Assembly: GCA_029975555.1 (NCBI GenBank)
Contig: JARKOY010000093.1
Coordinates: 1-43,780 of the forward strand
Direction of reading: 5' to 3'
Origin: Spirochaetia bacterium
Lineage (GTDB): Bacteria > Spirochaetota > Spirochaetia > Treponematales > Rectinemataceae
Length of the DNA: 43,780 bases
The translations under genes and the position numbers were made by a program. The notes beneath the pieces were generated by a model. The model was not told the origin of the DNA, did no database searches, and saw nothing but the letters and a program-made list of their open reading frames with translations. Below, piece after piece: positions 1 to 43,780 of this stretch (position 1 is the first letter of the stretch; each line of letters starts with the position of its first letter).

Positions 1-230
1 CCGCTGATGAAGCGGCTCAGGAGGGGTTCGAGGGGGATGGGGCGCTTGAGGTAATAGGACAGGCGAAAGGTTTGGACAGAGAAGGTGGAGTGACAGCGGG
101 GGCACTGGTAGCGCGGCACGCGTCCGAAGGCCTTGGTGAGACAGCTTCCTTTTGCGTGAGCCCAAGGGGCTTTTGGTGCCTGGGTATGCCAGGCACATTC
201 GGGATTGGGGCAGAAAGGGAATTGCTGCAT
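1..230 (-). CDS. IS transposase-like protein, N-terminal zinc-ribbon part (runs off left edge)
   Basis: This is the first 76 codons of a gene that leaves the window at base 1. The start is the ATG at 230-228, preceded by a GGAGG ribosome site. The visible part is a zinc ribbon: a FCPNPxC-x2-H knuckle near residues 6-15, then a CPRC knuckle followed by TFSVQTF and YYLKRPI. Such N-terminal ribbons bind DNA in several transposase families. A clearly related but not identical protein begins at 43564 on the other strand, and the two genes share similar DNA upstream. The catalytic part is outside the window, so the IS family cannot be named. Transposase identity is inferred from the ribbon plus the repeated flanking ends. 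Confidence 0.7.
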   Translation of the reverse strand, partial: MQQFPFCPNPECAWHTQAPKAPWAHAKGSCLTKAFGRVPRYQCPRCHSTFSVQTFRLSYYLKRPIPLEPLLSRFIS

Positions 231-246
231 CGGTGATACCTCCTTT

Positions 247-266
247 GGAGACCGCAGTCGGTCTCC
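247..266 (-). promoter_or_regulatory. Hairpin just upstream of the left IS transposase start
   Basis: An 8-bp perfect inverted repeat (GGAGACCG / CGGTCTCC with a 4-nt loop) ends a few bases before the GGAGG ribosome site of the transposase-like gene. The right-hand IS copy has a hairpin of different sequence at the equivalent place. Conservation of structure without conservation of sequence suggests control of transposase translation, for example protection against read-through transcripts. That role is inferred. Confidence 0.5.
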
Positions 267-294
267 TCACTATGAAAGACGCCTTCCTTCTTCA

Positions 295-333
295 CTTCTG
301 CTTCAACTTTTGCACAAGCTTGAGAACACTAAT
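295..333 (-). repeat. Outer end of left IS element (terminal repeat)
   Basis: Read on the minus strand from base 333, this 39-nt segment begins ATTAGTGTTCTCAAGCTTG. It matches 43470-43508 on the plus strand at 33 of 39 positions by direct comparison. Both copies lie about 95-105 nt before a zinc-ribbon transposase-like start codon, so they are best read as the 5' ends of two related insertion sequences pointing out of the window. Two shorter relatives lie at 40675 and 40856. Confidence 0.75.
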
Positions 334-340
334 GAAGAGG

Positions 341-369
341 TTCAGCAAGAGCCCGCGCTGGAGTATACT
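341..369 (+). promoter_or_regulatory. dnaE promoter, probably giving a leaderless mRNA
   Basis: A -10 hexamer TATACT (364-369) lies 17 nt after a weak -35 TTCAGC (341-346). Only 7 nt separate the -10 from the dnaE ATG at 377 and there is no ribosome site, so the transcript would start at or next to the start codon. The promoter begins 7 nt outside the IS end at 333. Confidence 0.5.
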
Positions 370-376
370 CAGAGCC

Positions 377-3300
377 ATGGCAGAATTCATTCATCTCCAC
401 AACCATACCGATTATTCCCTCCTCGACGGCGCTGCACCCGTTTCGAGGCTGGTAAAAAAAGCCAAGTCCTTCGGCATGCCAGGCATCGCCATCACCGACC
501 ATGGCAACATGTTCGGGGTGATGGCCTTCGAAAAGGAGTGCCGAGACGCAGGGCTCAATCCCATCGTCGGCTGTGAATTCTACGTCGCCGGCGGCTCTCG
601 GCTCGAAAAGACCGGCACCGAGAATGGCAACAAATACTGGCACCTTCTCTTGATCGCAGAGAACTTGGAGGGCTACCACAACCTGCTCAAGCTGACGTCG
701 AGCTCCTTCACCGAAGGCTTCTACTACAAGCCGCGCATCGACGATGAACTTCTTGCGGCGAACTCCAGGGGCCTCATCGCCTCCTCGGCCTGCTTGGCGG
801 GAGAGATTCCTTCCCTCATCCTTGCGGGCAAGCTCGACCAAGCGGTCAATAAGATAAAGTTCTACAAGGAATTGTTCGGCAAGGACCATTTCTACCTCGA
901 GCTTCAAGACCACGGCCTCGACGAACAGCGGGTGCTCAACAGAGAGCTGATCCGACTCTCGAAAGAGCTCGACGTTCCTCTCGTGGCCACCAACGACCTC
1001 CACTACGTCGAGCGCGAGGACGCCGTGGCCCACGACATCCTCCTCTGCATCGGCACGAACCGCAAGCGCAACGATCCCTCGAGGATGCGCTTTCCGAACG
1101 ACCAGTTTTATTTGAAGAGCCCGGAGGAGATGGAGGCGCTCTTCGCCGAGGTGCCCGAGGCGCTTGCGAATACGCTCAAGATCAACGAGATGGCCAAGCT
1201 CAAGATCGAGTTCCCCGGCCCGCTCTTGCCCGATTACCAGGTGCCGGAAGGCTTCTCGACGCCCGAAGAATATCTGCGTCACATCGCGCGGGAGGGCCTC
1301 TACACCCGCTACACGAATCCCAGTCCAGAGGCCCTCGAGCGCCTCGAATACGAGCTCGATGTCATCATCAAGATGGGATTTACGGGATATTTCCTCATCG
1401 TGTGGGACTTCATCCACTGGGCGAAGGAGCACGGCATCCCCGTGGGGCCTGGGCGCGGCTCGGGCGCCGGCTCGATCGTCGCGTATTCCATGCGCATCAC
1501 GGACATCGATCCCTTAAAGTACGACCTGCTGTTCGAGCGATTTTTGAACCCAGAGCGCATTTCCATGCCCGACTTCGACGTCGACTTCGACTTCGAGAGG
1601 CGAGGCGAGGTCATCGATTACGTCGCCGAGAAGTACGGTCACGACCGCGTCGCGCAGATCATCACCTTCGGCACACTGAAGGCGAAGGCCGTGATCAAAG
1701 ACGTCGCCCGCGCTCTGGACATCCCCTTCGACGAAGCAAATCAGATCGCAAAACTCGTCCCAGAAGATCCCAAGATATCCCTCGCCAAGGCCCTTGCGAT
1801 GGAGCCCAAGCTCGCTGCCCTCGTCCAGAACCCCCGGTACTCCGAGCTCTTCTCCATCGCCGCAAAACTGGAGAACCTGCACCGGCACAGTTCGCTCCAC
1901 GCGGCGGGCATCGTCATCGGCAAATCGGTGCTCACAGATTATGTGCCGCTTTACAAAGACCCCAAGACAGGCCTCGTGGCCACGCAGTACACCATGGAGT
2001 ACCTCGAAAACTGCGGCCTCGTGAAGATGGACTTCTTGGGCCTCAAAACCCTCACCCTGATTCGACACACGCTCGAGCTGCTCCGCAAGCGCGGCATCGA
2101 CATCAAAGAGGAAGATATTCCCGACGCTGACCCCAAGACCTTCAAGATGCTCTGCGAGGGCAAGAGCACCTCCATTTTCCAGTTTGAATCACAGGGCATG
2201 CAGTCGGTGCTGAAACGGGCGAAACCTTCGAGCATCGAAGACCTCATCGCATTGAATGCGCTCTACCGGCCTGGTCCCATGGACTATATCGATCAGTTCA
2301 TCAATTCAAAGAATGGCCAGATGGCCATCACGTATCCTCATCCTTCGCTCGAGAAATATCTTAAAGGGACCTACGGGGTCATCGTGTACCAGGAACAGGT
2401 CATGCAGGTCGCGCGCGAGGTGGCGGGGTACTCCCTAGGGCGTGCGGACCTTCTGCGGCGCGCCATGGGAAAGAAAAAGCCCGAGATACTCCAGAAAGAG
2501 GAAGGGCCCTTCATCGAGGGCGCGGTCTCCCGCGGATACACCAAGGAAGAGGCCAAGAAAATCTTCGAGATACTGACACCGTTCGCGGGCTACGGCTTCA
2601 ACAAGTCGCACGCGGCCGCCTACTCGGTCGTCGCCTACCGGACTGCCTACCTCAAGGCGAACTACCCCGCAGAGTTCATGGCGGCCAACCTCACCAACGA
2701 GATAAGCAACACCGACAAGCTCACGGAGTACATCAGCGAGGCCCGTCAGATGGGGCTGTCCGTCCTGCCGCCGGACATCAACCGGTCCGAGGCGAATTTC
2801 AGCGTGGACCACGGCCAGATCGTCTATGGCTTTCTGGGCATCAAGGGCGTGGGCGAGGGCATCGCGAGGGCCATCCAGAAAGAGCGCGAAGCGCACGGCA
2901 CGTTTGTCGATTTCATCGATTTTCTGACGCGGCTCCACGACGCGGGCCTCAACCGGAAAACCTTGGAGTCGCTCATTTTGGCCGGTTGCTTCGATTCGCT
3001 GCAGCACGGGCGCCGCCAGCTTCTGAACAACCTCGAACGCGCGATGGAGTATGTCGAAGGCAAGCGCGCGTTCGAGGCATCGCGCAGCGGTTCGCTCTTC
3101 GACATGGAGGACATGGGCTCCTACCCCGACTTCGTATTCGAACCGGCCGAGGAGTTCTCCAACCAGGAGATGCTGCAGTCGGAGAAGGAGCTTCTGGGAT
3201 TTTTCTTCTCGGCGCACCCGATGGATGAGTACCGGATGATCTGGGAGCGCTCGTCCACCCTCGACATGGGACACCTCGACCAGGCGAGCCCCAACCGCGA

Positions 3301-3823
3301 ATACACCGTGGTCGCGCTCCTCAAGGAATTCCGCGTGCACACCACGCAGAACGGGCGGCGGATGGCATTCGGCAAACTCGAGGATTACCGCGGGTCCATC
3401 GACATCGTGGTTTTCCCCGATATACTCGAAAAGAACGAAGAAGCCTTTGTAAAGGACCGCGTGCTCTGCGTGCGGGGCGCCTTCGACAATTCCCGTCGCG
3501 CTCCTTCGCTCAAAATCCAGGAGATACTCGACCCCGAGGCCCTGAAGAAGACGTCCTGGCGCGAGCTTCACATCCAGTTGTCGCCGGCGCTGTGCCGCGC
3601 GGAAGCGGGCGGTGCCGCGGAGCTCGGCGAATCGGGGTTGTATCAGCTCAGGGACGCGGTATATTCTCTCCATGGCCAGTGCAAGGTCATCTTCCACCTC
3701 CCCTTGTCCGGGGGAGGCGAGGCCCTGATCGAGGCGGGACCTCATACGACCTGCTCGGCGAGCGATGAAGATGTCGCGCTGTTGAAAAAGCAGCCTGCGG
3801 TGGCGGAGGTGTGGCGGGTATGA
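377..3823 (+). CDS. dnaE: DNA polymerase III alpha subunit
   Basis: This is the catalytic subunit of the replicative polymerase, 1148 residues, the usual DnaE length. The PHP domain opens at residue 5 with an HLHNHTDYS metal-binding motif. The polymerase core carries the catalytic PDFDVDF motif near residues 398-404 and the YGVIVYQEQ segment. A helix-hairpin-helix lies around NRKTLESLI, and an OB-fold is near residues 980-1060. The ATG at 377 is chosen because the PHP motif follows at once. The frame stays open upstream to 152, but that stretch crosses the IS end and is not protein-like. The gene overlaps the next one by 4 nt (ATGA). Confidence 0.97.
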   Translation: MAEFIHLHNHTDYSLLDGAAPVSRLVKKAKSFGMPGIAITDHGNMFGVMAFEKECRDAGLNPIVGCEFYVAGGSRLEKTGTENGNKYWHLLLIAENLEGYHNLLKLTSSSFTEGFYYKPRIDDELLAANSRGLIASSACLAGEIPSLILAGKLDQAVNKIKFYKELFGKDHFYLELQDHGLDEQRVLNRELIRLSKELDVPLVATNDLHYVEREDAVAHDILLCIGTNRKRNDPSRMRFPNDQFYLKSPEEMEALFAEVPEALANTLKINEMAKLKIEFPGPLLPDYQVPEGFSTPEEYLRHIAREGLYTRYTNPSPEALERLEYELDVIIKMGFTGYFLIVWDFIHWAKEHGIPVGPGRGSGAGSIVAYSMRITDIDPLKYDLLFERFLNPERISMPDFDVDFDFERRGEVIDYVAEKYGHDRVAQIITFGTLKAKAVIKDVARALDIPFDEANQIAKLVPEDPKISLAKALAMEPKLAALVQNPRYSELFSIAAKLENLHRHSSLHAAGIVIGKSVLTDYVPLYKDPKTGLVATQYTMEYLENCGLVKMDFLGLKTLTLIRHTLELLRKRGIDIKEEDIPDADPKTFKMLCEGKSTSIFQFESQGMQSVLKRAKPSSIEDLIALNALYRPGPMDYIDQFINSKNGQMAITYPHPSLEKYLKGTYGVIVYQEQVMQVAREVAGYSLGRADLLRRAMGKKKPEILQKEEGPFIEGAVSRGYTKEEAKKIFEILTPFAGYGFNKSHAAAYSVVAYRTAYLKANYPAEFMAANLTNEISNTDKLTEYISEARQMGLSVLPPDINRSEANFSVDHGQIVYGFLGIKGVGEGIARAIQKEREAHGTFVDFIDFLTRLHDAGLNRKTLESLILAGCFDSLQHGRRQLLNNLERAMEYVEGKRAFEASRSGSLFDMEDMGSYPDFVFEPAEEFSNQEMLQSEKELLGFFFSAHPMDEYRMIWERSSTLDMGHLDQASPNREYTVVALLKEFRVHTTQNGRRMAFGKLEDYRGSIDIVVFPDILEKNEEAFVKDRVLCVRGAFDNSRRAPSLKIQEILDPEALKKTSWRELHIQLSPALCRAEAGGAAELGESGLYQLRDAVYSLHGQCKVIFHLPLSGGGEALIEAGPHTTCSASDEDVALLKKQPAVAEVWRV

Positions 3824-4614
3824 CCATAAAGATTCTCGGCAACGGAGGATTCTACAACGAGGGATTGCCGTACAACGCGATGGCGATCGACGGCCACGTA
3901 CTCGTGGAGACGCCCCCCGACATTCTGCAGTCTCTCATGCAGCACCGGATGAGTCCCACCCAGATGGACACCGTCTTCATAAGCCACATCCACGGCGACC
4001 ACTGCTTCGGCTTTCCCTTCTTCTTTTTCAACTGGCTCTATTGGGGAGAGGCTGATTCCCACTCCCGTAGGGGCTCGCGGCTCGTCGTCATCGGCCCTCA
4101 AGGCCTTGCCGGCCACCTGCGCGAACTCATGCACCTCGCGATTCCGCCCGAACACCAATACCTGCGCGACTTCGACCAGCAAGTCCAGATCGTCGAGATC
4201 GATGAAGACGATGTCGTCCCCGTCAAAGGGAATCTCTGGTTTGGATTCAGGCGCACGGCGCACTCTCTGCCGACCTTCTCCCTGATCGCGGGGGAGAGGG
4301 GGCAGGGTGCGGCGCTCCCCTCGTCCTCGGAATACCTCCAGAAGGCCCTCTTCATCTACAGCTCGGACACCTCCATGTTCGAAGGAGTCCGGGTGCTTCT
4401 GGGCTCGGGCGCGAAGCTCATCCTCTGCGATACGAATGGAGAGAAGGAGAACGGGGTGCACATGAGCCCACAGGAGCTTTTGGCCGCTGCGGCGGCGCAG
4501 GGCCTGTCCTGTGCCGACGGCGAGCGCCTCCGGGGCATCCACATGAGCAGAAAGATGGAGAGGGTGGGGGAGCTTCGGTTCGTGCAGCCGGGCGAGGAAT
4601 TCAATGTAGGATAG
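3820..4614 (+). CDS. Metallo-beta-lactamase-fold hydrolase, RNase Z-like
   Basis: The 264-residue product has the metal-binding SHIHGDH motif near residue 55, a second histidine in TAHS, an aspartate in IYSSDTS, and a final histidine in GIHMS. This is the ligand order of RNase Z/ElaC-like hydrolases. The ATG at 3820 is preferred over the GTG at 3811, because a GGAGG at 3804-3808 sits at a workable distance from the ATG but too close to the GTG. The start overlaps the dnaE stop (ATGA), so translation is probably coupled. The substrate is not certain: it may be tRNA 3' ends or another phosphodiester or ester. Confidence 0.8.
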   Translation: MTIKILGNGGFYNEGLPYNAMAIDGHVLVETPPDILQSLMQHRMSPTQMDTVFISHIHGDHCFGFPFFFFNWLYWGEADSHSRRGSRLVVIGPQGLAGHLRELMHLAIPPEHQYLRDFDQQVQIVEIDEDDVVPVKGNLWFGFRRTAHSLPTFSLIAGERGQGAALPSSSEYLQKALFIYSSDTSMFEGVRVLLGSGAKLILCDTNGEKENGVHMSPQELLAAAAAQGLSCADGERLRGIHMSRKMERVGELRFVQPGEEFNVG

Positions 4615-4633
4615 ACTGTGAGAGAGAAAGCAT

Positions 4634-4949
4634 TTATTTGAACATTCGGCTGAATGCGCGCCAGCCGACGAGCACCGACACGACAAAGACCACCGATACT
4701 ATACCCAGAGATGCATAGTGAACTGGCAGACGATAGACAATGTCCCGGGACAGCTCCACCAGATATTTCCACTGACCCGGAATCGGCCGGTAAAATCGTC
4801 GTTATCATTCGGATCGTCGTCGTCTTGCCGGCCCCGGTGGGGCCGACAAGCCCGAGTATTTCCCCGGAATTCACCGTCAGCGACAGCGAATCGACGGCTT
4901 TCTTGTCTTTATAGGACTTGGTAAGATTACGCATATTCAGCAGGACCAT
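4634..4949 (-). pseudogene. ABC transporter remnant: ATPase N-terminus joined to permease C-terminus by deletion
   Basis: The gene begins at ATG 4949 after a strong AGGAGG site. It encodes the start of a NatA-type ATPase, with the Walker A motif GPTGAGKTTT and then ILPADSGSVEISG. After about 60 codons the ATPase ends. A different frame of the same strand (about 4780-4634) then encodes the end of an ABC-2 type permease: a hydrophobic segment (VSVVFVVSVLVGW) and the terminus RAFSRMFK followed by TAA. The simplest reading is one internal deletion that removed most of both genes, with its junction near 4770-4790. No functional transporter can be made. Confidence 0.7.
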
Positions 4950-4964
4950 CGCTCAACCTCCTAT

Positions 4965-5312
4965 TCAAAAAGGTAAATAGAAATTCTGACAATGGTTTTT
5001 CAGTAGCTCGCCATAACTTGTACATTTCATAGCCGTTGCCTCATCACCGCTGAGCTGTCTTTGATCGGCCACGTTGGCAACCAGCTGTATGGTCTGCTGG
5101 AGCTCCTCCAGCCGTCGCACATTGACCGTATAGCCTTAGAGAGTTGCCATTTGATTCAAGCTCAGCCAGATACTTTCCTGCTCGAGCCGGACATCGAGCC
5201 GCACCTGTCCATCCGGGGCTTCGTACAGCACGATTTCTCCACCCGGGTACACGTGAGCGGTTCCTGGTTCTGTGATTGTAGGATTTCTTGAGGCTGGTTC
5301 ACGTTTGTTCAT
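4965..5312 (-). pseudogene. Decayed RhuM-family gene
   Basis: From ATG 5312 the product reads like a RhuM N-terminus (GGEIVLYEAPDGQVRLDV, then LEQESIWLSLNQMATL), and then meets an in-frame TAA. The same frame goes on with GYTVNVRRLEELQQT and QRQLSGDEAT, which resemble the middle-to-late part of RhuM proteins. About 200 codons between the two parts appear to be missing, and the end diverges into unrelated sequence before a TGA at 4967-4965. RhuM proteins are linked to pathogenicity islands and mobile DNA. This copy is non-functional as read. Confidence 0.6.
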
Positions 5313-5456
5313 CGTCTGACCCCTTACGCGCGGTTTCTTCATCGGTCAAGGTATCTGCTTCGGACGTCTCTTCTAGCAACTGCGCCGCTACCTCATCATA
5401 AGGCAAACGGGCCAGGTGTTGCAGGTGATTGTACGGCCATTTCAAATGATATATCC
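5299..5456 (-). pseudogene. C-terminal fragment of an unidentified gene upstream of rhuM
   Basis: An open frame without a start codon runs into a TGA at 5301-5299 and encodes WPYNHLQHLARLPYDEV, then an acidic tail. Its end overlaps the start of the rhuM remnant, the arrangement expected of two operon neighbours. The 5' part is missing, cut off where the toxin-antitoxin pair begins. I do not recognise the family. Confidence 0.35.
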
Positions 5457-5464
5457 TTATTTAT

Positions 5465-5887
5465 ATGAGCTACAGCTCGGTCCGAACGAAGGAAGAAACG
5501 ATTACCCGTTTGATTGAGCATTGTCGTGCTCGGGATGATATACGACTTTTGATTTTGCATGGCTCAGCAGCACAGGACCGACTGCGTGCCGATAGCGATA
5601 TCGATATTGCCCTTGCATTACATCGCCCCCTGTCAATCGATGAGAAACTCGACTATATCCTGACATTGAGTCGGCTATGCGGACGAGAAATTGACCTGTC
5701 GGATCTAAGGACCATAGGAGGACTTTTCTTGCATCGAGTTTTATCCAAAGGGATACTCATCATCAACCGGGACATCGAGCTCTATAATACACTTGTCCAG
5801 AACAGTCTTATCTACATCGAAGACATACACCCCATAGTTCAGCATGCGCAGAGCCTGCGAATAGAGGAATTCGTCAATGGTAGATAA
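5465..5887 (+). CDS. mntA: MntA-like antitoxin nucleotidyltransferase (type VII TA)
   Basis: The 140-residue protein is a minimal nucleotidyltransferase (MNT). It has the GSX10DXD signature: G33-S34, ten residues, then D45 and D47. In HEPN/MNT systems the MNT partner inactivates the HEPN toxin by adding AMP to a tyrosine next to the toxin active site. The next gene overlaps it by 11 nt and carries that tyrosine, so the pair looks complete. No clear ribosome site precedes the ATG at 5465. A TATATC element lies 9 nt upstream of it. Base composition is visibly lower in GC than in dnaE or the hydrogenase genes, suggesting acquisition. Confidence 0.85.
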   Translation: MSYSSVRTKEETITRLIEHCRARDDIRLLILHGSAAQDRLRADSDIDIALALHRPLSIDEKLDYILTLSRLCGREIDLSDLRTIGGLFLHRVLSKGILIINRDIELYNTLVQNSLIYIEDIHPIVQHAQSLRIEEFVNGR

Positions 5888-6293
5888 AGCGCTTATTATC
5901 AACAAGCTTGAATCTCTTATGCGTTGTGTCCGACGAATCGAAGCAAAAAGACCGAATTCTATAGAAACATTGTGCCAAGATATTGATATTCAGGATATTC
6001 TTGTTCTGAACATTGAACGGGCCGTGCAGCTTTGTGTCGATATTTGCATCCACTGGATCAGCTCATTAGGCAGACCTGCCCCTCAAAGCATGGCCGCCGT
6101 TTTCATCGAGGCTGCGGAGGTAAGGTTAATACCTCCAACCTTAGCAGAACAGCTTGCACGATCTGTTGGTTTTAGGAATTTGGCGGTCCATCAGTACGAT
6201 AGGATCGATTGGAATATCGTATATGCCATTGCATGGGAACATCTGGATGATTTTCGCCTCTTTTCAGGTTATGTTCAAAAGGCTTTAGAGTAG
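5877..6293 (+). CDS. hepT: HepT-like HEPN toxin (type VII TA)
   Basis: The 138-residue, mostly helical protein belongs to the HEPN/DUF86 group. It has the RX4HXY motif at R100, H105 and Y107 (RNLAVHQY). In studied HepT proteins R and H form the ribonuclease site and the tyrosine is the AMPylation target. All three are present, so the toxin looks intact. The start overlaps the end of the antitoxin gene, giving coupled translation. Both genes sit in a scar of broken genes, which fits a plasmid- or island-derived addiction module that survived decay of its carrier. Confidence 0.85.
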   Translation: MVDKALIINKLESLMRCVRRIEAKRPNSIETLCQDIDIQDILVLNIERAVQLCVDICIHWISSLGRPAPQSMAAVFIEAAEVRLIPPTLAEQLARSVGFRNLAVHQYDRIDWNIVYAIAWEHLDDFRLFSGYVQKALE

Positions 6294-6386
6294 AGTCTGG
6301 CTGGATGACGGCCACCTGCCGCGCGCGAGGTGAGCAGGATCGACGCCGGCCTCGCCTCACGTCTCGGAAGGAAATAGAGAAGTTTT

Positions 6387-7085
6387 TCAGCATCCCCTTG
6401 GGCATGCTCGGGCAAGCACCCAATCGGCCAGTTCGTCCCAGTGCGAAAAGGAAAAGTCTGCGCCGGGGCAGCGTCTACCCCGGCGGGCAGCCTGCATGCC
6501 GAGCCGTTTCGGACCGTCGATGTCGTAGGCGGTGTTGTTGCCGACGTAGAGAATTTCGGGAAAATCCATGTCCAGCGCTTCAGCCACGTCCCGGAAAGCC
6601 CGTGGATGGGGCTTGAGCACTCCTGCATCCTCCGCGCAGAAGGAGGACTCGAGGATGTCCGAAAGGCCGAGCGCGGCTATTTTTTCCCATGGAGGGAGGT
6701 CGGAGAGCGCCGCGACGCGGATGCCGCTGCCTCGGATTTTTTCGATCGCAGCCCGCACGCCCGGGTAGGGGCGGATCGAGGCAAAGCGTTTTGGAAGCTC
6801 GAGGTAGAAGAGCTTTTCCATGAGTTCGCGCGCGCGCGACTGGCCCATGCCCAGCCCCCGGGCCATGAGCGACGCCTGCAATATGTGGAGGTCCTCTCTG
6901 TTTTGAGGGGTATACTCCTCCTGTTGCTGCAGCGACCGCACTTGTTTTCTGACTGCCGCGAACTCTATCACAGCTCCAGGGTGGGCGAGGAAGAGATCGA
7001 TACACCGCCTATAGAGAGAAGAAGCGGGGTAGAGGGTGCCGTCGACATCGAATACCACAGCCCGAATCCGTACGTTGTGCTGCAC
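6387..7085 (-). CDS. HAD-superfamily hydrolase (subfamily IA)
   Basis: About 232 residues. All four HAD motifs are present: the nucleophile motif DVDGT at residues 13-17, the motif II serine in AALSD, the lysine in VLKPHP, and the acidic motif in YVGNNTAYDID. Members remove phosphate from sugar phosphates, nucleotides or phosphoglycolate; the substrate here is unknown. There is no nearby ATG, so the start is a GTG. The one at 7085 is chosen because a TATATA hexamer (7092-7097) ends 6 nt before it, with TGGACA 18 nt further upstream. A GTG at 7091 is the alternative. The gene lies downstream of hydA on the same strand, separated by a large stem structure. Confidence 0.8.
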   Translation of the reverse strand: MQHNVRIRAVVFDVDGTLYPASSLYRRCIDLFLAHPGAVIEFAAVRKQVRSLQQQEEYTPQNREDLHILQASLMARGLGMGQSRARELMEKLFYLELPKRFASIRPYPGVRAAIEKIRGSGIRVAALSDLPPWEKIAALGLSDILESSFCAEDAGVLKPHPRAFRDVAEALDMDFPEILYVGNNTAYDIDGPKRLGMQAARRGRRCPGADFSFSHWDELADWVLARACPRGC

Positions 7086-7091
7086 ATACAC

Positions 7092-7121
7092 TATATACAG
7101 GATGCGCAGAGCCCCTGTCCA
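7092..7121 (-). promoter_or_regulatory. Candidate promoter of the HAD gene
   Basis: On the minus strand, TGGACA (7121-7116), an 18-nt spacer and TATATA (7097-7092) precede the GTG start by 6 nt. There is no ribosome site, so a leaderless transcript is likely if this promoter is used. It overlaps the inverted repeats at 7100-7175. Confidence 0.35.
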
Positions 7122-7175
7122 CCGCCACCCGATCACGGGGTGGCGGTTTGTTTGGGGAATCTGCGCTGCGCATCC
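7100..7175 (-). terminator. Nested inverted repeats between hydA and the HAD gene
   Basis: Three concentric arm pairs can be read: an outer GGATGCGCA / TGCGCATCC (7100-7108 with 7167-7175), a CCCC / GGGG pair, and an inner perfect 10-bp stem ACCGCCACCC / GGGTGGCGGT (7121-7130 with 7138-7147). It lies about 35-110 nt past the hydA stop and could end or process the hydrogenase transcript. On the hydA strand no U-run follows the inner stem; the T-rich side (TTTGTTT) is on the plus strand. The terminator role is therefore uncertain. Confidence 0.4.
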
Positions 7176-7209
7176 TCGCGCAACAAGTGCTTGCGCGGCG
7201 GGCTCGTCT

Positions 7210-8979
7210 TCAGAAGGCCCGCGCCTTGTAGCTCGTGTGCAGTAACTCGTGGGACAGGTGCCCGAGCGGCTCCACGAGGAACTCCTTGTAGAGGGTCTGG
7301 ATGGCAGGATTCTCGTGGGATTTCCGTATGGGAAGGACCTGATCTTCCGTATAAAGTGCCTGACTCCGGGCAAGCTTTTTCTCGATACTGGAGAGCACCG
7401 GCTGCCCGCCGCCGCCGACACAGCCGCCTGGGCAGGACATGATTTCGATGAACTGATAGGGGCTCTTGCCTGCACGAATCTCGTCGAGGAGTATGCGGGC
7501 GTTCGAGAGCCCGTGCGCCACGGCGACGCGGACTGGGCTGCCGCCGAGCACGACTTCGGCGCTCTTGATCGATGCAAAGCCGCGCACCTGCGTGAATTCG
7601 ATGTTTTCGAGGGGCTTTTTCTCGACTATTTCGTAGACGGTGCGGAGGGCGGCCTCCATGACGCCGCCCGTCGTGCCGAATATGGTCGCTGCTCCTGTCG
7701 AACGGCCCAGAGGATCGTCGAAGTCCTCTTCAGGCAGGCGTCCGATCTCGATGCCGGCGAGCTTTATCATGCGGGCGAGCTCCCGCGTGGTGAGCGCCCA
7801 GTCGACGTCGAAGAAGGAGCGGGCCCCCGCGAGCTTCTGGTCCTTCTGCCTCCACCAGTCCCAGGCCGAGTCCATCTCCTTGCGCCGCGCCTCATATTTC
7901 TTTGCGGTACAGGGCATGATCGAGACGACGCGCATCTTGTCGGGTGCGATTCCGGCCGTCTGCGCATAGTACGTTTTCGCCACAGCCCCGAACATCTGCT
8001 GGGGGCTCTTGCAGGTCGAGACATGGCCGAGGAGGTCGGGGTAGAACCCCTCGATGAAGTTGATCCACCCGGGCGAACACGAGGTGATCATCGGAGTGGT
8101 TCCTCCGTGGGACAAGCGCTCGAGCAGTTCGCTGCCCTCTTCCATGATGGTCAGGTCTGCGGCGAACTGGGTGTCGAAGACTTTAGCGAAGCCAAGGCGC
8201 CTGAGCGCGGCGACCATCTGGCCCGTCACGAGGCTTCCCGGAGGCAGACCGAGAGCCTCCCCGAGCGAGGCGCGGATCGCCGGGGCCGTCTGGACCACGA
8301 CGTAGAGCTTTGGATCCTGCAGCGCACCGAACACGTCTCTCGAATCGTCTTTCTCTGTGATCGCGCCGGTAGGGCAGACCACCGAGCACTGCCCGCACTG
8401 GACGCAGGCGCTCTGCGCAAGGCCTCGGTCCATGAAGGTGGCGACCCGCGTGCGGGCGCCTCGCCCTGTAAACGCTATGGCGTTGATCCCCTGCGTCTCT
8501 TCGCACACCGCCACACAGCGGCCACAAAGAATGCATTTCTTGTCGTCGCGCACGATGCCTTCCGACGTCGTGTCGGGGAGAGGGTATTTCTTGTACCCGG
8601 GGAAGCGGTCCGCACGGACTTCGAGGAGGTTGGCCACCGTCCGCAGTTCGCAGCTGTCGGCCCTGATGCAGGAGAGGCAGTCTGTGGGATGGTTCGCCAG
8701 CAGAAGCTCTATGGCGGTCTTGCGCGCCCGCAGCACGCGGGGGCTGGATGTCCGTATTTTCATGCCGGGCGTGGGGTTTTGGACGCAGGAGCGCACGAGG
8801 GACTTAGCTCCCTCTACTTCGACCACGCAGACGCCGCACGAGGCATTTTTGGAGATGCCTTTGAGATAGCACAGGGTGGGAATCTTGACGCCGATGCGCG
8901 CGCACGCCTCTACGATGTTTTCGGACGGGTCGACCTTCACCGGCTGATTGTCTATGGTGATCTCTATCAAGTTTTCCAT
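7210..8979 (-). CDS. hydA: [FeFe] hydrogenase catalytic subunit HydA
   Basis: The 589-residue subunit reduces protons or oxidises H2 at an H-cluster. In order it has an N-terminal [2Fe-2S] domain (cysteines in CYLKGISKNASCGVC), a His/Cys [4Fe-4S] segment (HPTDCLSC), and two ferredoxin clusters (CILCGRCVAVC, CVQCGQCSVVC). The H-cluster motifs follow: TSCSPGW near residue 297, MPCTAKKYE near 354 and MSCPGGCVGGGGQP near 512. L1 has Ser where many hydrogenases have a second Cys. A GGAGG precedes the ATG at 8979, 12 nt after hydB. With HydB and HydC it forms a trimeric, NAD(P)-linked and possibly electron-bifurcating enzyme of the cytoplasm. Confidence 0.95.
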   Translation of the reverse strand: MENLIEITIDNQPVKVDPSENIVEACARIGVKIPTLCYLKGISKNASCGVCVVEVEGAKSLVRSCVQNPTPGMKIRTSSPRVLRARKTAIELLLANHPTDCLSCIRADSCELRTVANLLEVRADRFPGYKKYPLPDTTSEGIVRDDKKCILCGRCVAVCEETQGINAIAFTGRGARTRVATFMDRGLAQSACVQCGQCSVVCPTGAITEKDDSRDVFGALQDPKLYVVVQTAPAIRASLGEALGLPPGSLVTGQMVAALRRLGFAKVFDTQFAADLTIMEEGSELLERLSHGGTTPMITSCSPGWINFIEGFYPDLLGHVSTCKSPQQMFGAVAKTYYAQTAGIAPDKMRVVSIMPCTAKKYEARRKEMDSAWDWWRQKDQKLAGARSFFDVDWALTTRELARMIKLAGIEIGRLPEEDFDDPLGRSTGAATIFGTTGGVMEAALRTVYEIVEKKPLENIEFTQVRGFASIKSAEVVLGGSPVRVAVAHGLSNARILLDEIRAGKSPYQFIEIMSCPGGCVGGGGQPVLSSIEKKLARSQALYTEDQVLPIRKSHENPAIQTLYKEFLVEPLGHLSHELLHTSYKARAF

Positions 8980-8991
8980 GGTCCGCCTCCT

Positions 8992-11900
8992 TTATTCGCT
9001 GACGGGGATGCCCCGCGGCTCGCGCTTGTGTTCACGGACATCGCAGCGCAGACAGCGATCTGCTTCGATGCGCGCTTGTTCGCCGGTATACCCGAGATTG
9101 ATCTCCATGAAGTTGCTCTTGCGCGCGTTGACGGGGAGCATTGCGGCGCGGGTCATCTTTTCTTTGCTGATCTTGAGCGGAATTTCCATCTTGTAGTCGA
9201 AGCGCCGGAAGAGGGTGTCGAAGCGTTTTTTCCCGCTCAAGGCCTGGTCGACGATCTCGGCCACGGTTTTTGCTTGGCCCATGGCTTCCGCAGCCGTCGC
9301 TGGCCCAAGCGTGGCGTCGCCGATGGCGTATACCTTGGGATTCGAGGTGACCAAGGAGAAGGGGTCGACCTTGATGCGCCCGTTTTTCAGGCACTCGACC
9401 CCGATCGACTCTATGCCGGCGATGTCGACTTTTTCGCCGATTGCCAGAATGACCGTGGAACAGGGGATGTCTTCGAACTTGTCGGTAGGGATGGGTGTGG
9501 GGCGGCCCGAAGAGTCCACGGGGCCGGCCTTCATGCGCTGGATGCGGACAGCCTTCGCGATGTGCTTGCCGTCTTTCTGTTTTGTCAGTATCTCGACGGG
9601 GGAGGCCATGCAGATGAGGTTGATGCCCTCTTCGAGCGCGCCTTTCAGCTCTTCCTCGTTGGCGGGCATATCGGTTTTGGACCGTCGGTAGACGACAGTG
9701 ACCGTGGAACCGAGGCGGAGGGCGGAGCGGGCCGCATCGATGGCGGAGTTGCCGCCGCCGATGACCACCACGTCGCCGCCGGTGTGTATCTTCTCTTTTC
9801 GTGCAAGTGTCCTCAGAAAATCGCAGGCCTTGTAGACACCCTGTGCGTCTTCGCCGGGCACGCCGAGCGTGAGTTCGGAGGATGCGCCGGCGGCGACGAT
9901 GATCGCGTCGTTCGAGTCGGCAAGTCGCTGCCACTGCTCAGGCGCCGAGATGCGCGTGTTGTAGACGAACCGTACGCCGAGCTTTTCGATGAAGCTGATT
10001 TCTTTTTTCAGCACGTCCTTCGGAAGCCGGTAGGAAGGAATGCCCCAGCGGAGTACGCCCCCAGGCTCGCTGCTCGCTTCATAGATCGTCACCTCGTGGC
10101 CCAGTCGGACCAGGTAGGACGCCGCGGTGAGCCCTCCGGGCCCTGCGCCGATGATGGCCACGCGTTTGCCGCTGGAAGGGAGTTTCTCCTTGATCAGTTT
10201 GGTGTATATCTGCTTTTCACGGCCCATCTTGTACATCGTGTCGGCGAGGTAGCGGTGGATTTCGCCTTGGGAGACCGGCTCGTCCAGCATGTCGCGGCGA
10301 CAGCGCATGCGGCAGTGGAAGTGGCAGATGCGCCCTATGGTGCCGGGCAAGGGGTTCTCCCTCAGGGTGAGCTCGAAGGCGTCCTCGATGCGGTTTTCCT
10401 TCAGAAGCTGCAAATACCCTGGAATATTCATGTGCAGGGGGCAGGAGGACTCGCAGAGGGCGATGTAGAGGTTTTCGCAGATGCCAGCAGGACATCGCTT
10501 GCCTTTTATGTGCTGAATGTATTCGTCGCGGAAATACTTCAGCGTGGTGAGGACAGGATTTGCGGACGTCTGGCCAAGGCCGCAGAGCGAAGAGTCCTTG
10601 ACCGTGAGGGCGAGGTCCTGAAGCGTGTCGAGGTCTTCTTCCGTGGCCTCGCCATCCGACACCTTTTGGAGAATGTGCAGCATCTGGGATGTGCCTTCGC
10701 GGCACGGCGTGCATTTTCCGCAGGACTCGCTCACCACGAAGCCGGTGAAGTACCGGGCGACATCGACCATGCAGTTGTCCTGATCCATGACGACCATGCC
10801 GCCTGACCCCATGATGGCGCCCAGTTCCGCCAGGTGCTCGTAGTCGATGGGGGTTTTGAAGAGGCTTGCGGGCACACAGCCGCCGGAAGGACCACCGCAC
10901 TGTACGGCTTTGATTTTCTTCTTAGGGCCCATGCCGCCGCAGATGCCGTAGATCACGCTGTCGAGCGTGCTGCCGAGGGGAAGCTCCACGAGGCCGGTGT
11001 TGCGCACTTTGCCGACGAAGCTGAAGACTTTCGTGCCCGTGCTCGTGGGGGTGCCGAAGCCCGAAAACCATGTGCCGCCCCGCGCGACGATGACGGGGAT
11101 GTTGCACCATGTCTCCACATTGTTGATGGACGTTGGCCGACCATAGAGACCTTTCTGGGCGGGGAAGGGCGGCCGCGGCCTCGGGCGCCCTGCGTTGCCC
11201 TCGATGGAAGCGATGAGTGCGGTCTCCTCTCCGCAGACAAAGGCCCCTGCGCCGGTCACCACGTCTATGTCGAACGAGAACTTCGTCCCAAGGATATTCT
11301 TTCCTAAAAGGCCATATTCGCGCGCAGCCTCGATCGCCTTAGTGAGCCTGGTGACTGCGAGCGGATATTCCGCTCGGACGTAGACGATGCCGCGGGTCGC
11401 GCCCATGGCGTAGGCCCCGAGGAGCATGCCCTCGAGGAGCATGTGCGGGTCGGACTCGATCTCGTTTCGGTTCATGTAGGCGCCGGGGTCGCCTTCATCG
11501 GCGTTGCAGATGATGTAGCCCTCTCCAGGATTGTCCAGGAGCGACTGGCGCATGATCGACCACTTCTTCCAGGTGGGGAAGCCTGCGCCGCCGCGGCCCC
11601 TGAGGCCGGAAATCTTTACTTCTTCGATGATGGCCTCAGGCGGCATGGAGGTGAGCGCCCGCACGAGGCTGCGGTATCCACCGACGGCGATGTATTCTTC
11701 GATGCATTCGGGATCTATCATGCCGGCGTCGCGCAGGACGATTTTTTCCTGGTTCTTGAAGAAATTCAGTTCTTTCCAGATTGGGAGATGCTCGTAGCCA
11801 TGGCCGAACTCGAGCTTCGATGTTCTGAAGTCCCACTCTTCTATGCGCGCTTCGGCGAGTTTGGCGATTTTATCGTACGATGCATCGTCGGCGAGGCCAT

Positions 11901-12183
11901 TCAGAAGCCGGGAGGCCTTCGGTGCATCGACGTCCGTAAAGAAGAGCACGGGCTTGCCCGGCCTCCAGGTCATGACCACTGGCTCGGCGGCACAGAAACC
12001 GAAGCATCCGACGCGCCGCACGCGGATGGCCTCGGTGCTCTTTTGCGTGAGGACATCCCAGACTTTGTCCGCGCCGGAGCCGATGCCGCAGGTGCCCATT
12101 CCCACCGAAATCCAGGGCGTATTGCCATAAAAATGCTTCATGCCCTCTTCTGCAAGAAAGCCGAGGTCGATAGTCTTCGTCAT
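8992..12183 (-). CDS. hydB: HydB flavoprotein fused to a GltD/NfnB-like NAD(P)H oxidoreductase
   Basis: The 1063-residue protein has two halves. The first is HydB/NuoF: a thioredoxin-like [2Fe-2S] region (C32, GCFGFC near 60-64), the NADH/FMN glycine motif GRGGAGFP near 196, NADEGDPGAY, CGEETALI near 310, and the [4Fe-4S] motif ESCGKCTPC near 485. From about residue 560 it becomes GltD/NfnB-like: cysteines in CENLYIALCESSCP and GRICHFHCRMRC, an FAD motif GAGPGG near 674, an NAD(P) motif VIGGGNSAID near 804, and YAIGDATLG near 950. The module stands where many HydB proteins have a C-terminal two-cluster ferredoxin. The ATG at 12183 overlaps the hydC stop. The fusion suggests a second pyridine-nucleotide site, possibly NADPH. 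Confidence 0.92.
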   Translation of the reverse strand: MTKTIDLGFLAEEGMKHFYGNTPWISVGMGTCGIGSGADKVWDVLTQKSTEAIRVRRVGCFGFCAAEPVVMTWRPGKPVLFFTDVDAPKASRLLNGLADDASYDKIAKLAEARIEEWDFRTSKLEFGHGYEHLPIWKELNFFKNQEKIVLRDAGMIDPECIEEYIAVGGYRSLVRALTSMPPEAIIEEVKISGLRGRGGAGFPTWKKWSIMRQSLLDNPGEGYIICNADEGDPGAYMNRNEIESDPHMLLEGMLLGAYAMGATRGIVYVRAEYPLAVTRLTKAIEAAREYGLLGKNILGTKFSFDIDVVTGAGAFVCGEETALIASIEGNAGRPRPRPPFPAQKGLYGRPTSINNVETWCNIPVIVARGGTWFSGFGTPTSTGTKVFSFVGKVRNTGLVELPLGSTLDSVIYGICGGMGPKKKIKAVQCGGPSGGCVPASLFKTPIDYEHLAELGAIMGSGGMVVMDQDNCMVDVARYFTGFVVSESCGKCTPCREGTSQMLHILQKVSDGEATEEDLDTLQDLALTVKDSSLCGLGQTSANPVLTTLKYFRDEYIQHIKGKRCPAGICENLYIALCESSCPLHMNIPGYLQLLKENRIEDAFELTLRENPLPGTIGRICHFHCRMRCRRDMLDEPVSQGEIHRYLADTMYKMGREKQIYTKLIKEKLPSSGKRVAIIGAGPGGLTAASYLVRLGHEVTIYEASSEPGGVLRWGIPSYRLPKDVLKKEISFIEKLGVRFVYNTRISAPEQWQRLADSNDAIIVAAGASSELTLGVPGEDAQGVYKACDFLRTLARKEKIHTGGDVVVIGGGNSAIDAARSALRLGSTVTVVYRRSKTDMPANEEELKGALEEGINLICMASPVEILTKQKDGKHIAKAVRIQRMKAGPVDSSGRPTPIPTDKFEDIPCSTVILAIGEKVDIAGIESIGVECLKNGRIKVDPFSLVTSNPKVYAIGDATLGPATAAEAMGQAKTVAEIVDQALSGKKRFDTLFRRFDYKMEIPLKISKEKMTRAAMLPVNARKSNFMEINLGYTGEQARIEADRCLRCDVREHKREPRGIPVSE

Positions 12184-12695
12184 ACCTCGCCTCCTTTCTT
12201 GAGCTTTTCCAGAAGCGAGACGAGCTTGCTGACAGTCATCCGCGAGAGCACCTTGCCATCTACCATGATGACGGGGGCGAGGGCGCACTGGCCAAAACAG
12301 GCCACGGTGCGGATCGTCGCGAAACTGTCGCTGCTGGTGACTGAATTTTCTTCTTCTTCCTTAAATTCTTTTATGCCGAGCCGCGCGAGGGCCTCGTTGA
12401 GCAGCACCAGAGACCCCCTGGTGTGGCAGGCGGTGCCCCGGCACACGACGATGACGTGCTCACCCTGGGGTTTCAGACTGAAGAACGAATAGAAAGTCGC
12501 CACCGAATACACCTGCGACAGCGGCACGTTGAGCCTTCTGGAGATTTCTCTCAGCGTGGTTTCCGAGAGATATTTCTGAGGATCATTCTGCTGGGCCTGT
12601 TCCAGAGCACCGAGTAGGTTGCCGTTTTTCCCCTTCCACGACTCGATGATGCTCTCGAGGCTCTGCGTTTTTGCATTCGCTATGACTTTGGGCAT
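12180..12695 (-). CDS. hydC: HydC, NuoE-like [2Fe-2S] subunit
   Basis: The 171-residue protein has the thioredoxin-like NuoE fold with four cluster cysteines in VCRGTACH and ACFGQCALAP, and a helical N-terminal domain. It carries electrons between HydB flavin and HydA. It is the first gene of the hydCBA operon and has a GGAGG ribosome site directly before its ATG. Its stop overlaps the hydB start by 4 nt, and hydB is followed 12 nt later by hydA, so all three are probably made from one mRNA. Confidence 0.93.
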   Translation of the reverse strand: MPKVIANAKTQSLESIIESWKGKNGNLLGALEQAQQNDPQKYLSETTLREISRRLNVPLSQVYSVATFYSFFSLKPQGEHVIVVCRGTACHTRGSLVLLNEALARLGIKEFKEEEENSVTSSDSFATIRTVACFGQCALAPVIMVDGKVLSRMTVSKLVSLLEKLKKGGEV

Positions 12696-12712
12696 ATTGC
12701 CTCCTTCAACCC

Positions 12713-12748
12713 ATTATATATTTTCGTATCGATTTTTCGATTTGTCAA
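12713..12748 (-). promoter_or_regulatory. Promoter region of hydCBA with an internal inverted repeat
   Basis: On the minus strand a perfect TTGACA (12748-12743) and a perfect TATAAT (12718-12713) are present, but 24 nt apart. With the normal 17-nt spacing TTGACA would pair with GAAAAT (12725-12720). The inverted repeat ATCGA-TTTT-TCGAT (12728-12741) fills the spacer and could be an operator. It does not match the Rex consensus. The surroundings are strongly AT-rich. Confidence 0.5.
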
Positions 12749-12884
12749 GAAAAAATTATCTATAAAATTATATCATTGGATTTTTATATAACAAGCAGAC
12801 GATATTTTAATTTTTATTGATAAAAAAATATTCATAAAAATTGAGGGTTGCCTTGCCCTTTGTTTTATTGAATACTGTGAATAT

Positions 12885-13814
12885 ATGCCGTCCTCGAATT
12901 GGTCCGATGTGCCTTGTCTCCGCCCCAAATGGCCTTTGCGCTTCTTCCATCCCAGCGTGGAGGCCGTGGGGCGCAAGGTAAAGCGTGTATTCGACCAGAA
13001 CGCCAGCACGGAATACTTCTCCTGCGAAGAGATACGCGATTACTCGTACTACGAGAGTCTTCTCATCCAAGGGCTTGAGGGCATAGACCGCAGGATGAAG
13101 GGTGGCTCGCTCAAACCCATGGAGCTCTCGGACTATCCGAAAATCATCCGCGCCAACGACGGCAGGGTGCGCGCATGCATCTACATAGGGTCCTTCGATC
13201 CTTTTCAGCTCACCCACCTGACGGTGGCGGTCCGGTTCCTCGCGTCGGAGCTGAGCAATGCAGACTTCGTCATCGTGGTACCCGAGGGCTCTCCCGATCC
13301 GGCGAAACCGCTGAAGACCGATTACCCCTTTCGACTTTCGATCGCCAAAATGCAGATCGAAGGCATCTTCGATCCCTTCATCAAAGTGCTCGATCTCGGC
13401 GTACAGGCAGACACAATCGAGATTGTGAGGAGGTTCATTGGGATGCACAGCGGGCTTGCGCTCGAGTTGACGCACCTCATAGGATCCGATGTCCTGCCCA
13501 TTGCCGCACGGTATATCCGCCAGGACATGTCGACGTGGAGGAAAGAAGCCAAGGAGTCCGGCGTAGACTACATTCATAGGATCCATGTGGTCCAACGGGG
13601 GAATGCTGTCCTCGATCCTTCTTGTATCGAAGCGATTCAGGCCGAAGGAGTCGACGTCGTCCTGGACCCCAGCATCGTCGCCACCCCCTCGAGCACCGAC
13701 TTTCGGACGAGGCAGGCGTTCACCATTGTACTGCCGACATCGTCCATTCGCGACAAAATGGAAATAATTTTTCGCTACCATATCCACAGAAGCTGGTCAT
13801 CCGATCAGGAATAG
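12885..13814 (+). CDS. NadD-like nucleotidyltransferase with altered active-site motif
   Basis: The 309-residue protein has an N-terminal extension of about 90 residues with no motif I recognise. A Rossmann nucleotidylyltransferase domain like that of nicotinate-nucleotide adenylyltransferase (NadD) follows. The nucleotide-binding motif reads GSFDPFQLTH where NadD has GxFDPxHxGH, so the first histidine of the HxGH signature is Gln. Later motifs are closer to standard: LIGSDVLP and SSTDFR (NadD: SSTxIR). It may still be an adenylyltransferase with a changed substrate or weaker activity. It is divergent from hydC; the 190 nt between them are AT-rich. No ribosome site precedes the ATG. Confidence 0.65.
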   Translation: MPSSNWSDVPCLRPKWPLRFFHPSVEAVGRKVKRVFDQNASTEYFSCEEIRDYSYYESLLIQGLEGIDRRMKGGSLKPMELSDYPKIIRANDGRVRACIYIGSFDPFQLTHLTVAVRFLASELSNADFVIVVPEGSPDPAKPLKTDYPFRLSIAKMQIEGIFDPFIKVLDLGVQADTIEIVRRFIGMHSGLALELTHLIGSDVLPIAARYIRQDMSTWRKEAKESGVDYIHRIHVVQRGNAVLDPSCIEAIQAEGVDVVLDPSIVATPSSTDFRTRQAFTIVLPTSSIRDKMEIIFRYHIHRSWSSDQE

Positions 13815-13822
13815 TGTATATA
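13795..13822 (+). promoter_or_regulatory. Candidate adk promoter (leaderless type)
   Basis: TATATA (13817-13822), with a TG just before it, ends 6 nt upstream of the adk ATG at 13829. A weak TGGTCA (13795-13800) lies 16 nt upstream. It overlaps the end of the preceding gene. No ribosome site is present. Confidence 0.4.
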
Positions 13823-13828
13823 GAACAC

Positions 13829-14485
13829 ATGAATATCCAGTCTATGAAACTTATATTCTTGGGGCCTCCCGGGGCCGGCAAGGGCACGATTTCCAAAATG
13901 GCCGCCGAGAGGCTCGGCATCCCGCAGATAAGCACGGGCGACATGTTCCGCGCTGCGGTAAAGGAAAAGACCGAGCTAGGGCTCAAGGTTCAGTCGATCC
14001 TGGCTGCCGGGGGGCTCGTGCCCGACGAGCTCACGATCGCCATTGTCAAAGAGCGGCTGTCCTGGCCTGATGTGCGGCTGAGCTATATCCTCGACGGCTT
14101 TCCGCGGACCATCCCGCAGGCAGAGGCGCTCGCCGCCTTTTCATCGCCCGACGCGGCGGTGGACTTTGAAGTCAAGGATGAGCTCATTCTCTTTAGGCTT
14201 ACGGGGCGGCGCGTGTGCAGAAGCTGCGGTGCGATCTACCACACGGTGAACAAACCTCCGAAGGTGCACGGCGTCTGCGATCTCTGCGGCGGAGAACTCT
14301 ACACTCGCAGCGATGACAGAGAAGAGACCGTCAGAGCACGACTGCGGGCTTACCACGAAGAGACGGAGCCCCTCATCGACTATTATGCAAGCAAGGGCCG
14401 GCTCCTCAGCATCGATGGCAGCCCCGATGCCGAGACTGTCTACACCACATTCATTTCGGAAATAGGTCGTTTCCTGAAAAAATGA
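13829..14485 (+). CDS. adk: Adenylate kinase
   Basis: The 218-residue enzyme interconverts ATP plus AMP with two ADP. The P-loop GPPGAGKG is at residues 12-19, the AMP-binding segment follows (STGDMFR), then DGFPRT. The lid carries a four-cysteine zinc knuckle (CRSC and CDLC near residues 129-152), as in zinc-type bacterial adenylate kinases. A second in-frame ATG at 13844 gives the more usual N-terminus MKLIFLGPP. The first ATG is preferred because of its spacing from TATATA. The stop codon overlaps the ATG of the next gene. Confidence 0.95.
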   Translation: MNIQSMKLIFLGPPGAGKGTISKMAAERLGIPQISTGDMFRAAVKEKTELGLKVQSILAAGGLVPDELTIAIVKERLSWPDVRLSYILDGFPRTIPQAEALAAFSSPDAAVDFEVKDELILFRLTGRRVCRSCGAIYHTVNKPPKVHGVCDLCGGELYTRSDDREETVRARLRAYHEETEPLIDYYASKGRLLSIDGSPDAETVYTTFISEIGRFLKK

Positions 14486-15969
14486 AGGTATCCGGCGCCG
14501 CACCATTGAAGCGGGGAGCGTTCTTGTTGCTCTGCGGCACGCTGTTGTGTCTTCTGCCCCTTGTGTTCCCGCACGGCATGCTCGCCGCACAGCAAACCCA
14601 GGCGGTGGGGGCCTCAGGCCAGATCGAACCTGGCAGCTGGGTCGGCACATTGGTGCTGCGTCAGGCTCAGCTGTCGCAGGGGGAGCAGCAGAGTCAGTTC
14701 AGTTTCGGCCTTGTCATGAGAATACTCGCCGAAGACAGAGGTATTCTCATCGACATCCCAGAACAGGGCCTCTTTTCGTATCCCATCGACCGATACTCCA
14801 TCGACGCTGAGCGGATCAGCCTTGTGCTCGATGCGTTTGGCGCCGACGAAGAGCTCATCTTTTCCGGAAATTTTTTGAGTTCTTTTGTGCCGAAGGGCGG
14901 CAACCGCAAGGGAGGTATCGTCGGCACGGTCCGGGGACGCTCGTGGAGCGGCTCGTTCTCGGTGCAGAAGGAGATGACGGAGCCGCCCCAGGGCGAGATT
15001 TCCATCGATCTTCCGGTCGAGGGAGGAAAGCTCCCTGCGACGCTCACCTTTCCTGTCCGCAGCAAGGCGGCGCTCGATGCTGAGGTGCCCGCGAGTTTTC
15101 CCCTCATCATTCTCGTCGCCGGGGCAGGGAAGGCCGACCGAGACGGCAACAACGTCGACGTGCCGGGCAAAACCAATTCCCTCAAGCAGCTGGCGGAGAT
15201 GCTGAGGGAGCGCAACGTAGGCACGCTCCGGTACGACAGAAGAGGGACGGGGGAGGCCTACAAGCTCGAGGCCCCCGGCATCATGACGAGTTTTTCCCAG
15301 CACGTTGCCGACCTCGCCGCGGTGATACGGGCCGTCGCTGCGCTGCCCCGACAGGGTAGGCTGATCGTCGCCGGCATGAACGAAGGGGCCTGGATGGCCA
15401 TGGCTGCCCTGAATGCATTGGGCGATGGGGCTTCGGTCGTCGATGGCCTCGTCGTGCTCGATGCGAGCGGTGAAAGCCCTATGGAGCGCTTGCGGCAGTC
15501 CGTCGAAGGGCTCGACCAGGAAAGCCGCGAAAAAGCCCTCGAGGCCGCTCACGCGCTCGTCGACACAGGGACCTTGATCGATGTGCCGGACGACCTCGCC
15601 ACATTTTTCTCGCCAGGACGCAAGGATTGGCTCGCGACATGGCTCGCGTTCGATCCTGTCGATGCGCTGAGGAGAGTCACCGTGCCGGTCCTCCTTGTGT
15701 ACGGCGAACAGGACATGCAGGTGAGCAGGGCTGCGTTTGCAAGGCTCACCTCCGCGAAGCCGCAGGCCGGCGTCCGCGTGGTGCCGGGCATGAACTACGC
15801 GCTCAAGGAGGTGCACAGCGAAGATGAGAATTACGCCGCCTTCACCGACCCATCCTTCAGAGTCCCCACGCTGCTTGCGGATTTGCTCGCCTCTTATGCC
15901 AAGGCACAGCCAGGACCGCAGGGCCTTCTGTCCTTTACTCCGCCCTTGGAACAAGTTCCGGAGCACTAA
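14482..15969 (+). CDS. Secreted alpha/beta-hydrolase-fold protein lacking the catalytic Ser and His
   Basis: The 495-residue product has a signal peptide (hydrophobic core around FLLLCGTLLCLLPLV, cleavage near LAA). A beta-rich N-terminal region of about 150 residues leads into an alpha/beta-hydrolase domain. The fold motifs are clear: an oxyanion-type GAGKADRDGN and TLRYDRRGTG. The nucleophile elbow, normally GxSxG, reads GMNEG. The usual histidine segment (G-x-N-H) reads GMNYALK. The acid is kept in YGEQDMQV. Two of three triad residues are therefore changed, pointing to a pseudoenzyme or a binding role in the periplasm. It starts within the adk stop, so translation is coupled. Confidence 0.75.
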   Translation: MKVSGAAPLKRGAFLLLCGTLLCLLPLVFPHGMLAAQQTQAVGASGQIEPGSWVGTLVLRQAQLSQGEQQSQFSFGLVMRILAEDRGILIDIPEQGLFSYPIDRYSIDAERISLVLDAFGADEELIFSGNFLSSFVPKGGNRKGGIVGTVRGRSWSGSFSVQKEMTEPPQGEISIDLPVEGGKLPATLTFPVRSKAALDAEVPASFPLIILVAGAGKADRDGNNVDVPGKTNSLKQLAEMLRERNVGTLRYDRRGTGEAYKLEAPGIMTSFSQHVADLAAVIRAVAALPRQGRLIVAGMNEGAWMAMAALNALGDGASVVDGLVVLDASGESPMERLRQSVEGLDQESREKALEAAHALVDTGTLIDVPDDLATFFSPGRKDWLATWLAFDPVDALRRVTVPVLLVYGEQDMQVSRAAFARLTSAKPQAGVRVVPGMNYALKEVHSEDENYAAFTDPSFRVPTLLADLLASYAKAQPGPQGLLSFTPPLEQVPEH

Positions 15970-15990
15970 GGAACACGAAGGTTCAGGGGA

Positions 15991-17013
15991 TCAGCGCGAT
16001 GACTGGCTGCCCTGAAGGGGGCCGCTGCTCCCACGATTTGAAACAAGCCCGAGGACGGCATCGACGATCTGTTGTGCACTCATCGCGATGGGCTGACTCA
16101 AAAAGAGGGCGCCATGCTGTTCGATGCTGTTGTCGGGCGAAATGGGGATGCCCGCGGCGCTCAGCCTGCTCGAAACCAAGACCCACATGAATTTCATGAT
16201 GGGTTTATAGGTGCGGGCGGTCTGCTCGTCCTTCATTTGAATCTGGAACACGATGCTGTAGCGCGCATCGGGACTGCCCTTGGCGGGAGAGAGCGCATCA
16301 CGCGTCGCGCTCAACAGTATGCCGTCGAAGGGAAAGGTGACGCCTTCGAGGATGGGTAGCTGTGAAACCAGGGTCGACTGTGCGTCGAGGTACACCACCA
16401 TGTCGGCATTGCTGCCGACCATGCCGCTGCGCCTGGCCATTGAGGCGGCTGCGTCCGAGGTAGGCGGTGGATTCTGGGCCGCCCACGTCGCGAAGTGCAG
16501 CTGTCCATCGGAAGGTTCGCGGAGGTAGAGTCTGCCGTTTTTGGCCGCATAGCCTCCGGCAATTCTTTCCCAATTGCTGTCGAAGCTGAAAGAGAGGGAT
16601 GTAAGCAGGCTCGGAAAGTTACCGGCGAAGACCATCTCCACTGCCGGATTTTGAGTGCCGTTCCAGGATATTCCGACGCCGAGAGCATCGGCTCTCGTGA
16701 GTGTCTTGTCGAGACGATTTCGGTCGACAGGTCCGTGCGCTCCGTTTTTTGTGGCCGATACGGCCGTCATGATGGACTCGAGGGTGGAATAGTCGAAGGA
16801 TGCGGCCATGTCGCGCAGAAAAGTGCTCTTGGCTCTGACGAGCACGTGCGGCGCTTTTTCAAAGTGATCGAAGAGCCTCGCGAGGGATACCTCTCGCGGT
16901 ATCGAGGCGCAGGCGATCGCCAGAAGAAAGACCGTCGAAAGGACACTGAGCGTCCCAAGCTTTGCCATGAGCGTCTTGCGCAACGCCGTGTCGTTGTAGA
17001 AAGAAGTTTTCAT
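15991..17013 (-). CDS. Hypothetical lipoprotein
   Basis: The 340-residue product starts with a basic N-terminus, a hydrophobic stretch (LSVLSTVFLLAIAC) and a possible relaxed spirochaete lipobox at AIAC, so it is probably a membrane-anchored lipoprotein. I do not recognise the rest. It is soluble-looking and contains SISWNGT-like and AKNGRLYLREP segments that suggest beta structure. The start at 17013 overlaps the stop of the upstream DUF6765-type gene (ATGA). A second Met at residue 16 is an alternative start. The C-terminal tail is rich in Ser, Gly and Gln. Confidence 0.7.
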   Translation of the reverse strand: MKTSFYNDTALRKTLMAKLGTLSVLSTVFLLAIACASIPREVSLARLFDHFEKAPHVLVRAKSTFLRDMAASFDYSTLESIMTAVSATKNGAHGPVDRNRLDKTLTRADALGVGISWNGTQNPAVEMVFAGNFPSLLTSLSFSFDSNWERIAGGYAAKNGRLYLREPSDGQLHFATWAAQNPPPTSDAAASMARRSGMVGSNADMVVYLDAQSTLVSQLPILEGVTFPFDGILLSATRDALSPAKGSPDARYSIVFQIQMKDEQTARTYKPIMKFMWVLVSSRLSAAGIPISPDNSIEQHGALFLSQPIAMSAQQIVDAVLGLVSNRGSSGPLQGSQSSR

Positions 17014-18035
17014 ACGATGTGGATCCCCTTTCTGTGCATCAAGTCTGCGAACGCCTTCCTGTGCGCCTGCACCGCAAGATTCCATCGTTCGAAGGGCGAA
17101 TTTCGGTAGTCCGCGGCAGAGATCGCGCCACGCACCATGGATCGGCGCAGGGGGGCGGGGCGCCACTCGTCCGTAAACCCTTCGACAGAAACGGCGCCGA
17201 GCATCTCACGGGTGCTGACTACCTTTGCTCCCAGGCTTCTGAACCACCTGTCAGGATCGTAGGCAGGTACGTCGAAATATATCACATAATCGCTCGCGAT
17301 GGCGAGTTCGTCGTTTCTGGCCATCCGTCGGTCCTCCCAGAGTTTCTCAAGGGGCGCGAGGACAAAAGATTCATCGTCGAAGGATGAACGGCGCGACGTA
17401 GATAAAAAGCGGTAGATCATGCGCCCCGCTTCAAGAAATCGCGCGCTGTTGCTGATGGAGCGGTAAGGAGGAGCGAGGCGCGGGTCTTCCCAGGTGGCTT
17501 GAGGTATATCCGGAATCCTCCCCGCCTGCAAATGCCCCACCGCAGGGAGGGCCGAGGCTGCAAACTGCATCGCCGAGGATGTGGTGTTCACCCAAAAGGC
17601 GTTGAACTCGTCCATGGTCCCCGTAAAATTTTGATGCGCCCAGGTGTCCGCATACGCGTGCAGCGCGATGCCGATCCTGTAGAGGTCCTCGCTCCGCAAG
17701 GCCTCGATGAGGAGACTTCGCGCATTGTCGCTGTCTTGACTCACCGCAAGCTCGTGGCTCCTTTTGTCGGAGCGCATTGCCGCGACAGCCTGAGGGTCCC
17801 CCGGCACGAAGTGGAAGGGAAGATACACATTCTTCGCGATATTCTGATCCCAGAAGAGATAGTTTTGCGTCACTTCCGTCAAGGCGTCCTCATCCGGTGC
17901 GCGCTCGATCCTCCAAGGCAGCTTCGCATCGTCCACCATCTGGCTCGAAATCGCAATCGTCTCGGCGTCTTCAGGAGAAAACCCGGCGCTGTGGGCGAGA
18001 TACCAGATCACATAGTAATGAAATTCTCTATTCAT
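17010..18035 (-). CDS. DUF6765-like protein
   Basis: About 341 residues, beginning MNREFHYYVIWYLAHSAGF, which matches what I recall of the DUF6765 family. The histidine/aspartate-rich segment HAYADTWAHQNF near residue 140 resembles metal-binding segments of zinc-dependent phospholipase C-like helical proteins. No signal peptide or membrane segment is evident. An upstream ATG (18071) would add 12 residues; MNREF is chosen because the family-like sequence starts there. The gene is coupled to the downstream lipoprotein by a 4-nt overlap, so the two probably act together. The function is unknown. Confidence 0.65.
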   Translation of the reverse strand: MNREFHYYVIWYLAHSAGFSPEDAETIAISSQMVDDAKLPWRIERAPDEDALTEVTQNYLFWDQNIAKNVYLPFHFVPGDPQAVAAMRSDKRSHELAVSQDSDNARSLLIEALRSEDLYRIGIALHAYADTWAHQNFTGTMDEFNAFWVNTTSSAMQFAASALPAVGHLQAGRIPDIPQATWEDPRLAPPYRSISNSARFLEAGRMIYRFLSTSRRSSFDDESFVLAPLEKLWEDRRMARNDELAIASDYVIYFDVPAYDPDRWFRSLGAKVVSTREMLGAVSVEGFTDEWRPAPLRRSMVRGAISAADYRNSPFERWNLAVQAHRKAFADLMHRKGIHIV

Positions 18036-18095
18036 CGGCACCATCATGAACGCTTGTCTGCCCCGAATCAATGGATGCCGTCCGTGGTGCCCATG

Positions 18096-18125
18096 CTGAC
18101 GCTGGCCCCAAAATCGTGGTATCGT
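18096..18125 (+). promoter_or_regulatory. Candidate ndk promoter
   Basis: CTGACG (18096-18101), 18 nt and TATCGT (18120-18125) precede the ndk start by 24 nt. TAAAAT at 18131 is an alternative -10. A good GGAGG follows at 18139-18143. Both hexamers are imperfect. Confidence 0.3.
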
Positions 18126-18149
18126 AGGTCTAAAATCTGGAGGTTACGG

Positions 18150-18599
18150 ATGGCGCTCGAGCGCACCTATGCGATGCTCAAACCAGGAGTTTTGCCCCGG
18201 CGCATCGTGGGCGAAATCATTTCGAGGATCGAACGCAAGGGATTCTCCATTGTAGGGCTGAAGATCATGCGTATTCCGCGTGAACTGGCGGAACGGCACT
18301 ACGCCGAGCATAAAGACAAACCGTTTTTCGGCGAGCTCGTGGAGTACATCACCTCGGGTCCCGTCGTCGCGATGGTCCTCGAAGGAGAGGGCGCAGTGAA
18401 AATGCTGCGGCTCTTGTGCGGCGCCACAAGGCCAGAGGATGCGCTGCCCGGCACCATCCGCGGCGATTACGCCATGCACACGAACTTCAACATCATTCAC
18501 GCGTCGGATTCTCCGGAGGCGGCGGCCCGGGAGATCGGGCTTTTTTTTAGGCCCGAAGAGCTCGTGGAGTGGTCCGACGGGAATAAAGACTGGATATGA
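18150..18599 (+). CDS. ndk: Nucleoside diphosphate kinase
   Basis: The 149-residue enzyme transfers gamma-phosphate between nucleoside triphosphates and diphosphates. The N-terminal TYAMLKPG contains the ATP-binding lysine. The phosphorylated histidine lies in NIIHASDS, and GDYAMHTNFN matches the GDF/Y segment just before it. Length is typical or slightly long. The ATG at 18150 has a GGAGG 6 nt upstream. The frame is open far upstream, antisense to the DUF6765 gene, but that part is not protein-like. Confidence 0.95.
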   Translation: MALERTYAMLKPGVLPRRIVGEIISRIERKGFSIVGLKIMRIPRELAERHYAEHKDKPFFGELVEYITSGPVVAMVLEGEGAVKMLRLLCGATRPEDALPGTIRGDYAMHTNFNIIHASDSPEAAAREIGLFFRPEELVEWSDGNKDWI

Positions 18600-18658
18600 G
18601 GACACAGAAAAAGAATTCGATCATTGAAAAATCCAATCATTGGAAGAAAGGATGCAGC

Positions 18659-20464
18659 ATGACAGGACAACTGGACATCCCGACGTGGAGCCTCGACGAG
18701 GTCTTCCCCGGCTTTGCATCAGAGGCATACCGAAGGGCAAAGGATGAAGTAAAGACTGCGCTCGAGGCCATGCGGAGTCATCTTGCTGAGGCTGAGCCGC
18801 CTCAAGGGGAGATGGAGTTCTCCGACTGGCTCTTTGACCTATTGGACAGACTCGACCGCCTCGAAGTGCTGGCGGACACCTTGTCGGCGTACGCCTACGC
18901 GCGTTTCTGCACCGAGACCAAAAACCCAGAGGTGCTCGCCGAACTCAACAGGGTCGAGGCGCTGCTCGTGCCCACGGCCACCGTCCGGGTGCTCTTCCGA
19001 AACCTCCTCGCGCGGTGCGAGGACAGGGTGAGGAGTGCCGTCGAACACGACGGACGCTTTAAGGCGTACGCATTCGTGCTCGAGGAAGCGCTGCTGTTCC
19101 AGAAACACCAGATGGCGACGGAGCTGGAGGATTTGGCCGCGGACCTGGGCCGCTCGGGGGCGGACGCATGGTCGCGCCTTCAGGAGTCGATTCTGGCCAA
19201 CGCGAGCGTCCTGTGGGACGAGGCGAGCGGCGAGCGCAAGACCATGGTGGAGCTTCGGAACCTCGCCTCAGATCCGGACCGCACCGTGCGCGAAAAGGCA
19301 TACAGGCTCGAACTCGGCATCTGGAAGACCTACGAGATTCCCGTTGCGGCCGCCCTCAACGGCGTCAAGGGCACGGTCTCCACGCTGAACAAGCGGCGAG
19401 GCTGGGAGAGCGCGCTCGACAGTTCCCTCGCGCAGGCGCGCATCTCAAGGGCCACCCTCGATGCCCTCATCGGTGTCATGGAGGCCTCGCTGCCCATGTG
19501 GCGGCGCTACCTGCGCGCGAAGGCGCGCCTCCTGGGCCTCGGGCGCCTTTCGTTCTTCGACATCTTTGCGCCACTGCAAGAGCCCGGAGCCGCGGTACCC
19601 ACGTTCGGGTGGGAGGACGCGGAGGCTTTCATCGTCCGGCAATTTGGGACCTTCGATGCCGATATGGCCCGCTTTGCAAAGTACGCGTTCGAGCACAGGT
19701 GGATCGACGCCCTTCCGCGCGAAGGCAAGGTGGGCGGTGCCTTCTGCACTCACTTTCCGGCTGCCAAACAGCCACGCGTCCTCTGCAGCTTCGACGGCAC
19801 ATACTCGTCGCTCATCACGATTGCGCACGAACTTGGGCACGCCTGGCACTACGAGATGATCAAGGACATGCCTCAGATGCTCTCGCAGTATCCGATGACC
19901 CTGGCCGAAACGGCGTCGATCTTCTCTGAGACCCTCGTGTCGAATGCGGCGATGGCCGAAATCGAGGTTGGGGCCCGCGCGCCTCTCGTCGAACTGCACC
20001 TCCAGGATGCCTGTCAGGTCATTGTGGACATCCTTTCGCGCTTTTATTTCGAGCAGGAGGTCTTCAAAGAGCGCGAGGACGGAGAGCTGACGCCTGAGCG
20101 GCTGTGTGCGCTCATGCTGGAGGCGCAGGCGAAGACCTACGGAGATGCGCTGCGGGAAGACGAGCGCCATCCCTACATGTGGGCCGTCAAAGGCCACTAT
20201 TACATTCCAAGCCTATCGTTCTACAACTTTCCGTACGCCTTCGGCCAGCTCTTCGGCGTGGGGCTGTACAGTCTATACAGAAAAGAAGGCGCGCCGTTCG
20301 CCGCGCGCTACCGCGAGCTTCTACGCGCCACAGGCTCTCTGCCCGCCGCCGAAGTGGCGCGCCGCGCGGGCTTCGACATCGAGACGCCCGATTTCTGGGA
20401 GAGCGCGATGGCGGCCTTTGAGCCCGAGGTGGCATTTTTGGAGGAGCAGGCCACGTCCCATTGA
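18659..20464 (+). CDS. pepF: Oligoendopeptidase F-type M3 metallopeptidase
   Basis: The 601-residue cytoplasmic peptidase has the zinc motif HELGH near residues 390-394 within IAHELGHAWHYE, plus the downstream glutamate segment ETASIFSETL typical of M3 peptidases. It degrades short peptides. The ATG at 18659 follows a GAAAGGA ribosome site. The gene lies 59 nt after ndk on the same strand, so the two may be co-transcribed. It ends at a strong terminator shared with the convergent lysS. Confidence 0.93.
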   Translation: MTGQLDIPTWSLDEVFPGFASEAYRRAKDEVKTALEAMRSHLAEAEPPQGEMEFSDWLFDLLDRLDRLEVLADTLSAYAYARFCTETKNPEVLAELNRVEALLVPTATVRVLFRNLLARCEDRVRSAVEHDGRFKAYAFVLEEALLFQKHQMATELEDLAADLGRSGADAWSRLQESILANASVLWDEASGERKTMVELRNLASDPDRTVREKAYRLELGIWKTYEIPVAAALNGVKGTVSTLNKRRGWESALDSSLAQARISRATLDALIGVMEASLPMWRRYLRAKARLLGLGRLSFFDIFAPLQEPGAAVPTFGWEDAEAFIVRQFGTFDADMARFAKYAFEHRWIDALPREGKVGGAFCTHFPAAKQPRVLCSFDGTYSSLITIAHELGHAWHYEMIKDMPQMLSQYPMTLAETASIFSETLVSNAAMAEIEVGARAPLVELHLQDACQVIVDILSRFYFEQEVFKEREDGELTPERLCALMLEAQAKTYGDALREDERHPYMWAVKGHYYIPSLSFYNFPYAFGQLFGVGLYSLYRKEGAPFAARYRELLRATGSLPAAEVARRAGFDIETPDFWESAMAAFEPEVAFLEEQATSH

Positions 20465-20517
20465 GCGCTCGGCCCGCGGAACGCGCGACGTGTCGCCAGA
20501 TGCTGCGGCAAAGAGCC

Positions 20518-20557
20518 AAAGGAAAGGGACGGCCAACAGTGGCCGTCCCTTTCCTTT
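20518..20557. terminator. Bidirectional terminator between pepF and lysS
   Basis: A perfect 17-bp inverted repeat (20518-20534 with 20541-20557, loop AACAGT) has A-rich and T-rich outer ends, so each strand gives a GC-rich stem ending in a T-rich tract. It lies between the ends of two convergent genes. Confidence 0.92.
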
Positions 20558-20618
20558 GGGGCGCCGCCGTCCAATGTCGGTAGAAGGCCCCCTTTTTGTT
20601 GCAGTCGAATGGATTACC

Positions 20619-22205
20619 TCAGTACTGCTCCAGAATCGCCAGCACCTTCTCTTTGCCTATCGCGCGCAAGAAACCCGCGAGCCGCGGACCTTGGTCCTTG
20701 CCGATCAGCGCCTGGTAGGACGCGCGGAACAGCTGTTTGGGTTCTATACCGCAGCGCTGGGCCACCGCATAGATGGCCTCGGCCACCTCGCTTTCGCCGC
20801 CGTAGGCCTCGAGATTCGCCACAACCTCGTCGCGCAGGGCCCGCAGTGCGCTGGCCTCGGTCTCCGAGAGCCCCGCGCGCTCGCCGGGGCGGCGGAGCGA
20901 GAACCTGAAGTCCTCGGGCGCGCACTCGGTGATCCAGTACCACGCGCACTGCGCGCGTCTGCGCACGCGCGCTTCCTGCGAGGGCTTAAGGCCTGGCAAT
21001 GCCGCGATCACCTGGTCGATATCCCCGAGGTGAATCTGGAGGAGGTTGCAGAGGTGCCTGAAAGGTATCTGATAGGGCATTTCCTCGGGCACCCTGTCCA
21101 CCTGCGACAGCTCGTAGATGCGGCGCTCGAGCGCCTCTATATCTTCATTTTTTGCCTTCTCCACCCCCCAGTAGATGCGCTCGGTCCGGTCGTAGTCTTC
21201 ATAGATCTTGATGACGTCGAGGTCGAAGCTGATGACGAACTCTGTGTTCGGCCTGGTGCCCGCAAAGAGGTAGCGTACGACTTCAGGCTGATACACGCGC
21301 AGAAGGTCGTACAGGTCGACGACCTTGCCCTTCGACGAGGACATTTTTCCCGGAGACCCCTTGATGCCGATAAAGTCATAGCGGAAGGTGACAGGAGGTT
21401 TCCGTCCGTAGACATCTTCCACGACGTGTTTCGACGTGTCGAAGGAGCCCCCCTGCGAGTGGTGATCCTTGCCCGCAGGCTCGAAGTCCACCTTCTCGTA
21501 TGCCCAGCGCATCGGCCAATCGACTCGCCAGACGAGCTTGACCCCTTTGAGCGTGCGGATGTCGCCGGTCTCGGAGTGCCCGCAGGTTTCGCAGTGGTAG
21601 GTGAGCCCCCATTCGCCGTCCCATCCGTCGATCTGCGTCGTGTCGCGGTTGCAGCTCGAGCAGAACACCGCGACGGGCCACCATTCACCCTGGATCTTGT
21701 GGTCTTCGTCGCGGTATTTGTCGAGAATGGTCTTAAGGTGTTCGCGCATCTCGAGGGCGCGCCGTATGCCCTGGGCATAGGTGCCTGAGCGGTATTTGCT
21801 CGCCTGATATAAAAATTCAGGATAGATGCCGACTTCCGGCAGGATTGTTTCAACATCGACTTCGTGGTGGCGCGCGTAGGACTCGTCGCGGCCCCATGGG
21901 TCTGGCACCATCGTGATGGGAAAACGCAGGTATTTTTCGAGCATCTCCGGATTGGGCATGTTGAGGGGCACTTTCCTGAACACATCGTAGTCGTCCCAGC
22001 TGTAGATGAACCGGACATTTTTCCCCAGGTCCCGCAGCGCCCGCACGACGAGCTCCACGGAGATCATCTCGCGGAAATTGCCGACGTGCACGGTTCCGGA
22101 CGGCGTGATGCCGGATGCGCAGGTGTAGAGGTCTTTCTCTCCCCAGGTCTCGATAATTTTTTCGGCTGTCTGGTCAGCCCAGTGAATGGTCTTCTTCTGT
22201 TCCAT
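20619..22205 (-). CDS. lysS: Lysyl-tRNA synthetase, class I
   Basis: The 528-residue enzyme charges tRNA-Lys. It belongs to the class I form found in archaea and in spirochaetes and a few other bacteria: the HIGH-type motif is HVGN near residue 40 and the KMSKS-type motif is KMSSS near 286. A zinc-ribbon-like insertion (CSSC and CETC near residues 182-203) lies between them, and the C-terminal helical anticodon-binding part is complete. The class is useful evidence for a spirochaete host. The start at 22205 follows a TATACT hexamer by only 8 nt, with no ribosome site. Confidence 0.95.
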   Translation of the reverse strand: MEQKKTIHWADQTAEKIIETWGEKDLYTCASGITPSGTVHVGNFREMISVELVVRALRDLGKNVRFIYSWDDYDVFRKVPLNMPNPEMLEKYLRFPITMVPDPWGRDESYARHHEVDVETILPEVGIYPEFLYQASKYRSGTYAQGIRRALEMREHLKTILDKYRDEDHKIQGEWWPVAVFCSSCNRDTTQIDGWDGEWGLTYHCETCGHSETGDIRTLKGVKLVWRVDWPMRWAYEKVDFEPAGKDHHSQGGSFDTSKHVVEDVYGRKPPVTFRYDFIGIKGSPGKMSSSKGKVVDLYDLLRVYQPEVVRYLFAGTRPNTEFVISFDLDVIKIYEDYDRTERIYWGVEKAKNEDIEALERRIYELSQVDRVPEEMPYQIPFRHLCNLLQIHLGDIDQVIAALPGLKPSQEARVRRRAQCAWYWITECAPEDFRFSLRRPGERAGLSETEASALRALRDEVVANLEAYGGESEVAEAIYAVAQRCGIEPKQLFRASYQALIGKDQGPRLAGFLRAIGKEKVLAILEQY

Positions 22206-22213
22206 ATTTTGCG

Positions 22214-22241
22214 AGTATAACGATTTTTATACAGTTGTGAA
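22214..22241 (-). promoter_or_regulatory. lysS promoter, probably leaderless
   Basis: On the minus strand TTCACA (22241-22236), a 16-nt spacer and TATACT (22219-22214) lie 8 nt before the lysS ATG. Five of six bases match each consensus. The expected transcription start coincides with the start codon. Confidence 0.6.
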
Positions 22242-22283
22242 ATAGCACGAAAAAGTCAGGCTGCAGGGCGGACCTGAGCCCCT

Positions 22284-23393
22284 TTAGTCAACGAAGGAAT
22301 CGACGAAGGCGCCGTGTTCCATCACGACGAGCTCTTCGCCGGTCGGCATGAGGAGCACGACCGTGGGCGACTTCACAAGTCCGTCGAGGTGGATGAGGGC
22401 TGGCGCGTCGTCGTCGTAGTTCGCGCCTATCGCGAAGTGAACGGTGCCCATGACCTTTTCGTCTTCCAGCATGTTGCCGCCGATGCGCGCCGCTGGGTTG
22501 AGCCCGATGCCGAATTCGCCCAGATGCCGCGCGTTGGTGCCGTAAGAGAGGGCGAGCTCGGGGGCCATTCCTTGGATGCGGACGAGGTTCGAGGCCATGT
22601 TGAGGCCATATTCGAGCGCTTTTTCAAGCCTGCGCGCCTCGTCGCCGCCTTCGATGCCCAACACGTAGCCGCCTTTCACGGTGCAGACGATGGGGCTTTG
22701 GATCACGATGTCGCCGTCGACGTCGGAGATCGAACCGTCGAAGACGATGGTCCCTTCGGCGGATTTGACTGCGGGCGAGAGGAAGACTTCGCCGGCCGGA
22801 AGATTGCCGCCCTTGCCGGCACAGCGGAAATCGCCGTCGTCGCGCTTCGCCTTTCTGCCGAAGACGCTGAAACTGATGTCGGTGCCCGCCGGGCTTCGGA
22901 CCATGATGACCGCCGCCTCGTTCAGGAGGATCTCAAGCCTGTCTGCCGCGTCGCGCATCGCTGCATAGTCGACGGGGACGGTGCGGAGGAACATGTCTCT
23001 GGTGATGCTGGGAGACCAGATGGCCCGCAGCGCCCGCACGCCGTGCAGAAGATAGTCGAAGATGTGGTCGTATGGTCGGCCGTCGGCGCCGACGAGCGGC
23101 GCGGCGAGCCTGATTCTGTCCTTGCCGAGTTTTTCGGTCGAAATCGAGAGCACAACGTCGGGCCGCGCCTCAATCGCACGGACGACATAGTCCTCGGCGA
23201 ACTCGCCCTGCGCCTTCACGGGCTGGTAGATGAGTTCAGGCCGCGCGCCCATCGAGGCGGCCTCGTCGCGGAATGCCTCGGCGATTTCGGCCTGTTCCGT
23301 GTCTGGATTCGTGACGATGAGGACCTTTTCCGATTCCTTGAGTTCGAGGCACTGAGCGAGCGCGATGTGCGCCGTTTCGGAGAGGGAAGGCAT
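22284..23393 (-). CDS. M29-family aminopeptidase
   Basis: The 369-residue protein resembles thermophilic M29 metallo-aminopeptidases (AmpS/PepS type). The expected metal ligands are visible in order: Glu in LPAGEVF near residue 201, Glu in HLGEFGIG near 292, His in GTVHFAIG near 319, and His/Asp in IHLDGL near 333. It releases N-terminal amino acids in the cytoplasm. The start at 23393 lies 5 nt after the tsaD stop, with an AGGAGTGAG site inside the tsaD end. It is the last gene of a minus-strand cluster. Confidence 0.88.
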   Translation of the reverse strand: MPSLSETAHIALAQCLELKESEKVLIVTNPDTEQAEIAEAFRDEAASMGARPELIYQPVKAQGEFAEDYVVRAIEARPDVVLSISTEKLGKDRIRLAAPLVGADGRPYDHIFDYLLHGVRALRAIWSPSITRDMFLRTVPVDYAAMRDAADRLEILLNEAAVIMVRSPAGTDISFSVFGRKAKRDDGDFRCAGKGGNLPAGEVFLSPAVKSAEGTIVFDGSISDVDGDIVIQSPIVCTVKGGYVLGIEGGDEARRLEKALEYGLNMASNLVRIQGMAPELALSYGTNARHLGEFGIGLNPAARIGGNMLEDEKVMGTVHFAIGANYDDDAPALIHLDGLVKSPTVVLLMPTGEELVVMEHGAFVDSFVD

Positions 23394-23398
23394 GGGAC

Positions 23399-24412
23399 TC
23401 ACTCCTGTCGCCGCTTGAAATCCATGTCCCGCGAGCTTGGGACTACGCCCCAGCCGTCGGTCTCGCCGCGCGCAAAGTAGTGCCACGCGATGCCGGCCAC
23501 CATCGCGGCATTGTCGCCGCAGAGAAAGAGGGGCGGGAAATAGACGCGCAGCTCGTTTTTCTTCGCAAGTTCGCGCCTCAGGTATGCGTTGGCCGCGACG
23601 CCCCCGCCGGCGACGACGGTCCGGATGCCGGTGTCGCGTACGGCCCTGTAGAGGCGCGAAAGAAGAATGTCTATGGCGGTCTTGCGGAAGCTCGCCGCGA
23701 TGTTCTCGGGCGTCGCCGCCGCGCCGGGGCGCTGGTAGGATGGCAGATGGTGGATCACCGCGGTTTTCAAGCCTGAGTAGGAGACGTCGTAGCGGTGCTC
23801 GCCCTTGTGCAGCGAGGGTAGGGGAAAGGTGAACGCACGCTCGTCTCCCCTTTCCGCGAGCTGGTCGATGGCCAGTCCGCCCGGATAGCCGAAGCCGTAG
23901 TGCTTCGCCACCTTGTCGAAGGCTTCTCCCGCCGCATCGTCGATCGTCGTGCCCAGAACCGTAACTCTGTCGAAATCGTCGGCCCGGCAGATGATCGTGT
24001 GGCCTCCCGACACGAGGAGCCCCAAAAACGGATATTCAATGGGCTCTACGAGCTGCGGTGCATACAGGTGCGCGAGCATGTGGTTTATGCCCTTAAAAGG
24101 GAGATTGCGCGACCACGCGAAGGCTTTTGCGAAGGACAGCCCCACCGCCAGAGAGCCTATGAGGCCCGGCTTGGCCGTCGCCGCGACCCCGTCGATCGAC
24201 GCCGCCTGAAGCCCTGCATCAGAGATGGCGCGCCTGACCACACCCATGATCCACTCGATGTGGGCCCGGCTGGCTATCTCTGGCACGACGCCCTGATACC
24301 GCTCGTGGAGGGGAATCTGCGTCATGACGACATTCGAGAGGATGCGCCGTCCGTCTTCCACGACCGCGGCTGCGCACTCGTCGCAGGAAGTCTCAATTCC
24401 CAGAATCCGCAT
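23399..24412 (-). CDS. tsaD: tRNA threonylcarbamoyladenosine biosynthesis protein TsaD
   Basis: The 337-residue protein is the universal transferase that installs t6A at position 37 of ANN-decoding tRNAs. It shows the ETSCDE start, the metal-binding HMLAHLYA segment near residue 112, the LVSGGHT motif and the ASK-type nucleotide-binding C-terminal VAGGGVAANAYLR. The length is standard. Its start overlaps the end of the upstream polysaccharide deacetylase gene by about 20 nt. The partners TsaB, TsaC and TsaE are not in the window. Confidence 0.96.
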   Translation of the reverse strand: MRILGIETSCDECAAAVVEDGRRILSNVVMTQIPLHERYQGVVPEIASRAHIEWIMGVVRRAISDAGLQAASIDGVAATAKPGLIGSLAVGLSFAKAFAWSRNLPFKGINHMLAHLYAPQLVEPIEYPFLGLLVSGGHTIICRADDFDRVTVLGTTIDDAAGEAFDKVAKHYGFGYPGGLAIDQLAERGDERAFTFPLPSLHKGEHRYDVSYSGLKTAVIHHLPSYQRPGAAATPENIAASFRKTAIDILLSRLYRAVRDTGIRTVVAGGGVAANAYLRRELAKKNELRVYFPPLFLCGDNAAMVAGIAWHYFARGETDGWGVVPSSRDMDFKRRQE

Positions 24413-25445
24413 GTCCTGCGTTCTCTTCGGCTTGCATCTGCATGTATTCCCTGATGGTCGAAAGCGAGTACCCCTCTTCGACCAGTTCCGGGTAGATCTC
24501 CATCAGCGTGGCCGCGAGGTTGGCCGACCACACGTGGCCGATCATCACCGCGGCGCTGTTCTTCCGCGCGATCCGCTTGCCTTCGTCGATCGCCGCGATG
24601 ATCGCTTCGCGGTCGGTGTTGTTGTCGAGAAACACATTTCGCTCCATATACGAGGTTCTCAATTCCTTGCACAGCTGGACCGTGACGGTTCCCGGCGCCG
24701 TGAGAGAATCAAGATAATACATGCCACGCGCTTTGACAAGTTTCAGGATGGGCCTCATCGCGCGCGCGTCCCGGGTCACTGCCGAACCCATGTGGTTGTT
24801 CATCCCCACGGGGGGATAGGGAAAGCTGTCGATGTTTTCGGCCACCGTCCTTTCGATCGTCGCCTCGTCCATCGAGAGGTAGACCGCGTGAGGCCCCGGG
24901 TCGTTGCCCCCAAGGGCCTCCATAGGCTGGTGGAGGATGAGTTCTTTGCCCGCATCGCGGATGGCGAGCGCGGCGTCATTGCTGTGCACAAGCTGGGGGA
25001 GTACCGCGAATGTGATGGGGAAGGGAAGCTTTAGAAATGGCCTGAGCTCGTCCATGCTGTAGCCCACGTCGTCGATCACGATGATGAGGGTGGGGTGTCC
25101 TGTGACCTCGGGCGTTTCCTTCCGTGGCTCCTGAAGCCGCGCAAGCCGCGTGGCCTCCGTGGTTTCGCCCTGAGAAGAGCCTCGAGCGCCGACGGCGGGC
25201 GCGGCATTGGAGAGAGGTTGAGCCTCTTTTTCTGCTTCGTTTGGGGAGATGACCTTCAAATCTTCATAGCCCGGCGGCAGTTCGATCACATATTCTGGTG
25301 TGCCGTAGGGGCTTTTGGGGGTCTTCTGAGCCGAACTCTTCGGCGTGCAGGCATTGATTATCGCGAAGGCGGCGAATGCCGCGAGCGCGGCGCCCGCCAA
25401 AATCAGCGCACATGAAAGGCTCGGATGAGCGTGTTTTTTCCTCAC
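24393..25445 (-). CDS. Divergent polysaccharide deacetylase family protein, exported
   Basis: About 350 residues from a GTG at 25445; the ATG at 25493 is a weaker alternative with no ribosome site. The N-terminus has basic residues and a long hydrophobic stretch (LILAGAALAAFAAFAII) followed by NACT, a possible lipobox or an uncleaved anchor. A low-complexity linker of about 90 residues leads to the deacetylase domain, with LIIVIDDVGYS, LILHQPMEA, GMNNHMGS and FLDNNTD, as in the divergent polysaccharide deacetylase 2 family. It probably acts in the periplasm on cell-wall-related sugars; the substrate is unknown. Confidence 0.85.
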   Translation of the reverse strand: MRKKHAHPSLSCALILAGAALAAFAAFAIINACTPKSSAQKTPKSPYGTPEYVIELPPGYEDLKVISPNEAEKEAQPLSNAAPAVGARGSSQGETTEATRLARLQEPRKETPEVTGHPTLIIVIDDVGYSMDELRPFLKLPFPITFAVLPQLVHSNDAALAIRDAGKELILHQPMEALGGNDPGPHAVYLSMDEATIERTVAENIDSFPYPPVGMNNHMGSAVTRDARAMRPILKLVKARGMYYLDSLTAPGTVTVQLCKELRTSYMERNVFLDNNTDREAIIAAIDEGKRIARKNSAAVMIGHVWSANLAATLMEIYPELVEEGYSLSTIREYMQMQAEENAGHADSGN

Positions 25446-25536
25446 GAGGCCATGGTACCTTGAACGGCGGCATTCATCAAGGCGAGCGTGCATAAAAATC
25501 GGACGGCGCAGGGTCGAGGATGTACCACTGCGTGTA

Positions 25537-26358
25537 CTATGCGGTCAGGCCCACGCTCACTGCCCTGTGCCACAGCGCCTGCAGCGCTTTTTTTTCGATG
25601 TGGCGCACGGTCTCCGCCGAACAGCCGACCACCGAACCCACCGCTTTCAGCGACTGCTCGCGCTCTCCGCGGAGGCCGAACCGCCTCGATATCACCTCCT
25701 TTTCCCTTGGAGGGAGGGTGGAAACAAGCCATGAGCTCTGCCACGCGATGCTCGATTTTTCTGCCTGTCGCTCCGGATTGTAGCGCCAGTCCTCGTACAC
25801 ATCGAGGACGGAGCGGTCGTCGTCTCCCGCCTGTTCCAAGGCCACGGGCTGGTCGCCCATGTGGAGGATGGCCGAAATTTCGGCCTCGGTGCATCCCATC
25901 TCCTGCGCAAGTTCTTTTTCCGTAGGGGTTCGGGACATCTCGAGGCTCTTGCGCATCTTGATGGCGTTGATCCGTCGCAGTGCGTCTTCCTTCCTGTGCG
26001 GAAGGCGGATCTGACGCCCCGTGTTCACCATGGAGCGAGAGATGGACTGGCGGATCCACCAGACGGCGTAGGTCGAAAATTTGACGTTTTGGGAGGCATC
26101 GAAGCGCTCGGCGGCCTTCACAAGCCCGATATTGCCTTCCTGAATCAGGTCCAAAAGCGAATACGGGGGAGTCCACAGCGATTTCGCGATGCGGACCACG
26201 AGGCGCAGATTGCCTTCCACGAGGCGCTTGAGGGCGGCTTTGTCCCCCTTCGCGATTTTTCTGGCCAACATCGATTCTTCTTGTCGGCTCACAAGGGGGA
26301 TTTTGCGGATCGAATCGAAATAGAGATCGAGCCCTTCGTCGCTGTCGGCAACGGTCAT
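25537..26358 (-). CDS. Sigma-70-family factor, short RpoS/RpoD-like
   Basis: The 273-residue factor has region 1.2 (GLDLYFDSIRKIPLVS), region 2 with LIQEGNIGLVKAAERFD and FSTYAVWWIRQSI, region 3, and region 4 ending in a helix-turn-helix (VGSVVGCSAETVRHIEKKALQAL). There is no region 1.1 and no long insertion, so it is not the main housekeeping RpoD. The size fits group 2 or 3 factors and is close to Borrelia RpoS (about 267 residues, from memory). A strong GGAGGAAT precedes the ATG. A sigma-54-type promoter lies upstream (26396-26411), which implies a sigma cascade. The target genes are unknown. Confidence 0.9.
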   Translation of the reverse strand: MTVADSDEGLDLYFDSIRKIPLVSRQEESMLARKIAKGDKAALKRLVEGNLRLVVRIAKSLWTPPYSLLDLIQEGNIGLVKAAERFDASQNVKFSTYAVWWIRQSISRSMVNTGRQIRLPHRKEDALRRINAIKMRKSLEMSRTPTEKELAQEMGCTEAEISAILHMGDQPVALEQAGDDDRSVLDVYEDWRYNPERQAEKSSIAWQSSWLVSTLPPREKEVISRRFGLRGEREQSLKAVGSVVGCSAETVRHIEKKALQALWHRAVSVGLTA

Positions 26359-26395
26359 GGTATTCCTCCAAGGATAGTTCTCGAAAGAATACTAA

Positions 26396-26411
26396 GCAAA
26401 TTTAGTGCCAA
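26396..26411 (-). promoter_or_regulatory. Sigma-54 (-24/-12) promoter of the sigma-factor gene
   Basis: On the minus strand the sequence TTGGCACTAAATTTGCT has the -24 GG (26409-26408) and -12 GC (26397-26396) separated by exactly 10 nt, with TGGCAC and TTGC blocks. It departs from the usual consensus at only one defined base. The predicted start near 26384 leaves a leader of about 26 nt containing the GGAGGAAT ribosome site. Confidence 0.75.
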
Positions 26412-26442
26412 ATATGATAAATATTTTTATTTTTAGATAATT

Positions 26443-26473
26443 ATATGTTTTATATTGAATTAATATGCTTTAT
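26443..26473 (-). promoter_or_regulatory. Direct repeat upstream of the sigma-54 promoter
   Basis: ATATGTTTTAT (26443-26453) and ATATGCTTTAT (26463-26473) match at 10 of 11 positions and are 20 nt apart start to start. They lie about 60-90 nt upstream of the predicted transcription start, where enhancer-binding activators of sigma-54 often bind. The region is AT-rich, so chance is possible. Confidence 0.3.
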
Positions 26474-26538
26474 CCGTGGTGGGCATGGCGCCATGGGCGG
26501 CATCCTGGGGCCTGTATGTATGATAAAAAATACTTTTT

Positions 26539-26578
26539 GCAGGCGGCGCTGTCTTCTTTTATAGACAGTGCTGCCTGC
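26539..26578 (-). terminator. Hairpin downstream of the M23 peptidase gene
   Basis: Two 16-nt arms (26539-26554 and 26563-26578) pair except for two mismatches and enclose an 8-nt loop. On the minus strand the stem is followed by AAAAAGTATTTTTTAT. It lies 27 nt past the M23 stop and before the sigma-54 promoter, so it probably insulates the two genes. Confidence 0.65.
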
Positions 26579-26604
26579 TTCGATGCTGTGTCACCTCGCG
26601 TCGC

Positions 26605-27885
26605 TCACGGCATATATTTCCGCGGATCCACCGCCTGGCCGTTGCGGAACATGCCGAAGTGAAGGTGGGGCCCCGTGCTCTGCCCTGTGTTGCCTGATCG
26701 GCCGATCACGTCTCCCTGGGTTACGCTCGCCCCTTTATGCGTGAGCACTGTGTCGAGGTGGGCGTAGAGCGACTGATAGCCATCCGCATGCCGGATTATC
26801 ACATAATTGCCGAACACCGCATTGTAGCCTGTGTCGGCGACTTTGCCTTCACGGGTGGCTTTGACGGGGGTGCCGCGATTGACGACGATATCGATCGCTG
26901 AGTGGAAGGTGCGCTGGCCGCTGAATGGGTTGCTGCGGTAGCCGAAGGGTGAAGATATAGAACCGCGAACCGGCCAGATGAAGGTTTCACCATAGAAATT
27001 GCGCAGCACCGAGGCGCTGAGTTTTGCACTGGGAATAAAGAGCCGATCCCCCGCCCGGAGCGTCGCCGAAGAGATATTGTTCGCGTCGGCGATGCGCGTG
27101 ACATCCACGCCGTAGGCCTTCGAGATGATCGACAGATTTTCGTTTTTTTTCACGGTATGGTACACGCCGTTCATGTTGGGCACTTTCAAGGTTTTGCCGA
27201 CCACAAGCTGATTTTTCGAGCTGAGGTTGTTGGCCGAGATGATCGTGTCCTCCCGCAGGCCGAAGCGACGCGCGATGCTCTGCAGGGTGTCGCCCCGACG
27301 CACCGTGTACGTCCTCTCAACGAGGAGGGACGGCAGGGGGGGGAGGGCAGCCTCGTCTTCCGTCGGCGCCGAAGGCTCTGGTTCGAGCATAGCCATGAGC
27401 GCCGCTTGGGCCGAATCTTCGTCGGGAAGCGCGATGACAGGATGCGAGTGCGAGATGAGCGAGGCCGCGAGCACGCCTGCGCCGCCTATCGAAAGCGCAA
27501 TTGCGACGACAATGAGCGCGAGCGGCAGTGTTTTTCGGATGTTACGGATAGGTGCTTGTTTTTGCGCAGGCTTTTGAGGAGGCCTGATCTCTGTGGACTC
27601 TTCGTAGGTATGCGTGAGGGCCGCAGGGGAAAAGAGCGGGCCACGGGAAAGGGGGTCTGAGGGTTTTTGGGGTTTTGGGGCCGCCCTTTTGTTGAGTCCC
27701 ACGGAGGCGCTATCGTTATTCTTATTTTGAGATTGCGTTCGACGCTGCGTTTCAAAAAGAGGGAAGCGCTTTGCCTCTTTCGTTTTTACAATGAGGTTTT
27801 CGCCTGACAGCACGGATACGAGTGGTTTGTGGAGGACCCTCTCCGCCTCGAGCACGGCGTCGTCCGATTGATAACGTGAGTTCAT
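26605..27885 (-). CDS. LysM/M23 peptidoglycan endopeptidase, membrane-anchored
   Basis: The 426-residue protein has a cytoplasmic N-terminal region of about 120 residues, rich in Lys, Gln and Pro. One membrane segment follows (TLPLALIVVAIALSIGGAGV), then two LysM domains (YTVRRGDTLQSIA and YHTVKKNENLSIIS) and a C-terminal M23 domain. The metal ligands are present (FHSAID and HLHFG), so it is probably active on peptide cross-links rather than a degenerate regulator. The ATG at 27885 follows AAAGGTG. It is divergent from lepB-ftsI, which fits a shared envelope role. Confidence 0.92.
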   Translation of the reverse strand: MNSRYQSDDAVLEAERVLHKPLVSVLSGENLIVKTKEAKRFPLFETQRRTQSQNKNNDSASVGLNKRAAPKPQKPSDPLSRGPLFSPAALTHTYEESTEIRPPQKPAQKQAPIRNIRKTLPLALIVVAIALSIGGAGVLAASLISHSHPVIALPDEDSAQAALMAMLEPEPSAPTEDEAALPPLPSLLVERTYTVRRGDTLQSIARRFGLREDTIISANNLSSKNQLVVGKTLKVPNMNGVYHTVKKNENLSIISKAYGVDVTRIADANNISSATLRAGDRLFIPSAKLSASVLRNFYGETFIWPVRGSISSPFGYRSNPFSGQRTFHSAIDIVVNRGTPVKATREGKVADTGYNAVFGNYVIIRHADGYQSLYAHLDTVLTHKGASVTQGDVIGRSGNTGQSTGPHLHFGMFRNGQAVDPRKYMP

Positions 27886-27896
27886 CGCACCTTTTG

Positions 27897-27926
27897 TATC
27901 GGCAGATATACGCCGATAATTTATCG
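27897..27926. promoter_or_regulatory. Overlapping inverted repeats between M23 and lepB
   Basis: TATCGGC / GCCGATA (27897-27903 with 27912-27918) overlaps a second palindrome CGATAA-T-TTATCG (27914-27926). They occupy the 90-nt divergent control region and may be an operator acting on both transcription units. No known regulator consensus was recognised. Confidence 0.4.
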
Positions 27927-27975
27927 TAAATTGCCGGAAATGAGAACGCAAGAGACTGAAAGAGAGTTTGTCTAA

Positions 27976-28407
27976 ATGAACGATGTGGCGGCTCGGCACA
28001 GGAGGAAAAAGCGTGACGGCACGGCTAGCACCGTGATTGTCGTCGTCCTTGCGGCATTCGCCGTGAGGACGTTTGTCCTCGATGCGGCCGTCGTGGAAGG
28101 AAAATCGATGCTGCCGCATTACCGGAACGACAGCGTGGTCTTAATTCTGAAGACCGCGTACGGAATCCGCGGTGTCCGAGGGAAATACGTGGTGCGCTGG
28201 AAGCTCCCCGAGCGCGGAGACGTCGTCGCCGCACTGCGTCCTGATTCTCGGAAGATGGTGATAAAGAGAATCGGGGAGATCCGAGGCGGCGCGGATTCGC
28301 CCGAATATTTTTTGATTGGGGACAATGGCATCGAGTCCGTCGATTCGAGAGATTTTGGCCCTGTGCCGTTCGATGCGGTTGTCGGAAAGGTCATTCCCCA
28401 GAGGTAA
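27976..28407 (+). CDS. lepB: Signal peptidase I
   Basis: The short (143-residue) S26 peptidase has one N-terminal membrane segment (ASTVIVVVLAAFAVRTFV). The catalytic serine is in GKSMLP near residue 44, the lysine in VIKRIGE near 96, and the box GDNGIESVDSRDFG is complete. It removes signal peptides at the outer face of the cytoplasmic membrane. It is close to the minimum size, with no large periplasmic insertion. No ribosome site precedes the ATG. ftsI begins 4 nt after its stop. Confidence 0.9.
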   Translation: MNDVAARHRRKKRDGTASTVIVVVLAAFAVRTFVLDAAVVEGKSMLPHYRNDSVVLILKTAYGIRGVRGKYVVRWKLPERGDVVAALRPDSRKMVIKRIGEIRGGADSPEYFLIGDNGIESVDSRDFGPVPFDAVVGKVIPQR

Positions 28408-28411
28408 TCTG

Positions 28412-30286
28412 ATGGAGAATTACACAGAGGCCCGTTTTCGTCGAAGAAGCCTTGTCCTCGTGGTCCTATTGGGCATATTCGCAGCCGTCGTGTTTGTTCG
28501 ATACGCGGCCCTGGCGCTCGAAGGCCCGGACACGGACGCCGTTGCCGAGACCAACCCAGTGGAGCGCGGAAGGATTCTCGATAGAAACGGCAAGGTGCTC
28601 GCCTTCGATATCCCCAAATTCAATCTCGCGATCCGCAAGAATGAAGTCGATCCCTACCACATCACCGAAGACCTGGCTGTCATCGCCCGCACGCTCGGCA
28701 TCGATGCCGCCATCTTGGAACAAAAGATCCGCGACTCCAGTCAGAATTTTGTATATCTCGCCAAGAGGCTCGATCTGGATACGGTGAAGCCGCTGCAGGA
28801 AAAGCAGGACAAGGGGCAGCTGGCGGGCTTCGTGTTGGAAGAGGTGAATGGACGGATTTATCCGGAAGGAAGGCTGGCGTCGCACCTTCTGGGGTTTACC
28901 GGGGAAGGCAACAGAGGGCTCGAGGGGATCGAATATAAGTATGACACTACGCTCTCAGGTGCAGGGAGCGATAAGGCACGCGGCAATGATGTCTATCTCA
29001 CCATCGACGCGCGCCTTCAGTATACGCTGGAACAGATTGCGCGCAAAGCGATGAGCGACAACAAGGCGGAGTCGCTCTTCATGATCGCGATGGACGTCAA
29101 CAGCGGAGAGGTGCTCGCATACGTCCAGATGCCCGATTTCGATCCCAACACCTTCGGGAGTTTCAAGGAGTCGGAGCGCGAGGACAGAATGTCGGTGTAC
29201 TCGTATGAGCCGGGGAGTGTTTTCAAGATTTTTTCCATGGCGTCGATTCTGGATGCGGGGCTCATTACGCCGAAAACGATGTTCAACTGCGACGGAGCAT
29301 ACCGCAGGATATTGCCTTCAGGAGAGAAGGTCGTCATAAAAGATCTACATTCGTACGGCATGTTGGATTTGGCCGGTATTCTGGCAAAGAGCAGCAACGC
29401 CGGTGCAGGCTACGCCTCGGACCGGATGTCGGAGAGCGAATTCTACTCGCGCATCTTGAGCTTTGGTTTTACGCAGAAGACAGGGATAGGTTCTCCAGGG
29501 GAAAACCCCGGCAGCCTCCAGGCACCGGCGAAGTGGTCCGGCCGCACCAAGCCCACGGTGGCGATCGGCCAGGAGATCCGCGTGACGGCGCTTCAGATGA
29601 TCACTGCGGCATCGGCGGTCGCCAACGGCGGCATTCTCCTCAAGCCCGACACCGTGATGCGCATCGCGGATGTCGACGGCAATGTTCTCTATGCCCACGA
29701 GACCGTCGCTGTGCGGCGAGTCATTTCGCCCGAAACATCGAGGGCGATCATCTCCGCCATGGAGTCGGCTGGCAGCCTCGAGGGCACCGGCTGGCGCGCC
29801 AAGGTCCCCGATGTGCGCATGGCGGTAAAAACCGGAACGGCCCAAATGATCGATGCCAAGACGAAGGCCTACTCCAACACCGACTATATCGCGAGCACGC
29901 TCGGCATACTCCCGGCGGACAGCCCAAAAGTCGCGATCTATGTGGCAATCGTGAAGCCAAAGGGCGATTCCTACTTCGGTGGCCAGATCGCGGCCCCCGT
30001 CCTGCGGGATGCGGCCGAATCCGCCATCAGCATCCTCGGTTTGCCGCGTGGGAAGAGTCTGATCACGAGCCATGGAGGACTCGTGACGATTCAGGAGCCG
30101 GCCCCTGCGACGATCGGCACAACGGTGCCTGACCTGACGGGCTTTTCAAAACGTCAGCTTCTGCCCCTTCTTTTGCGCCGCGACATCGAAGTCCATATTG
30201 TGGGCGATGGCTATGTCGTCGAACAGAGTCCTCCTCCGGGTACCACGGTGGAGGCTGGTACAAGAATAGTGCTTCGGCTACAATAG
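28412..30286 (+). CDS. ftsI: Class B penicillin-binding protein with C-terminal PASTA domain
   Basis: The 624-residue transpeptidase has a short cytoplasmic tail, one membrane anchor (VLVVLLGIFAAVVFVRYAALA), a dimerisation domain, and the catalytic motifs SVFK near residue 267, SSN near 326 and KTGTAQ near 471. A single PASTA domain (residues about 565-624, VPDLTGFSKRQLLPLL) closes the protein. It cross-links septal peptidoglycan if orthologous to FtsI/PBP2x. The ATG at 28412 is set by GAGGTAAT overlapping the lepB stop. The longer frame from 28316 lies inside lepB. Confidence 0.9.
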   Translation: MENYTEARFRRRSLVLVVLLGIFAAVVFVRYAALALEGPDTDAVAETNPVERGRILDRNGKVLAFDIPKFNLAIRKNEVDPYHITEDLAVIARTLGIDAAILEQKIRDSSQNFVYLAKRLDLDTVKPLQEKQDKGQLAGFVLEEVNGRIYPEGRLASHLLGFTGEGNRGLEGIEYKYDTTLSGAGSDKARGNDVYLTIDARLQYTLEQIARKAMSDNKAESLFMIAMDVNSGEVLAYVQMPDFDPNTFGSFKESEREDRMSVYSYEPGSVFKIFSMASILDAGLITPKTMFNCDGAYRRILPSGEKVVIKDLHSYGMLDLAGILAKSSNAGAGYASDRMSESEFYSRILSFGFTQKTGIGSPGENPGSLQAPAKWSGRTKPTVAIGQEIRVTALQMITAASAVANGGILLKPDTVMRIADVDGNVLYAHETVAVRRVISPETSRAIISAMESAGSLEGTGWRAKVPDVRMAVKTGTAQMIDAKTKAYSNTDYIASTLGILPADSPKVAIYVAIVKPKGDSYFGGQIAAPVLRDAAESAISILGLPRGKSLITSHGGLVTIQEPAPATIGTTVPDLTGFSKRQLLPLLLRRDIEVHIVGDGYVVEQSPPPGTTVEAGTRIVLRLQ

Positions 30287-30321
30287 AAGCTCAGAATCAC
30301 AAGCGGTCAGAGGTGCACATC

Positions 30322-30885
30322 ATGACAAGAGATCAAGCCGTCGCCCTGTGGAATCAGTGGAATTCCGATGAATCGCTGTGGCGTCACGCTCTTTCGGTCG
30401 AGGCGGTGATGCGTCGCTTTGCGCGAAAATACGGGGAAGACGAAGAGTACTGGGGGCTCGTGGGGCTGTTGCACGATGTCGATTATCAGAAATACCCCGA
30501 GGAACATCTGCGCCATGCCCGAGAGATTCTGGAGCCCGCTGGTTTTGACGACGCATTTATTCATGCGGTGGAGAGCCACGGCTGGAGCATCTGCACCGAC
30601 GTCGAGCCCACCCATGTCATGGAGAAAGTGCTTTTTGCCACTGACGAGTTGACGGGCTTCATAGCCGCATGTGCCTATGTCAGGCCTTCGCGCAGCGTGC
30701 TGGACATGGAAGTGAAGTCGGTGAAGAAAAAGTGGGGATCGGCGGCCTTCGCCGCTGGCGTGCGGAGGACCATCATCGAGCAGGGTGCCCGTATGCTCGG
30801 CATTTCTCTCGAAGAGCTCATCGGCGAGACGATCCTGGCCCTGAGGGATGTCGCGGCCGAAATAGGGCTCAAGGGAAACCTATAA
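30322..30885 (+). CDS. HD-domain metal-dependent phosphohydrolase-like protein
   Basis: The 187-residue protein has an HD fold: a first histidine in WRHALSVEAVM, the HD pair in GLLHDVDYQKYPEEH, and a later HAVESHGW. Such small HD proteins hydrolyse nucleotides or other phosphoesters; no substrate can be assigned. The ATG at 30322 is preferred over a GTG at 30313 because AGAGGTG sits at a proper distance. It lies 35 nt after ftsI and 22 nt before ffh, so it is probably part of that transcription unit. Confidence 0.82.
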   Translation: MTRDQAVALWNQWNSDESLWRHALSVEAVMRRFARKYGEDEEYWGLVGLLHDVDYQKYPEEHLRHAREILEPAGFDDAFIHAVESHGWSICTDVEPTHVMEKVLFATDELTGFIAACAYVRPSRSVLDMEVKSVKKKWGSAAFAAGVRRTIIEQGARMLGISLEELIGETILALRDVAAEIGLKGNL

Positions 30886-30886
30886 T
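30881..30886 (+). promoter_or_regulatory. Possible internal -10 for ffh
   Basis: A perfect TATAAT overlaps the stop of the HD gene, 21 nt before the ffh ATG. There is no good -35. It may add ffh expression to read-through from upstream. Confidence 0.3.
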
Positions 30887-30907
30887 TCTATACGGTGGGA
30901 AGATGCC

Positions 30908-32236
30908 ATGCTTGAAAAAATTTCAGAAACCTTCACCGATGTCTTTCGGACCATAAGCGGCAAAGCCTCGATTTCGGAGAAGAATGTCGAGGATGCGCTC
31001 GAGCGCATAAAGATCGCCCTGCTCGAGGCCGATGTCAACGTCAGGGTTGTCCGACGCTTTGTCAACGGGGCTCTGGAAGAGGCCAAGGGCGAAAAAGTGC
31101 TCCGCTCGGTGACGCCGGGCCAGCAGTTCATAAAAATCGTGTACGACCGCATGGTGGCGCTCCTCGGCGACGAGAGGCAGGACCTTGCGCTCAAGGGGAC
31201 CGACACCCAAAGTGTGATCCTCCTGCTCGGCCTCCAGGGCTCTGGAAAGACCACCACGGCTGCAAAGCTCGCCGGCTTCCTCAAAAAGAAGGGCCGCAAG
31301 GTGCTCCTTGCGGCGTGCGACCTCGTGAGGCCTGCTGCGGCCGAACAGCTCGCGGTGCTGGCAGCCCAGGTGGGTGTCGATGTCCACCGTGAAGACAGCA
31401 GAGACCCCGTGCTGGTAGCGCGCAACGCCCTGGCCCGCGCGCGCCGCGAAGGCCACGACGTGGTCATCGTGGACACCGCAGGACGGCTCCAGGTCGACGA
31501 GCCCCTCATGCAGGAGCTCGCGCGCATCCGCGATGCGCTCTCTCCCGTGGAGAGTCTCCTCGTCGCGGACGCCATGACGGGCCAGTCGGCGGTCGACATC
31601 GCGAAGGCCTTCGACGAGAGAATCGGGGTGACCGGCGTCATCCTCACGAAGTTCGATTCGGACACTCGTGGCGGGGCTGCGCTTTCGCTCAAGTCCATCA
31701 CCGGCAAGGCGATCAAGTTCATCGGCGTCAGTGAGCGCATCGACGGGCTTGAGCCCTTCTACCCCGACAGGATCGCCAACCGCATCCTGGGCATGGGCGA
31801 CATCGTCTCGCTCGTCGAGAAGGCCCAGGAAGTCTACGACCAGAAAGAGGCGCTCGAACTCGAACGCAAGATAAGCCAGGAGACCTTCACGCTCGAGGAT
31901 TACCTCGATCAGATCCGCAAAGTGAAGAAAATGGGCTCCGTGAAGTCCATGCTCGAGATGATTCCAGGCCTGGCCGGCCAGGTGGACGAAGAACGCCTCG
32001 ACCTTGAGGAGATGAAGTACGAAGAGGCGATTCTTCTCTCCATGACCAAGAAGGAACGCCAGAACTACCTCATCATCGGCCCTTCTCGGAGGAGCCGCAT
32101 CGCCAAAGGCTCGGGCACCTCGGTCGCGGAGGTCAACAGGCTCCTCAAGAAGTTCGAGAAATCCAGGGCGATGATGAAGAAGATGGTCAAAAACAAGGGC
32201 GCAATGGCGAAGATGTTCGGCGGCAAGAATCCGTAG
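30908..32236 (+). CDS. ffh: Signal recognition particle protein Ffh
   Basis: The 442-residue GTPase has an N-terminal helical domain, the G1 motif GLQGSGKTT near residue 107, DTAGR, TKFDSDTRGG, and a methionine-rich M domain that binds SRP RNA and signal sequences (SMLEMIPG, then MMKKMVKNKGAM). It delivers membrane proteins to the FtsY receptor and the Sec translocon. Length and motifs are complete. A GGTGGGAAG element precedes the ATG. Confidence 0.97.
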   Translation: MLEKISETFTDVFRTISGKASISEKNVEDALERIKIALLEADVNVRVVRRFVNGALEEAKGEKVLRSVTPGQQFIKIVYDRMVALLGDERQDLALKGTDTQSVILLLGLQGSGKTTTAAKLAGFLKKKGRKVLLAACDLVRPAAAEQLAVLAAQVGVDVHREDSRDPVLVARNALARARREGHDVVIVDTAGRLQVDEPLMQELARIRDALSPVESLLVADAMTGQSAVDIAKAFDERIGVTGVILTKFDSDTRGGAALSLKSITGKAIKFIGVSERIDGLEPFYPDRIANRILGMGDIVSLVEKAQEVYDQKEALELERKISQETFTLEDYLDQIRKVKKMGSVKSMLEMIPGLAGQVDEERLDLEEMKYEEAILLSMTKKERQNYLIIGPSRRSRIAKGSGTSVAEVNRLLKKFEKSRAMMKKMVKNKGAMAKMFGGKNP

Positions 32237-32325
32237 GAGACCCCATAAATTAGGAGAACCATAATAGAAGTGCAGTAAAGGACGCTGGAGGCGCCGCGGT
32301 CTTTCGGAACCGCTCGCCAGACCAC

Positions 32326-32354
32326 TTTACATGTTGCGCCGATTCCGTTATAGT
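32326..32354 (+). promoter_or_regulatory. rpmB promoter
   Basis: TTTACA (32326-32331), 17 nt and TATAGT (32349-32354) give a good sigma-70-type promoter. The ATG at 32383 is preceded by GGAG, so this transcript has a normal leader, unlike the leaderless cases in the window. Confidence 0.7.
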
Positions 32355-32382
32355 GCATCGACTATATTCTGTGGAGACCACT

Positions 32383-32574
32383 ATGTCGAGAGTTTGTGAA
32401 ATCTGCGGTAAAGGCACTCTTTTTGGGAATAATGTATCGCACGCGAAAAACCGCACGCGCAGGACCTGGTACCCCAACCTCATTGAGCTTCGCACTATGG
32501 AAAACGGAACCGTACGTCGCCTGAAGGTGTGCGCCCGCTGCCTCAAATCCGGAAAAGTAGAGAAGTACGTCTGA
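32383..32574 (+). CDS. rpmB: Ribosomal protein L28
   Basis: The 63-residue protein of the large ribosomal subunit starts [11 protein letters not shown] and has [14 protein letters not shown], the usual L28 core. Two CxxC pairs (CEIC and CARC) form a zinc-type knuckle. The frame is open 10 codons upstream, but the GGAG before 32383 and the family N-terminus fix the start. It has its own promoter and terminator, so it is monocistronic. Confidence 0.96.
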
Positions 32575-32637
32575 TTGCCTTGCGTGCCGGTCGCGAATAG
32601 TGCGCCGCGCCCCATGGGGCATGAAAGGACCACAATG

Positions 32638-32670
32638 GAAAGCCGCCGCGGAAGGCGGCTTTTTCTTTTT
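32638..32670 (+). terminator. rpmB intrinsic terminator
   Basis: AAAGCCGCC / GGCGGCTTT arms close over a short loop and run into TTTTTCTTTTT, a classical intrinsic terminator about 65 nt after the rpmB stop. Confidence 0.92.
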
Positions 32671-32804
32671 CCACGGAGTGGTTTTGCTGGCCATGGATGC
32701 TCCGTATCGCTTCGCTTCGATTTTCGATGAGGCAAGGGGCGCTACAGATATCTGCTTTCCATGCCGATACAATAATGAATCAACACAGGTGGAAAGGGTT
32801 CAGC

Positions 32805-33782
32805 ATGGGTTGTGCGAAGTATTCGATCGTGAAGGTATTGTGGGTTTCAGTGCTCGCGTGTGCGCTGCTGCCGTCTTCGGCGAGCGCGACGGAGCCCTTC
32901 TCCTATAGACTGTTTCCAGCATTGTACAGAAAGGAAAATGTCTCCCGCATCGACCAGAACATGAGTCTGACCAACTATCAGTCGAGCGGCGGTTTTTTGT
33001 GGGATCGCGTACCGCTCGTTGCGAACAACACCATCGTGGCGTACTATGGGAGCCCCCTCTCCGATCGGATGGGGATTCTAGGCCGTTACCCGAAGGAGAA
33101 AATCGCGGCGATGGTGAAAGAGACCGCGACTCAGTACGACCAGGTCAATGGCAAGGACGGCGTGATTCCGGCCTTCTACATTATTTACGGGACCTGCTGG
33201 CCTGGCGGCGAAATAGGCTACCTCGACGATACAACGTTGATCGACTACATCAAGTATGCGCAATCCGAAGGCATGCTGGTGTTCGTCGACCACCAGATAG
33301 GCAAGTACAGCGTACGCGAGGCGATGGAGAAGATTCTGCCTTTTTTGGAGTATCCCAACGTACACCTCGCGATCGATCCAGAGTGGCGCACGCTCGCTCC
33401 CATGAAGGAAATAGGATCTATCACGGCAAAGGAGTTGAACGAGGCCCAGGATTACATGGACGACTATATAAGGGAGCACGACATACCAGGCATCCGGATG
33501 CTCGTGGTTCACCAGTTTGCGGACAAGATGATCCAGGCTCGTCAGACTGTGGTGTCGCACAGAGACCGCGTCATCCTCATCCACACCGCGGATGGGTTCG
33601 GCTCGCCTCAGATGAAGAAAGCGACGTACCAGCGCAATGCGGCAGCCCTGAACATGCCGATCAAAGGATTCAAGCTCTTTTTCAAGTCGGATTTTCCTGC
33701 GGCGGGGTTCGACATGCCGCTCATGTCGCCTGCTGAGGTCATGCAGCTTGACCCAAGGCCGAGTCTTGTCATGTATCAGTGA
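32805..33782 (+). CDS. Secreted protein, probable TIM-barrel-like fold, function unknown
   Basis: About 325 residues with an N-terminal signal peptide (KVLWVSVLACALLPSSASA). The mature part contains VAYYGSPLSDRMGILG, VFVDHQIGK, HLAIDPEW and MLVVHQF. Acidic and histidine residues at the ends of predicted strands are the pattern of a TIM barrel, possibly a glycoside-hydrolase-like protein. I do not recognise a named family. The ATG at 32805 is preferred because GGAAAGG precedes it and the signal peptide follows. A TACAAT at about 32765 may be its -10. It lies 76 nt before the giant envelope gene on the same strand, and the two may work together at the cell surface or in the periplasm. Confidence 0.7.
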   Translation: MGCAKYSIVKVLWVSVLACALLPSSASATEPFSYRLFPALYRKENVSRIDQNMSLTNYQSSGGFLWDRVPLVANNTIVAYYGSPLSDRMGILGRYPKEKIAAMVKETATQYDQVNGKDGVIPAFYIIYGTCWPGGEIGYLDDTTLIDYIKYAQSEGMLVFVDHQIGKYSVREAMEKILPFLEYPNVHLAIDPEWRTLAPMKEIGSITAKELNEAQDYMDDYIREHDIPGIRMLVVHQFADKMIQARQTVVSHRDRVILIHTADGFGSPQMKKATYQRNAAALNMPIKGFKLFFKSDFPAAGFDMPLMSPAEVMQLDPRPSLVMYQ

Positions 33783-33858
33783 TGGGGATGTCCTGAAGTT
33801 CGACTTCCGCTGTGATAGATTGAACCTGAAGAAGCTTGTTGGAATAGAGGGGATATCG

Positions 33859-36800
33859 ATGAAAAAAGCCCGGGAATTTGCGATGGTGCTTGTGCTTTTC
33901 ATGGTGGGTCTGAGCGGGGCGTCCGCCTATGATCCGCCCAAGGGGGCATCGCTGCTCGGTCGGATATACAGCCCCTGGACCATGGGCAGCGGTTTGTCGC
34001 TCACGGAACAGAGCAGTGGCGCATGGAGCTTTCTGCTCAATCCCGCCTCCACGGCCGAGACTGAGCTTCCCGAGCTTGCATTGTCATATACGGGTATTGC
34101 CGATATGTCTGCAGGTAGCCCGCAAGGCTGGGGGAGCGCCGCAATGGCCGCCTTCAGCTTGCCTACATCCTATGGTGTGTGGAACGCTTCGGTGCGCCTG
34201 TTCAGTGCCCCGAGCTCCATGGCGAGCATGCCGCTCGGGACCTTTGTGACCACCGGAGGAGGCTTTTCCAAAAAAATATCGAGCACCCTGTCGGTCGGTG
34301 CGTCGGCGTGGCTGGCCATGGGCGGGAACGGGAGCTTCGGCTGGGGGCTCTGGTCGGATATCGGCGCCGTCAAGGAATTGGGAGACCTGGGCTTTTTGAA
34401 GAATTCTAGGCTCGGTTTTGTGCTGAGCGGAATGGGCAAGGAATTCAATTATCAGACGCCCCCCGTAGGCATATCGGCGGGGAGCGTCGCTTCGACGGGC
34501 TTTCCTGCGGCCTTCACTCCTGGACTCGGATTCAGCGCGGACCTCGTGAATGAGTACAACCTTCGCATGCGGGCGAATGTAGACCTGCGGGCACCCTCGT
34601 TCAACGACCTCGAGGCCGAACTGGGGCTGGCCTTCTCGTATAGGAACATCCTCACCTTCCGCCTGTCAATGGCGAGCAGCCTTTACGATATCCAACAGAA
34701 GGCGGGAAGAAGTCTGTGGCCGTCGCTCACACTGTCGGGGAGCATTCCTCTGGGGAAGAAAGGCTCTCAGAACAAGAGCGTGTCGGAAATGGCGCCTGCA
34801 GCAGGCGTTATGCCACTGTACGATTCTCTGGATGCGTTCAGCCTCGGTGCGCAGCTTACCTGGGGGCAGCGCGACAAGAGCCCTCCTGAGGTGAAGCTGC
34901 AGCTGCCTGCCACTACGAGCGGCACGCCGGTCGTGTATGTTTCACCCAATGCCGACGGTAAGCAGGACTGGCTCGAAGTCCCCCTCACGATAAAGGATGA
35001 ACAGAGGACCATCGCAGGCTGGCTCTTTAAAATCGAGGACCGCTCCTCGGGCAAGACCGTACGGACCATCTCCGAGCAGTCGGATCTGCCGGAGCGCATC
35101 GATTCCTTCTCTACCCTGAAAGAGGGGTTTGGCTATTCGAAGCACGGCGTCTTCGTCCCCGACGCCATACGATGGGACGGCAAGGACGACGAGGGCGAGC
35201 TTGTCCCCGAGGGCACCTACATCGCGAGCTTCTATGCATGGGACGACCTGGGGAATAAGAACATCGACTACGACTCGTGCATGAATCTCGTGGTGGACCG
35301 CAGCCCTCCCACAGTGAACGCCTGGGTGATGGGCGACGAGCAGCTCTTCCAGGGCAACGATTCGCTGATATTCAGCCCCGATGGGGACAACAACAAAGAT
35401 ACCATTTCCTTCAGGACTCAGGGCTCCATAGAGGACAACTGGAAGTATGAGATTTTCGACGAGAACGGCGTGGCCGTGCGCACCATCACCCAGAAAGGGC
35501 GCTCTGCGCCGCGCGATTTTGTGTGGGACGGCACCAACGATTTGGGCAAGCGTGTGCCTGATGGGCGTTATCGGTTCCGCCTGTCCAGCGTAGACCCTGC
35601 GGGAAATGTAGGTTCTAAAACAATCGGACTCGCCGCCGACAAGTCGGATTGGATCGTGGTCGACACGAGTAGGCCTTCCGTCCGCGTGGCGGCTGCCAAA
35701 AAGGCTTTCAGCCCGGCAAAAGAAGGGCAGACAGGTACAATCGACATCTCCTTCGACCTCGAGTCGCTCAATAATCTCGTCTCGTGGAAAGAAGTCATTC
35801 AGGACCAGAACGGCAAGACCGTGTGGTCTTCCTCCGGCGACGGCAGCAATCCTCCTGTCGCTTCGTTGACGTTCAGTGGGCGAGACGCTTCGGGGGAAGT
35901 CCTTCCCGACGGACAGTATCGGGCCGGCATCGAGATGAAATACCGCAACGGCTATGCTCCTATCGTCTATTCGGATGCCTTTGTGCTCGACGCGACGCCT
36001 CCTTCGGCTGAGATCGCGCTCGACGATGCGCGGTCGATATTCAGTCCCGATGGCGACGGCAGCCGCGATACGCTGGCCTTTACGTTCACAAGTAGCAGGG
36101 AAGAGCTGTGGAGCCTCGACATTAAGAACGGGGCAGGCGAATCCGTCTACACCCAACAGTACCGCGACGCGCTGCCCGAACGCTTCGTGTGGGATGGGAG
36201 GGATTCGACCGGTCGCCGGATTGCAGACGGCAGCTATACCCTCGAGGTCGCGAGCACCGATGTCGCGGGCAATGAGTTCCATACGCGCTATGCTCCCATA
36301 GTTGTCGACACGAGGACGCCCCGCGCTTCCCTTGCGCTCAACCGCGAGGCATTCAGCCCGAACGACGATGGCGTCGCCGATGTCCTCGGCCTTAGGCTCG
36401 GCCTGGACAGCGCCGAAGGCCTTGTGTCTTGGAAACTGGACGTCGTGGGGACTGCCAGTGGAGATGCACCGCGCATTTCGCTTCTTTCGGGCGACGGCGG
36501 CAATCCTCCTCCGGTATCGATTCAGTTCGACGGCAGAGCACAGGGAGCTCCGCTGTTGGACGGTTCCTACCACTTTGAGCTCTCCCTCGCGTACGAGAAC
36601 GGTTGGAGCACGAAGGCGTCGAGCCAGGATTTCGTCGTCGACACAGTCGCCCCGAGGGCCCAGGTCTCGCGTTCCCGTGAGGTTTTCAACCCACGGGGTG
36701 GCTCGCAGCAGGCCCAGGTGATCATCTCGCAGCTGGGATCGAAGGAGCAGCTCTGGACCGGCGAATTGCGCGATGCCCAGGGAGCCTTGAGGCGGGCGTG

Positions 36801-39800
36801 GGAGTTCAAAGACAGCCAGCCAGCAGAAATTGTCTGGGACGGCAGGACGGCGGACGGCGCCCTGCTGCCCGACGGGGTCTATTATTACCGTCTGTTCTGC
36901 GTCGACCCGGCGGGCAACAGCTTTGCCTCCGAGCCTTTGAAGATCGGCATCGACACTGCTTCGAAGCAGTCTTCGCTGGTGGCGAACTACACGGCGATAA
37001 GTCCGAATGGGGACGGCATGCAAGAGGAGATGTCGATCGCAATCGCGGTGACTGCGCCGGAGAGCGTACAGGCATGGAGGCTTGCCATCCTGGCTGGCCA
37101 GGAATCGGTGATGGAGTGGAAGGGGACAGGAAATGTTCCTAAGTCCATCGTATGGAACGGCACGGGCACGGCGAAGCTTCCCTTGCCAGATGGAAGGTAT
37201 ACCGCAGTCTTCCGCGCCGAGTATCCGAATGGAGATGTCAGCGAGGCGAGCCTGGGGCCTCTCGTGCTCGACCGCGTGGCGCCCAAGGCCGAGGTGAAGG
37301 TGGGCGGCACGATATTCTCGCCGAACGGCGACGGCATCAATGACACCCTGGCCATCGAGCAGACCTCAGTGCCGGGCGATACCTGGCGGGGAACAATACT
37401 CGATTCAGCGGGGAAAGAGGTGCGGAGCTGGACATGGGAAGAGGCGGTGCAGTCCTTTGTGTGGGATGGCAGGGACGGCGCTGGCAACGTGGCGGCCGAC
37501 GGCACATATCGCTACAGGCTGGAATCGAAAGATGCGGCGGGCAATGCCTTCAGCTATACGAGCTCACCTTTTGAAATAGAGACCGAAAAGAAGGCGGTGC
37601 GCCTGACGCTGAGTGACAGGGCCTTCAGTCCGAACGGCGACGGCGTCAAAGATGTGCAGGTGTTCACCGCGGCCGTCGTTTCGCCCGAGAAAGTAAAAGA
37701 ATACGTGCTGCAGGTGGTCGCGCAGGATGGGCCAGCGGCGCTGAGCGCGGTGCGGACATGGAAAGGCGAGACTCCCCTCGCAAAATACGAGTGGAGGGGC
37801 GAGACGGACTCCCAGGTCCCTGCACCGGACGGACACTACGCGGCTTCTCTCAAGGTCGTCTACCGCAACGGCGACGAGGCTGAAAGTGCGACCGGGACCT
37901 TCCTCCTCGATCGACAGTTCCCGAAGATCGACGTGAAGGTGCAGGGCACTATTTTCTCGCCGGACGGCGACGGCCGCAGCGATACCATCACGATAACCCA
38001 GACGTCGGTGCCTGGAGACGACTGGAAAGGCACGATCAAGGACGCGGCAGGGAACGTCGTGCGCACCTGGACCTGGCAGACAGAGGCCAAAGACCTCGTG
38101 TGGGATGGCCGCAACGCCGGTGGCGCCGTGGTCCAGGACGGCTTCTATGACTATACGGTGGAATCGCAGGATGCGGCGGGCAACCGGACGGTTGCCGGGC
38201 CCTATCGCATTCAGGTGGAGACGGGGCGCCGCGCGGTACAGCTCCGCCTCAGCGACAAGGCGATAAGCCCCAACGGCGACGGCATCAAGGATGAGCTGGT
38301 CATCAACGTCGAGGCGGACGCGCGCGACCGCATCAAGGAGTACGGTCTCGTCATTCGGACCAAGGACGGAACGGCTGTCAGGACGTGGAAAGGCAGCGCC
38401 GACCTCGCTCGGGAGTACCGCTGGAACGGCACCAACGATGCGGGCGCGGCGGTCCCTGACGGCGACTACAGCGTGAGCCTCGAAGTGCTGTATCTGAACG
38501 ATGCGCTCGCCAAAGATGGACCTGCTGTGGTGACCGTTGATCGAATCGCGCCGCAGGCGACGGTCAGCCTTTCCCGCACGATATTCTCGCCGAACGGCGA
38601 CGGCCGCGCGGACACCGTGCAAATAACGCAGAGCAGCGTCTACGGCGACCGCTGGAACGGCCAGATCAGCTCCGAGGCGGGCAGAATCGTGCGAACGTGG
38701 GAGTGGTACCCCATGCTCGCGGACTTCGTGTGGGACGGCAAGGACCAGAGCGGCAAACTTGTGCCTGACGGCGTGTACTATTACGAGCTTCGCTCCATCG
38801 ACGAGGCCGGAAATTCCTTCATCCTACCGCGACAGCGGATCGTGGTGGACGCAGCTCCGAAAAATGTGAGCATGAGGATCGACCCGAGCGCCTTCAGCCC
38901 CAACGACGACGGCGTCAAGGACGTCACCTACATCAACATCAATGCGCCGAAACAGGACAGCCTCGTGTCCTATTCCGTGGCGATTTTCTCCGGAGCCAGG
39001 GCAGGGCAGGGGCAGGCGCCGGTCCGAAGCTGGAAAGGCGCGACCGACATCAGGTCTCAGTATACCTGGGACGGCATGACGGACGCAGGGCTCAAGGTGC
39101 CCGACGGCACGTACAGCGTCTACCTTTCTCTCGAATACGCGAACGGCGACCTCTATACCCTCGGGCCAGTGCCAGTTGTCGTGGATACCGTCGCGCCGAA
39201 GATTTCGGTCTCGGCCGATCCGCTGTTGTTCTCGCCGAATGGCGACGGCATAAAGGATTTCATCACGATAACGCAGAACTCTGAGCCAGGAGACGACTGG
39301 ACAGGCAGAATACGGAGCGCGTCGGGAGCCACCGTGCGCAGCTACAGCTGGAAAGGGCAGGCCAAGACCTTCACCTGGGACGGCACCGATGCGAACAAAA
39401 AGCTCGTGCCGAACGGGACCTACAGCTACGAAGTCGTCAGCGTCGACGCGGCCGGCAACAGTGCCTCCGCGCTGATCAAAGGCATCACGGTCGACGCCAC
39501 CAAGCCGAGGGTGTTCGTCACGGCCTCGGATACGGGCATATCGCCGAACGGCGACGGCATCCGCGACGACGTTTCATTCTCGCTCACAGTCGAAAACCGA
39601 GAAGGCGTCGAGTCCTGGCGCTTCTCGCTTTTGGACTCGAAGGGGGTGGAGCGCTCGTTCTTCGGCGGCAGCGGCTCGGATGTGCCGACGCGACTCGTCT
39701 GGGATGGGCGCGACCTGCAGGGCCAGGTCATCGAGGACAGCTTTACCGGAAAACTCTCGGTGAAGTACCTCAAAGGCGATGTCGCCGAAGCGAGCAGCGG

Positions 39801-40605
39801 GAAAATCGTCGTGAAGATCGCGCCGCCTGCGGTGAACATCACCGTCAGCCCCGAGTACTTCAGCCCTGACGGCGACGGCGTGGACGACATCCTCACCTTT
39901 GGCATTGCGGCGGACAAGAACGCGGGCATCACCGAGTGGAAGCTCGAGGTGATGGAGACTGCGGTTGTGGAATCAGCGTCGGCCCAGGAGGCGAAACCGA
40001 CCCGCACCTTCATGGCGTGGAACGGCAAAGGCACGCCCCCCACACAGATCAGATGGGACGGCAAGTCTCCCAAGGGCGAGTTGGTCGAGTCTGCCACCGA
40101 CTATCCGTTCGAGTTCACGTGCTGGGATGCGCTCGGCAATCAGACCAAGGTCAAGGGCATCATTGCGGTGGACGTCCTCGTCATCCGTGATGGTGACCGG
40201 CTCAAGATCAGGGTGCCTTCCATCGTGTTCAGGGCGAATCACGCCGACTTCATAGGCCTCGACAGCGAGATAGTCTCGAGAAACGAGAAGGTGGTCGCGC
40301 GCATCGCGCAGATTTTGGGCAAATTCCCCGACTACCGTGTGCGCGTCGAAGGCCACGGCAACAACATCGGCAAGATGCTCGGGTACAGCGCTTCGCGCAT
40401 CCAGCAGGAGGAAGTGAATGAGCTTGTTCCTCTCTCGACCGAACGCGCGGAAGTGGTGCGCAAAATGCTCGTGGAGAACGGCGTCGACCCGCGCCGCCTG
40501 AGTGTGGTGGGCTTAGGTTCGAGCGAGCCTGTCGTGCCGTTCACCGATGTGCAGAACCGCTGGAAGAACAGGCGGGTCGAGTTCGTGTTGATTAAGAATC
40601 AGTAG
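33859..40605 (+). CDS. Giant envelope protein: barrel-like N-terminus, 16 Ig-like repeats, OmpA-like C-terminus
   Basis: The 2248-residue protein has a signal peptide (AMVLVLFMVGLSGASA). Residues about 25-330 are rich in Gly and Ser with short alternating strands, like an outer-membrane beta-barrel of the PorV/UPF0164 kind. Sixteen repeats follow (residues about 359-2100), each opening with a motif such as FSPNGDGIND and most containing WDG or WNG, as in FlgD Ig-like domains. Two repeat types alternate, giving a unit of about 640 nt. The C-terminus (about 2120-2248) is OmpA-like, with VEGHGNNIG, LSTERAEVVRKML and NRRVEF. RBS AGAGGGG precedes ATG 33859. It probably joins the outer membrane to peptidoglycan. 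The acidic NGDG loops may bind calcium. Confidence 0.9.
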   Translation: MKKAREFAMVLVLFMVGLSGASAYDPPKGASLLGRIYSPWTMGSGLSLTEQSSGAWSFLLNPASTAETELPELALSYTGIADMSAGSPQGWGSAAMAAFSLPTSYGVWNASVRLFSAPSSMASMPLGTFVTTGGGFSKKISSTLSVGASAWLAMGGNGSFGWGLWSDIGAVKELGDLGFLKNSRLGFVLSGMGKEFNYQTPPVGISAGSVASTGFPAAFTPGLGFSADLVNEYNLRMRANVDLRAPSFNDLEAELGLAFSYRNILTFRLSMASSLYDIQQKAGRSLWPSLTLSGSIPLGKKGSQNKSVSEMAPAAGVMPLYDSLDAFSLGAQLTWGQRDKSPPEVKLQLPATTSGTPVVYVSPNADGKQDWLEVPLTIKDEQRTIAGWLFKIEDRSSGKTVRTISEQSDLPERIDSFSTLKEGFGYSKHGVFVPDAIRWDGKDDEGELVPEGTYIASFYAWDDLGNKNIDYDSCMNLVVDRSPPTVNAWVMGDEQLFQGNDSLIFSPDGDNNKDTISFRTQGSIEDNWKYEIFDENGVAVRTITQKGRSAPRDFVWDGTNDLGKRVPDGRYRFRLSSVDPAGNVGSKTIGLAADKSDWIVVDTSRPSVRVAAAKKAFSPAKEGQTGTIDISFDLESLNNLVSWKEVIQDQNGKTVWSSSGDGSNPPVASLTFSGRDASGEVLPDGQYRAGIEMKYRNGYAPIVYSDAFVLDATPPSAEIALDDARSIFSPDGDGSRDTLAFTFTSSREELWSLDIKNGAGESVYTQQYRDALPERFVWDGRDSTGRRIADGSYTLEVASTDVAGNEFHTRYAPIVVDTRTPRASLALNREAFSPNDDGVADVLGLRLGLDSAEGLVSWKLDVVGTASGDAPRISLLSGDGGNPPPVSIQFDGRAQGAPLLDGSYHFELSLAYENGWSTKASSQDFVVDTVAPRAQVSRSREVFNPRGGSQQAQVIISQLGSKEQLWTGELRDAQGALRRAWEFKDSQPAEIVWDGRTADGALLPDGVYYYRLFCVDPAGNSFASEPLKIGIDTASKQSSLVANYTAISPNGDGMQEEMSIAIAVTAPESVQAWRLAILAGQESVMEWKGTGNVPKSIVWNGTGTAKLPLPDGRYTAVFRAEYPNGDVSEASLGPLVLDRVAPKAEVKVGGTIFSPNGDGINDTLAIEQTSVPGDTWRGTILDSAGKEVRSWTWEEAVQSFVWDGRDGAGNVAADGTYRYRLESKDAAGNAFSYTSSPFEIETEKKAVRLTLSDRAFSPNGDGVKDVQVFTAAVVSPEKVKEYVLQVVAQDGPAALSAVRTWKGETPLAKYEWRGETDSQVPAPDGHYAASLKVVYRNGDEAESATGTFLLDRQFPKIDVKVQGTIFSPDGDGRSDTITITQTSVPGDDWKGTIKDAAGNVVRTWTWQTEAKDLVWDGRNAGGAVVQDGFYDYTVESQDAAGNRTVAGPYRIQVETGRRAVQLRLSDKAISPNGDGIKDELVINVEADARDRIKEYGLVIRTKDGTAVRTWKGSADLAREYRWNGTNDAGAAVPDGDYSVSLEVLYLNDALAKDGPAVVTVDRIAPQATVSLSRTIFSPNGDGRADTVQITQSSVYGDRWNGQISSEAGRIVRTWEWYPMLADFVWDGKDQSGKLVPDGVYYYELRSIDEAGNSFILPRQRIVVDAAPKNVSMRIDPSAFSPNDDGVKDVTYININAPKQDSLVSYSVAIFSGARAGQGQAPVRSWKGATDIRSQYTWDGMTDAGLKVPDGTYSVYLSLEYANGDLYTLGPVPVVVDTVAPKISVSADPLLFSPNGDGIKDFITITQNSEPGDDWTGRIRSASGATVRSYSWKGQAKTFTWDGTDANKKLVPNGTYSYEVVSVDAAGNSASALIKGITVDATKPRVFVTASDTGISPNGDGIRDDVSFSLTVENREGVESWRFSLLDSKGVERSFFGGSGSDVPTRLVWDGRDLQGQVIEDSFTGKLSVKYLKGDVAEASSGKIVVKIAPPAVNITVSPEYFSPDGDGVDDILTFGIAADKNAGITEWKLEVMETAVVESASAQEAKPTRTFMAWNGKGTPPTQIRWDGKSPKGELVESATDYPFEFTCWDALGNQTKVKGIIAVDVLVIRDGDRLKIRVPSIVFRANHADFIGLDSEIVSRNEKVVARIAQILGKFPDYRVRVEGHGNNIGKMLGYSASRIQQEEVNELVPLSTERAEVVRKMLVENGVDPRRLSVVGLGSSEPVVPFTDVQNRWKNRRVEFVLIKNQ
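35369..39880 (+). repeat. Alternating A/B tandem repeats within the giant gene
   Basis: SPNGDG-type motifs begin near 34936, 35369, 35703, 36037, 36349, 36682, 36997, 37313, 37622, 37955, 38261, 38581, 38890, 39229, 39538 and 39857. From 35369 on, type A (DT..I at the start, later DAAGN-like ends) and type B (KEY or SWK segments, NGD and VDR endings) alternate. Distances between copies of the same type are 625-668 nt. Confidence 0.85.
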
Positions 40606-40633
40606 CAGGGAGAGGCGCCGCGAAAGGGGAAGG

Positions 40634-40665
40634 GGGCTGTCCACGCAGGTGGACAGCCCATTTTT
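40634..40665 (+). terminator. Intrinsic terminator of the giant gene
   Basis: An 11-bp perfect stem GGGCTGTCCAC / GTGGACAGCCC with a GCAG loop is followed by ATTTTT, 28 nt after the stop codon. Confidence 0.93.
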
Positions 40666-40674
40666 AATGCTGAG

Positions 40675-40881
40675 ATTAGTGCTCCTAAGCTTGGGTACAA
40701 GATATGCAATTAAAAGAAGCGTTTTCTCGACATGTTGTAGGAAGTTTGTACCGATACCGCCGGCCAGCGGAGGATGATAGAGTTCGATGTCGTTGTGCTT
40801 GGTGAGATAGATACACAGGGTTGCAGCACGCCCTGCACAATGTTCGCTTTACATTCTTTACCCAAGGTTGAGAGCACTATT
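40675..40881. mobile_element. 207-bp MITE-like element with IS-type inverted ends
   Basis: The left end (40675-40700, ATTAGTGCTCCTAAGCTTGG and on) and the right end (40881-40856 read on the minus strand, AATAGTGCTCTCAACCTTGG and on) are inverted copies of the 5' ends of the IS elements at the window margins. They match the right IS end at 22 of 26 and 24 of 26 positions. The interior is too short for a transposase. On the minus strand a start-less open frame crosses it (IYLTKHNDIELYHPPLAGG and on), which I do not recognise. The rest of the gap 40606-40949 holds only the terminator and about 70 nt without visible features. Confidence 0.65.
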
Positions 40882-40949
40882 GACGATGAGGTTTTTCAGG
40901 CGATGCGCATGGCAAACAAAGCCCAGAGCTCGGGACGGCCGTCGGCCCA

Positions 40950-43430
40950 TCACCGGGGCGACAACAGATCTTCTGGCGTATTGGCGTCCAAGAGGCGCTG
41001 TCTGAGGTTGTGGGCACGGAACATGCTGGCAACTTCGGCGAGAAAGCGGAGATGCTCTTCGGCGCTCTGATGCAGAGGCACGAGAATGAGCACGATGATC
41101 TGAACGGGGTTCTCGAGCGTACTGAGGCGGTACCCCTTTTTCTGGGCGCCGAAGCAGACAAGAGGATGCGTAATGGTTTCGAGCCTGTCGTGCAGGAGCA
41201 CAACACCAGGCTCAATCTCGATAGGCTGCCGCTGCAACATTTCGATGCAGCGGTCGGCGAGGGCTCTGAGCTGCTTCTTATCCCCCACAGGGAAGGCTGA
41301 GAAGATGATTTTGTATAATCCTTCCGCAAGGGCGCTGCTCTCCATGTTCACTTGTATCCGTCTCGCCCTCACTGCCTCGAAGAGGAGCGCCTCTGCACTG
41401 GAAGTATCGGTGCGCAGAGAAGAGGAGACAGAGGGCTCGAATGCGACTTCCGGAAGAGGGGCCGCCTGGACGCCGGACGAGGGCATATAGAGCATCAGCA
41501 CGTTCGAATCGGGCATATGTTCGGCGAGCATGTGGGGAAGACGTTCGAATGCTGGGCTCCAGGAGACCTCTCCAGGCCTGGCGGAAATGAGCACAATCGA
41601 AGTGTACGCCGCCGTCGCCTTCTGAAAGAGCTCAGGGATTTCACGCCACGTCGAATACCTACTCGTCTTGTGATTGATCGATGAGAAGACGATCCTCCAT
41701 GGACCTGTGATATTCTCTTCACGTTCGTCGGAAATGAAGCAGTGCAGTGTGGCGAACGAGGCCTGAGCGAGCCTCTTTATGCACTGCAGGGCTGCTTCAT
41801 ACCCCGCGTGCGCCTCGACAAGAGGAGGGAAGACAGTGAGTATTTGCTTTGTCGATTTCCATGGGAAGCGGCCGCGGGCCACGACGACCATGCTCGGACT
41901 GCCGGAGACGATCTGGTCGATGATGTTCCCGAAAAAAGCGTGCGCCAGCCGTGGAGGACTGCTCCATCCGATGACGATCGTGTCGGCGTTCTTCTGAGCG
42001 GCGGATTCTATAATGCCCTGGCCTGGATTGACTGCCTCAACGTTGAGGGGAAGCACCGGCTTCTGCATTTCGGAGAGCTTCATCACCGCACTGGCAAGGA
42101 TAGTTTCCGATCCCGCCGACTGGGCAACCTCGCTCTCTTCAGGGCTGTGCACCGTGACAGGAAACAAGGGCGAACGATTCTCCGTGCCGTGGAGGATGGC
42201 ACCCAGCTCGAGTAGCTGAGGAATCGACGAAGGGTTGCCCAAGGCGATCAAAATTCTGTTGGGAATGATAAAGCTTGTCTTTTCTCTTTGATTGGAAGGA
42301 AGAACTTTTGCAGAAGAGCGTGCATTTTCAAGGAGATTGTTGGATATGATGTTGCTCACGAGGGCGAGCGCGACTGTACCGAAGAATAGCGGCGGGTCGA
42401 TGAGCCCCGAGCTGTACAGAGTCCATGCTACCGCGAGAGAGAATGTGGTAAAAGGAATAGCCAGGCCGAGCATGGGTCCCTTCGCCGGAGAAGTTGCCTT
42501 TGAAAGAAACGCCACGAGCATCCGTGCGGCGAGCCCGCCTCCTATAAAGAGACCGGTCCACACAAGCCACTGGACACCTGAAAAGGGCTCTCCAATATGA
42601 ATCGAGACACCCATGAGAAAAAACGCCGCAGGGCCAAAAACATTATCTCTGACCACCGGCGCTGCGGCCGAAGAGAGAGAGAGCCCCACGACATATGCGG
42701 TGAACCAATACGGAATGGACAAGAATGATGCCGCATATGAGGCAGAGAATGCGAGAAAGAAAAGAAACCAGCCTTCAATAATGCCGATGTTTTTCACACG
42801 ACGCAGGAACATCGAAGTCAGGCGGGGAAACAGAGACCAGACGAGTCCGGCGACTATGCAGCCGAAGGCCAGCGTGAGTACAGCGTGACGCACATCGGCT
42901 CCTTCCGTAATCGCATCGAGGCCAAGAAGCACAAAAACGACGAAGATCGTGGCCGAGCCAGGAAGTCCATACACCTCCATGGCCGAAAATTTCATGCGAT
43001 TCTCTTCTAGAGAAGAAGCCCTTCCCGCAGACGCGAAGAGGAGCCCCATAGCCACTGCCTCCATAGCCGATTTTCCGCCTACAAGTCCCAGGATGATCCC
43101 AGCCAACGCCGGTAAGACAGTCCAGACAAGGAATTGGTAGAGTCTGGCCGAGGCAGGAAGGGGCCTATATTCATTTCGTCCTGGAAAGCGGCCTGAAATC
43201 CGTGTCGACAGCCCGGCAAAGAAGAAGATGTACACAATACCGATCGATCCGAGTATCTGGAGCACCGCGCCGCTGTCGATGAGTCCAGCCACTTCGGGGC
43301 CTGCGATGATGCCGAACACCATGAGCATGACTGCAATATTGAATCGGAGAACATCAGAAAGCCATGCGGAGAAGAGCAGGCCTGCGAGCAAAAGAGCGAA
43401 TATGCCTACAGGATCGTGAATTGTATTCAT
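40950..43430 (-). CDS. Cation:proton antiporter-like membrane protein fused to USP and PTS EIIA domains
   Basis: The 826-residue protein starts with about 12 hydrophobic segments (residues 1-400) of the monovalent cation:proton antiporter type. A universal-stress-protein-like region follows (about 415-640, IPNRILIALGNPSS and IVIGWSSP). The C-terminal domain (about 680-826) is like fructose/nitrogen-type EIIA: GVVLLHDRL holds the expected phospho-histidine, and LVPLHQSAEEHLRFLAEVA matches the family end. The transporter would be regulated by phosphorylation and by a stress or nucleotide signal. The ND/DD pair common in such antiporters is not evident; the site reads GLPGSATIF. The ATG at 43430 has no ribosome site. 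Confidence 0.82.
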   Translation of the reverse strand: MNTIHDPVGIFALLLAGLLFSAWLSDVLRFNIAVMLMVFGIIAGPEVAGLIDSGAVLQILGSIGIVYIFFFAGLSTRISGRFPGRNEYRPLPASARLYQFLVWTVLPALAGIILGLVGGKSAMEAVAMGLLFASAGRASSLEENRMKFSAMEVYGLPGSATIFVVFVLLGLDAITEGADVRHAVLTLAFGCIVAGLVWSLFPRLTSMFLRRVKNIGIIEGWFLFFLAFSASYAASFLSIPYWFTAYVVGLSLSSAAAPVVRDNVFGPAAFFLMGVSIHIGEPFSGVQWLVWTGLFIGGGLAARMLVAFLSKATSPAKGPMLGLAIPFTTFSLAVAWTLYSSGLIDPPLFFGTVALALVSNIISNNLLENARSSAKVLPSNQREKTSFIIPNRILIALGNPSSIPQLLELGAILHGTENRSPLFPVTVHSPEESEVAQSAGSETILASAVMKLSEMQKPVLPLNVEAVNPGQGIIESAAQKNADTIVIGWSSPPRLAHAFFGNIIDQIVSGSPSMVVVARGRFPWKSTKQILTVFPPLVEAHAGYEAALQCIKRLAQASFATLHCFISDEREENITGPWRIVFSSINHKTSRYSTWREIPELFQKATAAYTSIVLISARPGEVSWSPAFERLPHMLAEHMPDSNVLMLYMPSSGVQAAPLPEVAFEPSVSSSLRTDTSSAEALLFEAVRARRIQVNMESSALAEGLYKIIFSAFPVGDKKQLRALADRCIEMLQRQPIEIEPGVVLLHDRLETITHPLVCFGAQKKGYRLSTLENPVQIIVLILVPLHQSAEEHLRFLAEVASMFRAHNLRQRLLDANTPEDLLSPR

Positions 43431-43439
43431 CTATTGATG

Positions 43440-43468
43440 AGTGTAAGACATCGGCGGGGGTAATGCAA
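43440..43468 (-). promoter_or_regulatory. Antiporter promoter, probably leaderless
   Basis: On the minus strand TTGCAT (43468-43463), a 17-nt spacer and TACACT (43445-43440) precede the ATG by 9 nt. The -35 box ends 2 nt from the tip of the right IS element at 43470. Confidence 0.55.
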
Positions 43469-43469
43469 T

Positions 43470-43508
43470 ATTAGTGCTCTCAAGCTTGGGTAAAGGTTGA
43501 AGCGAAAG
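43470..43508 (+). repeat. Outer end of right IS element (terminal repeat)
   Basis: This 39-nt segment (ATTAGTGCTCTCAAGCTTGG and on) matches the left IS end (333-295, minus strand) at 33 of 39 positions. It lies 94 nt before the transposase-like start codon at 43564. Confidence 0.75.
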
Positions 43509-43527
43509 GGGCAGGAGAGCGCGAATA

Positions 43528-43557
43528 CCTCTATGACCATAATCGTGGTCATGGAGG
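43528..43557 (+). promoter_or_regulatory. Hairpin covering the ribosome site of the right IS gene
   Basis: CCTCTATGACCA pairs with TGGTCATGGAGG across a TAATCG loop, 12 pairs including one wobble. The GGAGG ribosome site (43553-43557) forms most of the base of the 3' arm, so folding would block translation of the transposase-like gene at 43564. Confidence 0.6.
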
Positions 43558-43563
43558 AACACC

Positions 43564-43780
43564 ATGCACTGGTTTGCCTTTTGTCCCAACCCGCGCTGCG
43601 CCTACCACCGCCAGGCACCATCCTGGCCCTGGGCCTGGACCATAGGCTGGTATACCACCAAGGCCTTTGGCAAGGTCCCCAGGTTTCGCTGTCCGCGCTG
43701 CGGCAGACGGTTTTCCACCCAGACTTTTTCCACCCACTACTACCTCAAGCGTCCGATCGCTTACCGGGAGCTGCTGTTTC
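43564..43780 (+). CDS. IS transposase-like protein, N-terminal zinc-ribbon part (runs off right edge)
   Basis: The first 72 codons are present. The N-terminus MHWFAFCPNPRCAYH and the later CPRCGRRFSTQTF and YYLKRPIAYREL form a zinc ribbon closely related to the protein at 230-1 on the minus strand, with the same Cys spacing and about half the residues identical by eye. The catalytic region is outside the window. The gene follows a GGAGG site held in a hairpin. It belongs to the same IS family as the left copy, but as a diverged member rather than an identical one. Confidence 0.75.
   Translation, partial: MHWFAFCPNPRCAYHRQAPSWPWAWTIGWYTTKAFGKVPRFRCPRCGRRFSTQTFSTHYYLKRPIAYRELLF

Follow-up and report, generated by a model that had tools for sequence, protein, structure and literature searches.

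To our knowledge, nearly all work on the RpoN-RpoS cascade has dealt with it as a virulence switch of Borrelia. The closest described system is the Rrp2-RpoN-RpoS (sigma54-sigmaS) cascade of Borrelia burgdorferi (PMC1976401, PMC3037356, PMC6719511), in which rrp2 has hk2 as its immediate upstream neighbour, activation by Rrp2 requires no enhancer (PMC1976401), and residues R121 and K122 of RpoS have been proposed to determine promoter selectivity (PMC6719511).

The window examined here, that is, the whole 43,780-nt stretch of DNA, belongs to a 3.27-Mb spirochaete draft genome (G000). On its minus strand, positions 25537..26358 encode a 273-aa sigma-70-family factor which domains, tree and profiles assign to the clade of Borrelia-type RpoS (clade A) and which carries an Arg122-Lys123 signature. 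Upstream of this gene, at 26396..26410 on the minus strand, lies a sigma-54 -24/-12 promoter core, TGGCAC-N5-TTGC or GG-N10-GC (TGGCACTAAATTTGC; minus-strand reading ATTTGGCACTAAATTTGCTTAG), with the GG at 26409-26408 and, after N10, the GC at 26397-26396; the final C of the element is separated by 37 nt from the ATG at 26358. The predicted leader (26359..26384, minus strand) contains a GGAGG ribosome site at 26365-26369, and the geometry of sigma-54 promoters places the predicted +1 about 12 nt past the GC, near 26384. The original prediction of a GG-N10-GC element in front of the sigma gene, with leader and ribosome site, is borne out both by the sequence and by conservation. A short inverted repeat, TTCT-TTCG-AGAA (26378-26389), surrounds the predicted transcription start and is kept in the closest congeners.

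The -24/-12 element is real and conserved. It is present in 9/9 congeners, in which conservation reaches 93% in the -24 block and 91% in the -12 block, compared with 47% in the spacer and 46-56% in upstream segments; these two blocks are the only conserved sequence upstream of the leader. Orthologues of the 273-aa sigma were found in 30/30 genomes of its family. For the phylum, 393 genomes were searched for small sigma genes and part of the loci were read, yielding 79 distinct clade-A loci; since scoring these loci with a position matrix derived from them would be circular, a fixed consensus, TGGCAY-N5-YTGC, was used. Nearly all small sigma genes across this sample carry the consensus. Among clade-A loci, an exact element occurs within 130 nt of the start in 66/79, and one with at most one mismatch in 77/79, a positive outcome of the check on orthologous loci proposed in the original prediction; in the remaining two, an exact match lies further upstream, at -142 and -248. 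In the second clade of small sigmas (clade B), 36/48 loci have the element with at most one mismatch. The median distance between element and start is 43 nt. As controls, the genes for RpoD, FliA and a third type of sigma (group C) had the element in 0/8 cases even with two mismatches allowed, and reversed upstream sequences in 0/127 with one mismatch allowed. The sigma-54 wiring is not universal, since part of the clade B of the outer classes lacks the element: the clade-B sigmas of outer families f32, f29, f36, f27 and f38 are devoid of it, although rpoN is present, and it has been either lost or never gained there. In one genome of family f4 (G387), there are three close clade-B copies; in two of them, a -24/-12 element lies some 150-165 nt upstream of the assigned start.

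The full model, which we consider highly probable, holds that an orthologue of Borrelia RpoS is transcribed from the sigma-54 promoter at 26396-26410 with the help of an AAA+ activator, for which the best candidate is of the Rrp2 type. The genomic complement is in place. The rpoN gene, on whose presence the original prediction hinged, is intact in G000, with activator-interacting (AID), core-binding and DNA-binding domains, and was found in 51/51 sampled spirochaete genomes. G000 further encodes eight activators with a full AAA+ domain, including an Rrp2 orthologue. In a tree of the activators of G000 and eight other spirochaetes, one group (SH-aLRT 99) contains exactly one member per genome. 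It includes the two Borrelia Rrp2 proteins, one activator from G088 (see below), which has two, and the G000 activator encoded on contig C70. As with hk2 and rrp2 in Borrelia, a histidine kinase gene immediately precedes the C70 gene. This histidine kinase/Rrp2-type operon and the fliA (sigma-28) gene are convergently oriented.

The alternative that best survives accepts the cascade and assigns the promoter to one of the seven remaining sigma-54 activators of G000. We regard this as distinctly the less probable assignment: the genome encodes eight full activators, none of which is linked to the promoter by a conserved upstream site, but an Rrp2 orthologue is present in every spirochaete sampled and is the sole activator found in two Borreliaceae genomes, and the Rrp2-type genes of G400 and G280 are some 3-5 kb away from a clade-B sigma gene. 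The upstream DNA offers little help in this respect. An 11-nt direct repeat had been put forward as an enhancer where an activator could bind; its two copies (ATATGTTTTAT, 26443-26453, and ATATGCTTTAT, 26463-26473; together 26443..26473) are indeed there, with 10/11 identical positions, and about 3% of shuffled sequences have as many such pairs. The motif occurs twice in none of the eight congeners (0/8), so that the repeat stands as a sequence feature and is rejected as a conserved enhancer. A second repeat, TTTATCATA, occurs at 26413-26421 and 26519-26527. No common upstream activator site that would point to one activator was seen among the congeners; the model is unharmed by this result because Rrp2 of Borrelia acts without an enhancer (PMC1976401).

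The identity of the sigma factor was assessed by domain, profile and tree analyses. The protein comprises sigma-70 regions 1.2, 2, 3 and 4 without a long N-terminal region 1.1 and is thus a group 2 factor by architecture. Its score against the proteobacterial RpoS model TIGR02394 is 200.8 bits, below the NCBIfam cut-off of 378.7, and it is also far under the curated RpoD cut-off; one contig search for relatives returned mostly RpoD-like proteins from other phyla. In the tree, the small sigmas of spirochaetes split into two clades (bootstrap/SH-aLRT 100/99 each). Clade A unites the 273-aa factor with Borrelia RpoS, in the kind of phylogenetic comparison with Borrelia and Treponema sigma factors that the original prediction had asked for, and clade B unites the second small sigma of G000 (contig C151) with the small sigma of G088; the tree separates both clades jointly from RpoD, E. 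coli RpoS and the third sigma type (99/91). The genome G088 (1,139,633 bp) is one that we take to be T. pallidum, in which case its clade-B sigma is probably TP1012. The name RpoS is used here in the Borrelia sense, as the best tree leaves E. coli RpoS out of the clade.

A second alternative accepts the promoter as real and denies that the 273-aa factor and Borrelia RpoS are orthologues, so that sigma-54 control would have been acquired independently by different small sigmas. Borrelia RpoS sits on a long branch, and because of this AU tests reject neither a placement in clade B (p = 0.39) nor one beside E. coli RpoS (p = 0.25); furthermore, the promoter alone is no proof of orthology, given that clade B has the same promoter type. 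Nevertheless, evidence independent of the tree favours clade A. With clade profiles built without Borrelia sequences, Borrelia RpoS scores 281 bits for A, 203 for B and 153 for RpoD; conversely, the G088 sigma scores 277 for B versus 196 for A. R121/K122 of Borrelia align with R122/K123 of the 273-aa factor, and the pair is nearly invariant in clade A, whereas most clade-B members have LNRANE and RpoD has VHMIE at the same position. Finally, the order of sigma, deacetylase and tsaD genes is identical in Borrelia. Against the 100/99 support for clade A, the 77-bit profile gap, the Arg-Lys signature and the shared gene order, independent acquisition appears improbable, and these lines of evidence support the view that the 273-aa factor is a relative of Borrelia RpoS.

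This gene order begins in the window with the sigma gene and continues, on the same strand, with a gene for a divergent polysaccharide deacetylase (PF04748; 24393..25493, minus strand) and tsaD (23399..24412, minus strand); the gap between sigma and deacetylase is 43 nt, and deacetylase and tsaD overlap by 20 bases. The original prediction named the deacetylase and M23 genes as possible targets of the sigma factor; the deacetylase gene, a conserved neighbour that also lies downstream of Borrelia rpoS, looks like an operon partner and is likely to be co-transcribed with it, as probably is tsaD, the conserved third gene. The order is found, apart from Borrelia, in many families between. The Borreliaceae genomes were assigned to this group on the basis of small size, a complement of two sigma-70-family genes and, from the sequence itself, a flgI-like gene upstream of rpoS, as described (PMC1976401). 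In the window, the gene directly upstream of sigma encodes a LysM-M23 (NlpD-like) protein (26605-28119). Between the two genes, 3' of the M23 gene, is a strong hairpin (26539..26578, minus strand; z = -4.1 for the fold of 26520-26604) that is likely to be a terminator separating them, although a simple terminator scan made no call at 26539-26578.

These features bear on a third alternative, namely that the sigma gene is transcribed mainly from another promoter, of the sigma-70 type or by read-through, with the -24/-12 promoter being secondary and conditional. Sigma genes commonly have several promoters, and an AT-rich stretch is present upstream of this one; however, no sigma-70-like site was found on the minus strand in 26330-26640, the hairpin stands between the upstream gene and the sigma gene, and conservation upstream of the leader is confined to the -24 and -12 blocks. 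We therefore give this alternative only a slim chance. The M23-sigma adjacency itself recalls nlpD-rpoS of E. coli, though the sigmas belong to different clades, and is possibly convergent. The M23 neighbour is limited to few families, mainly f1 and f3; because of this distribution, and because E. coli RpoS lies outside the clade, nlpD-rpoS synteny was rejected as a sign of a true E. coli-type RpoS.

The weakest alternative, a chance match, has negligible probability: the bare 10-base motif has 5 exact matches in the 3.27-Mb genome versus about 6 expected by base count, but conservation in place across family and phylum, together with the clean controls, rejects it. With no enrichment over chance, the genome-wide motif count was dropped as evidence, and it is the place and conservation of the element that count.

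All five exact matches in G000 precede plausible genes. One is the 273-aa sigma gene; the others are an Hsp20 gene (C89:12335), a 1-Cys peroxiredoxin gene (C166:19960), a ferritin-like gene of the Dps type (C151:18470) and a gene for a membrane protein similar to Borrelia P13 (C43:81445). The Hsp20 element is kept in 22/25 family members with upstream DNA and in 9/9 within the genus, and the peroxiredoxin element in 8/9; for the Dps-type gene, no homologue was detected in the other 29 family genomes, which puts its element beyond footprinting. The second small sigma of G000 (clade B, C151:160622-161431) also has a -24/-12 element, TTGGCATGGTTCTTGC, about 40 nt before its start, and thus both small sigmas of this genome appear to be driven by sigma-54. 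Likewise, the clade-B sigma gene of G088 (C1:1104681-1105544; presumably TP1012) has TGGCATGATATTTGC 65 nt before its assigned start, in a genome that also contains rpoN and an Rrp2 orthologue. Because such elements precede the second sigma and the Hsp20, peroxiredoxin, Dps-type and P13-like genes, sigma-54 in G000 seems to stand at the top of a stress and envelope response with two branches.

The element, rpoN, the Rrp2 orthologue, the tree and the gene order agree with the Borrelia-like RpoN-to-RpoS wiring first suggested for this spirochaete; that core proposal is supported, was if anything understated, and can be widened to the second small sigma of G000 and, probably, to TP1012 in T. pallidum. 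The parts of the model that are directly observed are the element and its conservation, the evidence for orthology, and the presence of rpoN and activators. Mechanistically, a signal would lead to phosphorylation of the Rrp2-type response regulator (C70) behind its histidine kinase; opening of the sigma-54 closed complex would require an AAA+ activator, and the phosphorylated regulator would open it, possibly with no need for a fixed enhancer, as is the case in Borrelia. From the opened promoter the small clade-A sigma would be made, probably together with the deacetylase and tsaD, and would in turn switch on a second set of promoters. In this scheme we infer transcription itself, the identity of the activator, the signal and the regulon of the small sigma.

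Conservation of the sigma-54 switch over most of the phylum suggests that wiring described in one pathogen may be an old and general feature of spirochaetes. We think it probable, with less assurance than for the locus itself, that most Spirochaetota have an ancestral cascade, with two parallel sigma-54-driven small sigmas in many of them and stress genes under direct control, and that Borrelia and T. pallidum retain one branch each. The cascade would then predate, or have arisen soon after, the split into the two clades of small sigmas, of which Borrelia and T. pallidum would have kept opposite ones. We found no earlier report of comparable breadth in the open-access literature, to which the search was confined, subscription papers being outside its scope. 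Should free-living and gut spirochaetes prove to share this promoter, activator and sigma clade, the cascade would be an inherited stress circuit that was reused by the agents of Lyme disease. Such a reading would provide a testable function for unstudied sigma factors, including the probable TP1012 of T. pallidum. It would also help to establish that the disputed 'RpoS' of Borrelia is a member of a separate, spirochaete clade.

Among known systems, E. coli RpoS (sigma-38) shares with the factor described here the group 2 architecture and, in this family, the LysM-M23 (NlpD-like) neighbour, but it is not a member of the spirochaete A+B clade in the best tree and lacks the Arg-Lys signature (K173 context IHIVKE), and the spirochaete M23 neighbour is not phylum-wide. 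The clade-B small sigmas of spirochaetes, including that of G088, have the same -24/-12 element upstream, in genomes that also encode RpoN and an Rrp2 orthologue; they differ in forming a separate clade (100/99), in having LNRANE in most members and in having no deacetylase-tsaD neighbours in the loci read. G000 differs from Borrelia burgdorferi in encoding eight full activators where the latter has one, in possessing FliA and a further small sigma, of clade B, whose gene is preceded by a -24/-12 element as well, in the sigma-54 elements that precede its Hsp20, peroxiredoxin and ferritin-like genes, and in a shorter distance between element and start codon. What the two have in common is a small sigma gene behind GG-N10-GC, rpoN, an Rrp2-type regulator gene behind a histidine kinase gene, the sigma-deacetylase-tsaD order and the Arg-Lys pair in region 3.
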